From: Methylophaga sp. OBS3 | GTDB taxonomy: Bacteria; Pseudomonadota; Gammaproteobacteria; Nitrosococcales; Methylophagaceae | Length of the DNA: 64,000 nt | Direction of reading: 5' to 3' | Assembly: GCF_026319325.1 (NCBI RefSeq) | Contig: NZ_JAPDMU010000001.1 | Coordinates: 248,001-312,000, forward strand | In this document: positions 1 to 64,000 of the stretch, piece by piece | Numbering within the stretch: position 1 is the first letter of the stretch | How the letters are laid out: every line of letters starts with the position of its first letter | Notes under the pieces: model-generated | The model's input: the letters and a program-made list of their open reading frames with translations, nothing else | Databases searched by the model: none | What the model was told of the DNA's origin: nothing | Position numbers and translations under genes: made by a program

Positions 1-636
1 TGCAAATTACTGGTGATGGATATGGACTCAACTCTGATTAGTATTGAGTGCATTGATGAAATTGCTGACTGTTTAGGCATCAAGTCTCAAGTGTCAGAAA
101 TTACCGAAGCGGCAATGCGCGGTGAATTGGATTTTGAAGGTTCACTTCGCCAACGGGTTAAATTGTTGGCCGGTTTGCCAGTAGAAATGTTGGAGACAGT
201 CTACGAGCAACGTTTGCAACTCAATCCGGGTGCGGAAGTTATGCTGGCGGGACTAAAACAATTAGGCATTAAAACCGCATTGGTTTCTGGTGGCTTTACT
301 TTCTTTACCGAGCGCTTACAAAAACGCTTAAACCTCGATTTCACGCAGGCGAATTTACTGGGTGAAGCAGACGGCAAATTAACGGGTGAAGTTGTCGGCG
401 ATATTTGTGGTGCACAGGCTAAAGCTGACTTTCTGTTGGCGCGTTGTAAAGACCTGAATATTCAACCAAATCAAACCATTGCTATGGGTGATGGTGCTAA
501 TGATTTATTGATGATGGCAGAAGCTGGTTTAAGCATTGCGTATCACGCCAAACCAAAAGTACAAGAACAAGCAAATACTGCGCTGAATTTCTGTGGGTTA
601 GAAGGGGTGCTTGGCCTCTTGCAGCAGTCTATCTGA
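1..636 (+). CDS. serB: Phosphoserine phosphatase SerB (5'-truncated by window edge)
   Basis: The last step of serine synthesis: hydrolysis of O-phosphoserine to serine in the cytoplasm. The frame is open from base 1, and the HAD nucleophile motif DMDST lies within the first dozen codons. The real start is therefore upstream of the window, and the N-terminal ACT-like part usual in this family is missing from view. Other HAD landmarks follow in order: SGGF (motif II) near 290, a lysine region, and the GDGANDLLM motif near 490, which binds Mg2+. The visible 211 residues form the whole catalytic core. The next gene, grxD, starts 70 bases downstream. Confidence 0.93.
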   Translation, partial: CKLLVMDMDSTLISIECIDEIADCLGIKSQVSEITEAAMRGELDFEGSLRQRVKLLAGLPVEMLETVYEQRLQLNPGAEVMLAGLKQLGIKTALVSGGFTFFTERLQKRLNLDFTQANLLGEADGKLTGEVVGDICGAQAKADFLLARCKDLNIQPNQTIAMGDGANDLLMMAEAGLSIAYHAKPKVQEQANTALNFCGLEGVLGLLQQSI

Positions 637-706
637 CAGGCGTAGTCTTGAATTATCAGCAGATGAACTCCATCTGCATTACGAATCAATTAACGAGGTA
701 TTTTCA

Positions 707-1018
707 ATGGATATTATGGAGCGTATCACGCAGGCAATTGAAGGCAATGCTGTGATCTTATTTATGAAGGGCACACCTGAGTTTCCACAATGTGGTTTCT
801 CTAGCAGAGCATCTCAAGCAGTTGCTGCATGTGGTTCAGAATTTGCTTATGTCAATGTACTGGCAGATCCTGATGTTCGTGCAAATTTACATCGATATGC
901 CGACTGGCCAACTTTCCCACAGTTGTACATAAAAGGTGAATTAGTTGGTGGTTGCGACATCATCATGGAACTGTACGAGTCAGGTGAACTCCAAAAACTA
1001 GTTGATGCGGCGAGTTAA
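707..1018 (+). CDS. grxD: Monothiol glutaredoxin, Grx4 type
   Basis: A small cytoplasmic iron-sulfur cluster carrier and regulator of the monothiol glutaredoxin family. The active-site motif CGFS is present within PQCGFSSRA, and the C-terminal GG and CD residues (VGGCDI) that bind glutathione and the cluster are also seen. The start at 707 is chosen because GAGG lies 8 bases upstream and the protein then begins MDIMERI, as the family does. The longer open frame reaches back into serB and has no family resemblance. At 103 residues it has the usual length. clpS follows after 6 bases. Confidence 0.93.
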   Translation: MDIMERITQAIEGNAVILFMKGTPEFPQCGFSSRASQAVAACGSEFAYVNVLADPDVRANLHRYADWPTFPQLYIKGELVGGCDIIMELYESGELQKLVDAAS

Positions 1019-1024
1019 TAAAGA

Positions 1025-1351
1025 ATGACTGAGAAATCGGTACCAGATTGGGCAGCGGGTAACGGCTTTGCTGTTGCGCCTTCTAAGCCCGAGCTCAAAC
1101 AGCCACCTAAGTATCGGGTGATTATGCTGAATGACGACTACACGCCGATGGATTTTGTCGTCGAAGTGCTGGAAAAACTCTTTGATATGGGACGTGAGAA
1201 AGCGACGCGGACCATGTTACAGGTCCACACAGAAGGGCAGGCACTGTGTGGTGTCTTTACTTTTGAAATTGCTGAGGCCAAAGTAGAGCAAGTCAATAGC
1301 TATGCCCAGCACCACGGGCATCCTTTACAGTGCACCATGGAGCAAGAGTAA
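1025..1351 (+). CDS. clpS: ATP-dependent Clp protease adaptor ClpS
   Basis: An adaptor that delivers N-degron substrates to the ClpAP protease. The 108-residue protein has a flexible N-terminal tail, then the core with the conserved LNDDYTPMDFVVEVL segment around residues 36-50, which forms the N-end-rule pocket, and VHTEGQALCGVF further on. Only a few bases separate it from grxD, and clpA follows 32 bases later, so it sits in front of its partner as in most gammaproteobacteria. The ribosome-binding site is weak (AAAGA). Confidence 0.96.
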   Translation: MTEKSVPDWAAGNGFAVAPSKPELKQPPKYRVIMLNDDYTPMDFVVEVLEKLFDMGREKATRTMLQVHTEGQALCGVFTFEIAEAKVEQVNSYAQHHGHPLQCTMEQE

Positions 1352-1383
1352 CCACGGTGACCAAAATACAGGCGAAATGACGT

Positions 1384-3642
1384 ATGTTAAGTAAAGAATT
1401 AGAGCACACGCTAAGTCAGGCATTTAACTATGCAAGGCAACGTTCGCACGAGTTTCTAACGGTAGAGCATTTATTGCTGGCTCTGTTAGAAAACGGTCAA
1501 GCGTTAGCCGTGCTAAAAGCCTGTGAAGTTGATATTGCCGCTTTGCGTCAGGACTTAACCGACTTTCTTGCCGATAATTTGCCGACATTGCCGGAAGATA
1601 CCGAACGTGAAACGCAGCCCACTTTAGCGTTTCAACGTATTTTGCAACGTGCTGTCATGCATGTGCAGTCGTCTGGTGGTGAAGAAGTCACAGGTGCTAA
1701 TGTTTTGGTATCGATTTTCTCAGAGCAACAGTCACAAGCGGTTTTCTTGTTACAAAAACAAGATGTCACGCGTTTAGATGTCGTAAATGCGATCAGTCAC
1801 GGCACAATCACTGACACGACAGAACAAGTCAAAGATGAAAAACCAGCAGCTGAAGAGGCGGAAGGTAGTAGTGAAAGTAAAAGTGCATTGGCACTTTACG
1901 CCAGTAACCTGAACGCTGAAGCTGAATTGGGTCGTATTGATCCTTTGATTGGTCGTGCTCATGAGATTGAACGCACGCTTCAGGTGTTATGTCGTCGCCG
2001 TAAAAACAACCCGCTGTTTGTTGGTGAGGCAGGCGTTGGAAAAACGGCTTTGGCTGAAGGTCTTGCTAAACGCATTGTCGATGGCGATGTGCCTGAGGTA
2101 CTCGAAGACGCAGTGATTTATGCTCTGGATATGGGCGCATTAGTTGCCGGTACCAAGTATCGCGGTGACTTTGAAAAACGTCTGAAAGCTTTACTGCGTG
2201 AAGTGAAACAAAAAGAGCACGCGATTCTATTTATCGATGAGATCCACACTGTGATTGGGGCCGGTAGCGCTGGCAACAGTGCAATGGATGCTGCTAACTT
2301 ATTAAAACCAATTTTGGCTAATGGTGAGTTGAAATGCATTGGTTCAACAACTTATCAAGAGTATCGCGGTATATTTGAGCATGACCGTGCTTTAGCACGT
2401 CGTTTCCAAAAAATCGATGTGCCAGAGCCAACGATTGCTGAGACTATTGAGATCCTGAAAGGTTTAAAACCAGGTCTTGAGTCACATCACAATGTCCGTT
2501 ATTCCAACGCTGCGATTGAGCAGGCTGCAGAATTAGCTGCACGTCATATCAATGATCGATATTTGCCTGATAAGGCGATTGATGTGTTGGATGAAGTAGG
2601 AGCTGCACAACGACTGCTACCTAAGTCACGTCGTAAGAAGATGATTGGTGTGGGTGATGTACAGGAAATTGTCGCGAAAATTGCACGTATTCCGACCAAA
2701 ACAGTGAGTAATGCTGATAAAGATAACCTGCGTAATTTAGAGCCAAATCTTAAGCACGTTATTTTTGGTCAGGATGAAGCGATTTCGGCTTTAAGTTCAG
2801 CCATCAAAATGGCGCGCTCAGGTTTAGGTCATCCAGAAAAGCCAACGGGTGCCTTCTTGTTTGCTGGCCCAACCGGTGTCGGTAAAACAGAAGTCACACG
2901 TCAACTGGCGCATATTCTTGGCGTAGAGTTGATTCGCTTTGATATGTCGGAATATATGGAAGCGCATACTGTCTCTCGTTTGATTGGTGCGCCGCCGGGT
3001 TATGTGGGCTTTGATCAAGGTGGTTTATTAACTGATGCCATCATCAAACAGCCACATGCGGTATTACTTCTTGATGAAATTGAGAAAGCCCATCCAGATG
3101 TCTTTAACTTGTTATTACAAGTGATGGATCACGGTACATTAACCGATAACAACGGCCGTAAAGCCGATTTCCGTCATGTGGTGTTGGTCTTAACTAGTAA
3201 TGCGGGTGCTCAGGATATGAACCGTACTGGTATCGGCTTTACCAAGCAAGAAATGCATCAAAGCGATGGTATGGAAGCACTGAAACGTACTTTCACGCCA
3301 GAATTTCGTAATCGTTTAGATGGCATTATTCAATTTAAACCACTAAGCCGAGATGCCATTCTTCGTGTAGCAGATAAAGCGGTGCTTGAGCTGGAAATGC
3401 TATTACAAGACAAAAATGTCACTATCGAAATCGATAATGAGGCACGTGAATGGTTGGCTGAACATGGCTATGACATCCAAATGGGTGCCAGACCAATGGC
3501 TCGTTTAGTACAAGAACGTATTAAACGTCCACTTGCTGATGAGTTGTTATTTGGCAAACTCAGCGAAGGTGGTCATGTACGTGTTCTGCTTAAAGATAAT
3601 GAATTAAGTCTCGACATTGTTAACGAAACAGAGTCTGTTTAA
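1384..3642 (+). CDS. clpA: ATP-dependent Clp protease ATPase subunit ClpA
   Basis: Hexameric AAA+ unfoldase that feeds substrates into ClpP. Order of parts in the 752 residues: Clp N-terminal repeats (about 1-145), first ATPase module with Walker A GEAGVGKT at 214-221 and Walker B LFIDEIH, second module with Walker A GPTGVGKT at about 495-502 and Walker [11 protein letters not shown], then a C-terminal domain. The IGF tripeptide at about 617-619 is the ClpP-docking loop, so a ClpP partner is expected elsewhere in the genome. No middle coiled-coil domain is present, which separates it from ClpB. A strong hairpin terminator follows the stop codon. Confidence 0.97.
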
Positions 3643-3654
3643 ATACCTTCTTTT

Positions 3655-3689
3655 AGTCCGGTAGTGTTCACTACCGGACTTTTCCTTTT
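3655..3689 (+). terminator. Rho-independent terminator of the clpS-clpA transcript
   Basis: A 10-bp perfect stem (AGTCCGGTAG with CTACCGGACT) and a 6-base loop, followed by a T-rich run (TTTCCTTTT). It starts 12 bases after the clpA stop codon. Confidence 0.9.
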
Positions 3690-3992
3690 GTGAGCTATGT
3701 CTCAATATTTAGTTTCAGCATAATAGCGTGCTAGCAAGTTATGCACCTGTTTCACAACTTCTTCACATAAGCTTATAAAAGGTACACCTAAGTGATTGAT
3801 TTAAGGTGTTCGGTATGTAAGTTGCTGATATTTATGGGGTAATTAATATTGGTTATTTTTTGACCAATTTGTGACTGCCCCTGCAATAAGAACAACTTAG
3901 CGATTAACCCCATTGTTAACCACAGACTTATCCACAGAAAATGTGAGTAACTTTACAGTCTGGTTACAGTGACTAAAAAATTAGAAGTTTTA
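3690..3992. other. Gene-free convergent gap with DnaA-box-like 9-mers
   Basis: About 300 AT-rich bases between the ends of clpA and cobO, with no convincing gene. It holds one perfect DnaA-box consensus, TTATCCACA, at 3928-3936. Nearby are one-mismatch relatives at 3916-3924 (TTAACCACA), 3942-3950 (TGTGAGTAA, inverted), 3759-3767 (TTCTTCACA) and 3739-3747 (TTATGCACC). A short inverted repeat (ATTGGT/ACCAAT) lies at 3848-3868. Single mismatches are common in AT-rich DNA, so only the tight group at 3916-3950 carries weight. A small RNA cannot be excluded. Confidence 0.4.
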
Positions 3993-4598
3993 TTACAGTT
4001 CGATGCCTTTCTGAGCACGAATACCGGCGCGAAAAGCATGTTTCACATCATCGATACGACTTACCGTATCGGAAGCTGCTATGACCGCCTCAGGCGCGCC
4101 TCGGCCTGTAATAATCACATGCTGCATAGCTGGGCGAGCATTAATATCTTTTAGCACCTTATCTGAATCGAGATAATGCATTTTTAAAACAATATTTAAT
4201 TCATCTAATAAAATGACGCCGATAGTAGGATCGGCCAACATCTTTTGAACAATTTCCCAACCTTTTTCAGCTGAGCGTTTGTCTTGTTCAAGATTTTGCG
4301 TATCCCAAGTAAATCCATCACCGACCACGTGATATTCCACTTGTTTAGGAAAGCGGCGGTAGAAAGCTTCCTCACCAGTGCTCATCGCGCCTTTAATAAA
4401 CTGGACAATACCAACTTTCATATCATGTCCAAGGGCTCTGGCAATCATGCCAAAACCAGATGAGCTTTTGCCTTTGCCATTACCCGTAATACAAAGCAGT
4501 AAACCTTTGTCTTTATCAGCCTGCTGAATTTGGCTGTCGACAACTTCTTTTTGCTTTTGCATGCGTTTTGTGTGGCGTTGACTTAATTCATTATCCAT
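3993..4598 (-). CDS. cobO: Cob(I)alamin adenosyltransferase (CobO/BtuR family)
   Basis: Transfers the adenosyl group of ATP to cob(I)alamin or corrinoid precursors, making the coenzyme form of B12. The 201-residue protein has a P-loop GNGKGKSS at about 39-46 and the family's acidic ILLDELNIVL segment further on. The C-terminal end, with the GRGAPE and HAFRAGIRAQKGIE regions, matches the family well. It diverges from the riboswitch-controlled btuB, which fits a role in salvaging imported corrinoids. No other cobalamin-synthesis gene is visible here. Confidence 0.95.
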   Translation of the reverse strand: MDNELSQRHTKRMQKQKEVVDSQIQQADKDKGLLLCITGNGKGKSSSGFGMIARALGHDMKVGIVQFIKGAMSTGEEAFYRRFPKQVEYHVVGDGFTWDTQNLEQDKRSAEKGWEIVQKMLADPTIGVILLDELNIVLKMHYLDSDKVLKDINARPAMQHVIITGRGAPEAVIAASDTVSRIDDVKHAFRAGIRAQKGIEL

Positions 4599-4650
4599 TT
4601 GCTTTCCAGCTGTAATTATTTAAAAAAGTTCCCAAAGCGGTACTATAAAT

Positions 4651-4679
4651 TTGACAGGTACCTGAACGATGCCTAGTAT
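4651..4679 (+). promoter_or_regulatory. Sigma-70-type promoter for the riboswitch-btuB transcript
   Basis: Perfect -35 TTGACA at 4651-4656, a 17-base spacer and -10 TAGTAT at 4674-4679. Transcription would begin just in front of the cobalamin aptamer. Confidence 0.75.
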
Positions 4680-4689
4680 GGCGCGCTCT

Positions 4690-4860
4690 CTAGGTGCATT
4701 GCGCTGCAATGTTAAACGGGAAGTTGGTCAAAATCCAACACTGCCCCCGCAACGGTGATCGTTGATTGATGACCCCTTATGCCACCGCATTTTAAATGTG
4801 GGAAGGCGGGATTATCAGGTTTCTAAACCACAACGTAAGTCCGGATACCGGCCTAAGAGT
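4690..4860 (+). promoter_or_regulatory. Cobalamin riboswitch upstream of btuB
   Basis: The leader between the promoter and btuB carries the conserved blocks of a cobalamin aptamer in order: an AACGGGAA block near 4715, the core CTGCCCCCGCAACGGT at about 4741-4756 (B12-box region), and the 3' block GTCCGGATACCGGCC near 4838-4853. Binding of adenosylcobalamin is known to reduce expression of downstream uptake genes. After the aptamer come a CACGAC/GTCGTG hairpin (4865-4880) and a second weak dyad (about 4892-4914) just before the btuB ribosome-binding site. Control at translation initiation is therefore likely, and no obvious T-run terminator is present. Confidence 0.88.
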
Positions 4861-4925
4861 TCGCCACGACTTTTGTCGTGAATATCCAACTCGGATCGCG
4901 GGTGAGCGTATCCATGGGAGACAAT

Positions 4926-6755
4926 ATGTCCTATCCAAAAAATAACGGTCTGCGTTTAACTGCGCTGGGCCTGATTGCCTTTACGCAATTTATTCCTTCT
5001 ATTTCACAAGCCGAATCTTTTGACACCCTAACGGTTACCGGTAACCGTATGCAAACGCCAACATTGTTAGCGCCCAGTTCAGTAATTACCCGAACTGAGA
5101 TTGAACGCCTACAAATCGATGATCTACCAACATTATTATCTCGTCAGGCTGGTATTAGTGTGACCAATAGTGGTGGTGTTGGTCAGCAAAGCAGCATTTT
5201 TATGCGCGGTACGGAATCTGATCACACCTTAATACTAGTGGATGGTGTGAAATGGTATTCCGCGACTTCGGGGGGCGCTGCGATCCAAGATTTTCCTGTA
5301 GATCAAATTGAGCGCATCGAAATTGTTCGTGGCCCACGCTCAGGTTTATATGGTGCAGAAGCGATTGGTGGTGTTATTAATATCATTACTCGCCAAGGTA
5401 ATGGTGAAACATCACCATTTTTTAGTGCTGGTATTGGTAGTGACAGTACCCAAAAAGTCCAAGCTGGCCTGCAAGGTGGTAACGAGTCAACCCGCTATAA
5501 CCTAAGTGTGGGTCATTATCATACTGATGGTATTGATGCACTCAAAACAGCAGAACCGGATGACGATGGTTATCGTAATAAAAATATATCTGGCAGTGTT
5601 AACCATCAGTTGACTGATAAGCTGGCTGTTCGTGCAAGAGTATTTCGTGCAGAGGCCAGAAATGAATATGATGATGAATACAATCCTAACGCTAATATTC
5701 GGAATTTGAATACGCAGCAGGTATTACAGGTTGGCACCAACTATCAAGTTTCTGATAGATGGTCTATGGACATTCAGTTGGCTGAATCACGTGATAAATC
5801 AACCACTGAGCAAAACCGTGATAAAACCTCAGAATTTAATACCCGTCATCGTCAGATTGACATCAAAAATACGTTTCTCTTAACTGATTCTCAATTTCTA
5901 AATGTTGGCCTTGAGTATGCAGAAGATGAAGTTGATGGCACGGTCGACTTTATTGAAGATAGTCGTGATAACCGCGCTGCTTATATTTCATGGGCTGGTC
6001 AATATGAACGCCATAATTGGTTAGTAAGTGCACGTCATGATAATAATGAAGCTTATGGTAGTTACACTTCAGGTAGTGCGGAATGGGGCTATGAACTCAC
6101 TGAAGATTTGATGTTTGTTGCTAATGCAGGATCTGCGTTTAAAGCACCGACGTTTAATGATTTGTATTACCCTTTTTCGGGTAATCCGAACTTAGCACCA
6201 GAAAAGTCTCGTACCTATGGGGTGGGACTTAAAGGGGCCCAAAACTGGGGACAGTGGCATTTAAATAGTTACCAAACAGAAATTCGTGATCTAATTACTT
6301 ATTCAAGCTCTTCTTCTTCCATGGAAAATATAAACAAAGCACGAATTCGCGGCGTTGAGCTCGATTTGAACACCGTTCTAGCAGGCTGGGATTTAGGCTT
6401 GAATCTGGGATATGTTGATGCTGATGATCGTGAAACTGATGAGCGTTTAATTCGCCGTGCTCGTAAGACAGCTAACCTTCATGCGGATAAAGCATTCGGT
6501 GATTGGTCATATGGTGCAAGTTGGCGTTTGAATGGTGATCGTCGTGATCTAGCGTATAACAATGTAACTGGCTTCAATGACGAAGAAATCGTTGGTGGTC
6601 ATGGTATTGTTGACCTGAGAATGGCTTATCAAGTCAATAATGATTGGACAGTCCGTTTAAATGTTAATAATGCATTTGATAAAGACTATGAAACGGTCTA
6701 TGGATACAACAGTCTGGATAGACAAGTTATGTTGAGTGTTAATTACACGCCATAA
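4926..6755 (+). CDS. btuB: TonB-dependent vitamin B12 outer-membrane receptor BtuB
   Basis: An outer-membrane beta-barrel that imports cobalamin with energy from TonB-ExbBD. The start at 4926 is chosen because GGGAG lies 5 bases upstream; in-frame alternatives at 4878 and 4914 lack this. A signal peptide ends near SQA (residue 29), then a TonB box DTLTVTG (33-39), the plug domain with IVRGPRSGLYGAEAIGGVINI, and the barrel ending in an aromatic-rich strand (VMLSVNYTP). At 609 residues it has the length of E. coli BtuB. The riboswitch in front supports B12 as the substrate. The inner-membrane BtuCDF genes are not in the window. Confidence 0.93.
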   Translation: MSYPKNNGLRLTALGLIAFTQFIPSISQAESFDTLTVTGNRMQTPTLLAPSSVITRTEIERLQIDDLPTLLSRQAGISVTNSGGVGQQSSIFMRGTESDHTLILVDGVKWYSATSGGAAIQDFPVDQIERIEIVRGPRSGLYGAEAIGGVINIITRQGNGETSPFFSAGIGSDSTQKVQAGLQGGNESTRYNLSVGHYHTDGIDALKTAEPDDDGYRNKNISGSVNHQLTDKLAVRARVFRAEARNEYDDEYNPNANIRNLNTQQVLQVGTNYQVSDRWSMDIQLAESRDKSTTEQNRDKTSEFNTRHRQIDIKNTFLLTDSQFLNVGLEYAEDEVDGTVDFIEDSRDNRAAYISWAGQYERHNWLVSARHDNNEAYGSYTSGSAEWGYELTEDLMFVANAGSAFKAPTFNDLYYPFSGNPNLAPEKSRTYGVGLKGAQNWGQWHLNSYQTEIRDLITYSSSSSSMENINKARIRGVELDLNTVLAGWDLGLNLGYVDADDRETDERLIRRARKTANLHADKAFGDWSYGASWRLNGDRRDLAYNNVTGFNDEEIVGGHGIVDLRMAYQVNNDWTVRLNVNNAFDKDYETVYGYNSLDRQVMLSVNYTP

Positions 6756-6779
6756 TCGATTTGGTTGTTTGAAAACGAA

Positions 6780-6812
6780 AAAGCCATATCTTACGAGGTA
6801 TGGCTTTTTTTA
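6780..6812 (+). terminator. Rho-independent terminator after btuB
   Basis: Stem AAAGCCATATC/GGTATGGCTTT with one G-T pair, followed directly by a run of seven T residues. Confidence 0.88.
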
Positions 6813-6893
6813 TTGGTACATTTGGATGTTTGCTGGTCACTGACCCATTGCATCCGTTAAAATCTTCGCTATTCCCTAATATTCAAAGACACC

Positions 6894-8081
6894 ATGACCA
6901 ATAACTTTTCTGATAAAGGATTTGCTACTCGGGCCGTTCGTGCAGGTCATTTGCGCACGCCTGAAGGTGAGCAATCTGAGCCAATTTTCCCAACTTCTAG
7001 CTTTGTGTTTGATAGCGCAGAACAGGCTGCTGCTCGTTTTGGTGGTGATGAAAAAGGCAACATCTATTCTCGATTCACGAACCCTACGGTGCGTACGTTT
7101 GAACAACGTTTAGCCGCACTGGAAGGTGGTGAGGCTTGTGTTGCCACAGCTTCTGGCATGTCAGCAATTTTGTCGACGTTTATGGCTTTGCTCGAGTCAG
7201 GCGACCATGTGGTGTCTTCTCGCAGCATCTTCGGTACTACCCGAGTGTTGTTTGATAAGTATTTGGGCAAGTTTGGCTTACAAACAGATTATGTTGCATT
7301 GACCGATTTGGCCGCTTGGGAAAAGGCAATTAAGCCGAATACCAAAGCGTTGTTTTTAGAAACGCCGTCAAACCCGCTCAACGAAATTGCTGATTTAGTG
7401 GCATTGTCTGCCTTGGCGAAAAAACATGACTGTCTCCTGATTGTTGATAATTGTTTTTGTACGCCAGCTTTGCAGCAACCACTGAGCCTAGGCGCTGATA
7501 TCGTTATTCACTCGGCGACGAAATACATCGACGGTCAAGGCCGTTGTATTGGTGGTGCGGTGGTCGGTGATGCGCAACGTGTTGGTGAGGAAGTATATGG
7601 TTTCTTGCGTACTGCTGGACCGACCATGAGCGCTTTCAATGCATGGACATTTTTGAAAGGTCTAGAAACACTAGAGCTTCGGATGAAAGCGCATTCATCG
7701 TCGGCATTAGAATTGGCTACTTGGCTAGAGCAGCATCCAAAAGTTAACAAAGTGTTTTACGCAGGTTTAGCAAGCCATCCACAACATGCTTTGGCAGCGA
7801 AACAACAGTCTGCCTTTGGTGGCATCATTGCATTTGAAATTGCGGGTGGCCGTGAAGCTGCTTGGAAAGTAGTGAATTCAACACAGTGGATTTCTATCAC
7901 GGCAAATCTCGGCGACAGTAAAACGACGATTACCCATCCTGCGACAACAACCCATGGCCGTTTAAGTCCAGAGGCAAAAGCTGAAGCGGGTATTAGCGAT
8001 GGTTTACTGCGTTTGTCTGTTGGACTTGAGACTGTGGCAGATATCAAAGCCGATTTACAACACGGATTGGATTTACTTTAA
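6894..8081 (+). CDS. metZ: O-succinylhomoserine sulfhydrylase MetZ
   Basis: A PLP enzyme that makes homocysteine from O-succinylhomoserine and sulfide, the direct-sulfhydrylation route to methionine. The 395-residue protein belongs to the Cys/Met-metabolism family. It shows the N-terminal TRAVRAG and YSRFTNPT motifs, ASGMSAI for phosphate binding, and the Schiff-base lysine at about 210 in SATKYIDGQGR. The DGQGRCIGG stretch is typical of MetZ rather than MetB or MetC. It stands alone, between the btuB terminator and the VWA gene. Confidence 0.9.
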   Translation: MTNNFSDKGFATRAVRAGHLRTPEGEQSEPIFPTSSFVFDSAEQAAARFGGDEKGNIYSRFTNPTVRTFEQRLAALEGGEACVATASGMSAILSTFMALLESGDHVVSSRSIFGTTRVLFDKYLGKFGLQTDYVALTDLAAWEKAIKPNTKALFLETPSNPLNEIADLVALSALAKKHDCLLIVDNCFCTPALQQPLSLGADIVIHSATKYIDGQGRCIGGAVVGDAQRVGEEVYGFLRTAGPTMSAFNAWTFLKGLETLELRMKAHSSSALELATWLEQHPKVNKVFYAGLASHPQHALAAKQQSAFGGIIAFEIAGGREAAWKVVNSTQWISITANLGDSKTTITHPATTTHGRLSPEAKAEAGISDGLLRLSVGLETVADIKADLQHGLDLL

Positions 8082-8158
8082 ATTTAGTAAGTAATGTGCT
8101 GATAATCGGCACAAAATCTGCATAGACATAGTTCCAACTTAAAGACATGTCAGAAAAT

Positions 8159-8177
8159 TGGCTCAGATTCTGAGCCA
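8159..8177 (+). repeat. Perfect 8-bp inverted repeat in front of the VWA gene
   Basis: TGGCTCAG and CTGAGCCA separated by three bases form a compact hairpin 24 bases before the proposed start codon at 8202. No T-run follows, so it is a poor terminator for metZ. It could be an operator or a leader hairpin; its role is unknown. Confidence 0.5.
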
Positions 8178-8201
8178 GACTTCTGCAAATGGAAAATGAC
8201 T

Positions 8202-9938
8202 ATGCGGCAAATTTGCATCATTTTTAGCCTGTTAGCAGTGCTTTTACCGTTGTCGGTAAATGCTACAACACCCGACGTTCGTGTGGTGATTGATGTTTCA
8301 GGCAGCATGAAACAAAACGATCCACAAAACCTTCGGGCGCCAGGTTTACGCTTGCTTAGCGGTTTATTGCCGCCCGATAGTGCATCGGGTGTCTGGACGT
8401 TTGCCTCTCAGGTAAACATGCTCGTGCCATGGCAAAGTGTCGATAATAAATGGCGTGATAATGCAAATAGTCAGTCGGCCAAAATTCACTCGCGTGGCTT
8501 ATTCACTAATATCGAGCAGGCGTTGAAAGATGCCATTTCGACGGCGCCAGAAAATAGTGATCGCGCGCGTAGTATAATTTTATTATCTGATGGTTTAGTT
8601 GATCTAAAAGCTGGTGAACAAGCCAGTAAACAATCACGCCAGCGCATCATTGATCAGTTATTACCCAAACTACAAAAACTTGGTTTTAAGGTGCATACCA
8701 TCGCCTTATCATCAACTGCCGATCATGCATTGCTAGAACAATTATCTCTCGCAACCAACGGTTGGTATCGCCAAGTAGATACAGCCGATCAGCTTGAGCG
8801 TGTGTTTCTGCATTTGTTTGAACAAGCAACGCAACGCGATAACGTTCCCATTAAAGATAATTATTTCAGCATTGATACCAGTGTTGAAGAAATGACAGTG
8901 CTGGTTTTCAGAGAACCAGATTCTGCAGCGGCAACGTTAATACAACCCGATCAACAAGTGCTCTCCGAAGCACAGCGTAGTGACCAATTACGCTGGCAGC
9001 ATGAAAAGCATTATGACTTGATTACCATTGAGAAGCCGATGGCTGGTGACTGGTTTATTGATGCACGTTTAGATCCTGATAATCGCGTGATGGTAGTGAC
9101 TGATCTTCAGTTGGAAACCAATGAGCTACCGAATAATGTATTGGTTGGTGAGCGTTTTGATATGACGGCAATGCTGACCGAAAATGGTGAGCCAATTAGC
9201 AAAGAAAACTTCTTAGCTTTAGTTGAGACTGAGCTCCAGCAGCTAGATCCTGATGGCGAGACTTTAACGAGTGAATTAGCACGAACCGCTGAAGATGCTA
9301 CCTATCGTGTTGAATTGGGTCAGTTATTTTCCTCTGGTCGTAACGATATTGTGATCACCGCCAAAAGTGCGACTTTTGAGCGCCAACGTCGACAATCAAT
9401 AAATGTCGTAGCTGTACCTTTAAATATTGAAGTTACGCAACTTACTGAAGCAAATCGTAGCCACCGTTTAAGTGTCACGGCAGATAGTGAATTACTTGAT
9501 TTAGATAGTTTAGAAATGACGGCACTGTTAACTGCGGCAGATAATAGTGAGTTTTCATTTAATGTCATGCGTCAAGATACCAACCATTGGCAGCTGACAC
9601 TGGCAGAGTTACAACCAAGTGTTGATTACCAGTTATCACTGCAAGTTCGAGGTTTAACGCCAGCTGGTCGTGATGTGTTTTTACAGCCACAAACACTGAC
9701 GATAAAAGATTCACAGCAACTGGTTTCGATTGACTCAGATGTTGCAAATATTGCCATTCCTGACGTTATAGAAGAGACCCCTGAGAGTGACTTACCGTCT
9801 GAAAAATCGGCTACTGAATGGTTATCACCAAATGTAATTTTAATGATAGGCAATGGCGTAATGTTATTACTGCTATTGGCCGGTATTTTGTGGTGGCGTC
9901 GTTATCAGCGACCACCTACCCCCGAGGAGATGTTGTAA
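8202..9938 (+). CDS. Membrane-anchored VWA-domain protein
   Basis: A 578-residue envelope protein of unknown job. A signal peptide ends near residue 21, then a von Willebrand A domain (about 25-210) with a complete metal-binding MIDAS: DVSGS at 31-35, Thr102 in LFTN and Asp130 in LSDG. The middle part (about 230-500) is beta-rich and Ig-like. A transmembrane helix (about 545-565) and a short basic cytoplasmic tail end the protein. The start at 8202 is preferred because GGAAA sits 6 bases upstream; an in-frame ATG at 8196 is possible. The acidic coiled-coil gene begins right after its stop codon, so the two are surely cotranscribed. VWA domains with a full MIDAS usually bind a protein partner through Mg2+. 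Confidence 0.8.
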   Translation: MRQICIIFSLLAVLLPLSVNATTPDVRVVIDVSGSMKQNDPQNLRAPGLRLLSGLLPPDSASGVWTFASQVNMLVPWQSVDNKWRDNANSQSAKIHSRGLFTNIEQALKDAISTAPENSDRARSIILLSDGLVDLKAGEQASKQSRQRIIDQLLPKLQKLGFKVHTIALSSTADHALLEQLSLATNGWYRQVDTADQLERVFLHLFEQATQRDNVPIKDNYFSIDTSVEEMTVLVFREPDSAAATLIQPDQQVLSEAQRSDQLRWQHEKHYDLITIEKPMAGDWFIDARLDPDNRVMVVTDLQLETNELPNNVLVGERFDMTAMLTENGEPISKENFLALVETELQQLDPDGETLTSELARTAEDATYRVELGQLFSSGRNDIVITAKSATFERQRRQSINVVAVPLNIEVTQLTEANRSHRLSVTADSELLDLDSLEMTALLTAADNSEFSFNVMRQDTNHWQLTLAELQPSVDYQLSLQVRGLTPAGRDVFLQPQTLTIKDSQQLVSIDSDVANIAIPDVIEETPESDLPSEKSATEWLSPNVILMIGNGVMLLLLLAGILWWRRYQRPPTPEEML

Positions 9939-12797
9939 ATGTCGTTAACAGATCCGGTTTTTGAATGGTTAGCCTTTGAGCTGGCAGGCATATTTGCCTT
10001 GTTGTTTGCGTGGACATTAATCCGTTTAGTCCGCAAAAATAAACAGATCCGTGAGGATTCAGCCAAAGCGGTAAAACTTATTAAACAAAAGCGTGAGGGG
10101 AGACGCCAGCAACTTGCTGTCATTTTGCAGACGCAATATGGCTTGAATGGTGAGTCGTTAGAAAGTGAGGTTGAGGCCTTACAACAGCGTGAGCGTGAGC
10201 TAAATAAAAACCTGCTTAGCCTCTACGTTACCCAAAACGGTAAAACGTTAAGTGCAATGCCTGACCAAATGGAGTCACTGCTAAACGCTGGTCTCGCACT
10301 AATGTCACCACAACGTGAGAATGAAGAGCAGCGCCAACAATTACAAACACTAGCCGCAGAAAATGCTGAACTGACAGCGACAGTAAGTCGTTTGCAACAG
10401 GCACTTGAAGAACAGGCATTAGCCGCTGAAGTTCCTGTCGATGAGTTTAATGAAGAAACTCAAGAAACAGACGATGAAGTGGAAGTTGTAGAGGAAACGG
10501 TTTTTTCTGATGATGTTGTTATTGCGTCAGTTTCAACTAGTGAAGCAGAGCCCGAAAACATTGAAGAATCATCAGTATTTGATGATGAAACATTAATGGA
10601 GACTCAGGAAGCAGAGCAACTCTATGCTGATGATGTAAATCAATTGCTTGATGGGTTTGAAATTGAGCTTGCAGATGCTACTCGCAATAGTGATGGCATC
10701 AGCAACGAAGCGCCGACAGTTGAAGATATTAACGTTGATATGTCTGAAGACGCTGCGCCTTCTGAGGTAACTGATGTCGAAGCTTTTCAAGATGAATTGA
10801 GCGATAACGTCGAAGATAGTGTTGATATTAGCGAATTCTCTGATGAAGTTATGACTGATGAACTTCAGGAGACTGATGAGCCTGTTAGTAAGAGTAAACA
10901 AAGTAGCTTGAGTAATTTTGCGAATTCCAACTGGCAGCCTGAAACGCCTGATGTTTATGGTAAGTATGTCCCAGAGCTTGAGCCAGAAATGGTGGTAGAA
11001 GCTGAACCTGAAATTACAGAAACCAAACCAAAGGCCAGCCTGAAGCAGTTTATGAATAGTAGTTGGCAGGCAACTACGCCACCTGTTTATGGACTTCATG
11101 CATCGATTTCAGAACCGCTTGAAGAAATCGAAGAACTAGATGAATTAGCCGCGGTTACTGAGACAAACCTATTAGATGAAAGCTTAAACGAAGAGCCTGA
11201 AGTTCAATCCGCACAGAATGTTGCTGAAGAGTGGGTCGATTTTAATGAGTTTGATCTTGGTGTAAGTGGATCAGACACTGCTGCCGAAGCCGAAGCCGAA
11301 GCCGAAGCCGAAGCCGAAGCCGAAGCCGAAGCCGAAGCCGAAGCCGAAGCCGAAGCCGAAGCCGAAGCCAAAGCGGCGATCTTTGATGATGAAGAGCTTA
11401 TTGCTGAGGAGTCAAAACACGGCGGTCCAACGGGGGTAGAAAAATATATTCAGTCGCGGCTAGAGTCTTCACCTGTTGATGACTCTGATGAAACGAGAGT
11501 TGATGACGAATTTACGGTTTCTTTGGCCGATAACCAAAACATTTCTGAAGACGCTGAAGTAGTTAGAAATGAGGCTGAAACTGAAGCCGACAAACTAAGT
11601 CGTTTGATGGCGCAGCAGTCGGAAGTTAATGAAGTAGTCGAGCCGGAAGTAGCAGAACCATCAACAAATTCAACAGAAGATCAAGCAATTGAACAGTTGG
11701 ATGAATTAGCAAGATTGCGTCGTCGACTACGCGAAAAAACGGAAGCGTTAAAAGCGGCTAAACCGATGGTTGTTGAAGAGCCAGAAGTTAGCGTTGACGT
11801 TAATCAAAGCGAAGCAACGGATATTGAGCCGCTAAATGAAATTCCCAAAAGCAATATTATTGAAATGGCAGGGTTTAGTTCGATTGCCCAAGATAATGAC
11901 ATTTTGGTTGAGGACTCTGACACAGGCGTATCAGAGGAAGATATTGCCAATGAAATAGATGAGCCTGATGTTGAGGTGAATCAAGAGTGGGATTTATCTT
12001 CAAAGCTGCAAGCAGGCGAGGACTTTACGTCTAGTGATGTTGAGCTATCAACAGTTGAGTCCGAAAATGAAATTGAAGAACTGGACTTATCTGCCGAGTT
12101 TGAACTGCCTGAAGCGCATGAAGAGCTGACTGCGAATGAATCAGATGTTGAAACGTTAGATTTGTCTTCGGAGTTTGCTTCAATAGAAGATGATTTTGCT
12201 GAAGATGATGTTTTATTAGACGTTATTATGGAAGAAGGAGAGGCAGATGCCGCCGAAGCAGCATCACAGTCTTCTGAAGAGAATGAATTAGACATGGATG
12301 CCTTAATGGCCTCAGCATCAGAGGTTGATGAAGTTGATACGTTTGAGTCTGATTCAGTGCTTGAAGAACAAGTCAAAGTTGATGACGTTGAAAACAAAAC
12401 TACATCAAATGATATTGATGATTTTGCTGCAGCACTGGCTGCAGAAGCCGCACAAGCAGAGCAAGAACGTTTAGAAACTGAATCTCAAATTGCTGAATTT
12501 GATACTGAGTTGCAGCCGCCATTACCTGAGCAGGATGCGCTCAGTGATTTGATGTCTGAAGTCGGGGATTTACAACGTTTACAACCGGCAACATCAGAGC
12601 AAAATGATGACTTGAATGCCGCAGCTGATCTGCCATTACCGGATAACGCTTCGCTTAATAAATTGATGGAAGAGGTTAGAGAGTTACAACAAAACCCTGA
12701 CTTTAAACCTGTCGAAGAAAAAGGCCAGCAGGACTTGCAGCAGATCTTGTCGCACATTCCACGCTTTGGCGGTAACCGGGATGGTGGCAAAAGCTAA
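9939..12797 (+). CDS. Large acidic coiled-coil inner-membrane protein
   Basis: Not recognised as a named family. The 952 residues start with one membrane helix (about 12-30) followed by basic residues, which predicts a cytoplasmic C-terminal part. A coiled coil (about 36-165) comes next, then about 780 residues very rich in Glu, Asp and Ser, probably disordered. Inside this are two copies of an SL..F.NS.WQ..TP.VYG motif (about 322-344 and 366-388), an (Ala-Glu) run from a hexanucleotide repeat (about 449-476), a helical segment near 585-605, and two C-terminal copies of an LP..D.L..LM.EV..LQ motif (about 860-880 and 898-918). The layout recalls the acidic cytoplasmic part of FimV, but no LysM or FimV C-terminal domain is seen. 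It begins at the VWA stop codon with GAGGAG upstream. Confidence 0.75.
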   Translation: MSLTDPVFEWLAFELAGIFALLFAWTLIRLVRKNKQIREDSAKAVKLIKQKREGRRQQLAVILQTQYGLNGESLESEVEALQQRERELNKNLLSLYVTQNGKTLSAMPDQMESLLNAGLALMSPQRENEEQRQQLQTLAAENAELTATVSRLQQALEEQALAAEVPVDEFNEETQETDDEVEVVEETVFSDDVVIASVSTSEAEPENIEESSVFDDETLMETQEAEQLYADDVNQLLDGFEIELADATRNSDGISNEAPTVEDINVDMSEDAAPSEVTDVEAFQDELSDNVEDSVDISEFSDEVMTDELQETDEPVSKSKQSSLSNFANSNWQPETPDVYGKYVPELEPEMVVEAEPEITETKPKASLKQFMNSSWQATTPPVYGLHASISEPLEEIEELDELAAVTETNLLDESLNEEPEVQSAQNVAEEWVDFNEFDLGVSGSDTAAEAEAEAEAEAEAEAEAEAEAEAEAEAEAKAAIFDDEELIAEESKHGGPTGVEKYIQSRLESSPVDDSDETRVDDEFTVSLADNQNISEDAEVVRNEAETEADKLSRLMAQQSEVNEVVEPEVAEPSTNSTEDQAIEQLDELARLRRRLREKTEALKAAKPMVVEEPEVSVDVNQSEATDIEPLNEIPKSNIIEMAGFSSIAQDNDILVEDSDTGVSEEDIANEIDEPDVEVNQEWDLSSKLQAGEDFTSSDVELSTVESENEIEELDLSAEFELPEAHEELTANESDVETLDLSSEFASIEDDFAEDDVLLDVIMEEGEADAAEAASQSSEENELDMDALMASASEVDEVDTFESDSVLEEQVKVDDVENKTTSNDIDDFAAALAAEAAQAEQERLETESQIAEFDTELQPPLPEQDALSDLMSEVGDLQRLQPATSEQNDDLNAAADLPLPDNASLNKLMEEVRELQQNPDFKPVEEKGQQDLQQILSHIPRFGGNRDGGKS
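11283..11366 (+). repeat. Perfect 14-copy GCCGAA hexanucleotide repeat
   Basis: Fourteen uninterrupted GCCGAA units, then one degenerate GCCAAA unit, inside the acidic coiled-coil gene. Each unit encodes Ala-Glu, so gain or loss of units changes the protein length without shifting the frame. The absence of any synonymous change argues for recent expansion. Confidence 0.97.
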
Positions 12798-12873
12798 TAC
12801 TGATGTCGTTGATTTTTTAACGCAAACAGCGTCAATTTGGTAAAATTTCCGGCTGACTTCAGCTGGAATTCCT

Positions 12874-14208
12874 ATGACAGATAAGATTCATCAAGTCGCC
12901 ATTGTCGGTGGTGGTGTTTGTGGCACAGCATTACTTTATATGTTGGCCGAGTATACCGATATCAATGATATTGTTTTGGTCGAGAAGTACGACTCTGTTG
13001 CGAAAGTAAATTCGCATAGTCGCAACAATAGTCAAACGATTCATTGTGGTGATATTGAAACTAATTACACACTGGAAAAAGCCAGTAAAGTAAAAGCCGC
13101 GGCACAAATGCTGGTGAATTTTGCTAAGCGTTTGCCAGAAGCCGACAAAATCATTTTTAAATATCCAAAAATGGTTTTAGGTGTCGGTGAGACAGAGTGT
13201 CGATTGTTGCGTCAGCGTTACCAAAGTTTCCGCGAAGTTTTTCCAGAAATGAAGTTACTGGAAAAAGCCGACATCGGTGCCGTCGAACCTAATGTGGTGA
13301 TGGCAAATGGCACTATGCGTCCAGAACCTTGTGTTGCCTTAGCGGTTTTAGATGATTACAGCGCGGTGGATTACCAGCAGTTATCACAAGCATTTGTTCG
13401 TGAAGCAAAAAAACACACAGATAAAAGCCTGAATGTGGTGCTCAATAATCAGATCGAAGACATCGTTGAGCAAGATGGCGTCTTTACCTTAATCAGCAAA
13501 GATAATGTTATTAAGGCGCGTAGCGTCGTTGTCTCAGCTGGTGGCCACAGCTTGTTGTTGGCTCAACAAATGGGCTATGGCTTAGAGTTTTCATGCTTAC
13601 CTGTTGCCGGTAGCTTTTATTTCACACCGCAAAAACTTAACGGCAAGGTGTATACCGTTCAAAACGATAAACTGCCGTTTGCTGCTGTTCACGGCGATCC
13701 GGATGTACTGGTTGAAGGTAAAACCCGTTTTGGGCCTACAGCTTTATTGTTACCGCTACTTGAGCGTTATAACAGCAGCACCTTCTTTGAGTTTTTACGG
13801 GTATTGAGGCTTGATAGCCGTGTCTTACGCGTATTTTGGGATCTATTCCGGGTTAAAGATATCCGTAACTACATCTTGAAAAACTTCCTGTTTGAAGTGC
13901 CTTTACTACGACGTTGGTTGTTTTTGAAAGATGCTCGCAAAATCGTGCCATCATTGGAATTGAAAGATATCCAATTTGCTAAAGGCTATGGTGGTGTCAG
14001 ACCGCAATTGATTGATAAAGCTAATGCCAAGCTGATGCTGGGTGAGGCCAAAATCAATCCAGGTACCGGCATTATTTTTAATATGACGCCGTCACCAGGT
14101 GGTACGAGCTGTTTGGAAAATGCAGAAAAAGATATGCGTATTGTGGCGACACGCCTGCAAGCGCAGATCAATGAAGCCAAACTGGAAGAAACTCTTCGTA
14201 ACGTCTAA
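12874..14208 (+). CDS. FAD-dependent oxidoreductase, malate:quinone oxidoreductase-like
   Basis: A 444-residue flavoprotein with an N-terminal dinucleotide fold (VAIVGGGVCGTALLYML, about 8-24), an acidic residue ending the second strand (VLVEKYD), and a SRNNSQTIHCG segment that matches the NN.GTGH region of malate:quinone oxidoreductases. The C-terminal TPSPGGTSCLENAEKD matches the family's SPGAS motif. Classical Mqo proteins are about 490-550 residues, so this is a short, divergent member, and the substrate (malate or another 2-hydroxy acid) is not certain. Several hydrophobic-basic segments at 300-350 suggest membrane contact. Its stop codon overlaps the greB start codon by one base. Confidence 0.68.
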   Translation: MTDKIHQVAIVGGGVCGTALLYMLAEYTDINDIVLVEKYDSVAKVNSHSRNNSQTIHCGDIETNYTLEKASKVKAAAQMLVNFAKRLPEADKIIFKYPKMVLGVGETECRLLRQRYQSFREVFPEMKLLEKADIGAVEPNVVMANGTMRPEPCVALAVLDDYSAVDYQQLSQAFVREAKKHTDKSLNVVLNNQIEDIVEQDGVFTLISKDNVIKARSVVVSAGGHSLLLAQQMGYGLEFSCLPVAGSFYFTPQKLNGKVYTVQNDKLPFAAVHGDPDVLVEGKTRFGPTALLLPLLERYNSSTFFEFLRVLRLDSRVLRVFWDLFRVKDIRNYILKNFLFEVPLLRRWLFLKDARKIVPSLELKDIQFAKGYGGVRPQLIDKANAKLMLGEAKINPGTGIIFNMTPSPGGTSCLENAEKDMRIVATRLQAQINEAKLEETLRNV

Positions 14209-14675
14209 TGGCTAGCTCGCCATATATCACACCAAATGGCATGTTCCTGATGAATCAGGAACTCAGCCAGCGCTGGCAACGCCGTAGAGAGGTTGTTCAA
14301 GCCTTAGCGGCGGCTGCGGCTGAGGGCGATCGCAGCGAAAACGCTGAATATATTTATCGCAAAAAAGAGTTGCGAGAACTTGACCGGCGTATTCGTTATT
14401 TGCAAAAGCGCATTCCGGATTTAAAAGTTGTTCACGATATCCCAGATAATCCCGATAAGATTTTCTTTGCCGCTTACGTGACCCTGGAAACAGAGAGTGG
14501 CGATGAAGTTGAGTATCGTATTGTCGGGCCAGATGAAATTGATCATGAAAAAGGCAATATCAGTGTTGATTCACCTTTAGCGAGAGCCTTGTTAGCAAAA
14601 ACCGTCGATGATGAAGTCGTGATTCATATTGCCGATGGTCGTAAGCAATACTTTGTTGTCTCTATTCGCTACTAA
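14208..14675 (+). CDS. greB: Transcription elongation factor GreB
   Basis: Rescues backtracked RNA polymerase by stimulating cleavage of the transcript 3' end. The 155-residue protein has the N-terminal coiled coil with the acidic tip (EGDRSENAEYIYRKKELRELDRRIRYL, about 39-65) carrying the catalytic D and E, then the FKBP-like C-terminal domain. The YIYRKKELRE sequence is the usual GreB signature separating it from GreA. The start codon overlaps the stop codon of the preceding oxidoreductase gene (TAATG), which implies translational coupling. Confidence 0.93.
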   Translation: MASSPYITPNGMFLMNQELSQRWQRRREVVQALAAAAAEGDRSENAEYIYRKKELRELDRRIRYLQKRIPDLKVVHDIPDNPDKIFFAAYVTLETESGDEVEYRIVGPDEIDHEKGNISVDSPLARALLAKTVDDEVVIHIADGRKQYFVVSIRY

Positions 14676-14680
14676 GCAAA

Positions 14681-15298
14681 TCAATATAGGCTTGCAATAA
14701 CATCAAGCTTTTCCGCTTCAGGAAATTGCATTAAAGATACTGTAACGTCATCTGCACTAACGTTTAGGGCAGCTATAGTTTCAGTGAGTTCATTAATAAC
14801 TTCAATGTGTTTTACGGTATTAAATTCGTTACGAATATAGTGCAAGGTACCGATATAAATCACCCCCGCATCTTTCGGGACATCGAAGTAAAAACCTCCC
14901 GGAAACCATAAACGTTCTTGCTTTAGCGCATCTAAGAACATGAAGCCGCCATTTAACCATGTAGTGCGCTTATCAAGCTCTACCATAAATGGCTGGCCCC
15001 ACTGGACTTCAATCGTTTGTTGCCAATCTGATCCACCTAATTGGGCGCTAGCCGGTTGGTTGTTAGGCCCCGTTGCCATAAAAACGGTATTAATAATTCG
15101 CTCATCACCAACCACGTTCCAATGTGTTTGTTGCTCAATGTCAGTTAAAACCGATGGTGTTAAAACAAAGCGTCCAATGACCACAACTTTATTTGGTGAT
15201 GATACTTGGCCTTTTGTGGTGTGTTGAACCATTTTTGGCATGCCACAACCGGCAATAAATAGCGCGGTTACAAGCACACATAAAATTTTAAATTTCAT
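14681..15298 (-). CDS. Putative lipoprotein of unknown function (downstream member of pair)
   Basis: A 205-residue protein with a lipoprotein signal peptide ending in IAGC (Cys at about 18). The start at 15298 is chosen because it places that signal at the N-terminus; the longer frame reaches into the upstream gene. The mature part contains FNGG-like turns, a GGFYFDVP segment and GTLHYI, suggesting a beta-rich fold. No known family was recognised. It overlaps the end of the neighbouring lipoprotein gene by 11 bases and ends 5 bases from the convergent greB stop codon. Confidence 0.75.
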   Translation of the reverse strand: MKFKILCVLVTALFIAGCGMPKMVQHTTKGQVSSPNKVVVIGRFVLTPSVLTDIEQQTHWNVVGDERIINTVFMATGPNNQPASAQLGGSDWQQTIEVQWGQPFMVELDKRTTWLNGGFMFLDALKQERLWFPGGFYFDVPKDAGVIYIGTLHYIRNEFNTVKHIEVINELTETIAALNVSADDVTVSLMQFPEAEKLDVIASLY

Positions 15299-15857
15299 GG
15301 GCGCGAATCGCGGCGCGAAGGCGGGCTTCAATCTCTGGTTTATCAGCAGCATCTGGCAACATCGCTTTCAGCATGTCGTATTCAGATGGACCATTCTCAA
15401 CAGGATAAATATCAAATTGGTCTTGTTCGAATAAGCCCGTGTCGACTTCGACTAGTTTATAAGCACCTAGGTTATACACACCAGGTTCGGTTGCACGGAC
15501 ACGACCAATATCATCACCTTGTTTACCAAAGTCATAGTTGTAAATGGTGTTGCCACACAGACCGATACATTTTCTGCCGGTCGCACTACTTAACCCAAAC
15601 GAACCATTTGGAAATGCGAAAGAGTAATAAAGAAAGCCGCCTTGGAATTCGACAACTTTAACATTGAAATAGGGTAGATCAGTTTTGGGTAGATATTGAT
15701 AAATAGTGACGTTATGTAACTCATTGGCATCTACATCGCTGATATCAAGCCAGCCATAAATTGCTGATCTATCTGCGAAATTGGTAACACGCTCACCACC
15801 TGGTGTGACGCATGCAGAACTGAGAAGGGCGAAAAAAGAGATGGCTAACCATTTCAT
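15288..15857 (-). CDS. Putative lipoprotein of unknown function (upstream member of pair)
   Basis: A 189-residue protein beginning MKWLAISFFALLSSAC, a short signal sequence ending in a cysteine. Its lipobox is not ideal (Ser at -3), so lipidation is likely rather than certain. The mature part has WLDISDVDANEL, a GGFLYYSFAFPNGSFGL stretch and a cysteine pair (KCIGLC). It is probably cotranslated with the next lipoprotein gene, which starts inside its last codons. The start at 15857 is chosen for the signal peptide. The function is unknown. Confidence 0.72.
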   Translation of the reverse strand: MKWLAISFFALLSSACVTPGGERVTNFADRSAIYGWLDISDVDANELHNVTIYQYLPKTDLPYFNVKVVEFQGGFLYYSFAFPNGSFGLSSATGRKCIGLCGNTIYNYDFGKQGDDIGRVRATEPGVYNLGAYKLVEVDTGLFEQDQFDIYPVENGPSEYDMLKAMLPDAADKPEIEARLRAAIRAHEI

Positions 15858-15959
15858 GGGAATGTGCAGTCCTTTGTCTGAGTTTTTAAAAATAGTATGG
15901 CGTATATGAAAAGGCATTCCAATTCATTATTGGATTTTTATATGACTATTTAATTAATA

Positions 15960-15979
15960 ATGATATGTTGTATCATATC
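15960..15979 (+). promoter_or_regulatory. AT-rich palindrome, candidate Zur operator
   Basis: Two nested dyads, ATGATA-N5-TATCAT (15960-15976) and GATATG-N6-CATATC (15962-15979), lie about 60-80 bases before the dksA2-like gene. The sequence resembles the AT-rich ATGTTAT-type Zur boxes of gammaproteobacteria in about 10 of 14 aligned positions. Zur control is inferred mainly from the three genes that follow. Confidence 0.45.
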
Positions 15980-16041
15980 TAGTGTTGAGGTTGAAAAAGA
16001 CACGCACCAAATTATAAGGCAGGTAATGATGAATAAAAGTG

Positions 16042-16452
16042 ATGTACCAAATGGATGAAGAAACCATTTTGCAGGCATCCGAAGCGGATTACATGAATGC
16101 TGAGCAATTAACTTTTTTTGATTTGCGGCTTCGCAAGCTTCGCGAACAAACCCTGCGAGAAATCGAAAACATCAAACAAGAAATTGGCCATGGCAATCAA
16201 GTCAGTGATGTGAGTGATAGGGCAACACTTGAAGAGGAAGCGATGTTGGTGCTGCGAATTGCTGATCGTAAGCAGCATCTCATCCGAAAAATTGATGCGG
16301 CAAGACAACGTATTCGATCTCATGAATACGGCTACTGCTTAGAAAGTGGCGAGCCTATCGGTATTGCCCGATTGTTAATTCGGCCGACGGCAGAGTACTG
16401 CACAGAAATTAAAACGATAAATGAACAACGAGAGGGCTCATATGAAGATTAA
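16042..16452 (+). CDS. DksA2-like RNA polymerase-binding protein (reduced zinc finger)
   Basis: A secondary-channel regulator of RNA polymerase in the DksA/TraR family. Ordinary DksA has a four-cysteine zinc finger. Here only two cysteines remain (YGYCLES and EYCTEI); the others are Ser and Ile. This is the pattern of zinc-independent DksA2, which replaces DksA when zinc is scarce. The coiled-coil tip keeps DRATLEEE, with the Asp and Ala needed for activity. The start is uncertain: ATGs at 16042 and 16051 are both in frame and neither has a good ribosome-binding site. The best one points to a short frame at 16026. The end overlaps the COG0523 gene by 11 bases. Confidence 0.85.
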
Positions 16453-17656
16453 TCCAAGCGCACGTTTACCGGTGACAGTTTTGTCTGGATTTTTAGGCGC
16501 TGGCAAAACGACGGTACTGAATCATATTTTGAATAATCGTGAAAATCGTAAAGTCGCTGTTATCGTCAATGACATGAGCGAAATCAATATTGATGCCCGC
16601 CAAGTGAATCAAGATGTTCAACTCAATCGCTCAGAAGAAAAACTTGTAGAAATGAGTAATGGTTGTATCTGCTGCACATTACGCGAGGATTTATTGGTAG
16701 AGGTGAGGGCGTTAGCCGATGCTGGACGTTTTGATTATCTGGTCATTGAATCTACTGGTATTTCAGAGCCATTACCGGTGGCTGAAACATTTACTTTTGC
16801 AGATGAAGGTGGTGTGAGCTTATCGGATGTCGCAAGTCTAGACACCATGGTAACGGTGGTTGATGCGGTGAACTTTTTACAAGATTTCCGTCTGGCAAAA
16901 CCTTTGCAGGAAACAGGAGAAAGTCTTGGTGAAGTTGATGAACGCAGTATTGCAGATCTGTTGGTTGAGCAAGTTGAGTTCTGTGATGTCATTTTGGTGA
17001 GTAAAACCGATCTGTGTTCGACAGCAGATTTGCAGGAATTAACGGCTATCTTAAAAAGCCTCAATACCGATGCTGAAATCATCGCGATTGAGCAGGGTAA
17101 TGTGCCGTTAGATAAGGTTCTAGGCACAGGAAAATTTAACTTTGAAAAAGCAGAGCAGGCGCCCGGTTGGTTAAAAGAGTTACGCGGTGAGCATATACCC
17201 GAGACCGAAGAATATGGCATCAGTAGCTTTAGTTATGTGGCACGTCGACCTTTTCACCCGAAAAAGTTTTACGACTTTCTGCATCAGGACTGGCAGACCG
17301 GCAAGCTTATTCGCTCGAAAGGTTATTTCTGGCTAGCCAGCAGACCTCAGTTTGCAGGTAGCTGGAGTCAGGCGGGTGGTATTGCGCGTTATAGTTTTGC
17401 AGGCATGTTTTGGAAAGCCGTACCTGAAACGCGCTGGCCAGATGATGAGGCCTCGCGTGAAGTTATTATGGAAAATTGGGTAGAACCTTTCGGGGATATG
17501 CGCCAGGAATTAGTGTTTATTGGGCAAGGGTTGGATGAGGCGGCTGTAACTTCAGCATTAGATGAATGCCTGCTAGATGATGAGTTGTTATTGGCTGGTA
17601 AGGACGTATGGCAAACCTTGCCAGATCCTTTTCCGGCTTGGCGTGAGTCAGATTAA
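16442..17656 (+). CDS. COG0523 GTPase, putative zinc metallochaperone (YciC/ZigA-like)
   Basis: A G3E-family GTPase thought to hand zinc to key enzymes under zinc limitation. The 404-residue protein shows the P-loop [10 protein letters not shown] near the N-terminus, the metal-binding CXCC motif in [18 protein letters not shown], a guanine-binding SKTD region, and a CobW-type C-terminal domain. The start at 16442 is chosen because GAGAGGG lies 5 bases upstream; an in-frame ATG at 16421 is inside dksA2 and lacks this. Its position between a DksA2-like gene and a DUF1826 gene repeats the Zur-regulated cluster of Pseudomonas aeruginosa, which supports zinc rather than cobalt or nickel as the metal. 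Confidence 0.9.
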
Positions 17657-18312
17657 TGTCGGCGTTACTAAAATCAGCAGCGCCGATGAGCGCTGGCAGT
17701 TTGTTCGGTAAAACGCCAGGCGTTTTGGCCGATATTTATCGATCAGACATTAATTTAGTGTGTTGGCAACGGGGTGTGACTGAAGATTGGCACTCAGATC
17801 TGCATACGCTGATGAGCCGAACGGCACTATCGATAAGGCAAGTGGTTGATATTGATGACGCGACAAACACATTGGTTGACTTATTAAATCTTGATAAAGA
17901 GAGTGCGTTAATAAACGACTTCCAACAACTTATCAGCATGTTTGCCGATTTGTTTATGCTCAACCGGATTGGTGTACGTTTAGAGAAAATTGATAAGACG
18001 ATGTGTCCAAGATTTCATACTGACCGATTAATTTGTCGGCTGGTCACAACCTATCTGGGTAATGGTACCCAGTGGTTGGAAAATAGTTATGTAGACCGCA
18101 CAAAACTGGGTGCCGGTGCACAAGGTTTACCTGATGAGCACTCGGGTATTTATCAGTCTGTTAAGGATATTAATTCAGCGGTTGCGGGTGATGTGTTGTT
18201 ATTAAAAGGGGATGGTTGGCCTAAAGCCGAAAACGCAGGGGTTATTCATCGCTCACCACCTGCAGAGTCAGACACGCCTAGACTTTTGCTAACGTTGGAT
18301 TTTGCGGACTAG
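17656..18312 (+). CDS. DUF1826 family protein
   Basis: A 218-residue cytoplasmic protein of the DUF1826 family, whose biochemical role is not established. It is found in zinc-starvation clusters beside COG0523 GTPases, as here. It contains a CPRFHTDRL segment and a C-terminal IHRSPP motif, which supply His, Cys and Asp residues that could bind metal. The start codon overlaps the stop codon of the GTPase gene (TAATG), so the two are translationally coupled. A hairpin terminator follows. Confidence 0.82.
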   Translation: MSALLKSAAPMSAGSLFGKTPGVLADIYRSDINLVCWQRGVTEDWHSDLHTLMSRTALSIRQVVDIDDATNTLVDLLNLDKESALINDFQQLISMFADLFMLNRIGVRLEKIDKTMCPRFHTDRLICRLVTTYLGNGTQWLENSYVDRTKLGAGAQGLPDEHSGIYQSVKDINSAVAGDVLLLKGDGWPKAENAGVIHRSPPAESDTPRLLLTLDFAD

Positions 18313-18335
18313 TGTTGCAAACCTTAACAGAAGAA

Positions 18336-18359
18336 AGGTGGGCAACAATTTGCCCACCT
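18336..18359. terminator. Hairpin shared by the convergent DUF1826 and sugar dehydrogenase genes
   Basis: A 10-bp perfect stem (AGGTGGGCAA/TTGCCCACCT) with a CAAT loop. The pyrimidine-rich tail is better on the minus strand (TTCTTCTGTT), so it probably works best for the sugar dehydrogenase transcript. Confidence 0.7.
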
Positions 18360-18370
18360 AAATTACTGGC

Positions 18371-19477
18371 TTATTTTGCTGGTGCGATTTGTTTGATGTC
18401 ACCATTATCTGTTGCGATATAAATAAAGCCGTTTGGCCCTTCAATCACATTACGAATTCGTTCTTCGTTATCTTCAAAATAACGGTGCTCAGCGACGGGT
18501 GTATTTCCATCCATTTCAATATGGTTCAGATGCTGTAACACCATAGCACCTGTTAGTAAGTCACCTTGTAGGTCTGGAAACGCGTCTCCTTTGTATTGCA
18601 CTAAGCCACTGGGGGCAATCGATGGGACATAAACTTTGACGGCATCTTCCATGCCTGACAGTTGCTTTTCACCAATAGATACTGGGCCCCAGTATTCTTT
18701 GCCCAAAGAGACTTCTGGCCAGCCGTAGTTTTTACCCGCCTTAATGAGGTTTAATTCATCACCACCACGTGGGCCATGTTCGATTTCCCATAACGTATCT
18801 GTGTCACGGTCGTAAAACATACCTTGCGGGTTTCGATGACCATAACTCCAGATCTCTGGATGGGCATTTTTACGTTTCACAAATGGGTTATCTTCAGGAA
18901 CAGTACCATCCAAATTTAGACGTAAAACTTTGCCATTGTGACGTGATAGATCTTGAGCACCTTCACGTACACCGCGATCGCCAACTCCAAAAAATACATG
19001 ACCATCATTATCAAATACGATGCGGCTACCAAAATGGCGGCCTGTATCTGTACGAGAGTCTGTGACAAACACGTCTGTCCATTCAGTTAAGCTGTCACCA
19101 TCAAGTTTGGCTTTCGCTAATGTGGTCGCACCTTGACCATCGACATTTTTACTGTAGGTAAAATAAATCCAGCCGCTTTCAGCAAAGTCGGGAGCGGTTG
19201 CGACATCTAAGAAGCCAGCCTGACCACTGGTGAAAATATCTTCTGGCAAGCCTTTAATAGCTGTTTTTTTTCCATCGTTTAAATTAACGCGGTTTAAGCT
19301 GCCAGCTTTACTGGTGACCAAAAATTGATTGTCACTAATAAACGCCATACCCCATGGCGTACCTAAACCTTCGGCAACGGTCGTTACAGAAATTTCTGCT
19401 GTATCGAGTGGGGCGGCTTGAACTGCTCCAATGAGTGAAGTTAGACCTAATGCCAACAAACTCAAACGTTTTTTCAT
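18371..19477 (-). CDS. PQQ-dependent aldose sugar dehydrogenase, soluble YliI/Asd type
   Basis: A periplasmic quinoprotein of the glucose/sorbosone dehydrogenase family that oxidises aldoses with PQQ. The 368-residue protein has a clear signal peptide (MKKRLSLLALGL to VQAA) and then a six-bladed propeller. Family landmarks include GTPWGMAFI, GLLDVA-like GFLDVATAPDF, HFGSRIVFD, SYGHRNPQGM and EHGPRGGDELNLI, which hold PQQ and calcium-binding residues. The exact sugar cannot be told. selO lies 12 bases upstream on the same strand, so the two may share a transcript. Confidence 0.88.
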   Translation of the reverse strand: MKKRLSLLALGLTSLIGAVQAAPLDTAEISVTTVAEGLGTPWGMAFISDNQFLVTSKAGSLNRVNLNDGKKTAIKGLPEDIFTSGQAGFLDVATAPDFAESGWIYFTYSKNVDGQGATTLAKAKLDGDSLTEWTDVFVTDSRTDTGRHFGSRIVFDNDGHVFFGVGDRGVREGAQDLSRHNGKVLRLNLDGTVPEDNPFVKRKNAHPEIWSYGHRNPQGMFYDRDTDTLWEIEHGPRGGDELNLIKAGKNYGWPEVSLGKEYWGPVSIGEKQLSGMEDAVKVYVPSIAPSGLVQYKGDAFPDLQGDLLTGAMVLQHLNHIEMDGNTPVAEHRYFEDNEERIRNVIEGPNGFIYIATDNGDIKQIAPAK

Positions 19478-19489
19478 TCTAAACTCCTG

Positions 19490-21133
19490 TTAGGAACTAC
19501 AAGACAACATTGAGCAGCCAGGCTTTTGTCTCGCCCAGTCCGGACGTTTGCCAGCATACTCATCGTATTCGGGTTGTTCGTCGTAAGGGTGTCGCATGAT
19601 TTCAAGTAACTTTATGACTTCACTAAAGTCGCCCGCTTCTGCTTTATCAATCGCTTGTTGCGCTAAGTAATTACGCAATATGAATTTAGGATTAACCTGA
19701 TTCATGGCGGCTTTGCGATCTTTGTCTTTAGTACCATCTTGCTGGACGCGTGTTTGGTAGTGTTTTAGCCAAGCAACAATGTCGTCTTTGTCAGCTTTAC
19801 TGAGGCTCTCTGGTGCATAAAAAGCTTCATCGAAAATCGACAATAATTCCGTATCGTTTATGGCGGTATCAGGCTCGCAAGGTACATCAGCCAGACGACG
19901 ATAAAAAATGGTCATATCGGTTTCAGTCAACATCAAGATCTTTTGCAGTTCTTGATTCAGCGGTTGATCTGTTTCTTCAATAAATTGCTTTAACCCCAGC
20001 TTATCAGCACGCATTTGTTGCCAATGTTGGTTATAAAAATCGACAAAATCATTGAGTACTTGGCGAAGTGGTTCGGCATCTTCAATAAGCGGATAAAGCG
20101 CATTACCAAGCTGCAATAAATTCCACTGGGCAATTTGCGCTTGATGGCCAAAACGATAGCGTTTGCCTCCGGCATCGGTGGTATTTGGGGTCCAGTCGGG
20201 ATCGTAATTATCAATCCAACCATAGGGTCCGTAATCAATCGTTAAGCCGAGGATGGAGGTGTTATCAGTGTTGAGTACGCCATGCACAAAGCCAACTCGC
20301 ATCCAGTGAACGACAAGTTTGGCGGTGCGTTCACTGATTTCTTTAAACCATTTCAGGTAGGTTTCGGTTGATGGCTCACCCAAGTGGGCAAAATGATGAC
20401 GAATCGTGTAGTTAATGAGGTGTCTTAAATTATCGAGTTCACCACGCGAGGCAAATAATTCGTAGTTACCAATTCGCAAAAATGAGGGGGCTACACGGCA
20501 CACCACGGCGCCGGGTTCGGCTTTTGGGCGGCCATCATAAAACATGTCACGAATCACATCTTCACCCGTCCCCACCAAACTTAATGCTCGGGTGGTCGGA
20601 ACACCAAGATGAAACATTGCTTCGCTGCATAAAAACTCACGAACCGAAGAGCGTAAAACGGCAAGGCCATCAGCACTTCGTGAATAGGGTGTTTCTCCGG
20701 CACCTTTGAGCTGTAGCATTTGCAACTCGCCATGGCGATCTTCAACTTCCCCAAGGTTAATGGCGCGTCCATCGCCAAGTTGACCTGCCCAGTTACCAAA
20801 CTGATGACCGCCATAACACATGGCGTGGGGCTGCATGCCGTCGATTAATGCATTACCGACAAAGACGTTGGTAAATTCCAGTGATTCACAATCATGAGGA
20901 CTGAGACCAATGTCTGCTGCGACTTCGGGAGAATAAGCAATTAAATAGGGGGCTGTAACAGGCGTCGGCTTAACAAAACTATAGCAGGCACCTAAAACCT
21001 GTCGACGATGGTTGTCGAGGTCAGGATCAGCAGGAAGTTCGGAAACAAAGCGATCGTGAATGTGTAAATTCAGTAAGGCTTCGCCACGCGTGTCATTTGG
21101 GTTGATGTCTGTTGGTGTATTCATGTCAGCCAT
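19490..21133 (-). CDS. selO: Protein adenylyltransferase SelO (YdiU family)
   Basis: A pseudokinase that AMPylates proteins, linked to redox homeostasis. The 547-residue protein has the family's YGGHQFGNWAGQLGDGRA segment, the KGAGETPYSRSADGLAVLRSSVREFL nucleotide-binding core, and GVLNTDNTSI and IDYGPYGWID in the active site. The C-terminus ends CSMLSCSS; the last cysteine occupies the place of selenocysteine in eukaryotic SelO. It is longer than E. coli YdiU (about 480). ATGs at 21133 and 21124 are both possible starts. Confidence 0.93.
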   Translation of the reverse strand: MADMNTPTDINPNDTRGEALLNLHIHDRFVSELPADPDLDNHRRQVLGACYSFVKPTPVTAPYLIAYSPEVAADIGLSPHDCESLEFTNVFVGNALIDGMQPHAMCYGGHQFGNWAGQLGDGRAINLGEVEDRHGELQMLQLKGAGETPYSRSADGLAVLRSSVREFLCSEAMFHLGVPTTRALSLVGTGEDVIRDMFYDGRPKAEPGAVVCRVAPSFLRIGNYELFASRGELDNLRHLINYTIRHHFAHLGEPSTETYLKWFKEISERTAKLVVHWMRVGFVHGVLNTDNTSILGLTIDYGPYGWIDNYDPDWTPNTTDAGGKRYRFGHQAQIAQWNLLQLGNALYPLIEDAEPLRQVLNDFVDFYNQHWQQMRADKLGLKQFIEETDQPLNQELQKILMLTETDMTIFYRRLADVPCEPDTAINDTELLSIFDEAFYAPESLSKADKDDIVAWLKHYQTRVQQDGTKDKDRKAAMNQVNPKFILRNYLAQQAIDKAEAGDFSEVIKLLEIMRHPYDEQPEYDEYAGKRPDWARQKPGCSMLSCSS

Positions 21134-21220
21134 TACAACAAAATGCTGCCGGCATTAACACCGGCAGATTGTATTGTTATTGACTAACGCGGTTGCGGAA
21201 GGTTTCGCGAAATCGTGAAT

Positions 21221-23974
21221 TTACGCTAACGCCTGACGTTGACTGGTTAATTGGTTCAATGCTTGTTCCATTTCAGCCAGTTTTTCACGCTCTTTCGCGA
21301 CAACATCAGCAGGGGCCTTGGCAACATAATTTTCGTTACTCAACTTGCCACTTGATTGCTTGATGATTTTGTCTAGCTTAGCAATTTCTTTGTCTAGTCG
21401 CGCAACTTCGGCTTCTTTATCAATCAGGCCTTCTAATGGAATCAGAATTTCCATTTTACCGACCAGTGCAGTTGCTGCCGCTGGTGCTTCGCCCACTAAT
21501 AATTCAACAGACTCAAGGTTTGCCAATTTACTTATAAAGTCACGGTTTTGCTGTAAACGTTGCTGATCAATGTCAGCAGCGTCTTTGAGTAATACGGGCA
21601 GTTCTTTTTTCGGCGAAATGTTCATTTGTGAACGAATTGAACGGATACCGGTGATGAATTGCATCACCCATTCCATTTCAGCAACGGCTTCAGAGTCAAT
21701 CTTGGTTTCATCTGCAACCGGGTAAGCTGCATTGATAATGGTTTCGCCATCTTTACCAGCTAATGGTGCAATGGTTTGCCAGATTTCTTCTGTTATAAAT
21801 GGCATAAAGGGATGCGCCATACGCAAAGTCGCTTCTAAAACGCGAACCAAGGTGCGACGCGTACCACGTTTGGCTGCATCACTTGCAGTATCACTATTCA
21901 GAACCGGTTTCGACAGTTCTAAATACCAATCACAGTAGTTATCCCAAACAAACTCATAAATCGCCTGCGCTGCTAAGTCAAAGCGATAGCTATCAATAGC
22001 TTTGGTGACGGTTTGCTCAGTTTGTTGCAAGAGCGAAATGATCCAACGATCAGCTAAGCTCAACTCAACATCTGCATTAGTAACACCAGTGTCTTGACCT
22101 TCGGTATTCATCAAGACATAACGTGCTGCGTTCCAGATCTTGTTACAGAAATTTCGGTAACCGGCGATACGGTTCATATCAAAATTAATGTCACGACCTG
22201 TTGTTGCCAGTGAAGCAAAAGTGAAGCGTAGCGCATCCGTACCGTGCGGTGCGATACCTTCTGGGAATTCTTTACGGGTCGCTTTTTCGATTTTGGCCGC
22301 CAGTTGTGGCTGCATCATGCCGCTAGTACGTTTGGTAACCAATGTTTCCAAATCAATACCATCAATAATGTCGATAGGGTCGAGTACGTTACCTTTCGAC
22401 TTCGACATTTTCTGACCATGCGCATCACGAACCAGACCGTGAATATAAACTTCTTTAAATGGCACATCACCAAGGAAGTGAATACCCATCATCATCATGC
22501 GGGCAACCCAGAAGAAGATGATGTCAAAACCCGTCACCAGCACACTACCCGGATACCATGTTTTTAGCGCCGCATCATCAGCTGGCCAGCCTAATGTTGA
22601 GAATGGCCAAAGTGCTGAAGAGAACCAGGTATCCAAGACATCTTCATCTTGCGTAATAACCACATCATCAGCCAATTGGTGTTTTTGACGAATAGAGGCT
22701 TCGTCTTCACCAACATAAATATTGCCGTCGGCGTCATACCAGGCTGGAATACGGTGTCCCCACCAGATTTGGCGAGAGATACACCAATCTTGAATACCGT
22801 CCATCCAGTTATAGAAGGTTTTATCCCAATTACCAGGAACAAATTTCACCTTGCCAGATTGAACAGCTTCCACCGCTGGCGCAGCCAAAACATCCGCTTT
22901 GACATACCATTGGTCGGTTAATAATGGCTCGATAACAGCGCCACTACGATCACCACGTGGCACCATTAATTTATGATCTTTAATGCCGTCTAACAGACCT
23001 AGTGCTTCTAAATCAGCAACGATTTGTTTACGCGCTTCATATCGATCCAAGCCCTGATATTTTTCAGGTGCATTGTCGTTAATTGCTGCATCAATTGTGA
23101 GAATGTTGATAACTGGTAAATCGTGACGTTTACCCATTTCAGCATCGTTAAAATCATGTGCTGGTGTAATTTTGACGCAACCGGTACCGAATTCGAGATC
23201 GACATAATCATCAGCAATGATCGGAATTTCGCGACCAACCAGTGGCAGGGTAATGGTTTTACCGATCAGGTTTTGATAACGGGCATCATCAGGGTGAACT
23301 GCAACAGCCGTATCACCTAGCATGGTTTCTGGACGAGTTGTCGCAACAACAAGGTGACCACTGCCATCAGTTAAGGGATAACGGAAATGCCAAAGATGAC
23401 CGTTTTCTTCTTCTGATAAAACTTCCAGATCAGATACAGCTGTATGTAAAACCGGATCCCAGTTAACCAGACGTTTACCACGGTAAATCAAGCCCTCGTC
23501 ATAAAGCTGAATAAAGACTTTTTGCACGGCAGCAGATAAATCTTCATCCATGGTAAAGCGGTTACGTGACCAGTCTAGTGATGAACCAAGACGACGTAAT
23601 TGGCGAGTGATGTTACCGCCAGATTCTTCTTTCCATTCCCAAATGCGATCGATAAATTTTTCACGACCCAAGTCATGGCGCGTTTGGTTATTGGCATTTA
23701 GCTGACGCTCGACCACCATTTGCGTTGCAATACCCGCATGATCGGTACCTGGTTGCCAAAGCGTGTTATCGCCTTTCATGCGGTGATAACGGGTCAACAA
23801 ATCCATGATGGTATTGTTAAAACCATGACCCATGTGCAGGCTGCCAGTGACGTTGGGTGGTGGCAACATGATGGCGTAAGGTGAGCCTTCGCCTGAAGGT
23901 TTAAATTCGCCACGTTGTTCCCAGAATTGGTACCAACGTTGTTCAATGGCTTCGGGGGTGTAGGTTTTATCCAT
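21221..23974 (-). CDS. valS: Valyl-tRNA synthetase
   Basis: Class I synthetase that charges tRNA-Val. The 917-residue protein shows the HIGH-type motif HMGH near residue 47, the large editing (CP1) domain, the KMSKS motif in [14 protein letters not shown], an anticodon-binding domain and a C-terminal coiled-coil arm ([15 protein letters not shown]). Length and order match gammaproteobacterial ValS. It is the last gene of the pepA-holC-valS group, about 80 bases after holC. Confidence 0.97.
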
Positions 23975-24051
23975 GGATGATTTGTCGTGTTATTGGCAAA
24001 GAAAAGCGGGCATTATACCCGCTTGCGATGGTGCCGGTCATGGTCGCTGTA

Positions 24052-24486
24052 TCAAAGCGTGTGGGTTTCTAGTTGATAACCCCGATCTTGATAAAACTTA
24101 TAGCGCTGTCGACCGTGTTGTTTGATGTTTTCATTGTCATCAATAATTTCTGCCAGACGTTCAAACTGACTGAAAAATAAAGGCTGCTGAGGATGTAAGT
24201 TAATTAAAACATCCATTAGTCTTGGCGGTGCTTTAGCACCATGACTGATTAAGATTGGCGCATTGATATTGTTGGCATCTGCCGACTCAATAACTTGATG
24301 TGGCACAAAACTATCCGCACGAAAAGCCCACAAGGCTTTATCCATCTCTGCTGATTGTTCAGCATTTTCGGTATAAATAAAAACCTGATGACCTTGTTGC
24401 CAAGCTTTTTCCGCGAGCCGACAGGCAAATTGCTGTCGGCTTTGCGGATCTTGCGATTTGAGCAGGTAAAAGCTAACTCGTGTCAT
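24052..24486 (-). CDS. holC: DNA polymerase III chi subunit
   Basis: A clamp-loader accessory protein that binds single-strand-binding protein and the psi subunit. The 144-residue protein begins TRVSFYLL and has the EKAWQQGHQVFIYTEN, LWAFRADSFVPHQ and FERLAEIID segments typical of HolC. It lies 6 bases after pepA and in front of valS, the conserved order in gammaproteobacteria. Confidence 0.93.
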   Translation of the reverse strand: MTRVSFYLLKSQDPQSRQQFACRLAEKAWQQGHQVFIYTENAEQSAEMDKALWAFRADSFVPHQVIESADANNINAPILISHGAKAPPRLMDVLINLHPQQPLFFSQFERLAEIIDDNENIKQHGRQRYKFYQDRGYQLETHTL

Positions 24487-24492
24487 ACGAGT

Positions 24493-25983
24493 TTATTCAC
24501 CTAAACGGTTTAACAGATATTGCATCAGCAGGGTGACAGGGCGGCCTGTTGCACCTTTATCTTTGCCACCACTGTTCCAAGCCGTACCCGCGATATCCAA
24601 ATGTGCCCATTTGAATTTTTCGGTAAAGCGCGCCAAGAAACAGGCTGCCGTGACACTGCCAGCTTCTTTACCACCAATGTTGGCGATGTCAGCGAAGTTG
24701 CTGTCCAATTGTTTTTGATAGTCATCCCAAATCGGTAACTGCCAAACACGGTCAAAACTGTCATTACCAGCTTTAATTAAGTCATCAGCTAGATCTTGGT
24801 TATTGGCCATTAAACCGCTCGCTTTGCTACCTAAAGCAACAATAATTGCGCCCGTTAGGGTAGCGATATCGATAACTGTATCTGGATCAAAACGCTCGCT
24901 GTAAGTCAGTGCATCACACAGGATCAGACGACCTTCAGCATCGGTATTTAAAATCTCAATGGTTTTACCTGACATGCTGGTTACAACGTCACCCGGTTTG
25001 TTGGCATCACCGTCTGGGAGGTTTTCAGAGCTTGGAACAACACCAATCAGGTTAATTGGCAGTTTCAATTCTGCAACGGCTTGTAACGTACCTAAAACAC
25101 TGGCTGAACCACACATGTCGTATTTCATTTCATCCATGCCTGGTGCAGGTTTCAAAGAAATACCACCGGCATCAAATGTTAGACCTTTACCGACCAGAAC
25201 AACGGGTTTGCTGTCACCGCCACCACCGTAATTCATCGTGATGAGTTTTGCCGGCTGACGACTGCCGCGGGAAACCGATAATAACGACCCCATACCCAAC
25301 TCAGCCATATCTGCTTCTTCGAGCACATCGACTTTAATTGAAGGATATTGCTGACCAATTTTGATAGCTTGATCGGCAAGGTAGGTTGGGGTGCAAATGT
25401 TACCTGGCAGGTTGCCTAACTCACGAGCTAGGTTCATACCATGACCTGTCGCAGCACCAGTTTTAGCGGCTTTTTTATACGCCGATAAGTTAGCGTCGGT
25501 TGCCAAAAAGCCGAGTTTTTCTAGTGGTTTGTCAGTTGGGGTAAATTTACTCTTGGTTTGGCTGTATTGGTAAAGCGCCAACTCTGTATTCATTGCTGTT
25601 TGACGAATATTCCAAATGTCATCACGGTTGTTAACCGGAATTTCTGCAAGACAACTAATTGCTGATTGCGCCGCGGACTCATTCAGCCATTTTGCCATCG
25701 CTGTTGATGCGCTATTAAAGTCGTTTTCAGTGGTTTTACCTTGTTTACCACCACCAACTAACAAGACACGAGGGCTATTGATACCAGATAAGTCTTGTAG
25801 CAGTAACAGTTGACCGGCTTTACCAGCAATGTCGCCACGATCAAAACAACGCTTTAATGCGCCTTGGCTGGCTTTATCAAGGTTTTCGGCTGAAGGGCTT
25901 AATTGACCATCCTCAAAAACGGCAACGGCAATACAGTCGGTTGCTTGCGCTGATAAAACGTCGCTGCTTACAAAATACTGCAT
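24493..25983 (-). CDS. pepA: Cytosol (leucyl) aminopeptidase PepA
   Basis: A hexameric two-metal aminopeptidase of family M17. The 496-residue protein has the metal-binding signature NTDAEGRLILCDAL and the GKGLTFDAGGISLKPA segment carrying the catalytic lysine region. A GAGAA-type ribosome-binding site lies just before the start codon. It is the first gene of the pepA-holC-valS group and diverges from lptF with about 85 bases between them. In E. coli PepA also binds DNA in Xer recombination; whether it does here cannot be seen. Confidence 0.96.
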   Translation of the reverse strand: MQYFVSSDVLSAQATDCIAVAVFEDGQLSPSAENLDKASQGALKRCFDRGDIAGKAGQLLLLQDLSGINSPRVLLVGGGKQGKTTENDFNSASTAMAKWLNESAAQSAISCLAEIPVNNRDDIWNIRQTAMNTELALYQYSQTKSKFTPTDKPLEKLGFLATDANLSAYKKAAKTGAATGHGMNLARELGNLPGNICTPTYLADQAIKIGQQYPSIKVDVLEEADMAELGMGSLLSVSRGSRQPAKLITMNYGGGGDSKPVVLVGKGLTFDAGGISLKPAPGMDEMKYDMCGSASVLGTLQAVAELKLPINLIGVVPSSENLPDGDANKPGDVVTSMSGKTIEILNTDAEGRLILCDALTYSERFDPDTVIDIATLTGAIIVALGSKASGLMANNQDLADDLIKAGNDSFDRVWQLPIWDDYQKQLDSNFADIANIGGKEAGSVTAACFLARFTEKFKWAHLDIAGTAWNSGGKDKGATGRPVTLLMQYLLNRLGE

Positions 25984-26068
25984 GAATTTCTCCTGTAGGT
26001 GTAGATGGTTTAGACTGCGCTTTTATTATCGCGATTTGTGACCCTATTCTAAACAAGACAGACCAATA

Positions 26069-27205
26069 ATGCCCGTGCTTCGTCAGTTATTTGCTGTTCC
26101 ATTCAGCTTGATAGACCGCTATATGCTGCGGGAGTTTTTGCTCAACCTTATCGCAGTGGTTGGCGTATTGTGGCTTATTTATGTCGCTACGCGGTTTGCT
26201 CGTTATCTTGCTGATGCCGCGGTGGGGAACTTACCTGCCGACGTTATCTTCAGTTTGTTATGGCTCAACTCTTTGGGCGCTTTATCGGTTCTCCTACCCA
26301 TCGCAACGTTCCTTGCCGTTTTATTAGGCTTGGGTCGCATGAGCGCCGATAACGAACTGACGGTCATCGCTGCCTGCGGTATTCCGGGAAATCGTGTTCG
26401 CCGAAATGTATTGGTTTTTTCCGGTGTTATGGCCACGATTGTGGCGGTATTAGCTTTATTTATAGTGCCTGATGTTCTTTCAGGGCGATATCAACTCGAA
26501 CAAAAAGCCAAAGTAACGGCGAATACTACCGGCCTAGTTGCAGGTAGTTTTAAAGAAAGCCAGCGAGGCGACTGGACCTTTTATTCTCAAGGTATTAGTG
26601 CTGAAACAGGTCAACTACAAAATGTTTTTATTGAGATCCAGCGCGAGCCAAAACCTCTCATTTTCCGGGCTGACCGTGGTCACTTTGAAGTCGATCCGAA
26701 TAGCGGTGATAAATATCTGATTTTAGAAGAGGGTTACCGCTACGAAGGTGATGCCGGGGATCGTGATTTTGTCATTGCACAATATACCTCACATAGTTTG
26801 CTGGTGGAAAAAGGTGGTCAACAGCTATATCGCGAAAAAGCGAAAGCCACTCCAACATCAGTGCTTTTAGCACGAGGCAGTAATGAAGACTTGGCTGAAG
26901 TGCAATGGCGGGTAAGCAGTGCGGTGATGACTGTTATTTTAGGTCTTATAGCCATGACCTTATCTCATGCGGGACCACGACAAGGTCGGTATGCGGGCTT
27001 AATGCCAGCGGTTTTGGTTTATATCATCTATAGCAATTTAGTCGGTGTGAGTCGTGCTTGGGTTGAAAAAGGGGATATGTCGCCCTGGTTTGGTCTGTTG
27101 TGGGTGCATGTCTTAATGTTGTTTATTTGGTGGTTATTAACAAACCGACAACAGATAAGCCGTAAATTGCGATCACGAAAACTGAAGGAACAGCCAGCCA
27201 AATGA
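26069..27205 (+). CDS. lptF: LPS export ABC transporter permease LptF
   Basis: An inner-membrane subunit of the LptB2FG transporter that extracts lipopolysaccharide for delivery to the outer membrane. The 378-residue protein has three N-terminal membrane helices (about 25-130), a periplasmic beta-jellyroll domain in the middle, and three C-terminal helices (about 285-365). The DRYMLREF start of the first helix is typical. Its stop codon overlaps the lptG start codon (ATGA), implying coupled translation. It diverges from pepA, as in most gammaproteobacteria. Confidence 0.95.
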   Translation: MPVLRQLFAVPFSLIDRYMLREFLLNLIAVVGVLWLIYVATRFARYLADAAVGNLPADVIFSLLWLNSLGALSVLLPIATFLAVLLGLGRMSADNELTVIAACGIPGNRVRRNVLVFSGVMATIVAVLALFIVPDVLSGRYQLEQKAKVTANTTGLVAGSFKESQRGDWTFYSQGISAETGQLQNVFIEIQREPKPLIFRADRGHFEVDPNSGDKYLILEEGYRYEGDAGDRDFVIAQYTSHSLLVEKGGQQLYREKAKATPTSVLLARGSNEDLAEVQWRVSSAVMTVILGLIAMTLSHAGPRQGRYAGLMPAVLVYIIYSNLVGVSRAWVEKGDMSPWFGLLWVHVLMLFIWWLLTNRQQISRKLRSRKLKEQPAK

Positions 27206-28263
27206 TTCTGCAACGTTACATCAGCAAAACCATCATAACCAGCACATTACTTGTGCTCTTGGTGCTATTGGCGCTGTATACCTTTATGGATTTTATCGCC
27301 GAGCTTGATGATTTAGGCGAGGGTAGTTATGGCTTGATACAAATCTTGTCGTATCTTGCTATGACCATGCCGAAACGAATATACGAGCTATTACCGATCG
27401 CCGCTTTGCTTGGCAGTGTTTTGGGATTAGGCACTTTGGCTAGTCAGAGTGAGCTTGTGGCGATGCGTGCGGCAGGCGTTTCCGTCGGCGCTATTAACAA
27501 AGCCGTTATGTTTGTCGCGTTGGTATTACTGGTTGCTGCACTGTTTGTAGGTGAAGTATTACGGCCGATTGCCGAACAAAAAGCGATGTCTCTTCAAAAC
27601 TTAGCCAAGACCGGTACAGAAGGCGCGCAGTCTGAATATGGTTTTTGGACACGAGATGGTGAGCACTTTAACCATATTGAACGTATTCATAGTGATGGTC
27701 GTTTCGAAGGCATCAAAATTTATGAGTTTGATGAGAGTCATCAATTGAGAATGGTCACGCGTGCAGCATCAGCACGTTATGACGAGGGCGAATGGGAATT
27801 AAGCGACGTTGTCCAAAGCCAAATTGATAAAGCGGGTATCGAGGTTCGGTCTATCGCTAGGGCGAAATGGCGCTCAAGATTAAACCCAGGAATGCTGAAT
27901 ATTGTTGTCGTTCCACCTGAGTTCTTGCCGGTATGGAGTCTGTTGGACTATGTCAGCTATTTAAAAGAAAACCATCAGGCTGTTAGTCAATATCAATTGG
28001 CTTTCTGGAGCAAAGTCATGATGCCATTAAGCTCTGCGGTAATGGTGTTTCTAGCGGTGCCATTCATCTTTGGACCACTAAGAAGTTCTCCGGTGGGCGC
28101 TCGAATTTTGGCGGGTGCTTTAGTGGGGATAGGGTTTCACTTATTTAACCAAACCTTCCAACATATCGGCTTAGTTTATGGCGTATTGCCATGGCTGGCA
28201 GCTTCATTACCCACCATCATCTTTGCCATCATCGGCATAGTAATGATTCGGCGAGTTCGCTAA
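27202..28263 (+). CDS. lptG: LPS export ABC transporter permease LptG
   Basis: The second permease of the LptB2FG transporter. The 353-residue protein has the same 3 + 3 helix plan with a periplasmic jellyroll domain between. It starts ILQRYISKTII and contains YELLPIAALLGSVLGLG, a conserved LptG segment. The start overlaps the end of lptF by 4 bases. Its stop codon overlaps by 4 bases with the end of the convergent gene on the minus strand. lptB and lptA-C are not in the window. Confidence 0.95.
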   Translation: MILQRYISKTIITSTLLVLLVLLALYTFMDFIAELDDLGEGSYGLIQILSYLAMTMPKRIYELLPIAALLGSVLGLGTLASQSELVAMRAAGVSVGAINKAVMFVALVLLVAALFVGEVLRPIAEQKAMSLQNLAKTGTEGAQSEYGFWTRDGEHFNHIERIHSDGRFEGIKIYEFDESHQLRMVTRAASARYDEGEWELSDVVQSQIDKAGIEVRSIARAKWRSRLNPGMLNIVVVPPEFLPVWSLLDYVSYLKENHQAVSQYQLAFWSKVMMPLSSAVMVFLAVPFIFGPLRSSPVGARILAGALVGIGFHLFNQTFQHIGLVYGVLPWLAASLPTIIFAIIGIVMIRRVR

Positions 28264-28772
28264 TTCAAACTGATTTCGCGAACTGCATCTTCGTTGCCAT
28301 ATTCTGCTAACAATGAGGCAATCAACTCATTATTGGTTTCGACTAGCGATGCAGCATTAGCGTAGGCATCGACATTGTTATCTCTAAAAGCAATCATCAA
28401 TTGCGAAGCGATAGTACCCACAGCATTGAAAGCATCGATTGCTGCTTTAGCGTTCTCAATTTCGGCTGGCGCTGACGCTAACAAGGTTTGGTAATAACTA
28501 GATTGGGCGCTGTAATTCGGTGTAAAGCCGCGTAAATGCCAGACATTAAACCCCCGCGGATCACGCTTTTGTTGATATAGCTTATAAAAAGTAACCAGCG
28601 ACTCTAATTGATTGTAATAGTCATCAGCGACTTGGCTGGTTAACTCGGCCACATTACTTTCTGTAATTTGCTGGATGTCGTTTTCGTCTGCATAAATTGG
28701 CTGGCTGAACATAAAGGCGGGTAAAAAAGCAGCAAAAAACAATCTAAAAAAGTATCGGTGAGCAAAAGCCAT
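28260..28772 (-). CDS. Putative secreted protein of unknown function
   Basis: A 170-residue protein with a signal peptide (MAFAHRYFFRLFFAAFLPAF to YADEND). The mature part is mainly helical: DDYYNQLESLVTFYKLYQQKRDPRGFNVWHLRGFTPN can be seen, followed by alanine-rich helices. No known family was recognised. The start at 28772 is chosen because it puts the signal peptide at the N-terminus; the frame stays open upstream to 28853. It lies downstream of the tRNA-Ala/tRNA-Glu operon terminator and converges on lptG. Confidence 0.68.
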   Translation of the reverse strand: MAFAHRYFFRLFFAAFLPAFMFSQPIYADENDIQQITESNVAELTSQVADDYYNQLESLVTFYKLYQQKRDPRGFNVWHLRGFTPNYSAQSSYYQTLLASAPAEIENAKAAIDAFNAVGTIASQLMIAFRDNNVDAYANAASLVETNNELIASLLAEYGNEDAVREISLN

Positions 28773-28841
28773 TTTGGTAATCCTAGTCTTAATTTGAAAG
28801 GGATTATTGAGGAGAGGGGGCTTATTTGTAAACCGTAGAAA

Positions 28842-28870
28842 CAAAAAAGGCACCGCTCTGCGGTGCCTTT
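28842..28870 (-). terminator. Rho-independent terminator of the tRNA-Ala/tRNA-Glu operon
   Basis: On the minus strand, GGCACCGC and GCGGTGCC form an 8-bp stem (11 bp counting A-T pairs) with a 3-base loop, followed by six T residues. Confidence 0.9.
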
Positions 28871-28896
28871 CGAGTAAGCCAATAAGTTGGCTAATA

Positions 28897-28972
28897 TGGC
28901 GTCCCCAAGGGGATTCGAACCCCTGTTACCGCCGTGAAAGGGCGGTGTCCTAGGCCTCTAGACGATGGGGAC
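28897..28972 (-). tRNA. tRNA-Glu (anticodon TTC)
   Basis: A 76-base cloverleaf with encoded CCA. The acceptor stem GTCCCCA pairs with TGGGGAC, the anticodon loop is CTTTCAC between CCGCC and GGCGG, and the T-loop carries GTTCGAATC. It is the second gene of a two-tRNA transcript. Confidence 0.97.
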
Positions 28973-28994
28973 CTAAAACTGTTTCTTTCGGTTT

Positions 28995-29070
<76 letters not shown>

Positions 29071-29084
29071 GAAAGGAAGCGCAC

Positions 29085-29113
29085 ACTATAGGGATTTGGA
29101 CCTTAAGTGTCAA
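29085..29113 (-). promoter_or_regulatory. Near-consensus promoter of the tRNA-Ala/tRNA-Glu operon
   Basis: On the minus strand, perfect -35 TTGACA (29113-29108), a 17-base spacer and -10 TATAGT (29090-29085). G/C bases follow the -10, as in stringently controlled stable-RNA promoters. Transcription would start about 8 bases before tRNA-Ala. Confidence 0.8.
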
Positions 29114-29248
29114 CAATATTTTTGAAAAAAAATTCATGTCGGGCGGCATTAGCAGGCGCTTAACAAGGGGGTATTGTATCGTGATAAATATAAGTTATTG
29201 ATGTGTTGGGTGAAATTAAAATTGCGCATCGTATGGTATGGCTGAGAT

Positions 29249-29277
29249 TTGATGATTGGCTTTGAGTATGCGATAAA
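29249..29277 (+). promoter_or_regulatory. Candidate promoter of lptD
   Basis: TTGATG at 29249-29254, a 17-base spacer and GATAAA at 29272-29277, with TGC just before the -10 giving an extended -10 element. It leaves a leader of about 60 bases before lptD. Nothing else was recognised in the 270 bases between tRNA-Ala and lptD, and no clear sigma-E site was seen. Confidence 0.45.
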
Positions 29278-29342
29278 TTGAAGATTAATTATTAGTCATT
29301 GGCGGCGCTAGTTAGGGCCGTGTCAGCTGTTTGAGGATACAC

Positions 29343-31604
29343 ATGCGCAAATTAATGTTATTAACTGCTGGCATTTGTGCCTGCTACGGCCAAAGTAGCT
29401 TTGCCTTCGACAATAATATTCTTCCTGCCCGATGTGATCGCCCCGATAACGATTTTTTCTTACCTGAAGGATTATCTCCAGATCTTAGCGAAGTGAATGT
29501 CGACGCAGATAATGCGCAGTTTGTTGAAAATGGCACATCCGTATTCACAGGTAATGTTGAAGTTTTACGTGGTAATCAAAAACTTAACGCTAATAGAGCA
29601 ACCTATAGCCGTCTATATCAAGAAGTGACCGCGCAAGGCGATGTCACGTTGCGTGACAGTGACATGTATATAGAAGCTGAACAAGCAGAGTGGTCTTTAT
29701 TAGATGATAAAGGCGCGATGATCGATGCCGAATATCGCATTCGTCTGCAAAATGCCCGGGGTAATGCGAGTTCGGTCTTTCGCCAAGGTACAGCAAAAAC
29801 AGATTTAAAAAACGCAACCTACACGACGTGTGCAGAAGATGATGAGTTCTGGATTTTAGAGGCTGATGAAGTCAACCTTAACCATGAAACAGCGGTCGGT
29901 ACGGCAGAAGATGTGGTTTTGCGTATGAAAGGCGTGCCAATTTTTTACACGCCTTATATTAGTTTCCCGTTAAGTGATGCACGTAAATCTGGTTTTTTAA
30001 TCCCATCAATTGGTAATAGTGATGAAACCGGTTTTGATACCAGTATTCCGTATTACTGGAATATTGCCCCTAACCAAGATGCCACTATCACACCGCGTTA
30101 TATGTCTGACCGTGGTTTATTGTTGAGCGGCGAATATCGTTATTTAACTGAAAACTCAGAAGGCACGTTAGATGCGGGTTACTTGAGTCGTGATAGCCTG
30201 CGCTATGACGGTGATGAGTTAAATCCTTATTATGATGAAGCACGTAACCATTTCAGTTGGCAACATCAAGGACGTTTCAATTCACGTTGGTCGAATGTCG
30301 TTGATTACAACTATGTGTCTGATCGTAACTACCTAGAAGATTTCAGCGGCAATCTAAGCCTGAGTAGTACCACGCATTTACGACGCATGGCGCGTGTCAA
30401 TTACAGTGGTGATATTTGGCGTTTTGGCGCTATGGCACAAGGCTTCCAAACATTATTTGAAGATGTTCAGGAACCATACAAACAATTACCACAGTTAACA
30501 CTTCGTGGTTTCTTACCCGATCAAGCGTTGGGTTTAACCTATGAACTTGAGACTGAATTCACGGCGTTTGATAGTGATGATCGTGTGACGGGGCAGCGTT
30601 TTGATTTTGAACCATCAATCAGTCTGCCGTGGGGTAATGCAGGGATGTTCGCTACGCCACGCGTAGCAATTAAACAAAGTAACTATTCTTTGGACAACCT
30701 TGAGCGGCAACCTCAATACCAAGAAAGCTCAATTAGCCGAACCGTGCCAATTCTAAGTATGGACAGTGGTTTGGTTTTTGAGAAGCCGCTGAAATTTAAC
30801 AAAAAAAACTTTATTCAAACTTTGGAGCCTCGCGCATTCTATTTGTATATACCTGAGCGTGACCAAAGTGATATTCCGTTGTTTGATACCAATTTGCGGA
30901 CATTCACCATGGGAAGTTTGTTTAGCCATGATCGTTTTACTGGTCCTGACCGTGTTGGTGATGCAAACCAATTATCGCTGGCGTTAACGAGTCGAATTAT
31001 CGATCAAGAGACTGGTCGTGAACGATTGGCAGTGACCTTAGGGCAAATTCAATATTTTGATGACCGCAATGTGACGTTGCGAGCTAATCAGGCGAGTGAA
31101 GATCGTAGCGACTCAGATTATATCGCTGAGGTTATTGCCAGTATTACCAAGAACTGGACTGCAGCTGCCCAGTTACAGTGGGATCCAGATCAAAGCCGTA
31201 CCTCAGTTGGCACAACCCAACTTCGTTACCGTGGTGATAACGGCGGAATCTTCAATATTTCACACCGTTACCGTCGAGAAGGTGAGCTGGATACACAATT
31301 CAGTAACATTATTGGGTTAGAACAAGTCGATATCTCTGCCAGTTTGCCAATTAACGACACTTGGAGTGTGATAGGTCGTTACTATCGTTCATTAGACGAT
31401 CAACGTACTTTAGAAACATTGGCGGGTGTGGAATACAACAGTTGCTGTTGGGCGACACGATTTGTTTTCCGTGACTACATCAATGACGTTAGTAGCGAAG
31501 ATCGTAATACCGCATTTTTTATCGAGATCCAACTGAAAGGTCTGGGTAGCTTTGGTAATAAGACCGATAGCTTGTTGCAAGACAGCATAATCGGCTACGA
31601 ATAA
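29343..31604 (+). CDS. lptD: LPS-assembly protein LptD
   Basis: The outer-membrane barrel that, with LptE, inserts lipopolysaccharide into the outer leaflet. The 753-residue protein has a signal peptide (MRKLMLLTAGICACYG to FAF), an OstA-like jellyroll domain (about 50-180), and a large barrel ending in an aromatic-rich strand. The start at 29343 is preferred over a TTG at 29331 because GAGGA lies 5 bases upstream of it. surA follows after 115 bases; SurA helps fold LptD in E. coli. Confidence 0.95.
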   Translation: MRKLMLLTAGICACYGQSSFAFDNNILPARCDRPDNDFFLPEGLSPDLSEVNVDADNAQFVENGTSVFTGNVEVLRGNQKLNANRATYSRLYQEVTAQGDVTLRDSDMYIEAEQAEWSLLDDKGAMIDAEYRIRLQNARGNASSVFRQGTAKTDLKNATYTTCAEDDEFWILEADEVNLNHETAVGTAEDVVLRMKGVPIFYTPYISFPLSDARKSGFLIPSIGNSDETGFDTSIPYYWNIAPNQDATITPRYMSDRGLLLSGEYRYLTENSEGTLDAGYLSRDSLRYDGDELNPYYDEARNHFSWQHQGRFNSRWSNVVDYNYVSDRNYLEDFSGNLSLSSTTHLRRMARVNYSGDIWRFGAMAQGFQTLFEDVQEPYKQLPQLTLRGFLPDQALGLTYELETEFTAFDSDDRVTGQRFDFEPSISLPWGNAGMFATPRVAIKQSNYSLDNLERQPQYQESSISRTVPILSMDSGLVFEKPLKFNKKNFIQTLEPRAFYLYIPERDQSDIPLFDTNLRTFTMGSLFSHDRFTGPDRVGDANQLSLALTSRIIDQETGRERLAVTLGQIQYFDDRNVTLRANQASEDRSDSDYIAEVIASITKNWTAAAQLQWDPDQSRTSVGTTQLRYRGDNGGIFNISHRYRREGELDTQFSNIIGLEQVDISASLPINDTWSVIGRYYRSLDDQRTLETLAGVEYNSCCWATRFVFRDYINDVSSEDRNTAFFIEIQLKGLGSFGNKTDSLLQDSIIGYE

Positions 31605-31719
31605 AGTCAACTTTCGGTATGATGTTTGGTCAAATTGTTCTGCAGGTAACCTTAATTCAATATTCTGATGTAGGTAATACCGCATAATCTGAAATCCTAA
31701 ACGGAGTACAGCATTTTTC

Positions 31720-32985
31720 ATGATTAAGTATGTAATCGCCGGCCTGTTATTAGCTGGCAATGTAATGGCCGCACCGCTGGATCGGATTATCGCCGTAGTT
31801 AACGAAGATGTGGTTTTGGAAAGTGAATTACAGGCAATGACGCAAAATGTGCGTCAGCAAATTCGGCAACGAAATGGTGCAATGCCATCCTCAGATGTCT
31901 TACGCAGACAAGTTCTGGAACGTTTGATAATGCAGCGAATTCAACTGCAACGTGCCGAACAAACGGGTGTTCGTGTCTCTGATGATGCACTTAATGCTGC
32001 TTTAACTCAGATCGCTCAAAACAATAATATGACGCTCAGAGAGTTCCGTGATGTTATTGAGCAAGATGGTTATCGTTTCACTGATTTCCGTGAAAACATT
32101 CGTGAAGAAATGATCATCACACGTCTGCGCAAGGCACAAGTTGAAGACAGCATTGTCATTTCTGAACGTGAAGTCGATAACTTTTTAGCGACGCAAACTC
32201 TGCAAGGCGAGGCTGAAACTACCTATCGTCTGCAACATATTTTGGTTAGTGTACCCGAGGCCGCTTCACCAGAAGATATCCAAGATGCCGAGCAAAGATT
32301 AGCCCAAATCCAAACCTTATTAAGAGATGGTGGTGACTTTGCTGAAGTCGCTGCAGGGTACTCAGATGGCCAAAATGCATTAGAGGGTGGAGAGCTTGGT
32401 TGGCGTAAGCAGGGTGAATTACCATCATTATTTGCTAATGTGGTACCGACTTTAGCGAAAGGTGAAGTCAGTGATGTTATCCGTAGTGGTAGTGGTTTTC
32501 ACTTGGTTCGTGTTGCTGATAAGAAAAGTGAAGAAACGCATTTGGTCAGTCAAACATTAGCTAGCCACATTCTGCTCAAAACGACAGAAGTTATGAGCGA
32601 TGAAGAAGCACAAAGTCGCCTAGAACAGTTACGTGAGCGTCTGTTGAATGGCGAAGATTTTGCTGAGCTTGCTCGGGCGCATTCTGAAGATACTGGGTCG
32701 GCAATTGAAGGTGGTAGCTTAGGCTGGGTGAGTCCTGGTGTGATGGTTCCTGAGTTTGAAGAGAAAATGAACGGTTTGGCTGAGGGTGAGATCAGTGATG
32801 TTTTCCAGAGTCGCTTCGGTTGGCACTTAATTAAAGTTGAAGACCGCCGTGAAGAAAATATGGCAGAGGAATACAACCGTAACCAGGCGCGTGAACAATT
32901 ACGTCAACGTAAAGTAGAAGAAGAATTAGAAAGCTGGTTACGTGCTTTACGTGATGAAGCTTATGTTGAATATCGCGAATCTTGA
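31720..32985 (+). CDS. surA: Periplasmic chaperone and peptidyl-prolyl isomerase SurA
   Basis: Escorts outer-membrane proteins across the periplasm. The 421-residue protein has a signal peptide (to about residue 18), the SurA N-terminal domain starting LDRIIAVVNEDVVLESEL, two parvulin domains (about 165-265 and 280-380, each with a HIL...GG.LGW pattern) and a C-terminal helix. The stop codon overlaps the pdxA start (TGATG), so the two genes are translationally coupled. Confidence 0.96.
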   Translation: MIKYVIAGLLLAGNVMAAPLDRIIAVVNEDVVLESELQAMTQNVRQQIRQRNGAMPSSDVLRRQVLERLIMQRIQLQRAEQTGVRVSDDALNAALTQIAQNNNMTLREFRDVIEQDGYRFTDFRENIREEMIITRLRKAQVEDSIVISEREVDNFLATQTLQGEAETTYRLQHILVSVPEAASPEDIQDAEQRLAQIQTLLRDGGDFAEVAAGYSDGQNALEGGELGWRKQGELPSLFANVVPTLAKGEVSDVIRSGSGFHLVRVADKKSEETHLVSQTLASHILLKTTEVMSDEEAQSRLEQLRERLLNGEDFAELARAHSEDTGSAIEGGSLGWVSPGVMVPEFEEKMNGLAEGEISDVFQSRFGWHLIKVEDRREENMAEEYNRNQAREQLRQRKVEEELESWLRALRDEAYVEYRES

Positions 32986-33965
32986 TGACAATTAAGAGAC
33001 TAGCCATCACGGCTGGTGAGCCAGCGGGTATTGGCCCCGACTTGGTATTAATGCTGGCTGCAAATAACTTTGAGCATGAATTGGTTGTTATTGCCGATCC
33101 GCTATTATTATCTGAGCGTGCCAAGCAACTTGGTATTACAGTTGAATTAATCCCGGTCAATTTAAAAGAACCTGCTGTAGCAAGTCAGTCAGGTGTCATT
33201 CGATATTTGCCTGTCTCTTTAGATTCGACAGTAACAGCAGGTAAATTAAATTCTGCAAATGCATCTTATGTTTTAGAGACGCTTAGGATTGCTGCCGAAG
33301 GATGCATGATAGGCCAATTTGATGGCGTGGTAACTGCCCCTGTTCACAAAGGCGTAATCAATGATGCCGGTATCAGCTTTAGTGGTCACACTGAGTTTTT
33401 TGCAGAACAAGCGGGCGTTGATAAAGTCGTTATGATGCTGGCAACGCCAGAGTTACGCGTGGCACTTGCCACAACGCATCTGCCATTAAACAAAGTTAGT
33501 GAAGCAATTACCCAGCCTGAACTGACTCAAATCATCAATATTATTCAACATAGTTTGCAACAACAATTCGACCTCGCTCAGCCCAAAATAGCGGTTTGTG
33601 GTTTAAATCCGCATGCAGGAGAGGGGGGCCATCTTGGTCGAGAAGAAATTGATGTTATCGAGCCCGTTATCCAGTCTGCAATGAAGGCGGGTATCGCTGC
33701 CTCAGGTCCATGGCCTGCCGACACGATTTTTGTTAAAAGCCGTTTGGATGATTATGACGTTGTGTTAGCGATGTATCATGACCAAGGGCTACCAGTGTTA
33801 AAGCATCAAGGCTTTGGTGAAGCAGTCAATATTACGCTAGGCTTACCTTTTATCCGAACATCAGTTGACCATGGCACCGCATTAGATCTAGCAGGAACTG
33901 GTAAAGCTGAAGTCGGTAGTTTGGTTGCTGCGGTTAATATGGCGTTATTAATGTCATCACATTAA
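32985..33965 (+). CDS. pdxA: 4-hydroxythreonine-4-phosphate dehydrogenase PdxA
   Basis: An NAD-dependent step of pyridoxal phosphate synthesis by the DXP-dependent route. The protein of about 326 residues begins with ITAGEPAGIGPDLVL, and has metal-binding histidines in SGHTEFFAEQ and MYHDQGLPVLK and the GLPFIRTSVDHGTALD motif. The ATG at 32985, overlapping the surA stop codon, is preferred over the TTG at 32982. rsmA follows after 19 bases. Confidence 0.95.
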   Translation: MTIKRLAITAGEPAGIGPDLVLMLAANNFEHELVVIADPLLLSERAKQLGITVELIPVNLKEPAVASQSGVIRYLPVSLDSTVTAGKLNSANASYVLETLRIAAEGCMIGQFDGVVTAPVHKGVINDAGISFSGHTEFFAEQAGVDKVVMMLATPELRVALATTHLPLNKVSEAITQPELTQIINIIQHSLQQQFDLAQPKIAVCGLNPHAGEGGHLGREEIDVIEPVIQSAMKAGIAASGPWPADTIFVKSRLDDYDVVLAMYHDQGLPVLKHQGFGEAVNITLGLPFIRTSVDHGTALDLAGTGKAEVGSLVAAVNMALLMSSH

Positions 33966-33984
33966 ATAGTGAGTCAAATTTTAG

Positions 33985-34764
33985 ATGTACCCACAAGCTA
34001 GAAAACGTTTCGGACAAAACTTTTTACAAGATGATGCCATCATTGATTCAATTGTTGCGGCAATTAGTCCCGAAGGACATCAGCATCTTGTTGAAATTGG
34101 TCCAGGCCGGGGGGCATTAACAGCACCGTTGTTGGCTTCAGGTGCACAGCTTGATGTTATCGAATTAGATAGAGATCTTGTTCCCCTTTTGCAAAATCAA
34201 TTCAACACCGCTGACAATCTGACGATGCACAATGCGGATGCGTTGCAATTTGATTATCGGCCGTTAGCTGCTGATGGTAAAAAGTTACGTGTGATTGGCA
34301 ACTTGCCATATAACATCACAACGCCACTACTTTTCCACTTATTGTCTCAATCAGAAGTGATTGAAGACATGTGTTTTATGTTGCAGAAAGAAGTAGTTGA
34401 GCGCATATGTGCCGCACCAGGTAGTAAACAGTACGGTAGGCTAACAATTATGTTGCAATATCAATGTGCTGCTGAGAGCCTATTTAATGTGCCGCCAGAA
34501 GCATTTGAGCCAATGCCTAAAGTGGACTCAGCAATCATATACCTACAGCCGAGACAACAGCCTCTAGCTGGGCAAGTTGATAGTGAGCAACTTAACAAAC
34601 TTGTGACACAGGCTTTTAGTCAACGCCGAAAAACAATCGCTAACACATTGAAAAAACTAGTAACTATTGAACAGCTTGAAGCCGCTGAAATAGCACCTGA
34701 ACAGCGACCAGAAACTATATCTATAGAACAGTTTGTTCGCTTGGCCCAGATAGTCACGGATTAA
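33985..34764 (+). CDS. rsmA: 16S rRNA dimethyladenosine transferase RsmA (KsgA)
   Basis: Dimethylates two adjacent adenines near the 3' end of 16S rRNA late in 30S assembly. The 259-residue protein starts KRFGQNFLQDD and contains the SAM motif VEIGPGRGALT, the acidic IELDRDL, and the catalytic NLPYNITTPL motif. The C-terminal helical domain has FSQRRKTIANTLKK. It ends the lptD-surA-pdxA-rsmA cluster; the apaG and apaH genes that often follow are absent here. Confidence 0.96.
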   Translation: MYPQARKRFGQNFLQDDAIIDSIVAAISPEGHQHLVEIGPGRGALTAPLLASGAQLDVIELDRDLVPLLQNQFNTADNLTMHNADALQFDYRPLAADGKKLRVIGNLPYNITTPLLFHLLSQSEVIEDMCFMLQKEVVERICAAPGSKQYGRLTIMLQYQCAAESLFNVPPEAFEPMPKVDSAIIYLQPRQQPLAGQVDSEQLNKLVTQAFSQRRKTIANTLKKLVTIEQLEAAEIAPEQRPETISIEQFVRLAQIVTD

Positions 34765-34880
34765 CTGACAAAATTTATGTTGCTAAGCTGCGGCTGTTTT
34801 CGCAGAAAGCATTGATAGATCTTGCTTTAGACCTTGTTCACAAATCCATTTAAATAACTGGTTAAAGCTCTTTCATTGTC

Positions 34881-34910
34881 TTGACACGCTGATTTTGCTG
34901 TAGTTAGATA
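34881..34910 (+). promoter_or_regulatory. Candidate promoter of the HU/tRNA transcript
   Basis: Perfect -35 TTGACA at 34881-34886, an 18-base spacer and a weak -10 TAGATA at 34905-34910. The leader to the HU start codon would be about 70 bases. Confidence 0.5.
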
Positions 34911-34987
34911 CACACAACCAATAGGCCCGTGGAATGGCGGCGATTGGGACTCGACGAAAAATATATAATGACATGAGGAATTAAGCT

Positions 34988-35260
34988 GTGAATAAATCTG
35001 AATTAATCGATGCAGTTGCTGCAGCTGCAGATATCTCTAAAGCAAAAGCGGCACAAGCAGTTGATGGTGTAACTGCTGCTGTCACGAAAGCCCTCAGCAA
35101 AGGTGATCAAGTTACTTTGGTTGGCTTTGGTACATTTTCTGTTCGTGAGCGTGCAGCTCGCACAGGCCGTAACCCACGCACTGGTGAAGAAATTAAAATC
35201 GCAGCTGCAAAAATTCCTGCATTTAAAGCTGGTAAAGCTCTGAAGGATGCTGTAAACTAG
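34988..35260 (+). CDS. hupB: DNA-binding protein HU (beta type)
   Basis: A small nucleoid protein that bends DNA. The 90-residue protein starts [21 protein letters not shown] and carries the family's DNA-binding arm ([24 protein letters not shown]). It uses a GTG start codon at 34988 with GAGGAA 7 bases upstream. Two tRNA genes and ppiD follow. The E. coli order hupB-ppiD supports the beta assignment. Confidence 0.95.
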
Positions 35261-35272
35261 TCGTTTTTCTTG

Positions 35273-35348
35273 GGGTGCTTAGCTCAGCTGGGAGAGCATC
35301 GCCCTTACAAGGCGAGGGTCGGGGGTTCGAACCCCTCAGCACCCACCA
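35273..35348 (+). tRNA. tRNA-Val (anticodon TAC)
   Basis: A 76-base cloverleaf with encoded CCA. GGGTGCT pairs with AGCACCC, the anticodon stem TCGCC/GGCGA holds loop CTTACAA, and the T-loop reads GTTCGAACC. It starts 12 bases after HU and is probably processed from the same transcript. Confidence 0.97.
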
Positions 35349-35357
35349 GGAATAACA

Positions 35358-35434
35358 GGAGCGGTAGTTCAGCTGGTTAGAATGCTGGCCTGTCACGCCG
35401 GAGGTCGCGGGTTCGAGTCCCGTCCGCTCCGCCA
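35358..35434 (+). tRNA. tRNA-Asp (anticodon GTC)
   Basis: A 77-base cloverleaf with encoded CCA. GGAGCGG pairs with CCGCTCC, the anticodon loop is CTGTCAC, and the T-loop reads GTTCGAGTC. It follows tRNA-Val after 9 bases and is followed by a terminator. Confidence 0.97.
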
Positions 35435-35443
35435 ATACGAAAG

Positions 35444-35471
35444 AAGGCGCATTCAATGCGCCTTTTTTTTT
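35444..35471 (+). terminator. Rho-independent terminator after tRNA-Asp
   Basis: AAGGCGCA and TGCGCCTT form an 8-bp stem with a TTCAA loop, followed by an uninterrupted run of T residues. It ends the HU-tRNA-Val-tRNA-Asp transcript. Confidence 0.92.
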
Positions 35472-35514
35472 GCGCTGAATTTGACGCAATTTCATACATT
35501 AAAGGTTCGTCTTT

Positions 35515-37410
35515 ATGTTGCATTTCATACGTGAAAAAGCCCAAGGGTGGGTTGCTTGGTTCATAGTTGGTCTGATTAGTATCCCGTTTGCTTTGTGGGG
35601 CTTAGATTCATATTTAACGGGCGAAACAAGTGTGACAGTCGCCACTGTAAATGGTGAAGAAATCACACAAGCAGATTTGCAACAGTCCATTCAGCAATAC
35701 CGCGATCAAATGAGAAACACCATGGGTGATGAGTTTGATCCACAAATGTTTCAGGGCACCGCTGTTCGTTTAGCCATCATTGATGACTTAATCGAACAAC
35801 GCTTATTACTTGATGCTTCTCAACAACTTGGCCAGCGCGTTCCTGATAGCCAAATCGCACAATTTGTACGTAATACCGAAGCTTTCCAAGTAGATGGCCA
35901 ATTCAACTTGGAACAATATCAAATGGTGTTAGGCCGTGCTGGTTACACACCATCTATGTACGAAGCGCAATTACGCCAGGATTTACTCAGCCAACAATTA
36001 GTGCAAGTTATTGAACGTAGTGCTTTAGCCTCAAATCACGAGGTTCAGCGTTTATTACGCTTAGAAAACCAACAACGTGAAATAGCATTTGGTGTTTTAC
36101 CGTTAAGTCAGTACCTAGAATCTGTTTCTTTAGATGAAGGTGCTGCACGTGAATACTATGAGGCGAATCAAGCTGCTTATACAGCACCTGAACAAGTCTC
36201 CATTAATTATTTACGTCTTTCAGCTGCAACGTTAGCTGACGAAATCAATGTAGATGATGGCGAACTTAAATCATTCTATGCTGACAACCGTGATCAATTT
36301 GTTGGTCCTGAGCAAAGACGTGCGAGTCATATCTTAATCGAAGGTGATGATGAGCAAGCAAAAGCTAAAATTGAAGAGATTGCGCAAAAATTAAAAGAGG
36401 GGGCTGATTTTGCAGAATTAGCAAAAGCCAACTCACAAGATCCAGGTTCAAGTGAGCAGGGTGGTGACTTAGGTTATTTCCAGCGTGATGTGATGGATGC
36501 TGATTTTGAAGCAGCAGCATTTGCACTAGAGGTTGGTGAGGTTTCTGAGCCAGTTAAGACAGAGTTTGGCTACCACTTAATTAAGGTGACTGATATCAGT
36601 GCTCCTGCCGGTGAAGACTTTGATGCTGCGAGAGAGAAAATCGAGCAACAATATCGTCTGCAAACGTCACGTAAGCAGTTCTACGATATGGCAGATCAAT
36701 TAGCTAATCTGACATATGAAAATCCTGAAAGCCTTGATATTGCAGCCGAAGCATTGGGTTTAACTATTGAAACAACCCAATTATTTACTCGTAATGGAGG
36801 TAGTGATGATGTCACGTCATCTGCAGAGGTTATCGAAGCAGCATTTAGTGATGATGTTTTGAATCATGACTTAAATAGTCAAGCTCTTGAGCTTGGTGAA
36901 ACAGACTTAATTGTTATTCGTAAAGAAAAGTATATTCCCGAAACACCACTTTCTTTTGACTCTGTAGGTCCTGCAATCGAAGAACAATTGCGTTATGAAG
37001 CTGCAGTTGACATGGCTGTTGAAGCTGGTGAAGCGAAAGTTGCTGAAATTGAGAATGGTAGTGCTGCAGATAGCGTGTTTGATGCTGGTCAATGGCAAGC
37101 TGCTAAGTTCTACGGTCGAGATAGCGAAGAAGTCAGTTATCAAGTTTTAGCGCATGCCTTTGCTATGCCATATACTGAGTCACAATCAGTGAGTGGCTTT
37201 ACCGCTGAGAATGGTAATTACATTGTTGTGGTTCTGATTGATGTTCGTGATGGTTCAGATGCTGATGCGACAGAAGAGCAAAGACAAGGCATGACGATGA
37301 ATTTGGCTCGCTTAAATGCTAATAGTGAGTTTGAATCATTTGTTGCCAGTTTGCGTGAAGCAGCTGATATTGAGATCTTCGAAGATCGTGTTGCTTCAGT
37401 AGCCCAATAA
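35515..37410 (+). CDS. ppiD: Periplasmic folding chaperone PpiD (SurA N-terminal and parvulin domains)
   Basis: A membrane-anchored periplasmic chaperone near the Sec translocon. The 631-residue protein has one N-terminal membrane helix (about 12-32, WVAWFIVGLISIPFALWGL), a SurA-like N-terminal domain, one parvulin domain (about 260-360, RASHILIEG to FGYHLIKV) and a long C-terminal region. It lies downstream of HU and the tRNA pair. A terminator shared with the convergent symporter gene follows. Confidence 0.93.
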   Translation: MLHFIREKAQGWVAWFIVGLISIPFALWGLDSYLTGETSVTVATVNGEEITQADLQQSIQQYRDQMRNTMGDEFDPQMFQGTAVRLAIIDDLIEQRLLLDASQQLGQRVPDSQIAQFVRNTEAFQVDGQFNLEQYQMVLGRAGYTPSMYEAQLRQDLLSQQLVQVIERSALASNHEVQRLLRLENQQREIAFGVLPLSQYLESVSLDEGAAREYYEANQAAYTAPEQVSINYLRLSAATLADEINVDDGELKSFYADNRDQFVGPEQRRASHILIEGDDEQAKAKIEEIAQKLKEGADFAELAKANSQDPGSSEQGGDLGYFQRDVMDADFEAAAFALEVGEVSEPVKTEFGYHLIKVTDISAPAGEDFDAAREKIEQQYRLQTSRKQFYDMADQLANLTYENPESLDIAAEALGLTIETTQLFTRNGGSDDVTSSAEVIEAAFSDDVLNHDLNSQALELGETDLIVIRKEKYIPETPLSFDSVGPAIEEQLRYEAAVDMAVEAGEAKVAEIENGSAADSVFDAGQWQAAKFYGRDSEEVSYQVLAHAFAMPYTESQSVSGFTAENGNYIVVVLIDVRDGSDADATEEQRQGMTMNLARLNANSEFESFVASLREAADIEIFEDRVASVAQ

Positions 37411-37429
37411 ATTCTTCTTTAATGCGATA

Positions 37430-37455
37430 AAAAAGGCGCTTTAAGCGCCTTTTTT
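37430..37455. terminator. Bidirectional terminator between ppiD and the DAACS symporter gene
   Basis: A near-perfect palindrome (AAAAAGGCGCTT/AAGCGCCTTTTT) with T-runs on both strands. Its right half overlaps the last codons of the minus-strand gene. Confidence 0.88.
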
Positions 37456-38658
37456 ATTTATTCTGTGTCCAACTACCGCTGCACCAACTGTATCGCCCCA
37501 AACATTCACTACCGTTCGAAAACGGTCCAAGAACCAATCAACGGAAAGTAATAAAGCAATACCATCTAAAGGTAGACCAACTGCAGAAAGCACGATAACC
37601 ATGGTCACCAGACCCGCCTCAGGGATACCTGCTGCACCAATAGCTGCCAGCGTGGCAGTAATAAATACAATGCATTGTTGAGCGAAGGTGAGTTCAATAC
37701 CATATGCCTGAGCGATAAATAGGGCTGCAGCTGCTTCATAAAGTGCTGTGCCATTCATGTTTACAGTGCTACCTAATGGCAAAACAAACTTCACCGCTTT
37801 ATCACTGACACCTTCTTGACGTGTATTTTCCATGGTTAATGGCAGTGTGGCGCTGGAACTGGCGGTACCAAATGCTGTTAACAACGCCTGACTTAAGCCT
37901 TTTAAATAGTTTAAGCCTCTACCCGTCAGCAATTTGAGAATGATGAACAGCGCAATAAAATGCACGAGTAATGCCGATAAAACCGTTACCACATGCATAC
38001 CAACGGCTTTGATTTCGGCAAAAAATTCTGGGCCACCACCTGCCTGACCTAATCGTGCTGAAATAAGGGCAAATATACCAATAGGCGCCAAGTACATCAC
38101 CCAAATAACCAGTTTCATCATGGCTTCATTGATGCCATCGAAAAGGCTAAATACAGGCTGGCCACGAGAACCTAACGTGCTTACAGCCAAGGCAAAGATA
38201 ATGGCAAAAACAATAAGTGGTAGTAATTGCGTATTAGCGGCCGAAGCAATTAGATTTGGCGAAACCATCGACAAGACGATGTCCGATATTCCAGTGTCTT
38301 GTTTTTCGAGGATATAGGTGGGGACTGACTCATTGGACAGACTAATTCCTTCACCAGGTGCTATCCAGTTGACCATTAATAGTCCAATCAATACAGCAAG
38401 ACCGCTGGTAAAAACGTAATAACCAACGGTTAAGCCGCCGAGGCGACCCATTTGACGAACGTCACCCAGCGCGCCAATTCCACTGATTACTGCTGCTAAA
38501 ATTAGCGGAATAATGGTCATTTTTAAGGCGTTGAGAAATAGCGTGCCGAGCCAGCTTATTTGCTGGCTGAATTCTGGAAAAAACCAGCCACTTAAAACGC
38601 CACCTATAGCGCCGATAATAATGCCAAGCAATAAGATAGTTGCGTGTTTAGGTGACAT
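37441..38658 (-). CDS. Dicarboxylate/amino acid:cation symporter (DAACS family)
   Basis: An inner-membrane symporter of the GltP/DctA family that takes up glutamate, aspartate or C4-dicarboxylates with protons or sodium. The 405-residue protein is very hydrophobic with about eight membrane helices. It shows the family's reentrant serine-rich hairpin (TAFGTASSSATLPLTM, about 265-280) and the LPLGSTVNMNGTALYEA motif that binds substrate and cation. The exact substrate cannot be told from sequence alone. It is flanked by terminators on both sides and so is probably a single-gene transcript. Confidence 0.88.
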   Translation of the reverse strand: MSPKHATILLLGIIIGAIGGVLSGWFFPEFSQQISWLGTLFLNALKMTIIPLILAAVISGIGALGDVRQMGRLGGLTVGYYVFTSGLAVLIGLLMVNWIAPGEGISLSNESVPTYILEKQDTGISDIVLSMVSPNLIASAANTQLLPLIVFAIIFALAVSTLGSRGQPVFSLFDGINEAMMKLVIWVMYLAPIGIFALISARLGQAGGGPEFFAEIKAVGMHVVTVLSALLVHFIALFIILKLLTGRGLNYLKGLSQALLTAFGTASSSATLPLTMENTRQEGVSDKAVKFVLPLGSTVNMNGTALYEAAAALFIAQAYGIELTFAQQCIVFITATLAAIGAAGIPEAGLVTMVIVLSAVGLPLDGIALLLSVDWFLDRFRTVVNVWGDTVGAAVVGHRINKKGA

Positions 38659-38685
38659 GGTTAAAGTCCCTTAATTTTGTTTGGT

Positions 38686-38717
38686 CAAAAAAAAACAGGG
38701 CACTGAGTGCCCTGTTT
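38686..38717 (-). terminator. Rho-independent terminator of fabI
   Basis: On the minus strand ACAGGGCACT pairs with AGTGCCCTGT, followed by nine T residues. It lies between fabI and the symporter gene, so these are separate transcripts. Confidence 0.9.
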
Positions 38718-38745
38718 TATTGTTGTTAAACCTTCATGGTTAAAC

Positions 38746-39534
38746 TTACTTATCACCGATACCAACAATGTTGTAACCGGCATCAACGTAGGTAATTTCA
38801 CCGGTAATACCTGACGCCAGATCAGAGCATAAGAAAGCACCAACATTACCGACTTCTTCAATTGTGACGTTGCGACGTAAAGGGGAGTTGCGTTCGCCGT
38901 AAGCTAACATTTTGCCAAAATCGCCGATGCCAGCAGCCGCTAATGTCTTGATAGGACCGGCTGAGACAGCATTAACACGAATACCTTCCGGACCCATTGA
39001 ATAAGCCATGTAGCGTACGGTTGCTTCTAAAGCTGCTTTAGCAACACCCATCACGTTGTAGTTATCGATAGCACGTTCGGCGCCGAGATAACTTAATGTC
39101 AGTAATGAACCATTACGACCAGCCAACATTGATTTACCGGCTTTGGCTAATGCAGCAAAGCTGTAAGCACTAATGTCGTTAGCCATTGAGAAACCTTCGC
39201 GGGTTACGCTATCAACAAAGCTGCCTTGCAGTTGTTCACGTGGGGCGAATGCTACTGAGTGAACGATGCTATCTAAACCATCCCAATGCCCTGACAATGA
39301 ATCAAAAACACCGTTAATTTCTTCATCAGAACTCACATCGCAAGGAAAGATCAGCGCTGGGTTTGCGCCACATTCTTCTGCGATCTTTTCTACACGGGAT
39401 TTAAGTTTGTCATTCTGGTAGGTAAACGCTAGTTCAGCACCTTCACGTGCCATGGCTAGGGCGATACCCGCAGCAATAGAACGGTTGCTGGCTACGCCTA
39501 CGATTAAAACGCGTTTGCCCTGTAAGAATCCCAT
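38746..39534 (-). CDS. fabI: Enoyl-[acyl-carrier-protein] reductase FabI
   Basis: Reduces enoyl-ACP in each round of fatty-acid elongation, using NADH. The 262-residue short-chain dehydrogenase has the modified nucleotide motif [13 protein letters not shown] near residue 13 and the FabI catalytic set Tyr149, Tyr159 and Lys166 (Y-x6-K in YNVMGVAK). The C-terminus has [20 protein letters not shown] ribosome-binding site precedes the start codon. It diverges from the solute-binding protein gene. Confidence 0.96.
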
Positions 39535-39616
39535 GGGTGTCTCCTGAAAAGATAAAGGCAGTTAAATTACCCGATTTTGCCTTTTTCTGAAAGAGGCAGT
39601 AGCCTCACAATCTGGC

Positions 39617-39622
39617 TATAAT
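39617..39622 (+). promoter_or_regulatory. Candidate -10 element for the solute-binding protein gene
   Basis: A perfect TATAAT lies 32 bases before the start codon at 39654. No good -35 sequence is seen at 16-18 bases, so an activator or a weak promoter is possible. Confidence 0.35.
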
Positions 39623-39653
39623 CAAGGCGTGTTCAGCAGAAAGTCGGAGAGTT

Positions 39654-41795
39654 ATGCGTATTTCAGGTCTGATGGTGTTGGTTTTTATTCCATGGTTATT
39701 CGGTTGCGACCAACAAGCAGTTAATTCGCCATACCCCGATCCTGATGCTGACGAAACTGTCATGTATTCGTCATTCAATCTGCGTCCCAAACATCTTGAC
39801 CCTGCGCGATCCTACAGTGCAAATGAGTCACTGATAACTGGCCAAATATATGAGCCGCCATTTCAATACCATTATTTAAAACGGCCTTATCAATTAGAGC
39901 CCTTAACTGCAGAAGCTCTGCCGGAAATCACTTTGCTTGATAGTCAAGGTGAGCCTTTACCTAATGATGCTGATCCAAATGATATTGCGTTTAGTCGTTA
40001 TACGATAACGATTCGCCCAGGTATTGCTTTTCAACCACACCCAGCATTTAGCCGTGATAAGCAAGGTAATTTTTTATATCACCAGCTTAGCGATGCTGAG
40101 GTTGATGATATTTCAACTCTGAATGATTTTAAAAAGCATAGTAGTCGTGAGTTACAGGCACAAGATTATGTTTATCAAATAAAGCGTTTAGCCCATCCAC
40201 AAGTTCACTCACCCATTTTAGGTTTGATGAGTGAATACATTGTTGGTTTACGCGACTATGCCGAATTACTTGGCCAAGAATTGGCTGAAGGAAAATCAGT
40301 AGATCTTCGCGACTATCCATTGGCCGGTGTTAAGGTGATTGATAAGTATCGTTATCAAATAACGGTGTATGGCCAATATCCTCAATTAAAGTATTGGCTT
40401 GCCATGCCATTTTTTGCACCAGTACCATGGGAAGCGGTGACCTTTTATCAGCAACCGGGCCTGCAACGTAAAAACATGACCTTGGATTGGTATCCTGTTG
40501 GTACTGGCCCATATCACCTGATTGAAAACGATCCTAATAGACGCATGACATTAGTGAGAAACCCTTTCTTTCATGGTGAAAGATATCCATCTGAAGGCTC
40601 AGCTGGTGATAAAGCTGCAGGTTTACTCGTTGATGCCGGTAAGACAATGCCCTTTATCGACAGAATCGTGTTCACATTAGAAAAAGAAAGTACGGCGTAT
40701 TGGAATAAGTTCTTACAAGGTTATTACGATATTAGTGCGCTCACCTCAGATAGTTTTGAGCAGGCAATTAATATTTCACCCTCTGGTGACTTTGGGTTGA
40801 GTGAGAGCATGAAAGAGCTTGGCATTGCTTTGCACTCAGCTGTCGGCACAACGACGTTTTACATGGGCTTTAATATGCTGGATCCCATTGTGGGGGGGTA
40901 CACAGAAAAAGCGCGAAAGTTAAGGCATGCTATCGCTATCGCTGTTGATCAGGAAGAAAACATCAGTATTTTTGCAAACGGCCAAGGTATTCCTGCCCAA
41001 GGGCCAATTCCCCCCGGCATTTTTGGTTACAGAGATGACGAGAGTGGTATCGACAATTATGTCTATGACTGGGTCGAAGGTGAGCCAAGAACAAAGTCGA
41101 TTAAATACGCGAAACAATTACTCGCTGAGGCGGGATATCCCAAAGGGCGTGATGCCGAAACTGGCGAGCCGTTAGTACTGTATTTTGATGTCACTAATCG
41201 TGGTCCAGATAGCAAAGCGCAATTTGATTGGGTGCGTAAGCAATTTCAGAAACTAAATATCCAACTTGTGGTTCGCAGTACTGACTACAATCGATTTCAG
41301 GAAAAAATGCGTAGTGGGAATGCACAGATTTTCCAGTGGGGGTGGAGTGCAGATTACCCCGACCCTGAGAACTTTTTATTCTTACTATATGGTCCGAATG
41401 GCAAACGTTTTTACAGTGGTGAAAATGCCGCTAACTATCAAAGTCCTGAATTTGATAGTCTCTTTGAGCAAATGCGTTTATTACCCGATGGCGATGCGCG
41501 TCAGAAGGTAATAGACCAAATGGTTGAAATCGCGCGTAACGATGCGCCGTGGATTTGGGGTTTTCATCCTAAGCGATTTACCTTGTTTCATGCGTGGAAC
41601 AAGAATATCAAAACCCATTTGATGGCCAATAATACGATGAAGTATCAGCGGATTGATGTGACGCTACGCGATAAACTTCAGAAAGATTGGAATCAGCCGA
41701 CTTGGTGGCCGATAGTTTTGTTTTTGCTAATGCTCATCATAGCCATATTGCCAGCATGGCGTTTGTATCAACGACGAAAATATCAAACGCGCTAA
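39654..41795 (+). CDS. ABC-transporter-type solute-binding lipoprotein (family 5) with C-terminal membrane segment
   Basis: A peptide/oligopeptide-type extracellular solute-binding protein (SBP family 5). The N-terminus is a lipoprotein signal ending LFGC (Cys18). Family 5 blocks are seen: LRPKHLDPARSYSANE near the N-terminus, YQIKRLAHP, WYPVGTGPYHL, and the WSADYPDPENF region. At 713 residues it is longer than OppA or DppA (about 530-545). The extra length is mostly in the N-terminal half, and the end has a hydrophobic helix (about 685-703) followed by a basic tail (RRKYQTR). A lipid anchor and a C-terminal membrane helix together are unusual for this family. No permease or ATPase gene is adjacent, so its transporter and ligand are unknown. 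Confidence 0.82.
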   Translation: MRISGLMVLVFIPWLFGCDQQAVNSPYPDPDADETVMYSSFNLRPKHLDPARSYSANESLITGQIYEPPFQYHYLKRPYQLEPLTAEALPEITLLDSQGEPLPNDADPNDIAFSRYTITIRPGIAFQPHPAFSRDKQGNFLYHQLSDAEVDDISTLNDFKKHSSRELQAQDYVYQIKRLAHPQVHSPILGLMSEYIVGLRDYAELLGQELAEGKSVDLRDYPLAGVKVIDKYRYQITVYGQYPQLKYWLAMPFFAPVPWEAVTFYQQPGLQRKNMTLDWYPVGTGPYHLIENDPNRRMTLVRNPFFHGERYPSEGSAGDKAAGLLVDAGKTMPFIDRIVFTLEKESTAYWNKFLQGYYDISALTSDSFEQAINISPSGDFGLSESMKELGIALHSAVGTTTFYMGFNMLDPIVGGYTEKARKLRHAIAIAVDQEENISIFANGQGIPAQGPIPPGIFGYRDDESGIDNYVYDWVEGEPRTKSIKYAKQLLAEAGYPKGRDAETGEPLVLYFDVTNRGPDSKAQFDWVRKQFQKLNIQLVVRSTDYNRFQEKMRSGNAQIFQWGWSADYPDPENFLFLLYGPNGKRFYSGENAANYQSPEFDSLFEQMRLLPDGDARQKVIDQMVEIARNDAPWIWGFHPKRFTLFHAWNKNIKTHLMANNTMKYQRIDVTLRDKLQKDWNQPTWWPIVLFLLMLIIAILPAWRLYQRRKYQTR

Positions 41796-41877
41796 ATTAG
41801 CTTGCATACCTGTTTGTTTCTAATCTCATTGGTTAGAATAAGTTTTTGCCGCGTCATCATTAAGGGAGTTATGTATC

Positions 41878-42651
41878 GTGGATTTAGCGACGCTACTGGG
41901 TTTTTTAATCGCCTGGACATTAATCATTCTGACAATTGCGTTAGGCGCCGCTGCCAGCACATTCCTGAATATGCCATCATTTCTTATTGTTTTTGGTGGC
42001 ACCTTTGCTGTTGTAATGATGCGATTCACCCTGAAACAATTTATTAACTCGATTAAAACTACCTCAAAAGCGTTTCTTCACCGCAGTGTTCAACCTGATG
42101 AGATCATTACAGAAGTAGTCCGTCTCGCTGGTGTCGCTCGTAAAGAAGGTTTGTTGGCATTGGAACGCCAAGAAGTCTCCATTCCTGCATTATCTTTAGG
42201 CATCAGAATGTTGGTTGATGGACATGAACCAGCGGTTGTCCGAAAAGCGTTGGTGACAGAAATGAACGAAACCATTAACCGTCATCGAATTGGTCAACAG
42301 ATCTTCCAACAAATCGGTGATGCTGCACCGGCGATGGGCATGATTGGTACCTTAGTCGGTCTGGTGCAAATGTTATCGAATATGTCAGACCCAAAAGCAA
42401 TTGGTCCGGCCATGGCTGTGGCCTTACTTACCACGCTTTATGGTGCAATGATCGCCAATATGTTTGCATTGCCTATCGCGGATAAACTCTCACTAAGAAG
42501 TAATGAAGAGATGATGAATAAAAACATCATTGTCGAGAGTGTGATGGGAATTCAAGAAGGTCAAAACCCTAAAGTACTTGAAGAGCTTCTTAAAAATTAT
42601 TTGCCAGCTTCAATGCGCGAAAGTGACGCTGAACCCGCTGGAACAGCTTAA
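41878..42651 (+). CDS. pomA: Flagellar motor stator protein PomA (MotA family)
   Basis: The stator subunit that, with PomB, converts ion flow into flagellar rotation. The 257-residue protein starts MDLATLLG like sodium-type PomA and has four membrane helices. The cytoplasmic loop carries charged residues for rotor contact, and GDAAPAMGMIGTLVGLVQML forms helices 3-4. It uses a GTG start codon with AAGGGAG about 9 bases upstream. pomB follows after 12 bases. Assignment to the sodium type is from resemblance, not proof. Confidence 0.9.
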   Translation: MDLATLLGFLIAWTLIILTIALGAAASTFLNMPSFLIVFGGTFAVVMMRFTLKQFINSIKTTSKAFLHRSVQPDEIITEVVRLAGVARKEGLLALERQEVSIPALSLGIRMLVDGHEPAVVRKALVTEMNETINRHRIGQQIFQQIGDAAPAMGMIGTLVGLVQMLSNMSDPKAIGPAMAVALLTTLYGAMIANMFALPIADKLSLRSNEEMMNKNIIVESVMGIQEGQNPKVLEELLKNYLPASMRESDAEPAGTA

Positions 42652-42663
42652 GGTTAGCTCGCG

Positions 42664-43560
42664 ATGGATGTCGAAACAAATCGCGTAGCGCAACAAGCCA
42701 AAAAAGGTTTACCAGCCTATTTGGCAACGTTTGCTGATCTGATGTCACTGCTAATGTGTTTCTTTGTCTTGTTGTTGTCATTTTCAGAAATTGATGCATT
42801 AAAGTTCAAAGAAGTCGTTAAATCAATGGAAAAGGCTTTTGGTGTCCAGCGCGATATCGTTGCTAATGAAATACCGCTTGGCACGAGTATTATTGCGCAA
42901 GAATTTAGTCCTGGAGAACCGAGACCAACGCCTCTGAATGTGGTTCAGCAAGAGACAATTGAAGATCCGCGTGAGGTGTTAAAAGTGACTATGGATGCGG
43001 AGGCGGCTGTTGAAGAAATCGCCAGACAAACCGCAGAAGAAGCGGAAGAATTCAAAAAAGCACTAAAAACTGAGATTGAAGATGGGCTTATTGAAGTTGA
43101 AAGTGAGCACAATCGAATCGTTATTCGAATCCGTGAAAAGGGTTCGTTTCCCTCAGGTGACGCAACGTTAAACCCTAACTTTGTACCTATCTTAAAGACG
43201 ATTCATGATGTGCTCATTGAAACGGATGGCTTGATCGCAGTTGCCGGTCACACCGATAATATACCGATCAGCACGGCACGTTATCGTTCTAACTGGGAGC
43301 TTTCGACTTCGCGAGCAACCTCGGTTGTTCATGAGTTATTGAAATATAACCAAATCCCTGCCGAGCGTTTTATGTTGGAAGGCTATGCCGATACGCGGCC
43401 TTTGTTGCCTAACGATAGTGCCGCTAACCGTGCGCAAAACCGTCGTGTTGAAATTATTGTACTGAAATCGCCAATCGATAGTGGTGTAACCCAATCTATT
43501 GATGAGTTACGCAGACAGTATGATTCGATTGAGAGTGAAGTTCACACGATACAGCAATAG
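42664..43560 (+). CDS. pomB: Flagellar motor stator protein PomB (MotB family)
   Basis: The ion-binding, peptidoglycan-anchored partner of PomA. The 298-residue protein has one N-terminal membrane helix with the ion-binding aspartate at 25 ([17 protein letters not shown]), a linker rich in Glu, and a C-terminal OmpA-like domain (about 155-275) with [11 protein letters not shown] and the [12 protein letters not shown] peptidoglycan-binding motif. It forms a two-gene unit with pomA. leuD begins 26 bases after its stop codon. Confidence 0.92.
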
Positions 43561-43586
43561 CTGTAAGGCAAAAGCTTGAGGATAAA

Positions 43587-44225
43587 ATGCAAAAAATTTC
43601 TGTAGAAACGGGTGTCGTCATCCCTTTAGATAGACCCAATGTCGATACTGACGCGATTATTCCAAAACAGTTTTTAAAGTCGATCAAACGTAGTGGTTTC
43701 GGCCCTAATTTGTTTGATGAATGGCGTTATCTAGACCATGGTGAACCTGGTCAAGATTGTGCGAATCGCCCAAAAAATCCTGAATTTGTATTGAATCAGC
43801 TTCGCTATGCAGGCGGCACGATTTTGCTGGCTCGTGAAAACTTTGGCTGTGGCTCAAGCCGTGAACACGCTGTTTGGGCGCTGGCCGATTTCGGTATCAA
43901 AGTGATCATTGCACCAAGTTTTGCTGACATCTTTTTCAGCAACACCAGTAAAAATGGCATTTTGGCGATACCATTGGATGAAGCCACCGTAGATGCGTTG
44001 TTTGCAGCAGTTGAAGCCAATCCTGGTTATCAATTGACTGTTGATTTGCCATCACAAGAAATTCAGTTAGCAAATGGCGATAAAATCGCCTTTAGCATTG
44101 ATAGTTTTAAAAAGCATTGTTTGTTGGAAGGCCTTGATGATATCGGCCTGACTTTACAACACACTGATGCTATCAAAGCCTACGAAGCTCGCCGTCAGGA
44201 TGAAGCACCTTGGCTATTTACCTAA
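43587..44225 (+). CDS. leuD: 3-isopropylmalate dehydratase small subunit LeuD
   Basis: With LeuC, isomerises 2-isopropylmalate to 3-isopropylmalate in leucine synthesis. The 212-residue protein has [14 protein letters not shown] near the N-terminus and the [16 protein letters not shown] swivel-domain motif near residue 90. The large subunit gene leuC usually lies directly upstream; here that place is taken by pomB. leuB follows after 24 bases. Confidence 0.96.
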
Positions 44226-44249
44226 TTTTAAATTTTAAAAGATACAAAA

Positions 44250-45320
44250 ATGACACAAAAAATTGCTGTATTAGCCGGTGACGGTATTGGTCCTGAGATC
44301 GTTGCTGAAGCTGTAAAGGTTCTTAACGCCCTACAAAAAGATGGTTTAGATATCACGCTGGAAGAAGGTCTTATCGGTGGTGCGGCGTATGATGCAACTG
44401 GTACGCCATTACCTGCTGAAACTCTGACATTGGCCAAAGAATCTGATGCGATTTTATTAGGCGCTGTTGGTGGCTATAAATGGGAGTCACTAGATATCAG
44501 TGTTCGTCCAGAAAAAGGTTTGTTGGGTATTCGCTCAGAATTAGGCTTGTTTGCCAATCTACGCCCGGCGTTACTTTACCCACAATTGGCTGAAGCATCG
44601 ACACTGAAAGCGGATGTCGTTGCTGGTTTAGATTTGATGATCGTACGTGAGCTGACTGGCGGTATTTATTTCGGTCAACCACGTGGTATTCGCACATTAG
44701 AAAATGGCGAAAAACAAGGTTTTAACACGCTGGTTTACAGTGAGAGTGAAATTGAGCGTATTGCCTGTGTGGCATTTGAAACAGCGCAACAACGTAACAA
44801 ACGTGTTTGTTCAGTAGATAAAGCTAACGTGCTGGAATCAACTGAGCTTTGGCGGAATACGATGGAACGCATCAGCAAAGATTATCCAGATGTCGAATTG
44901 AGCCACATGTATGTCGATAACGCGGCAATGCAATTGGTACGTGCGCCAAAACAATTTGATGTCATGGTCACGACCAATATGTTTGGTGACATTTTGTCTG
45001 ATTGCGCATCAATGCTGACGGGTTCTATTGGTATGTTGCCATCGGCTTCATTAGATGCAAACCGAAAAGGTATGTACGAGCCAATCCACGGTAGTGCACC
45101 GGATATAGCTGGACAAAATATCGCGAATCCACTGGCAACGATTTTGTCAGCTGCTATGATGCTGCGTTATACCCTGAATCAGCCAACCATGGCTGACAGA
45201 GTCGAACAAGCAGTCAGCGTGGTTCTGGATAAGGGGCTGAGAACTGCAGATATTTTCTCAGCGGGCATGACAAAAGTTTCGACCGCTGAAATGGGCGATG
45301 CCGTTGTGGCAGCGCTGTAA
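44250..45320 (+). CDS. leuB: 3-isopropylmalate dehydrogenase LeuB
   Basis: Oxidatively decarboxylates 3-isopropylmalate with NAD in leucine synthesis. The 356-residue protein starts [22 protein letters not shown], and has the substrate arginines in LRPALLYP and [11 protein letters not shown] and the metal-binding [18 protein letters not shown] motif. The family NAD-binding [18 protein letters not shown] segment is present. It sits between leuD and asd, the common order in Pseudomonas-like gammaproteobacteria. Confidence 0.97.
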
Positions 45321-45336
45321 TAAACAAAGGTGAATT

Positions 45337-46359
45337 GTGACTAAACAAGTAGATGTAGCAGTAGTTGGCGCCACTGGCGCAGTCGGTGAAGCCATGCTGG
45401 AAATTTTGCACCAGCGTAAATTCCCGGTTGGCAAAGTCTATGCACTTGCCAGTGAACGTTCTGCTGGTAGTACAGTCCAGTTTGGCAATAAATCACTGAT
45501 CGTTGAAGATTTGGCTGAGTTTGACTTTTCTAAAGTCCAAGTTGGTCTGTTTTCACCAGGCGCAAGTGTTTCTGAAATTTATGCACCGAAAGCCGCTGCG
45601 GCAGGTTGTGTGGTTATAGATAACACTTCACAGTTCCGTTATGACGACGATGTGCCATTAGTGGTGCCAGAAGTAAATCCTGATGCGATTGCCGGCTACA
45701 AGCAACGTGGCATTATTGCCAACCCAAACTGTTCAACGATCCAGATGTTGGTTGCCTTAAAACCAATCTATGATGCGGTTGGTATTAAACGTGTCAATGT
45801 GTGTACTTACCAAGCAGTATCGGGCAGTGGTAAACCAGCGATGGATGAACTGGCTAAGCAAACTGCTGCACTGTTGAATGGTCGTTCTGTAGAAGCAGAA
45901 GTTTACCCAAAACAAATCGCTTTTAATGTGTTGCCACAAATCGATGTGTTCATGGATAACGGTTACACCAAAGAAGAAATGAAGATGGTTTGGGAAACCA
46001 AAAAAATCATGGGTGATGACAGCATTCAGGTGAACCCAACCGCTGTACGTGTTCCAGTTTTCTTTGGTCACTCAGAATCTGTTCATATCGAGACTCGCGA
46101 CAAAATTACTGCAGAACAAGCGATGGCGCTTTATGAAAAAGCCCCTGGTGTGGTGTTATTAGATGATCGTAAAGACGGTGGTTATCCGACCGCAGTCACC
46201 GAAGCATCTGGTCAAGATCCAGTGTATATCGGTCGTATTCGTGAAGATATTTCACACCCTAATGGTTTGAATTTATGGGTGGTTGCGGATAATGTTCGTA
46301 AAGGCGCGGCATTAAATAGTGTGCAGATTGCTGAAGTTCTGGTAGAAAAATATCTGTAG
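45337..46359 (+). CDS. asd: Aspartate-semialdehyde dehydrogenase
   Basis: Reduces aspartyl phosphate to aspartate semialdehyde, the branch to lysine, threonine and methionine. The 340-residue protein has the NADP motif VVGATGAVGEAMLEIL, the catalytic cysteine in NPNCSTIQM (about 132) and the SGSGKPAMDEL segment. It uses a GTG start codon with AAAGGTG upstream, 16 bases after leuB. Confidence 0.96.
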   Translation: MTKQVDVAVVGATGAVGEAMLEILHQRKFPVGKVYALASERSAGSTVQFGNKSLIVEDLAEFDFSKVQVGLFSPGASVSEIYAPKAAAAGCVVIDNTSQFRYDDDVPLVVPEVNPDAIAGYKQRGIIANPNCSTIQMLVALKPIYDAVGIKRVNVCTYQAVSGSGKPAMDELAKQTAALLNGRSVEAEVYPKQIAFNVLPQIDVFMDNGYTKEEMKMVWETKKIMGDDSIQVNPTAVRVPVFFGHSESVHIETRDKITAEQAMALYEKAPGVVLLDDRKDGGYPTAVTEASGQDPVYIGRIREDISHPNGLNLWVVADNVRKGAALNSVQIAEVLVEKYL

Positions 46360-46393
46360 CCAGTCTCTTGGCGTGCATGGAAGGACGGAATAA

Positions 46394-48898
46394 ATGACGC
46401 AAAAACGCATTGTCAGTTTGTCAGTTGTAGCTGCTTTAGGGCTGCTTAATCCAGTCACTTCTTGGGCATTTGGTCTGGGGCAGATTTCGGTGAAATCAGC
46501 CCTTAACCAGCCCTTTAATGCTGAAATACCCGTTACGTCACTAAGGGCAACTGAACAAGGCAATCTAGATGTTAGATTAGCGTCAACGGCAGATTTTGAC
46601 CGAGCCGGTATCGATAGAAGTCTTTTACTGACCCAGCTGCGTTTCGAAGTAATTGAAAATGGTGCCAATGCACGTATCAAAATTACCTCCCAAGTTCCGA
46701 TTAAAGAACCATTCCTCGACTTTCTAGTGACTGCTTCGGCAGGAGAGGGTCGTATGTTACGTGAATACACGGTATTACTCGATCCGCCATCAGAAGTTTA
46801 CCAACGCTCGACTACCAGCACCCAAGTGGCACCAAGCAGACCGACAACGAGTTCTGTACCAACAAGTCGCCCAAGTGCAACCGTAAATAGTTATCAAGTA
46901 CGTCGTGGTGATACGTTGTGGCAAATTGCCCAAAACACCAAGCCTGCTGCAGATATTACGGCTCAGCAAATGATGATGGCATTATTGAATGCTAACCCAG
47001 ATGCTTTTCAGTCAAACAATATCAATAGTCTTAAAGCCAACGTAACGCTGCAAATTCCTGATGCTGCAACGATTCGTCAGTTATCCGCTGCAGAAGCTAC
47101 AGCAGCCGTTCAGACGCAGTCAACACAATGGCGAAACCGCTCACAGCAAGTTGTAGCGCCAGTTGCACCAACTCCTGCCAATGAAGCGCCAGCTGTTACA
47201 GAACAGGCAGCAATTGAATCAGCCTCAGAGACAGAAGCGACGGACCAACAGCCAGTTGATGATGGTTCACGATTGAAGTTAGTAGCTGCCGCTGAAGATG
47301 GTGAGTCAGAAGCTGACCCTGATCAGCTTGGTGACCCAGAAGTACGTCGATTGAATGAGCAGCTCACTTTGGCTCAAGAAACAATCGAAGCACAAACACA
47401 GGAAAATATTGATTTCAAAGAACGTATGGACGCCATGGAAGCCCAAATGGAAACCATGCGTCGCCTGTTATCTTTGAAAGATGAAGATATGGCTAGACTT
47501 CAAGCAATGCTTGAAGAGGAGTCAGTGACAGGTTCGGATGCCGCACAACAACCATTAGCGGCGCTTAATGCTGAAACAGCTGATACCAGCGAAAATTCGG
47601 ATGTTGATACGACAACGGACGTTGCTGAAACGCAATCAGAAGTTGCAAGCCCTGTTGTAAACGACCCTAATAAACCTGCAGCGGCAAGTTATTTAGACAA
47701 TGCCAAAACATTTATTGGTAATTACATTCTTGAAATTCTGTTGGGTGGCCTTTTAGTTTTACTGCTGGTTTGGTTAGTCATTAGAAACCGTCGCCAAGAA
47801 GAAACCTGGGATGAGGCCGTTGCTGAGGTCGAAGAAGAAAATCCAACTACACAAGTAATAACCGAAGCTGACGTTCTTGAAGATAACGATGCGACTGTTG
47901 CTGTGATGGCTGCTAACGCTGAACCTGTCGAAGCCACTAAGACCGTTGATGAACTCGTCGAACAAGCAGATATGTTTGTTGGTTATGCTGATTATGTACA
48001 AGCAAGAACGGCACTAGAACAAGCACGTCAGATGGCGCCTGATGATAAGTCTGTTGCGACTAAATTGTTATTTGTTTTATTCAAACAAAATAAATCAGCT
48101 GATTTTGAACAAGTGCTTGTTGACAGTGACATCAACGAAGATGATGCGCAGTGGGATGATGTTCGTACTTGGGGCTTAGCATTAATGCCCTATGATGCAC
48201 GATTCCAATCAGACTCAGATGATAACGTTGATGATGTTATTGAAGATGACATCCCTGAATTGGATGAAACGACAGAAATCAATCTAAACCTTGATGATGT
48301 CGACGAGACAACGCAAGAAGAGATTGCTGAGCCAAAAGTTGATGACGATGGTGCTATCGACTTTGACTTGTCGCAATTTCAAGCTGATGTCAGCACAGAT
48401 GATAATGAGCCTGAATCGATAACACCTACTGTTGAAGAACTTGAAGAAGATAACTTCGATGATCGCTTACAAGTACGTGATACCTATGTAAGTGAAACAG
48501 TGGATAGTGACGATATCACGCCAATTTCGCTTGATATTGATGACACTGACACTAACGATGTGTCGTGGGAAGAAGAGCCTAAACAACCAACTTTACGTGA
48601 AGATGTTATGCCCATTTCACTAGATTTGGATGATGACTCTGATGCCGTTGATGACATCGCTGAACCACAGCAAGCCGATATTCAAGAGCTAGACTTAAGT
48701 GATGTTCAAGATGACTTAGATTTTGACTTAAGCGGCTTTGATGAAATCGATGAAGCTGAAACGAAGCTAGATTTAGCTGCAGCCTATGTAGATATGGGTG
48801 ATCCTGATGGTGCCCGTGGTATTTTGCAAGAAGTGCTTAATGAAGGCAGTGAAGAGCAAAAAGAACGAGCACGGACATTGCTCGCGACGCTAAACTAA
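46394..48898 (+). CDS. fimV: FimV family polar/peptidoglycan-binding protein
   Basis: A polar hub protein that supports type IV pili and other polar machinery in Pseudomonas and Vibrio (HubP). The 834-residue protein has a signal peptide, the FimV N-terminal domain (LGQISVKSALNQPFNAEIPV), a LysM peptidoglycan-binding domain (about 165-225, YQVRRGDTLWQIA), a coiled coil (about 315-375), one membrane helix (about 445-464), a long acidic cytoplasmic part and the C-terminal FimV TPR-like domain (about 788-834). Its position between asd and truA is conserved. No pilus gene is nearby. Confidence 0.93.
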   Translation: MTQKRIVSLSVVAALGLLNPVTSWAFGLGQISVKSALNQPFNAEIPVTSLRATEQGNLDVRLASTADFDRAGIDRSLLLTQLRFEVIENGANARIKITSQVPIKEPFLDFLVTASAGEGRMLREYTVLLDPPSEVYQRSTTSTQVAPSRPTTSSVPTSRPSATVNSYQVRRGDTLWQIAQNTKPAADITAQQMMMALLNANPDAFQSNNINSLKANVTLQIPDAATIRQLSAAEATAAVQTQSTQWRNRSQQVVAPVAPTPANEAPAVTEQAAIESASETEATDQQPVDDGSRLKLVAAAEDGESEADPDQLGDPEVRRLNEQLTLAQETIEAQTQENIDFKERMDAMEAQMETMRRLLSLKDEDMARLQAMLEEESVTGSDAAQQPLAALNAETADTSENSDVDTTTDVAETQSEVASPVVNDPNKPAAASYLDNAKTFIGNYILEILLGGLLVLLLVWLVIRNRRQEETWDEAVAEVEEENPTTQVITEADVLEDNDATVAVMAANAEPVEATKTVDELVEQADMFVGYADYVQARTALEQARQMAPDDKSVATKLLFVLFKQNKSADFEQVLVDSDINEDDAQWDDVRTWGLALMPYDARFQSDSDDNVDDVIEDDIPELDETTEINLNLDDVDETTQEEIAEPKVDDDGAIDFDLSQFQADVSTDDNEPESITPTVEELEEDNFDDRLQVRDTYVSETVDSDDITPISLDIDDTDTNDVSWEEEPKQPTLREDVMPISLDLDDDSDAVDDIAEPQQADIQELDLSDVQDDLDFDLSGFDEIDEAETKLDLAAAYVDMGDPDGARGILQEVLNEGSEEQKERARTLLATLN

Positions 48899-48908
48899 CG
48901 GTTCACTG

Positions 48909-49688
48909 ATGCGGATTGCCTTGGGCGTCGAATACGACGGGACATTATTTAACGGCTGGCAAGCGCAACCGAACCAACGCACTGTTCAAGGCACACTAGA
49001 AGCAGCCATTTCGCAAGTCGCAAATTGTGACACAACGATTCACGCTGCAGGTCGGACTGATGCTGGTGTTCATGCGCTAAATCAAGTTATTCACTTTGAT
49101 ACCGATGCAGTGAGAAATGATCGCAGCTGGTTATTAGGCGTTAACGCAAATTTGCCCAATGATGTTGTTGTCAACTGGGTAAAACAAGTCAATGACGAGT
49201 TCCATTCTCGGTTTTCAGCTCAGCGTCGACAATACCGTTATATGGTATTAAATCGTCTTAGCCGCAGTGCAACCCAACATAAACGAATGTGGTGGTTTTA
49301 TAAGCCACTTGATATCGAACAAATGCAACTAGCAGCCAACCGGTTGTTAGGTCAGCATGACTTCTCGGCGCTTCGTGCAAAAGAGTGCCAAGCTAAAAGC
49401 CCAATAAAAACCTTGGATGCTATTACGGTTACTCGGCGAGGTGATTGTATTGCTGTTGATGTTGTGGCGCGTTCATTTTTACATCACATGGTACGTAATA
49501 TCATGGGGGTGCTTACTGCTGTTGGCGAGGGAAAACAGCCTGTTGATTGGGTTGATGCTGTAATAGCCAGTAAAAACCGTGATAAAGCAGGCGTAACTGC
49601 ACCGCCTGAGGGCTTATACCTTAGCGATGTGATTTATCCTGACGAGTACGCATTGCCAACAGTGTCAGCTTTACCAGTGCTCTGGTAA
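48909..49688 (+). CDS. truA: tRNA pseudouridine synthase TruA
   Basis: Makes pseudouridine at positions 38-40 of the tRNA anticodon arm. The 259-residue protein has the catalytic aspartate in GRTDAGVHALNQVIHFDT (about 52) and the ARSFLHHMVRNIMG motif. The start codon is 10 bases after the fimV stop codon, so the two are probably cotranscribed. Confidence 0.96.
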   Translation: MRIALGVEYDGTLFNGWQAQPNQRTVQGTLEAAISQVANCDTTIHAAGRTDAGVHALNQVIHFDTDAVRNDRSWLLGVNANLPNDVVVNWVKQVNDEFHSRFSAQRRQYRYMVLNRLSRSATQHKRMWWFYKPLDIEQMQLAANRLLGQHDFSALRAKECQAKSPIKTLDAITVTRRGDCIAVDVVARSFLHHMVRNIMGVLTAVGEGKQPVDWVDAVIASKNRDKAGVTAPPEGLYLSDVIYPDEYALPTVSALPVLW

Positions 49689-49724
49689 AGTAGTGGGTCA
49701 ATATTTGGAGTTTAATGACTCACG

Positions 49725-50339
49725 ATGAGAACTCGTGTCAAAATTTGTGGCATAACACGTCGGCAAGATGCTGAATTTGCGATAAAAATGGGTGCTGATG
49801 CCTTGGGCTTTGTCTTTTATGCAGAGAGCCCAAGAGCTGTCACTATTGCGCAGGCAGCCGAAATTTGTCGCGGCTTACCACCTTTTGTTAGCTTGGTGGG
49901 CTTGTTTGTCAATGCGAGTGTTGAGCAAATTGAGGCAACAATTAAAGATGTTCCGCTGTCATTGTTACAATTCCATGGTGATGAGACACCGGCTTTTTGC
50001 CAGCAGTTTAATCATCCATATATGAAAGCTGTCCGTATGCAAACGGCAGATGATTTAACCAATGCAGCAGCCGACTATCAACAGGCAACGGCATTGTTAT
50101 TAGATACATTTAAGGCTGGTGTGCCGGGTGGAACAGGGGAAACATTCGACTGGTCTATGGTGACACCAGTTGATAAGCCAGTTATTTTGGCGGGTGGCTT
50201 GTCAGATGCCAATGTGGCATCCGCTATTAAGCAAATACGCCCTTACGGGGTCGATGTCAGTGGTGGCGTCGAGTCGGCAAAGGGAATAAAAAATGAAGAA
50301 AAAATACGCGCGTTTATGCAAGAGGTAGCTAATGCCTGA
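49725..50339 (+). CDS. trpF: Phosphoribosylanthranilate isomerase TrpF
   Basis: The third step of tryptophan synthesis. The 204-residue TIM barrel has the catalytic cysteine in KICGITR (about 7) and the catalytic aspartate in LLLDTFK. The phosphate-binding end [10 protein letters not shown] and [10 protein letters not shown] are typical. The end overlaps trpB by 8 bases, so translation is coupled. Only trpF, trpB and trpA are present here; the earlier trp genes are elsewhere. Confidence 0.96.
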
Positions 50340-51552
50340 AAATCTGAGCAAAGATTATTACCAGCACTATCCAGATGCCCGTGGGCATTTTGGACCATAC
50401 GGTGGCCGCTTTGTCGGTGAGACACTGATGGGGGCTATTACGGAGTTGCAGGAAGCTTATCAGCAATATCGTAATGATCCTGATTTCTTGGTTGAAATGG
50501 ATAAAGACTTGGCTGACTTTGTTGGTCGTCCTTCGCCAATCTATCTTGCTGAAAACTGGACTAAGAAATTAGGTGGCGCGCAAATCTATCTTAAGCGTGA
50601 AGATCTTAACCATACTGGTGCACACAAGGTAAATAACACCATTGGCCAAGCTTTATTGGCTAAACGTATGGGCAAAACACGCATTATTGCTGAAACGGGT
50701 GCAGGTCAACATGGTGTTGCCAGTGCAACGGTAGCGGCGCGTCTTGGCCTTGAGTGTGTTGTTTATATGGGCGCTGAAGACGTTGAGCGTCAAGCACAAA
50801 ACGTTTATCGGATGAAGTTACTGGGTGCGACAGTTGTACCGGTTACTTCAGGGTCTAAAACCCTCAAAGATGCATTAAACGAAGCTTTACGTGATTGGGT
50901 AACTAACGTTGATAACACGTTCTATATCATTGGTACAGTAGCTGGACCGCATCCATATCCAGCGATGGTACGTGATTTTCAATCGATTATCGGTCGTGAA
51001 GCCAGAGCACAAATGCTGGAACGCACAGGTAAATTACCTGATGCATTAGTTGCCTGTATTGGCGGTGGCTCGAATGCGATTGGTTTGTTCCATCCCTTTA
51101 TCGAAGATGAATCTGTTGCCATGTATGGTGTAGAAGGGGCAGGTCACGGACTTGCGACCGGACAACACTCAGCGCCATTATGTGCTGGTACGCCAGGTAT
51201 TTTGCATGGCAACCGTACCTATTTGATGCAAGATGCTGCGGGTGAAATTATTGAAACACACTCTATTTCAGCTGGTTTGGATTATCCTGGTGTTGGCCCT
51301 GAGCATGCATGGTTAAAAGACATTGGTCGTGCAAATTATGTTGCTATTACCGATGACGAAGCATTAGCTGCTTTCCATGATTTAACGCGTTCTGAAGGCA
51401 TTATTCCGGCATTAGAAACAAGTCATGCCCTTGCCTACGCTAGCAAACTCGCCCCAACCATGAGCAAAGATCAAAGCATCCTGATCAATGTGTCAGGTCG
51501 TGGGGATAAGGATATGCATACCGTCGCGGCAATGGCCGGTCTGAGTTTTTGA
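50332..51552 (+). CDS. trpB: Tryptophan synthase beta chain TrpB
   Basis: Joins indole and serine to form tryptophan, using PLP. The 406-residue protein has the PLP lysine in [14 protein letters not shown], the [10 protein letters not shown] substrate loop and GGGSNAIG phosphate-binding motif. It overlaps trpF by 8 bases and is followed 8 bases later by trpA, its subunit partner. Confidence 0.97.
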
Positions 51553-51560
51553 GGTATTAA

Positions 51561-52382
51561 ATGAGTCGAATTAGTCAGTGTTTTCAAGGCTTGCGAGCTG
51601 ATGGTCAAACGGCGTTAATTCCCTATATCACAGCTGGCGATCCTGAGCCTTGGGTAACCGTGCCTTTAATGCATGCATTGGTTGAAGCTGGTGCTGATGT
51701 GATTGAATTAGGCGTGCCTTTCTCAGATCCTGCGTCTGATGGTCCGGTTATTCAAAAAGCCTGCGAGCGGGCTTTGCAAAATGACGTTTCGCTCAATCAT
51801 GTGTTGGAAATGGTCAGTCAATTTCGTGATAAGAACACGACAACACCTGTTGTTTTGATGGGATATGCCAATCCATTAGAAGCAATTGGCTATAAAACTT
51901 TTGCTGAAAAAGCACAAAAAGCGGGTGTTGATGGTGTGTTAACTGTCGATATGCCACCTGAAGAATCAGAAGCGTTTCGGGCTATTTTGGATGAGCACGA
52001 AATTGATACAATCTTCTTAGTTGCGCCAACAACATCACCAGCACGCATGAAAATGATTGCTGATGTTGCCAAAGGTTTTATTTACTACGTATCAATTAAA
52101 GGTGTGACGGGTACAGCAGCTGTTGATGTAGATGAAGTATCGGCTAAGCTGGACCAATTGCGCAGCCTAACTGATCTGCCTTTAGGCGTTGGTTTTGGTA
52201 TTCGTGATGGTAAGTCTGCTGCTGCCGTTTCGACCGTTGCTGATGCAGTTGTTGTGGGTAGTGCGCTGATTCGTTGTGTAGAAGAACATGCAAACAGACC
52301 ACAGGAGATTCCTGCGGCTGTTGCTAGTATGTTGGCTGAGATGCGCCACGCAATTAATGCCCGTGATATGGCGAACGCCTGA
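51561..52382 (+). CDS. trpA: Tryptophan synthase alpha chain TrpA
   Basis: Cleaves indole-3-glycerol phosphate to indole, which is channelled to TrpB. The 273-residue TIM barrel has the catalytic Glu and Asp in [16 protein letters not shown], the family motif near residues 48-60, and [12 protein letters not shown] at the phosphate site. accD begins 17 bases downstream. Confidence 0.97.
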
Positions 52383-52399
52383 GATTTGAGGAAATAACA

Positions 52400-53257
52400 A
52401 TGAGTTGGTTTGAAAAATTAATCCCTTCAAAAATCCGTACCACAGGTCGTAGTCGCTCTGTTCCAGAAGGGGTTTGGTGCAAATGTCCTGAATGTGACAA
52501 CGTTTTATATCGTGCTGAATTAGAACGTAATTTGATGGTTTGTCCTAAATGTGATCACCATCAACGTATTAATGCCAGAGTGCGACTGCAAAGCTTTCTT
52601 GATGAAGACGGTCGCCAAGAAATTGGTACTGAGGTTAAGCCAATTGATACGTTGCGATTTAAAGACAGCAAGCGTTATAAAGACCGTATTGTTCAAGCGC
52701 AAAAATCTACCGGTGAAAACGATGCATTGTTAGCCATGCAAGGTAAATTAAAAAGCTTACCTATTGTTGCTGTTGCCTTTGACTTTAGCTTCATGGGCGG
52801 CTCAATGGGTTCTGTTGTTGGTGAAAAATTTGTTCGTGCAGCCCAAGTTGCATTAGACAAGAAAATCCCACTAGTTTGTTTCTCAGCAAGTGGTGGTGCG
52901 CGTATGCAAGAGGGGTTGTTCTCTCTTATGCAAATGGCTAAAACGAGTGCTGTTTTAACGCAATTAGCTAACGCCAAAGTACCATTTGTATCGGTAATGA
53001 CTGACCCGACAATGGGCGGCGTCTCTGCCAGTTTGGCAATGTTGGGTGATATTAATGTCGCTGAGCCAAAAGCTTTAATTGGTTTTGCTGGTCCTCGCGT
53101 TATTGAACAAACTGTTCGTGAGAAGCTTCCAGAAGGTTTCCAACGCAGTGAGTTTTTGTTGGAGCACGGGGCGGTTGATTTAATTATCAATCGACGTGAT
53201 ATGCGTGATCGTCTGCACAACTTGCTGAGCATGATGCAACAGCGCACTGTCGCCTAA
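52400..53257 (+). CDS. accD: Acetyl-CoA carboxylase carboxyltransferase beta subunit AccD
   Basis: Transfers carboxyl from biotin to acetyl-CoA to make malonyl-CoA for fatty-acid synthesis. The 285-residue protein has an N-terminal four-cysteine zinc ribbon (CPEC and CPKC, about 27-53) and the crotonase-like core with [11 protein letters not shown] and [12 protein letters not shown]. It lies between trpA and folC, the usual neighbours in gammaproteobacteria. Confidence 0.96.
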
Positions 53258-53268
53258 GCCGCACTTGT

Positions 53269-54576
53269 ATGCGATTTAACAGCTTGCCTGAATGGCTGGC
53301 CTGGCAAGAAAAACTTCACTTTACTGAAATCGATCCCGGACTGACGCGTATTGCTGCAGTTTGGGAGCGCTTGTCTACAGGTAAGCCCTTACCATTTAAA
53401 GTTGTGACCGTTGCGGGTACCAATGGTAAAGGTTCATCCGTGGCTTTAATGACAGCGATTTTGCGTGCTGCTGGTTATAAAACCGGTAGTTACACCTCGC
53501 CACACTTACTGCGTTATAACGAGCGTATGGCGGTAAATGGCGAGCCAAGTACCGACGCACAAATTTGTCAGGCTTTCGCACAAATTGATGCAACTCGTGG
53601 CGAGATCTCATTAACCTATTTTGAATTTGCAACCTTAGCTGCTGCTCTGATCTTTATTGATCAAAAAGTTGACGTCGCTATATTAGAAGTTGGTATGGGT
53701 GGACGCCTCGATGCTGTCAATTTATTTGATGCTGATGTGGCCATCATTACCCCAATTGGCCTAGATCACATGCATTGGCTTGGTGATAATCGAGAAAAAA
53801 TCGGTGCAGAAAAAGCCGGTATTTTGCGAGCAGGAAGACCTGTTGTTTGTAGTGAGGTGTCACCGCCACAAAGTGTTTTAGATATCGCAAATACCTTAGC
53901 GGCGCCGACATATATTGCTGGCCGTGACTATCTATATCATCAAACTAGTGACTCTTGGTCATGGCAACAAAAAGATATAGAAGCTTTTCAACAATTGCCT
54001 AGGCCTGCACTCAATGGTGAATACCAATTGCAAAATAGTGCGGCTGTAATTATGGCTGCACAATTACTTGCTCAAGAAGGCTTGGTAAATATTAACGAAG
54101 CAGCCGTTCGAAAAGGTTTAACAACGGTAAGACTGTCTGGTCGTTTCCAAGTTTTAGATGGGCCAATTCAACGTATTTTTGATGTGACCCATAATCAGCA
54201 GGGCGCTGAAAACCTTGAACGACTTTTGCTTGAAGCACCATGTCATGGAAAGACATTGGCAGTGATTGCAATGTTACGTGACAAAGACAGTGCAGCCGTT
54301 TTTACAGCCTTACAGACGGCTATCGATCATTGGTATTTGGGTGGTCTAACTGGAGAGAGGGGGCAAACTGCCAAAGACCTCGCAAACGGCTTAACTGCAG
54401 CAGTAACAACTGCGCAATTTAGTCAGCAAGATACCGTAGAACAGGCTTATCACTTAGCTATGCAACAAGCAAAAGCAGGTGATCGTGTTTTGATTTTTGG
54501 TTCATTTCATACCGTTGAAGCAGTGATGAGGCAAATTCCAGAATTAATGTCTGAAGGTTTAGCAGCTTCAGCTTAG
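53269..54576 (+). CDS. folC: Bifunctional folylpolyglutamate/dihydrofolate synthase FolC
   Basis: Adds glutamate to dihydropteroate and to folates. The 435-residue Mur-ligase-like protein has the ATP-binding TVAGTNGKGSSVA motif (about 47-59), the TSPHLLRYNERM folate region and EVGMGGRLDAVN. It follows accD after 11 bases and ends in a 4-base overlap with the convergent acyl-CoA synthetase gene. Confidence 0.95.
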   Translation: MRFNSLPEWLAWQEKLHFTEIDPGLTRIAAVWERLSTGKPLPFKVVTVAGTNGKGSSVALMTAILRAAGYKTGSYTSPHLLRYNERMAVNGEPSTDAQICQAFAQIDATRGEISLTYFEFATLAAALIFIDQKVDVAILEVGMGGRLDAVNLFDADVAIITPIGLDHMHWLGDNREKIGAEKAGILRAGRPVVCSEVSPPQSVLDIANTLAAPTYIAGRDYLYHQTSDSWSWQQKDIEAFQQLPRPALNGEYQLQNSAAVIMAAQLLAQEGLVNINEAAVRKGLTTVRLSGRFQVLDGPIQRIFDVTHNQQGAENLERLLLEAPCHGKTLAVIAMLRDKDSAAVFTALQTAIDHWYLGGLTGERGQTAKDLANGLTAAVTTAQFSQQDTVEQAYHLAMQQAKAGDRVLIFGSFHTVEAVMRQIPELMSEGLAASA

Positions 54577-56381
54577 TCTTTGCCATCAAATAACGCAGCA
54601 ATTTCTCGCTGATATCTTGTCATTACCTCAGCACGTTTCACTTTTAATGTTGGCGTCAGTAAGCCATTTTCAATTGTCCAAGGCTGTAAACTCAAACAGA
54701 CCCGACGAATACGGGCATAAGCAGGAAAAGCAGCCAGTGCTTCCCGAATCAACTTGATGACATACTGGTGTAGCTTTTTATCTTCGAGGCTACTATTTTG
54801 CATTGGATCTAACCCTAGAGACTGGGCTAATTCGGGCCATTGTTCACCATCAAATACAATTACAGCTGCAAGATATGATTGGCCTTCGCCGACAACTAAC
54901 GCTTGCTCGAACAGTGTATTACTAACGATTGCTGACTCCATATCAGCAGGTGGTACTTTTTCACCGTTACTAAGCACCAGAATATCTTTGATACGACCAG
55001 TAATATAGATATGCCCGCTTTCTGAAATCTCTGCCTGATCGCCAGTGTGTAACCAACCTTGTGGATCGATCGTTTGTGCCGTGGCTTTATGATTATTCCA
55101 GTAACCAAGCATATTGCCCGGACCTTTTGCCAAGAGCTCTTGCTGTTCGCCTATTTTGACCTGAACGCCTTTAATCGGCAGGCCGACACTTGCTGGCTTA
55201 TTGTTATCGGGCGGGTTCACACTAATAACAGGACTTGTTTCGGTGAGGCCGTAACCTTGAACCAGATTTAATTGCAAACCAATAAATAGTTTGGCTGCAT
55301 ACTCTGGAAGAGGGGCGCCTCCTGTAACAGCTAATCTAAGACGGCCACCCATGCGTTGCTTAAATGTGCCTACTACCAATTTGTTGAGTACTGGCCATAA
55401 TAATTGGCTCAGAGACCAACGTCGATGGCCTTGTTGCCAGTGAAATCGTTGCCAACCAACTCGAACAGCTAAATTAAAGATTTGACGTCTCATAAAGGAT
55501 TGCTGGCGAAGTTTTTGTTGCAGACGATCATGAATACGCTCAAAAATTCGGGGAACGGCAATCAATATAGTTGGTTGTACTTGCTTTAAGTCTTCAGCTA
55601 AGAGGGGAATGCTACGCGCATAGGCCACGCTTGAACCGGTCATGATTGGTAAGTAGTAACCCGCCGTTCGTTCTAATGAATGAGATAACGGCAAGAATGA
55701 TAAAAACAGATCTGATGGATATATATCCATAAACTGCAATGCACCAAAAGCCACGGACAGCATGTTTTGATGACTGAGCATCACGCCTTTGGGACGACCT
55801 GTTGTTCCAGAGGTATAAATAATAGAAGCTAATTTATGACTATCTAAAGTCTGCTCAATTAAGGGACGGACAGGCTGACGAATAAATTCTTCACTGCTAA
55901 CAGTCGCGATCTCGCCGTGCTCAAAATGGCTAGGATTTTGCAAAATAACTTTTTGCAAAGCATGTTGTTCACTAAGTGCAGATTTGAGTAAATGCCATTG
56001 CCGGTTGGATTGCAGTAAGACCAGCTTCACGTCTGCATCTTCCAGAATAAATGCCATGTTATCTGGCCGGTCATCTGGGTACAATGGAACGACAATCAAC
56101 CCCAAACTTTGGGCTGCTAAATCAAAATAAACCCACTCTTTACAATTTCGGAGGTTTAAAGCAACCCGGTCTCCGGCTTGAAGGTTTTCTGCTAGCAGAG
56201 CTTGCTGCCAGCGAGCCATTTCAAAAGCGGCTTGCCGCCATGTTAAGTATTGCCAACTATTTTCATTGGCATCAAAAAAGCGATAGGCGGGATCGTTGGG
56301 CGAGCGGCGAACACGTTCAAAAAATAAGCCGGGTAGGCTGACAGCGACTTCCGGACTGATGTAATCGGTTTTTTGTTGCAT
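54573..56381 (-). CDS. AMP-binding long-chain acyl-CoA synthetase (FAA1-type)
   Basis: Activates fatty acids as acyl-AMP and then acyl-CoA. The 602-residue ANL-superfamily protein has the P-loop IYTSGTTGRPKGVMLSH (about 195), the substrate-site GYGLTETSPVISVN segment, the WLHTGDQAE hinge region and ITGRIKDILVLSNGEKVPP. It is more like the eukaryote-type COG1022 group than E. coli FadD. It ends 8 bases upstream of the FadL-type porin start-side neighbour's stop codon on the same strand, which suggests a unit for fatty-acid uptake and activation, though the porin gene is transcribed first. Confidence 0.88.
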   Translation of the reverse strand: MQQKTDYISPEVAVSLPGLFFERVRRSPNDPAYRFFDANENSWQYLTWRQAAFEMARWQQALLAENLQAGDRVALNLRNCKEWVYFDLAAQSLGLIVVPLYPDDRPDNMAFILEDADVKLVLLQSNRQWHLLKSALSEQHALQKVILQNPSHFEHGEIATVSSEEFIRQPVRPLIEQTLDSHKLASIIYTSGTTGRPKGVMLSHQNMLSVAFGALQFMDIYPSDLFLSFLPLSHSLERTAGYYLPIMTGSSVAYARSIPLLAEDLKQVQPTILIAVPRIFERIHDRLQQKLRQQSFMRRQIFNLAVRVGWQRFHWQQGHRRWSLSQLLWPVLNKLVVGTFKQRMGGRLRLAVTGGAPLPEYAAKLFIGLQLNLVQGYGLTETSPVISVNPPDNNKPASVGLPIKGVQVKIGEQQELLAKGPGNMLGYWNNHKATAQTIDPQGWLHTGDQAEISESGHIYITGRIKDILVLSNGEKVPPADMESAIVSNTLFEQALVVGEGQSYLAAVIVFDGEQWPELAQSLGLDPMQNSSLEDKKLHQYVIKLIREALAAFPAYARIRRVCLSLQPWTIENGLLTPTLKVKRAEVMTRYQREIAALFDGKD

Positions 56382-56389
56382 AACAGGTG

Positions 56390-57709
56390 TTAATCAAACA
56401 ACCAACGTACTTGAACACCGACAATATCTACATGCGTACGGAACTCACCTTGTAAGCGGTAGCCTTGTTCGTTTACTTCATCGACTTTACTATCTGACAT
56501 AAACAAATGTGCATAGGCGGCATCAATCATCAGGTTGTCGCTGTAGGCATAGCTGGCACCAAAAGCAACCCATTTACGATCATTGTCGGCAATACGTGGG
56601 GTGCGACGTTGGGCGCTGGGTACAGGCGTTTCGTCATAGGCAATGCCTGCACGCCAAGACCAGCGGTCATTTGGTGTGTATTCAACACCCAGACCATAAC
56701 GCATGGTGTTTTCCCAGTCTTGGTCTTTTTGTGAGTTAAGTCTCTCTACATCAGACTCGATACGTAACTCTTCAAAACGGCTCCAACGTGTCCATGTTGC
56801 ATCCGCCATTACCACCCATTGGCTGTTAATTTGATGATGGAGTGCCAAGGAGACTGACTCAGGTAACGTTACACGGCCTTCGGCTTTACCATTTTGGAAG
56901 CCTCCACCATTAGCAACAGCCTGTACTGTTGGGTCATTAGGAATTCGGAACTCACCTTTACCTTCTAGATCATGGGTGATTTTTGAGCGGTAACTTAAGC
57001 CCGCGCGGGTTGCCTCAGTGAACTGATACGTTACGCCAAGGTTATAACCCCAGCTCCAGTCATCTGCGGTAACTTTTGCCTGACCATCAAAGTTTTGTGG
57101 TTGAGCGCATGGACCAACAGCTGCACGCAGACATGCAGTCCCAAAGTCCACTGCTTGTGATAATTCAATATCAGCATATTGCAGATTAATACCCGCGCCG
57201 ACAGATAATTTATCTGTGGCTTTAAAACCAAAAGACGGGTTGATATTGATGGTTTTTAAATCTGAGCGACGTGCATGGTAACGACCTACCCAGTCATCGC
57301 TGTAATCGGTAACTAGACCAAACGGTGCGCCAACACCAATCCCCAAAACCAGTCTGTCATTAACAGGATGTGCGTAATAGAAATTAGGTACGATCGCGCT
57401 TTCCGTGGCATTACCGTTATCACCACCAGTGATATCACCTAAACCACTGGGTAATGTTGCACTATCTTTATCAAACTTGGCGTATGGCGCAATGAAATTG
57501 GCGCCAAAAATCACTTCTGATCTATCTAATTGGGTTAGGCCTGCCGGATTAAAAAAGATAGTACTGGCATCGTCTGCAACCGCGGCACTACCTGAAAATG
57601 CACGGCCTAAACCGGTAATACTTTGTTCGAGAATGGCATATCCAGCAGCATATGCTGAGGAAGAACCTGCTCCTAGCAGTATCAATAAACTCAATCTGGA
57701 CAATGACAT
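56390..57709 (-). CDS. FadL/OmpP1-type outer-membrane hydrophobic transport porin
   Basis: An outer-membrane barrel of the FadL/TodX family, which lets long-chain fatty acids or other hydrophobic compounds pass. The 439-residue protein has a signal peptide (MSLSRLSLLILL to AYA), then the mature N-terminus GYAILEQSITGLGRAFSG with the family's NPAGLTQL hatch motif. The C-terminus ends in an aromatic strand (VQVRWLFD). The start at 57709 is chosen because GAGG lies 10 bases upstream; a GTG at 57730 is in frame. The acyl-CoA synthetase gene follows 8 bases downstream. Confidence 0.9.
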   Translation of the reverse strand: MSLSRLSLLILLGAGSSSAYAAGYAILEQSITGLGRAFSGSAAVADDASTIFFNPAGLTQLDRSEVIFGANFIAPYAKFDKDSATLPSGLGDITGGDNGNATESAIVPNFYYAHPVNDRLVLGIGVGAPFGLVTDYSDDWVGRYHARRSDLKTININPSFGFKATDKLSVGAGINLQYADIELSQAVDFGTACLRAAVGPCAQPQNFDGQAKVTADDWSWGYNLGVTYQFTEATRAGLSYRSKITHDLEGKGEFRIPNDPTVQAVANGGGFQNGKAEGRVTLPESVSLALHHQINSQWVVMADATWTRWSRFEELRIESDVERLNSQKDQDWENTMRYGLGVEYTPNDRWSWRAGIAYDETPVPSAQRRTPRIADNDRKWVAFGASYAYSDNLMIDAAYAHLFMSDSKVDEVNEQGYRLQGEFRTHVDIVGVQVRWLFD

Positions 57710-57776
57710 GGCGCATAAACCTCGAAACACATTAAACTCGTATTACGCTAATGCAAGCGCCACATCAAAGCAAGTT

Positions 57777-58466
57777 TTATTTATGACGCTCGAACAGTAA
57801 ATCCCAAACACCATGACCTAATCGGTGACCACGCTGCTCGAATTTTGTCAGCGGTCGGTAGTCAGGTCTTTCAATATAACCATCAAACGTTCCGAGGTTG
57901 GTGAAGTCTTCACTGGCTGATAAATCCTGCAACATTTGTTCAGCGTAATCTTGCCAATCTGTCGCCATATGTAAGTTGCCACCAACAGCAATTTTTGCTG
58001 CTAACACATCTACAAAAGCCGGTTGAATAATGCGGCGTTTATGGTGACGTTTTTTATGCCAAGGATCAGGGAAATACAGTTGCACACGATGCAGTGCGCT
58101 ATCTGCAATTCGGTTTTTTAGCATGGCTACTGCATCAGTACAGGCGACCCGTACATTTGTTAACTTACGATCATCAATCGATTTCAGAAGTTGACCCACG
58201 CCAGGACGGTGAACTTCAACACCAATAAAATCCATATCAGGTTGATTAGCAGCCATTTCGGCTAATGACGCACCATTGCCAAAACCAATTTCGAGAACTT
58301 TAGGGTTATCGCGGCCAAATAGCGCGTTAAGATCTATTGGCGTTTCGGCATCATCGATTCCCCAAAGCGGCCATAAATTGTCTAAGGCTTTTTGTTGTCC
58401 GGGGGTTAAGCGGCCTTCACGGCGCACAAAGCTCTTAATTTCGCGGCGCGGTTTTTCAGATTGCAT
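57777..58466 (-). CDS. trmB: tRNA (guanine-N7)-methyltransferase TrmB
   Basis: Methylates G46 in the variable loop of tRNAs. The 229-residue protein has the SAM motif LEIGFGNGASL, the VEVHRPGVG region, and the RVQLYFPDPWHKKRHHKRRI catalytic and tRNA-binding motif. The C-terminus has the T.FE.RG sequence of the family. The start at 58466 gives the usual length; the frame stays open to 58502 with a possible GTG start at 58484. No strong ribosome-binding site was seen. Confidence 0.94.
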   Translation of the reverse strand: MQSEKPRREIKSFVRREGRLTPGQQKALDNLWPLWGIDDAETPIDLNALFGRDNPKVLEIGFGNGASLAEMAANQPDMDFIGVEVHRPGVGQLLKSIDDRKLTNVRVACTDAVAMLKNRIADSALHRVQLYFPDPWHKKRHHKRRIIQPAFVDVLAAKIAVGGNLHMATDWQDYAEQMLQDLSASEDFTNLGTFDGYIERPDYRPLTKFEQRGHRLGHGVWDLLFERHK

Positions 58467-58657
58467 AAGGATTTTGCCATTCACAAAAATGCCGCATATC
58501 ATACCCGAGTTGGTAAATTTTCGGGGATTTGCCCAAGATGCAATCAGTAACGACGGTAAAAGCTCAAGTCCTTATTAGCCAGTCGTTTAAAGCCATTGCT
58601 AGTCCCAGATTTACCAGTCAAAATAGGGTTGATCGTGCCAATTTGGCTGTCACAGGC

Positions 58658-58663
58658 TATAAT
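58658..58663 (+). promoter_or_regulatory. Candidate -10 element for edd-eda
   Basis: A perfect TATAAT lies about 100 bases before edd in the otherwise feature-poor 260 bases between trmB and edd. The matching -35 is weak. No clear HexR-type palindrome was recognised. Confidence 0.35.
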
Positions 58664-58764
58664 ATTGGGTCTGGTTCGACAGTTCTGATGGATTAGCGCT
58701 GCGGTTCCAATAGCGGCCTCGGATCCAAAAACTACGAAAACACAAGCTACGAGAGAGACATAAC

Positions 58765-60588
58765 ATGGTTCATCCGGTCTTAGAATCGCTCACCAATGAA
58801 GTGATCGAGCGCAGTAAAAAATCGCGCACAGCCTACTTGGCGCGTGTCGATGAAGCTGCCGGTAAAGGTCCACATCGCCTAACGTTGGGTTGTGGCAATC
58901 TGGCGCATGGTTTTGCTGCATGCCCTGCCAGTGAAAAGTCAGACTTGGCAGGTAATATTAAAGCTAATGTCGGCATCATTACTTCGTACAATGACATGTT
59001 GTCTGCGCACGAACCGTACAAAGATTTCCCACCGATTATTAAAGAAGCTGCTCGTGAAGCGGGTGGTGTTGCGCAGGTTGCCGGTGGTGTACCCGCCATG
59101 TGTGATGGTGTGACACAAGGTCAGCCAGGTATGGATTTGTCTTTGTTCAGCCGTGACGTCATTGCTATGTCAACTGCTGTCGGTCTCAGCCACAACATGT
59201 TCGACGCTGCGATGATGCTGGGCGTATGTGACAAAATCGTTCCTGGTCTTCTGATTGGTGCATTAAGCTTTGGTCACTTACCAACTATTTTTGTCCCAGC
59301 AGGTCCAATGCCTAGCGGTCTGCCAAATAAAGAAAAGGTGCGTATACGCCAGCTTTACGCTGAAGGTAAAGTCGGTCGTGACGAATTACTAAAAGCAGAA
59401 TCTGAGTCTTACCATAGTCCGGGTACATGTACTTTCTACGGTACGGCGAATAGTAATCAGATGATGGTTGAGATCATGGGCTTACACTTGCCTGGTGGTA
59501 CATTCATCAATCCAAATACACCTTTACGTGATGAGCTGACTAAAGAAGCGGCTCGCCAAGTATTGAAATTCACTGCTTTAGGTGATGATTACCGTCCGAT
59601 TGGTCACATGATTGATGAAAAAGCGATTATGAACGCCATCATCGGCTTGTTAGCTACGGGTGGTTCAACAAACCACACAATGCACATCGTCGCGATTGCT
59701 CGCGCAGCCGGTATCATCATTAACTGGGATGACTTTGACCGTCTGTCACAAATCATTCCACAAATGACTAAGGTTTATCCAAACGGTAGCGCTGACGTTA
59801 ATCACTTCCAGGCCGCAGGTGGTATGGGCGTGTTGATTCGTGAGCTGTTGTCAGCAGGTTTATTGCACGAAGACATTATTACCGTTGGTAATGAAAAAGG
59901 TCTGAGTCAATACACCCAAGAGCCAAAACTGATTGATGGCAAACTGAAGTGGCAGGAAGCACCAGCGAAATCATTAGATCCAGAAGTTATTGGTAGCATC
60001 GCACAACCATTCTCTAAATCTGGTGGTGTTCACGTTATTAAAGGTAACTTAGGTCGCGGCGTTTCTAAGATTTCAGCGGTTGAGCCACAACATCGTGTTG
60101 TCGAAGCACCAGCTATGGTCTTTGATGATCAGGATGATGCGGTTGCTGCATTTAAACGTGGTGAAATGGAAAAAGACGTTATTGTCGTTTTGCGTTTCCA
60201 AGGTCCTAAATCAAACGGTATGCCAGAGCTTCACAAATTGAGCTCACCTTTAGGCGTACTGCAAGATCGTGGCTTTAAAGTCGCCTTGGTCACGGATGGT
60301 CGTATGTCTGGTGCTTCAGGTAAGGTACCTTCTGCGATTCAAATGTGCCCAGAGTCTGCTGATGGCGGCCCACTGACACGTATTAAAGATGGCGACATGA
60401 TTCACCTTGATACCGAAAAAGGCATCATGAACGTATTGGTCGACGAAGAAGAATTTAACTCACGCTTGTCTTGCATGATGGCAAATACTGAACATCACTA
60501 CGGTGCAGGTCGTGAACTGTTTGATAGCTTCCGTGCTGGTGTGTCTTCTGCAGAAGAAGGCGCTATCAATATGTTTAACGTCGAATAA
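58765..60588 (+). CDS. edd: 6-phosphogluconate dehydratase Edd
   Basis: Dehydrates 6-phosphogluconate to 2-keto-3-deoxy-6-phosphogluconate (KDPG), the first dedicated Entner-Doudoroff step. The 607-residue protein is of the IlvD/Edd family with the iron-sulfur cysteines in the [23 protein letters not shown] and GVCDKIVPG regions, and the C-terminal [17 protein letters not shown] motif. The [12 protein letters not shown] stretch and ILV-type differences favour Edd over dihydroxyacid dehydratase. eda lies 26 bases downstream, which confirms the pathway. Confidence 0.95.
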
Positions 60589-60614
60589 CTTCACCGAATA
60601 ATCAGGAAAAACAA

Positions 60615-61247
60615 ATGAGCAGAACCATTCACGAAATCATGAAAATTTCACCGATTGTACCGGTGATGGTTATCAATGATGCAGATCACGCTGTACCTCT
60701 GGCTAAAGCTTTGGTTAAAGGTGGCCTGAAAGTATTAGAAATCACTTTGCGTACTGATGCGGCTTTAGAGTCAATTCGTCGTATTAAAGCGGAAGTGCCT
60801 GATGCGGTTGTTGGTGCAGGTACCATTATCAATGTTGAAACATTGAATGCTGCTATCGATGCGGGTGCAGAATTTATCGTGAGCCCAGGCACAACAGATA
60901 TATTGATTGATGCTGCTCTGAAAACAGGTGTGCCATTGCTGCCAGGTGTTGCTAACCCAAGCGAAGCAATGCGTTTATTAGAGCGTGGTATTACTGCTAT
61001 GAAATTCTTCCCAGCTGAAGCTGCGGGCGGTGTACCGATGCTGAAATCAATTGGTGCGCCAATTCCACAAATTACATTCTGCCCAACTGGCGGTGTCAGC
61101 CAGAAGAATGTTAAGTCTTACTACAGCCTACCAAATGTTGCTTGTGTTGGTGGCTCGTGGATGTGTGCTGCTAGCTTGGTTGAAGCTGAAAACTGGGATG
61201 AAATTACCCGTTTAGCTGCTGAAGCGATCGATTTAGCAACAGCTTAA
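60615..61247 (+). CDS. eda: KDPG aldolase Eda
   Basis: Splits KDPG into pyruvate and glyceraldehyde 3-phosphate. The 210-residue TIM barrel has the catalytic glutamate in LEITLRT, the Schiff-base lysine at about 130 in AMKFFPAEAAGG, and FCPTGGVS at the phosphate site. In methylotrophs with the ribulose monophosphate cycle, this enzyme forms the cleavage branch; that role is an inference here. It is the second gene of the edd-eda operon and is followed by a strong terminator. Confidence 0.96.
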   Translation: MSRTIHEIMKISPIVPVMVINDADHAVPLAKALVKGGLKVLEITLRTDAALESIRRIKAEVPDAVVGAGTIINVETLNAAIDAGAEFIVSPGTTDILIDAALKTGVPLLPGVANPSEAMRLLERGITAMKFFPAEAAGGVPMLKSIGAPIPQITFCPTGGVSQKNVKSYYSLPNVACVGGSWMCAASLVEAENWDEITRLAAEAIDLATA

Positions 61248-61268
61248 TCTGTAGCAATTATCGCTAAT

Positions 61269-61297
61269 AAAAAAGGCATCCTAGGATGCCTTTTTTG
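61269..61297 (+). terminator. Rho-independent terminator of edd-eda
   Basis: A self-complementary stretch (AAAAAGGCATCC/GGATGCCTTTTTT) with long A and T runs on either side. It may also serve the convergent cupin gene on the minus strand. Confidence 0.9.
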
Positions 61298-61318
61298 TTT
61301 TTGGACTAACGCAAAATA

Positions 61319-61594
61319 CTAATCGTAGCTGTAATGCTTTTTCAGTGTTTTGGTGACTTTCCACATGCTTTTCAGACCCGCTGGGAATTCAGCATAGTCA
61401 CCTGGCACGATAGTAACTGGTTGACCGCCATCTGGTGTGACGACAATTTCGCCTTCCAAAATATAGGCTTTTTCAGTTTCATCGAAATCCAAACGGAATT
61501 CGGTTACTGGACAGTCCCAAATTTCCCAACCTGGGATTCCTCTTTCTTGAATTTGGGCCTGAGTAAGATTTTTCTCAATAATAATTTCTGGCAT
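61319..61594 (-). CDS. Small cupin-domain protein (DUF861/cupin_3-like)
   Basis: A 91-residue single-cupin protein. Visible cupin features: WEIWDCPVTEFRLDFDETEKAYILEGEIVVTPDGG (first motif, with a Glu ligand in place of several histidines) and GDYAEFPAGLKSMWKV (second motif). Few His residues are present, so metal binding is unsure. The start at 61594 is chosen because AGGA lies 6 bases upstream; the open frame extends further back to 61648. The substrate is unknown. It converges on edd-eda. Confidence 0.8.
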   Translation of the reverse strand: MPEIIIEKNLTQAQIQERGIPGWEIWDCPVTEFRLDFDETEKAYILEGEIVVTPDGGQPVTIVPGDYAEFPAGLKSMWKVTKTLKKHYSYD

Positions 61595-61737
61595 AACAAT
61601 CCTGAAGTGCTTAAATTGGAAGGAACGCACAATGCGTGTTGTGCCCACAAAGCAGGCATGTCAGCAAATGACTTGCGGATCATAGCAAAATCCACCTGTT
61701 ACGGCGCATAAAATTTCGTTTCTGACGGAGGTGACGG

Positions 61738-62088
61738 ATGGCTTGGCTGATTAGTAAATATATTATTACAGCGGGGATTGTGGTCTTACTCTCAGAAATT
61801 GTTAAACGCAGTGAGAAATTTGGTGCGTTGCTTACTGCCTTACCGATAATTGCTTTACTGACTATGTTTTGGCTTTATGTTGAGCATCAGCCGAATGAGA
61901 AAATCGGTCAGTATGCGGTTTACACCTTTTGGTATGTCTTACCGACGTTGCCGATGTTTTTGCTATTTCCATTTTGGTTACATCGTGTAGGCTTTTGGGG
62001 GGCAATAGTCATATCAATATTAATAACCATTATCGCAATTTGGTTATTAGCACTGTTATTAAAACCGTTTGGCATCATATTGTTATAA
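61738..62088 (+). CDS. Small inner-membrane protein, DUF3147-like
   Basis: A 116-residue protein with about four hydrophobic helices separated by short charged loops (SEIVKRSEKFGAL, EHQPNEKIG). It resembles the DUF3147 family of small membrane proteins of unknown function. A GGAGG sequence lies 5-9 bases before the start codon. No functional partner is evident. Confidence 0.75.
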   Translation: MAWLISKYIITAGIVVLLSEIVKRSEKFGALLTALPIIALLTMFWLYVEHQPNEKIGQYAVYTFWYVLPTLPMFLLFPFWLHRVGFWGAIVISILITIIAIWLLALLLKPFGIILL

Positions 62089-62166
62089 AGCTCTCGCAAA
62101 TTATTTCGCTTTGATGACAAACGGCGCATAATCAAACCATCTTGTTAACTCAGCAAGGAGTTACAG

Positions 62167-62574
62167 ATGGAAACATTATTGCTGTCTTTACTTGGCTGGT
62201 TATATCAACACACCGACTATGATGACATGGTGGTGTTACCCAATATCACCGTCACCGAAGTGGCAAACCTTTGCCAAAACTATGGTGTTGATTCCTTAGC
62301 CGATTGCCAAGCCATGCAACTCAAAGGCTTTTATAACGAGCAGCGAACGATTTTTCTGCATGCCGATTTCCGACAAACGAACCTTCAAGATCAGTCTTGG
62401 TTAGTTCATGAGTTAGTCCATTATCTGCAGTGGAAGCAGGGTGCTAATCAACAATGCTGGGGAAAGCTAGAAGCTGAAGCTTACCAAGTACAAGATGCTT
62501 GGCTACAAGCGCATGGTATTAATGCCCAAACCGATCCGTTTAAATTGATCATGTTAGAAGCCGCTTGTGATTAG
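62167..62574 (+). CDS. Small HExxH-motif protein of unknown function
   Basis: A 135-residue protein with a zinc-metalloprotease-type motif HELVH at about 79-83 (VHELVHYLQW), followed by an acidic EAEAYQVQD segment about 18 residues later that could give a third zinc ligand (a Glu). It resembles DUF6647-type short zincin-like proteins. Activity is not shown. The hydrophobic N-terminus (METLLLSLLGWLY) is weak as a signal peptide, since an acidic stretch follows at once. GCAAGGAG lies just upstream of the start codon. Its end is 3 bases from the stop codon of the convergent malic enzyme gene. Confidence 0.72.
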   Translation: METLLLSLLGWLYQHTDYDDMVVLPNITVTEVANLCQNYGVDSLADCQAMQLKGFYNEQRTIFLHADFRQTNLQDQSWLVHELVHYLQWKQGANQQCWGKLEAEAYQVQDAWLQAHGINAQTDPFKLIMLEAACD

Positions 62575-62577
62575 CGC

Positions 62578-64000
62578 TTAAAGGCTGACTCTTTGGTAAT
62601 GACGGTAGCTGGGTTGCCAGAAATGCTTATCAATAGCAGCTTTCAATTCACCATCATTCAGTGTCGGTGCTAAGCCATCTTGAAATGCTTGTTGGGCGAC
62701 GGCAAAAGCGATTTGCTCACTAATCTGCCGGCTTTCGGATAATGGTGGTAATAAGGCTCTTCCATTATCTTGTTGAGCAGCTTTAGCTAAGACTGCACTC
62801 GCCACCATTAGCAAACTATCGGTAATACGTGAAATATTGGCAGCAACAACCGCAAGACCTAACCCCGGAAAAATATAGCTGTTATTGCACTGGGCGATGG
62901 TGTGGTGCTTATCATTTAGCGTAACGGGTAGAAAAGGGCTACCGGTTGCTACGAGTGCGTTACCTTCAGTCCAACGTAAAATGGATTCCGGCGTCGCCTC
63001 GATCTGTTTTGACGGATTGCTCAGTGGAAAAATAATTGGTTGCTTGCAGTGGCTGTACATGGCTTTAATCAAGGTGGCATCAAATAGTCCTGCCTTTCCT
63101 GATACACCAATTAAAACAGTTGGTTTAACGCCATCGACAACAGTTCTTAAATTAGCGCCTACGTTGAGACTATACGCCGTTAATTGACTGTTACTGGTTG
63201 CAAGTTTTTGCTGGAAGTTTGGCAAGTCTGGCAAACCCTCGGTGAGTAAGCCTTGGCGATCAACCATAAATATACGTTCGCGAGCGGCTTTATCGGTTAG
63301 CCCTTCAAGCTGCATTTGTTTGATGATCTGCTCTGCGATACCACAGCCAGCAGAGCCTGCACCAGCAAAGACGATGATCTGCTCTGATAGTTTTTCTTGT
63401 TTTTGATGACAGGCTGACAGAAGAGTGCCAACTGCAACCGCAGCGGTGCCTTGAATATCATCATTAAAACAGCACAATTTATCTCGATAACGCTCTAGCA
63501 ATGGCAGCGCTTTGCTTTGTTCAAAATCTTCAAATTGTAAAAGGGCTTCTGGCCAACGTTTTTGTAATGCCTCTATGAACTGTTCGATAAAAGCATCATA
63601 TTCTTCGCCGGTAATTCGCGGATGCTTCCAGCCAATGTACTGTGGGTCTTCAAGTAAGGTTGGATTGTTGGTGCCCACATCTAACATGATGGGTAATGTA
63701 TAAGCGGGACTGATACCGCCGCAAACCGTGTATAGCGAGAGTTTGCCAATGGGAATACCCATGCCACCCACACCTTGATCTCCTAAGCCTAAAATACGAC
63801 TACCATCAGTGACGACGATAACTTTGACATGTCGTTTGGTGGCGTTATGCAGAATGGCATCCAAATTATCGCGGTCTGGATAGCTAATAAATAAGCCACG
63901 GGCACGGCGATAAATCTCTGAAAAACGCTCACACGCATCACCCACAGTGGGGGTGTAAATAATGGGCATCATCTCTTCGAGATGTTGGCTAATCAGATAA
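62578..64000 (-). CDS. maeA: Malic enzyme, NAD type (5' end beyond window)
   Basis: Oxidatively decarboxylates malate to pyruvate. The frame is open to the right edge of the window, with the codons before the first internal ATG reading YLISQHLEE, which match the family sequence in front of [11 protein letters not shown]. The N-terminal part, roughly 80-90 residues, is therefore missing. Visible are [17 protein letters not shown], the metal-binding [15 protein letters not shown] and the dinucleotide motif [16 protein letters not shown]. The overall size suits the roughly 560-residue MaeA group; the choice between NAD and NADP is not proven. Confidence 0.9.

Follow-up and report, generated by a model that had tools for sequence, protein, structure and literature searches.

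A conserved gene pair, a VWA protein and its membrane partner, is linked to flagella in Gammaproteobacteria

A stretch of 64,000 nucleotides from Methylophaga sp. OBS3 (the window) contains two adjoining genes that appear to be part of the motility apparatus of numerous aquatic bacteria and for which no function has been described; among open-licence papers, no description of the pair and no paper on the related family TIGR03503 was found. On balance, we think that the two proteins, a VWA protein and its partner, are the subunits of an inner-membrane complex of the flagellar/chemotaxis system, which would expose a tail on which CheY-family receivers or FlhG could dock. The link to flagella is strong and is drawn from co-occurrence, promoters, relics and absences of the pair in relatives, gene linkage, and a FliM-like motif.

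Both genes lie on the forward strand and are real open reading frames, as described in an earlier reading made from the DNA letters alone (the sequence-only reading), with the ATG of the partner gene directly following the stop codon of the VWA gene (Table 1). They are flanked by genes for a BtuB-like receptor, a Cys/Met PLP enzyme (metZ), an Mqo-like oxidoreductase and greB. The open frame of the VWA gene starts at 8196 (580 aa), but the likely start is the ATG at 8202, which is as good or better, having a GGA at a favourable distance (at about 8190). The protein is composed of a signal peptide, a VWA domain (Pfam E=6e-10; PF00092, 40 bits against a cut-off of 23.8; PF13519, 42.8 bits against 27), a beta-sandwich region, a disordered linker and one membrane helix. 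In the AlphaFold2 model (mean pLDDT of 88), a VWA fold is followed by beta strands up to about residue 512, the disordered linker and a single C-terminal helix at 545-570. A structural alignment also supports the VWA fold, and the structure searches returned VWA or beta-sandwich look-alikes only, with the beta region barely covered. The MIDAS (DxSxS...T...D) is complete and a metal site is predicted: D33/S35/S37/T104/D132, counted from 8196 (Asp31/Ser33/Ser35/Thr102/Asp130 when numbered from 8202), are invariant in 36/36 aligned homologues. The abutting genes and the MIDAS-containing, C-terminally anchored VWA protein of the sequence-only reading are thus confirmed by open reading frames, Pfam, alignment and model. 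The signal peptide, together with the positive-inside rule, would place the VWA part outside and the tail of the partner inside.

Table 1. Features of the gene pair and its upstream region (window coordinates).
Feature	Position	Strand	Basis
Putative sigma-54-like promoter element CGGCACAAAATCTGCA (GG-N10-GC)	8107..8122	+	Conserved in VWA upstream regions of the window's family
VWA protein gene	8202..9938	+	ORF analysis, Pfam, AlphaFold2 model; open frame from 8196
VWA domain, residues 24-212 counted from 8196	8265..8831	+	Pfam PF00092, alignment, model
Beta-sandwich region, residues 213-512, TIGR03503-related	8832..9731	+	NCBIfam match, model
C-terminal membrane helix of the VWA protein, invariant Asn553 (codon 9852-9854)	9825..9896	+	Alignment
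Partner gene, 952 aa	9939..12797	+	ORF analysis
N-terminal membrane helix of the partner, invariant Glu14 (codon 9978-9980)	9972..10022	+	Alignment
Conserved helical domain of the partner, predicted cytoplasmic, about residues 29-160	10023..10418	+	Alignment; model of a homologue (L112)
Acidic tail, residues 171-952	10449..12794	+	Disorder predicted from the homologue model, by analogy
Degenerate FliM-like motif EQLYADDVNQLLDGFEI, residues 226-242	10614..10664	+	Motif comparison
Recurrent short motif, copy 1 (W..xTPDVYG)	10911..10961	+	Tail motif comparison
Recurrent short motif, copy 2 (W..xTPPVYG)	11043..11093	+	Tail motif comparison
C-terminal motif DLQQILSHIPRF, conserved in the family	12732..12767	+	Tail motif comparison

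For the partner, the sequence-only reading had described an N-terminal membrane helix and an acidic part of about 780 residues, and the measured tail agrees with this (782 residues, 29% D+E, 5% K+R). Its view of a giant acidic partner as the essence of the system was not supported, given that partners range from 141 to 2528 aa among the loci and that some genomes carry the acidic tail on the VWA protein instead. Scored by the best 60-residue stretch having at least 30% D/E, 62 of 92 loci have the tail on the partner, 8 have it on the VWA protein and 2 on both; the other 20 have no such tail, which at some of them is because the partner is cut off or missing. What the partners share, according to the alignment and the homologue model, is the membrane helix plus a helical domain of about 150 residues. 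The tails are strings of acidic repeats and short recurrent motifs, mostly of low complexity. What is conserved is a short, helical partner with a single membrane helix at its N-terminus; the acidic tail of 780 residues is an elaboration seen locally. A huge tail expansion is also seen between close relatives (L044:5749-13335 (+), L043:2864-7720 (-) and L048:6667-11454 (+)), where expanded partners of 1618 and 2528 aa adjoin VWA proteins of equal length; it proceeds via (EP)n, (AE)n and similar repeats, that is, a fast-growing low-complexity coding repeat.

The VWA protein was found in 37 of 58 relatives, and the TIGR03503 model matches 78 of 274 gammaproteobacterial genomes (hereafter, VWA-positive). 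In most loci, the next gene begins only a few bases on, and its product has a single N-terminal membrane helix that contains a Glu and continues as a basic coiled coil. Far from rarely occurring together, the VWA gene and its partner are adjacent in 75 of the 78 testable named loci (80 fetched, two of them at contig ends; a set retrieved separately, with many species common to both locus sets), the misses being L189, with a broken VWA gene, L201 and L217. This conservation of the pair across gammaproteobacterial families supports the two-gene envelope system joining periplasm and cytoplasm that had been proposed from the window. Clustering groups only 39/81 partners as the next gene, because partners diverge, and the named loci provide the wider count. 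A partner profile matches 59/274 genomes, of which 55 are among the 78 VWA-positive ones and four have no VWA match; the partner is not the next gene in loci including L056, L059, L102 and L162. Rows were omitted from the partner alignment where a usable partner was missing, and those left out are L041 (a duplicate of L040), L045, L056, L058-L061, L095, L102, L109, L150, L162 and L164. The gene order metZ-VWA-partner-mqo-greB is common in the window's family, and across families no third conserved gene was found beyond the partner.

Each of the two membrane helices carries a conserved polar residue. Asn553 is invariant in the 36 VWA rows and Glu14 in the 33 partner rows. More broadly, the Glu is present in 84/86 pairs, the two pairs without it (L105, L151) also being without the Asn, while the Asn alone is missing in L139 and L143, which belong to one genus, and effectively also in L138. 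Both residues thus occur in about 81/86 pairs, an approximate figure, because the automatic choice of helix was wrong for L135 and included an Asn at the helix edge in L138. The median distance to the first cytoplasmic K/R is 15 residues for the Asn and 16 for the Glu (78/86 pairs measurable). Such matching depth suggests that the helices associate through a buried polar contact, and, on the strength of conservation, the two proteins probably form a physical complex.

FliM or FlhF was detected in 75/78 VWA-positive versus 72/196 VWA-negative genomes (Fisher p=8e-22; the counts ignore kinship), with an odds ratio of 31.5 within genome-size strata. The katG control showed no association (20/78 versus 65/196, p=0.25). 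The VWA-positive exceptions are G120, G137, in which the VWA gene is split over two frames, and G238, which is 64% complete. It could be argued that the pair is a general envelope-integrity system unrelated to motility, its flagellar link being a by-product of shared lifestyle or ancestry; the disregard of kinship in the counts and the fact that most copies are not beside flagellar genes would fit this. However, the association holds within the genome-size strata and is absent for katG. The FliA-type promoters also speak against it, as do those relatives that have no detected flagellar genes and retain a relic of the pair or lack it cleanly (see below), and we consider this explanation very unlikely. 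Flagella without the pair are common (72/196), and the pair is therefore an accessory. An association with type IV pili was also considered and was uninformative, PilT being nearly universal (232/274 over the cut-off).

The same pattern is seen within the window's family (35 genomes). FliM is present in 28 of the 29 genomes with an intact VWA gene, and the remaining one (G001, 55% complete) has FlhF. Six genomes are without an intact VWA gene, and five of these are without FliM: G024, G025, G028 and G032, which are 97-100% complete, and G010, at 68%. G004 has FliM, and with metZ at a contig edge the pair is not scoreable there. In G010, metZ is directly followed by mqo and the pair is cleanly absent, and in G025 metZ is kept and the pair is missing. 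G024 and G028 are weaker cases, because a close metZ is missing too and general genome reduction may explain why the pair was lost. In G032, which has neither FliM nor FlhF, the start of the VWA gene is fused to the end of the partner gene and both membrane helices are gone (L058). We rejected this locus as a natural VWA-partner fusion given the junction within a DVDVDV repeat, the lost helices, an N-run and the missing FliM/FlhF; it would rather be the remnant of a deletion, or in part a product of the assembly.

Upstream regions were compared as well. A sigma-54-like element (CGGCAYAAAAYCTGCA) scores at least 8/12 in 26/28 Methylophagaceae upstreams versus 11/130 control upstreams from the same loci, and is a putative promoter. 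The pattern occurs once in the window's genome, and the same genome has a good sigma-54-like site just upstream of a fliL-fliM gene run (named by reading the sequence; FliM by profile). This element is not a FliA site, and sigma-54 also governs other genes, both of which weigh against the flagellar reading. In the genomes outside Methylophagaceae, a FliA-type site was found for 27/59 VWA genes versus 21/344 control genes (p=2e-13), counting sites within 150 nt that agree with the FliA-type consensus at 12/16 positions or more; only genes with an intergenic gap were used, the controls were neighbour genes, and their matches are partly flagellar or chemotaxis genes themselves. Considering all 66 upstreams, the count is 29 versus a shuffled mean of 1.4. 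The window has a 13/16 FliA-like match 90 nt upstream, beside the more conserved sigma-54-like element. From these predicted promoters and the patterns above, the pair very probably belongs to the flagellar regulon.

Direct linkage to flagellar genes is rare (13 matches in 9/81 loci scanned, those in L139 and L143 probably being MinD). In L059, the VWA gene, with no adjacent partner, adjoins a sensor kinase, a sigma-54 activator, fliE, fliF and fliG. Linkage to cheV is found in L120, where it comes after, L126 and L132, to flgM in L132 and to motAB in L098. Response regulators were set aside as conserved neighbours, as their frequency (15/670 neighbours, in 12/81 loci) may be background. As an observation in its own right, a response regulator follows the pair or a lone VWA gene on the same strand in L097:5927-7567 (+), L102:5677-7332 (+) and L154:2497-4104 (-); the one in L102, with a receiver and TPR repeats, occupies the place of the partner. 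Elsewhere in the window, a PomA/MotB-type stator pair is encoded at 41878-43560, and a second MotA/MotB-like pair, identified by reading the sequence, lies in a chemotaxis cluster (G000:C3:19553-21207), the genome thus probably holding two stator sets. The gene after the pair (12874-14208, +) encodes an Mqo/L-2-hydroxyglutarate-oxidase-like flavoprotein which is below every NCBIfam cut-off, with most family copies 68-83% identical to it. Two adjoining lipoprotein-like genes, of 223 aa (no NCBIfam match) and 209 aa, are located at 14681-15917 (-).

The pattern [DE]ID[ASTDEKNQ][LIMF][LFMI] occurs 49 times in 30/100 tails versus a shuffled mean of 0.9, and at 1.10 per 1000 residues in tails versus 0.06 in other ORFs. 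It resembles the start of FliM, which in the same genomes reads LSQDEVDALLNG or similar (10/10 read). When tails were scored against the FliM N-terminal 13-mer, 20/100 came out above the highest-scoring of 732 control ORFs, and shuffled tails never did; the top scores include the near-identical species L043, L044 and L062. The tails of relatives carry clear copies, e.g., ILSNEELDALLDG, and the window's closest relative has LYSDEVEQLLDG; the copy in the window (LYADDVNQLLDG) is degenerate (22.7 versus 28.8 for the best control). Given that the motif is found in a minority of tails and is degenerate in the window, it is not a universal function. The motif is internal in the tails versus N-terminal in FliM, and the rest of the partner protein is unrelated to FliM. 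CheY is reported to bind the conserved LSQxEIDxLL motif of FliM (PMC5677366; PMC6946799), CheY-like Cle proteins to read the same site (PMC5677366), and FlhG to bind the FliM N-terminus (PMC12826062; PMC11236974). By this resemblance, docking of CheY-family proteins or FlhG is a tentative proposal, and one that would not extend to every member of the family; CheY-family receivers are somewhat favoured over FlhG, because cheV adjoins some copies.

The tails also bear on a different reading, in which the VWA protein is a surface or matrix adhesion receptor, small-integrin-like, that is expressed with the flagellar regulon and binds a surface or peptidoglycan ligand, the tail being a passive spacer or charge reservoir. 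The complete MIDAS and the beta-sandwich ectodomain do resemble VWA receptors, and a mostly low-complexity tail of variable length would suit such a role. However, recurrent FliM-like motifs far above chance are unexpected for a passive tail, and, starting from an anchor in the inner membrane, the VWA domain would need a long reach to contact a surface. We regard this reading as quite unlikely.

The comparison with known systems delimits what the pair is. The NCBIfam hypothetical equivalog TIGR03503, a model that itself carries no function, matches residues 216-571 of the VWA protein over the model length, including the Asn-bearing C-terminal helix. The score of 182.4 bits is below the cut-off of 305.6, and the protein is therefore a relative of TIGR03503, not a member. 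The only TIGR03503 protein over the cut-off in the 274 genomes, L095:4185-5504 (+), is without a VWA domain and has no adjacent same-strand partner, and keeps the Asn-bearing C-terminal helix. The window partner has no match in the Pfam, NCBIfam or PADLOC family libraries, and anti-phage defence was rejected as PADLOC gave 0 families for either protein.

Another alternative is a polar landmark or number-control factor: the complex would mark the pole that bears the flagellum and would recruit or titrate FlhG (or FlhF) in the manner of FipA and HubP/FimV, without taking part in switching. FlhF is over the cut-off in 72/78 VWA-positive genomes, and the FliM N-terminus, as noted, is a binding site of FlhG. 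FipA, as described in PMC11620751, has the same layout as the partner (an N-terminal membrane helix, a short periplasmic N-terminus and a cytoplasmic coiled coil) and occurs in FlhF-linked genomes. Unlike FipA, the window partner is accompanied by a VWA protein and has no DUF2802 (nothing in Pfam up to E=1), and for 28 shorter partners DUF2802 was not among the matches listed, which comprised 25 of 111 weak families. FimV/HubP is likewise a single-pass membrane protein with a long acidic cytoplasmic tail, but the periplasmic part of the pair is a separate subunit. The sequence-only reading had pointed to a resemblance with FimV; there is indeed a FimV in the window (46394-48898, NCBIfam FimV/HubP), which matches both the FimV core (TIGR03505) and the FimV C-terminal domain (TIGR03504), and a likeness in composition stands. 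Kinship was rejected, since the best E value between the partner and this FimV is 0.18 and neither of the two domains gave an NCBIfam match in the partner. The pair is not FimV and not FipA. The landmark alternative is weakened by the missing DUF2802 and FimV domains, and by genomes with cheV, not flhFG, as neighbour; we consider it somewhat unlikely.

Returning to the two-subunit complex, its working would be as follows. The membrane helices would pack through the Asn/Glu pair, and the VWA plus beta-sandwich ectodomain would bind a periplasmic or cell-surface ligand via its metal site. The cytoplasmic tail, whichever subunit bears it, would be a flexible docking arm, whose FliM-like motifs may bind those proteins that bind the FliM N-terminus: CheY-family receivers, or FlhG, which regulates flagellar number. 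Occupancy by the outside ligand might then tune motor switching, or the placement and number of flagella, inside. In ANTXR2 and the integrins, a VWA domain and beta sandwiches lie outside, followed by one membrane helix. The VWA protein would share this topology, with a MIDAS, but differs from them in its low sequence identity, the two genes with the Asn/Glu helix pair, and the bacterial periplasm. A more far-reaching version, which we hold to be unlikely, is a widespread two-subunit receptor, minimal-integrin-like and with its membrane helices locked by the Asn/Glu contact, that would report a periplasmic or surface condition to the motor, its FliM mimics competing with the true switch for CheY-family receivers or FlhG; if true, it would constitute an input to flagellar control that bypasses the chemoreceptors.

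If the two-subunit reading is right, the pair is a new flagellar accessory in about a quarter of the sampled gammaproteobacterial genomes (78/274), and a family known only as TIGR03503-like would gain a testable function. It would represent a membrane complex that borrows the receiver-docking motif of the switch and connects a VWA domain facing outwards with the control of motility. The way in which environmental bacteria adjust the number, placement or switching of their flagella would then be seen in a new light.
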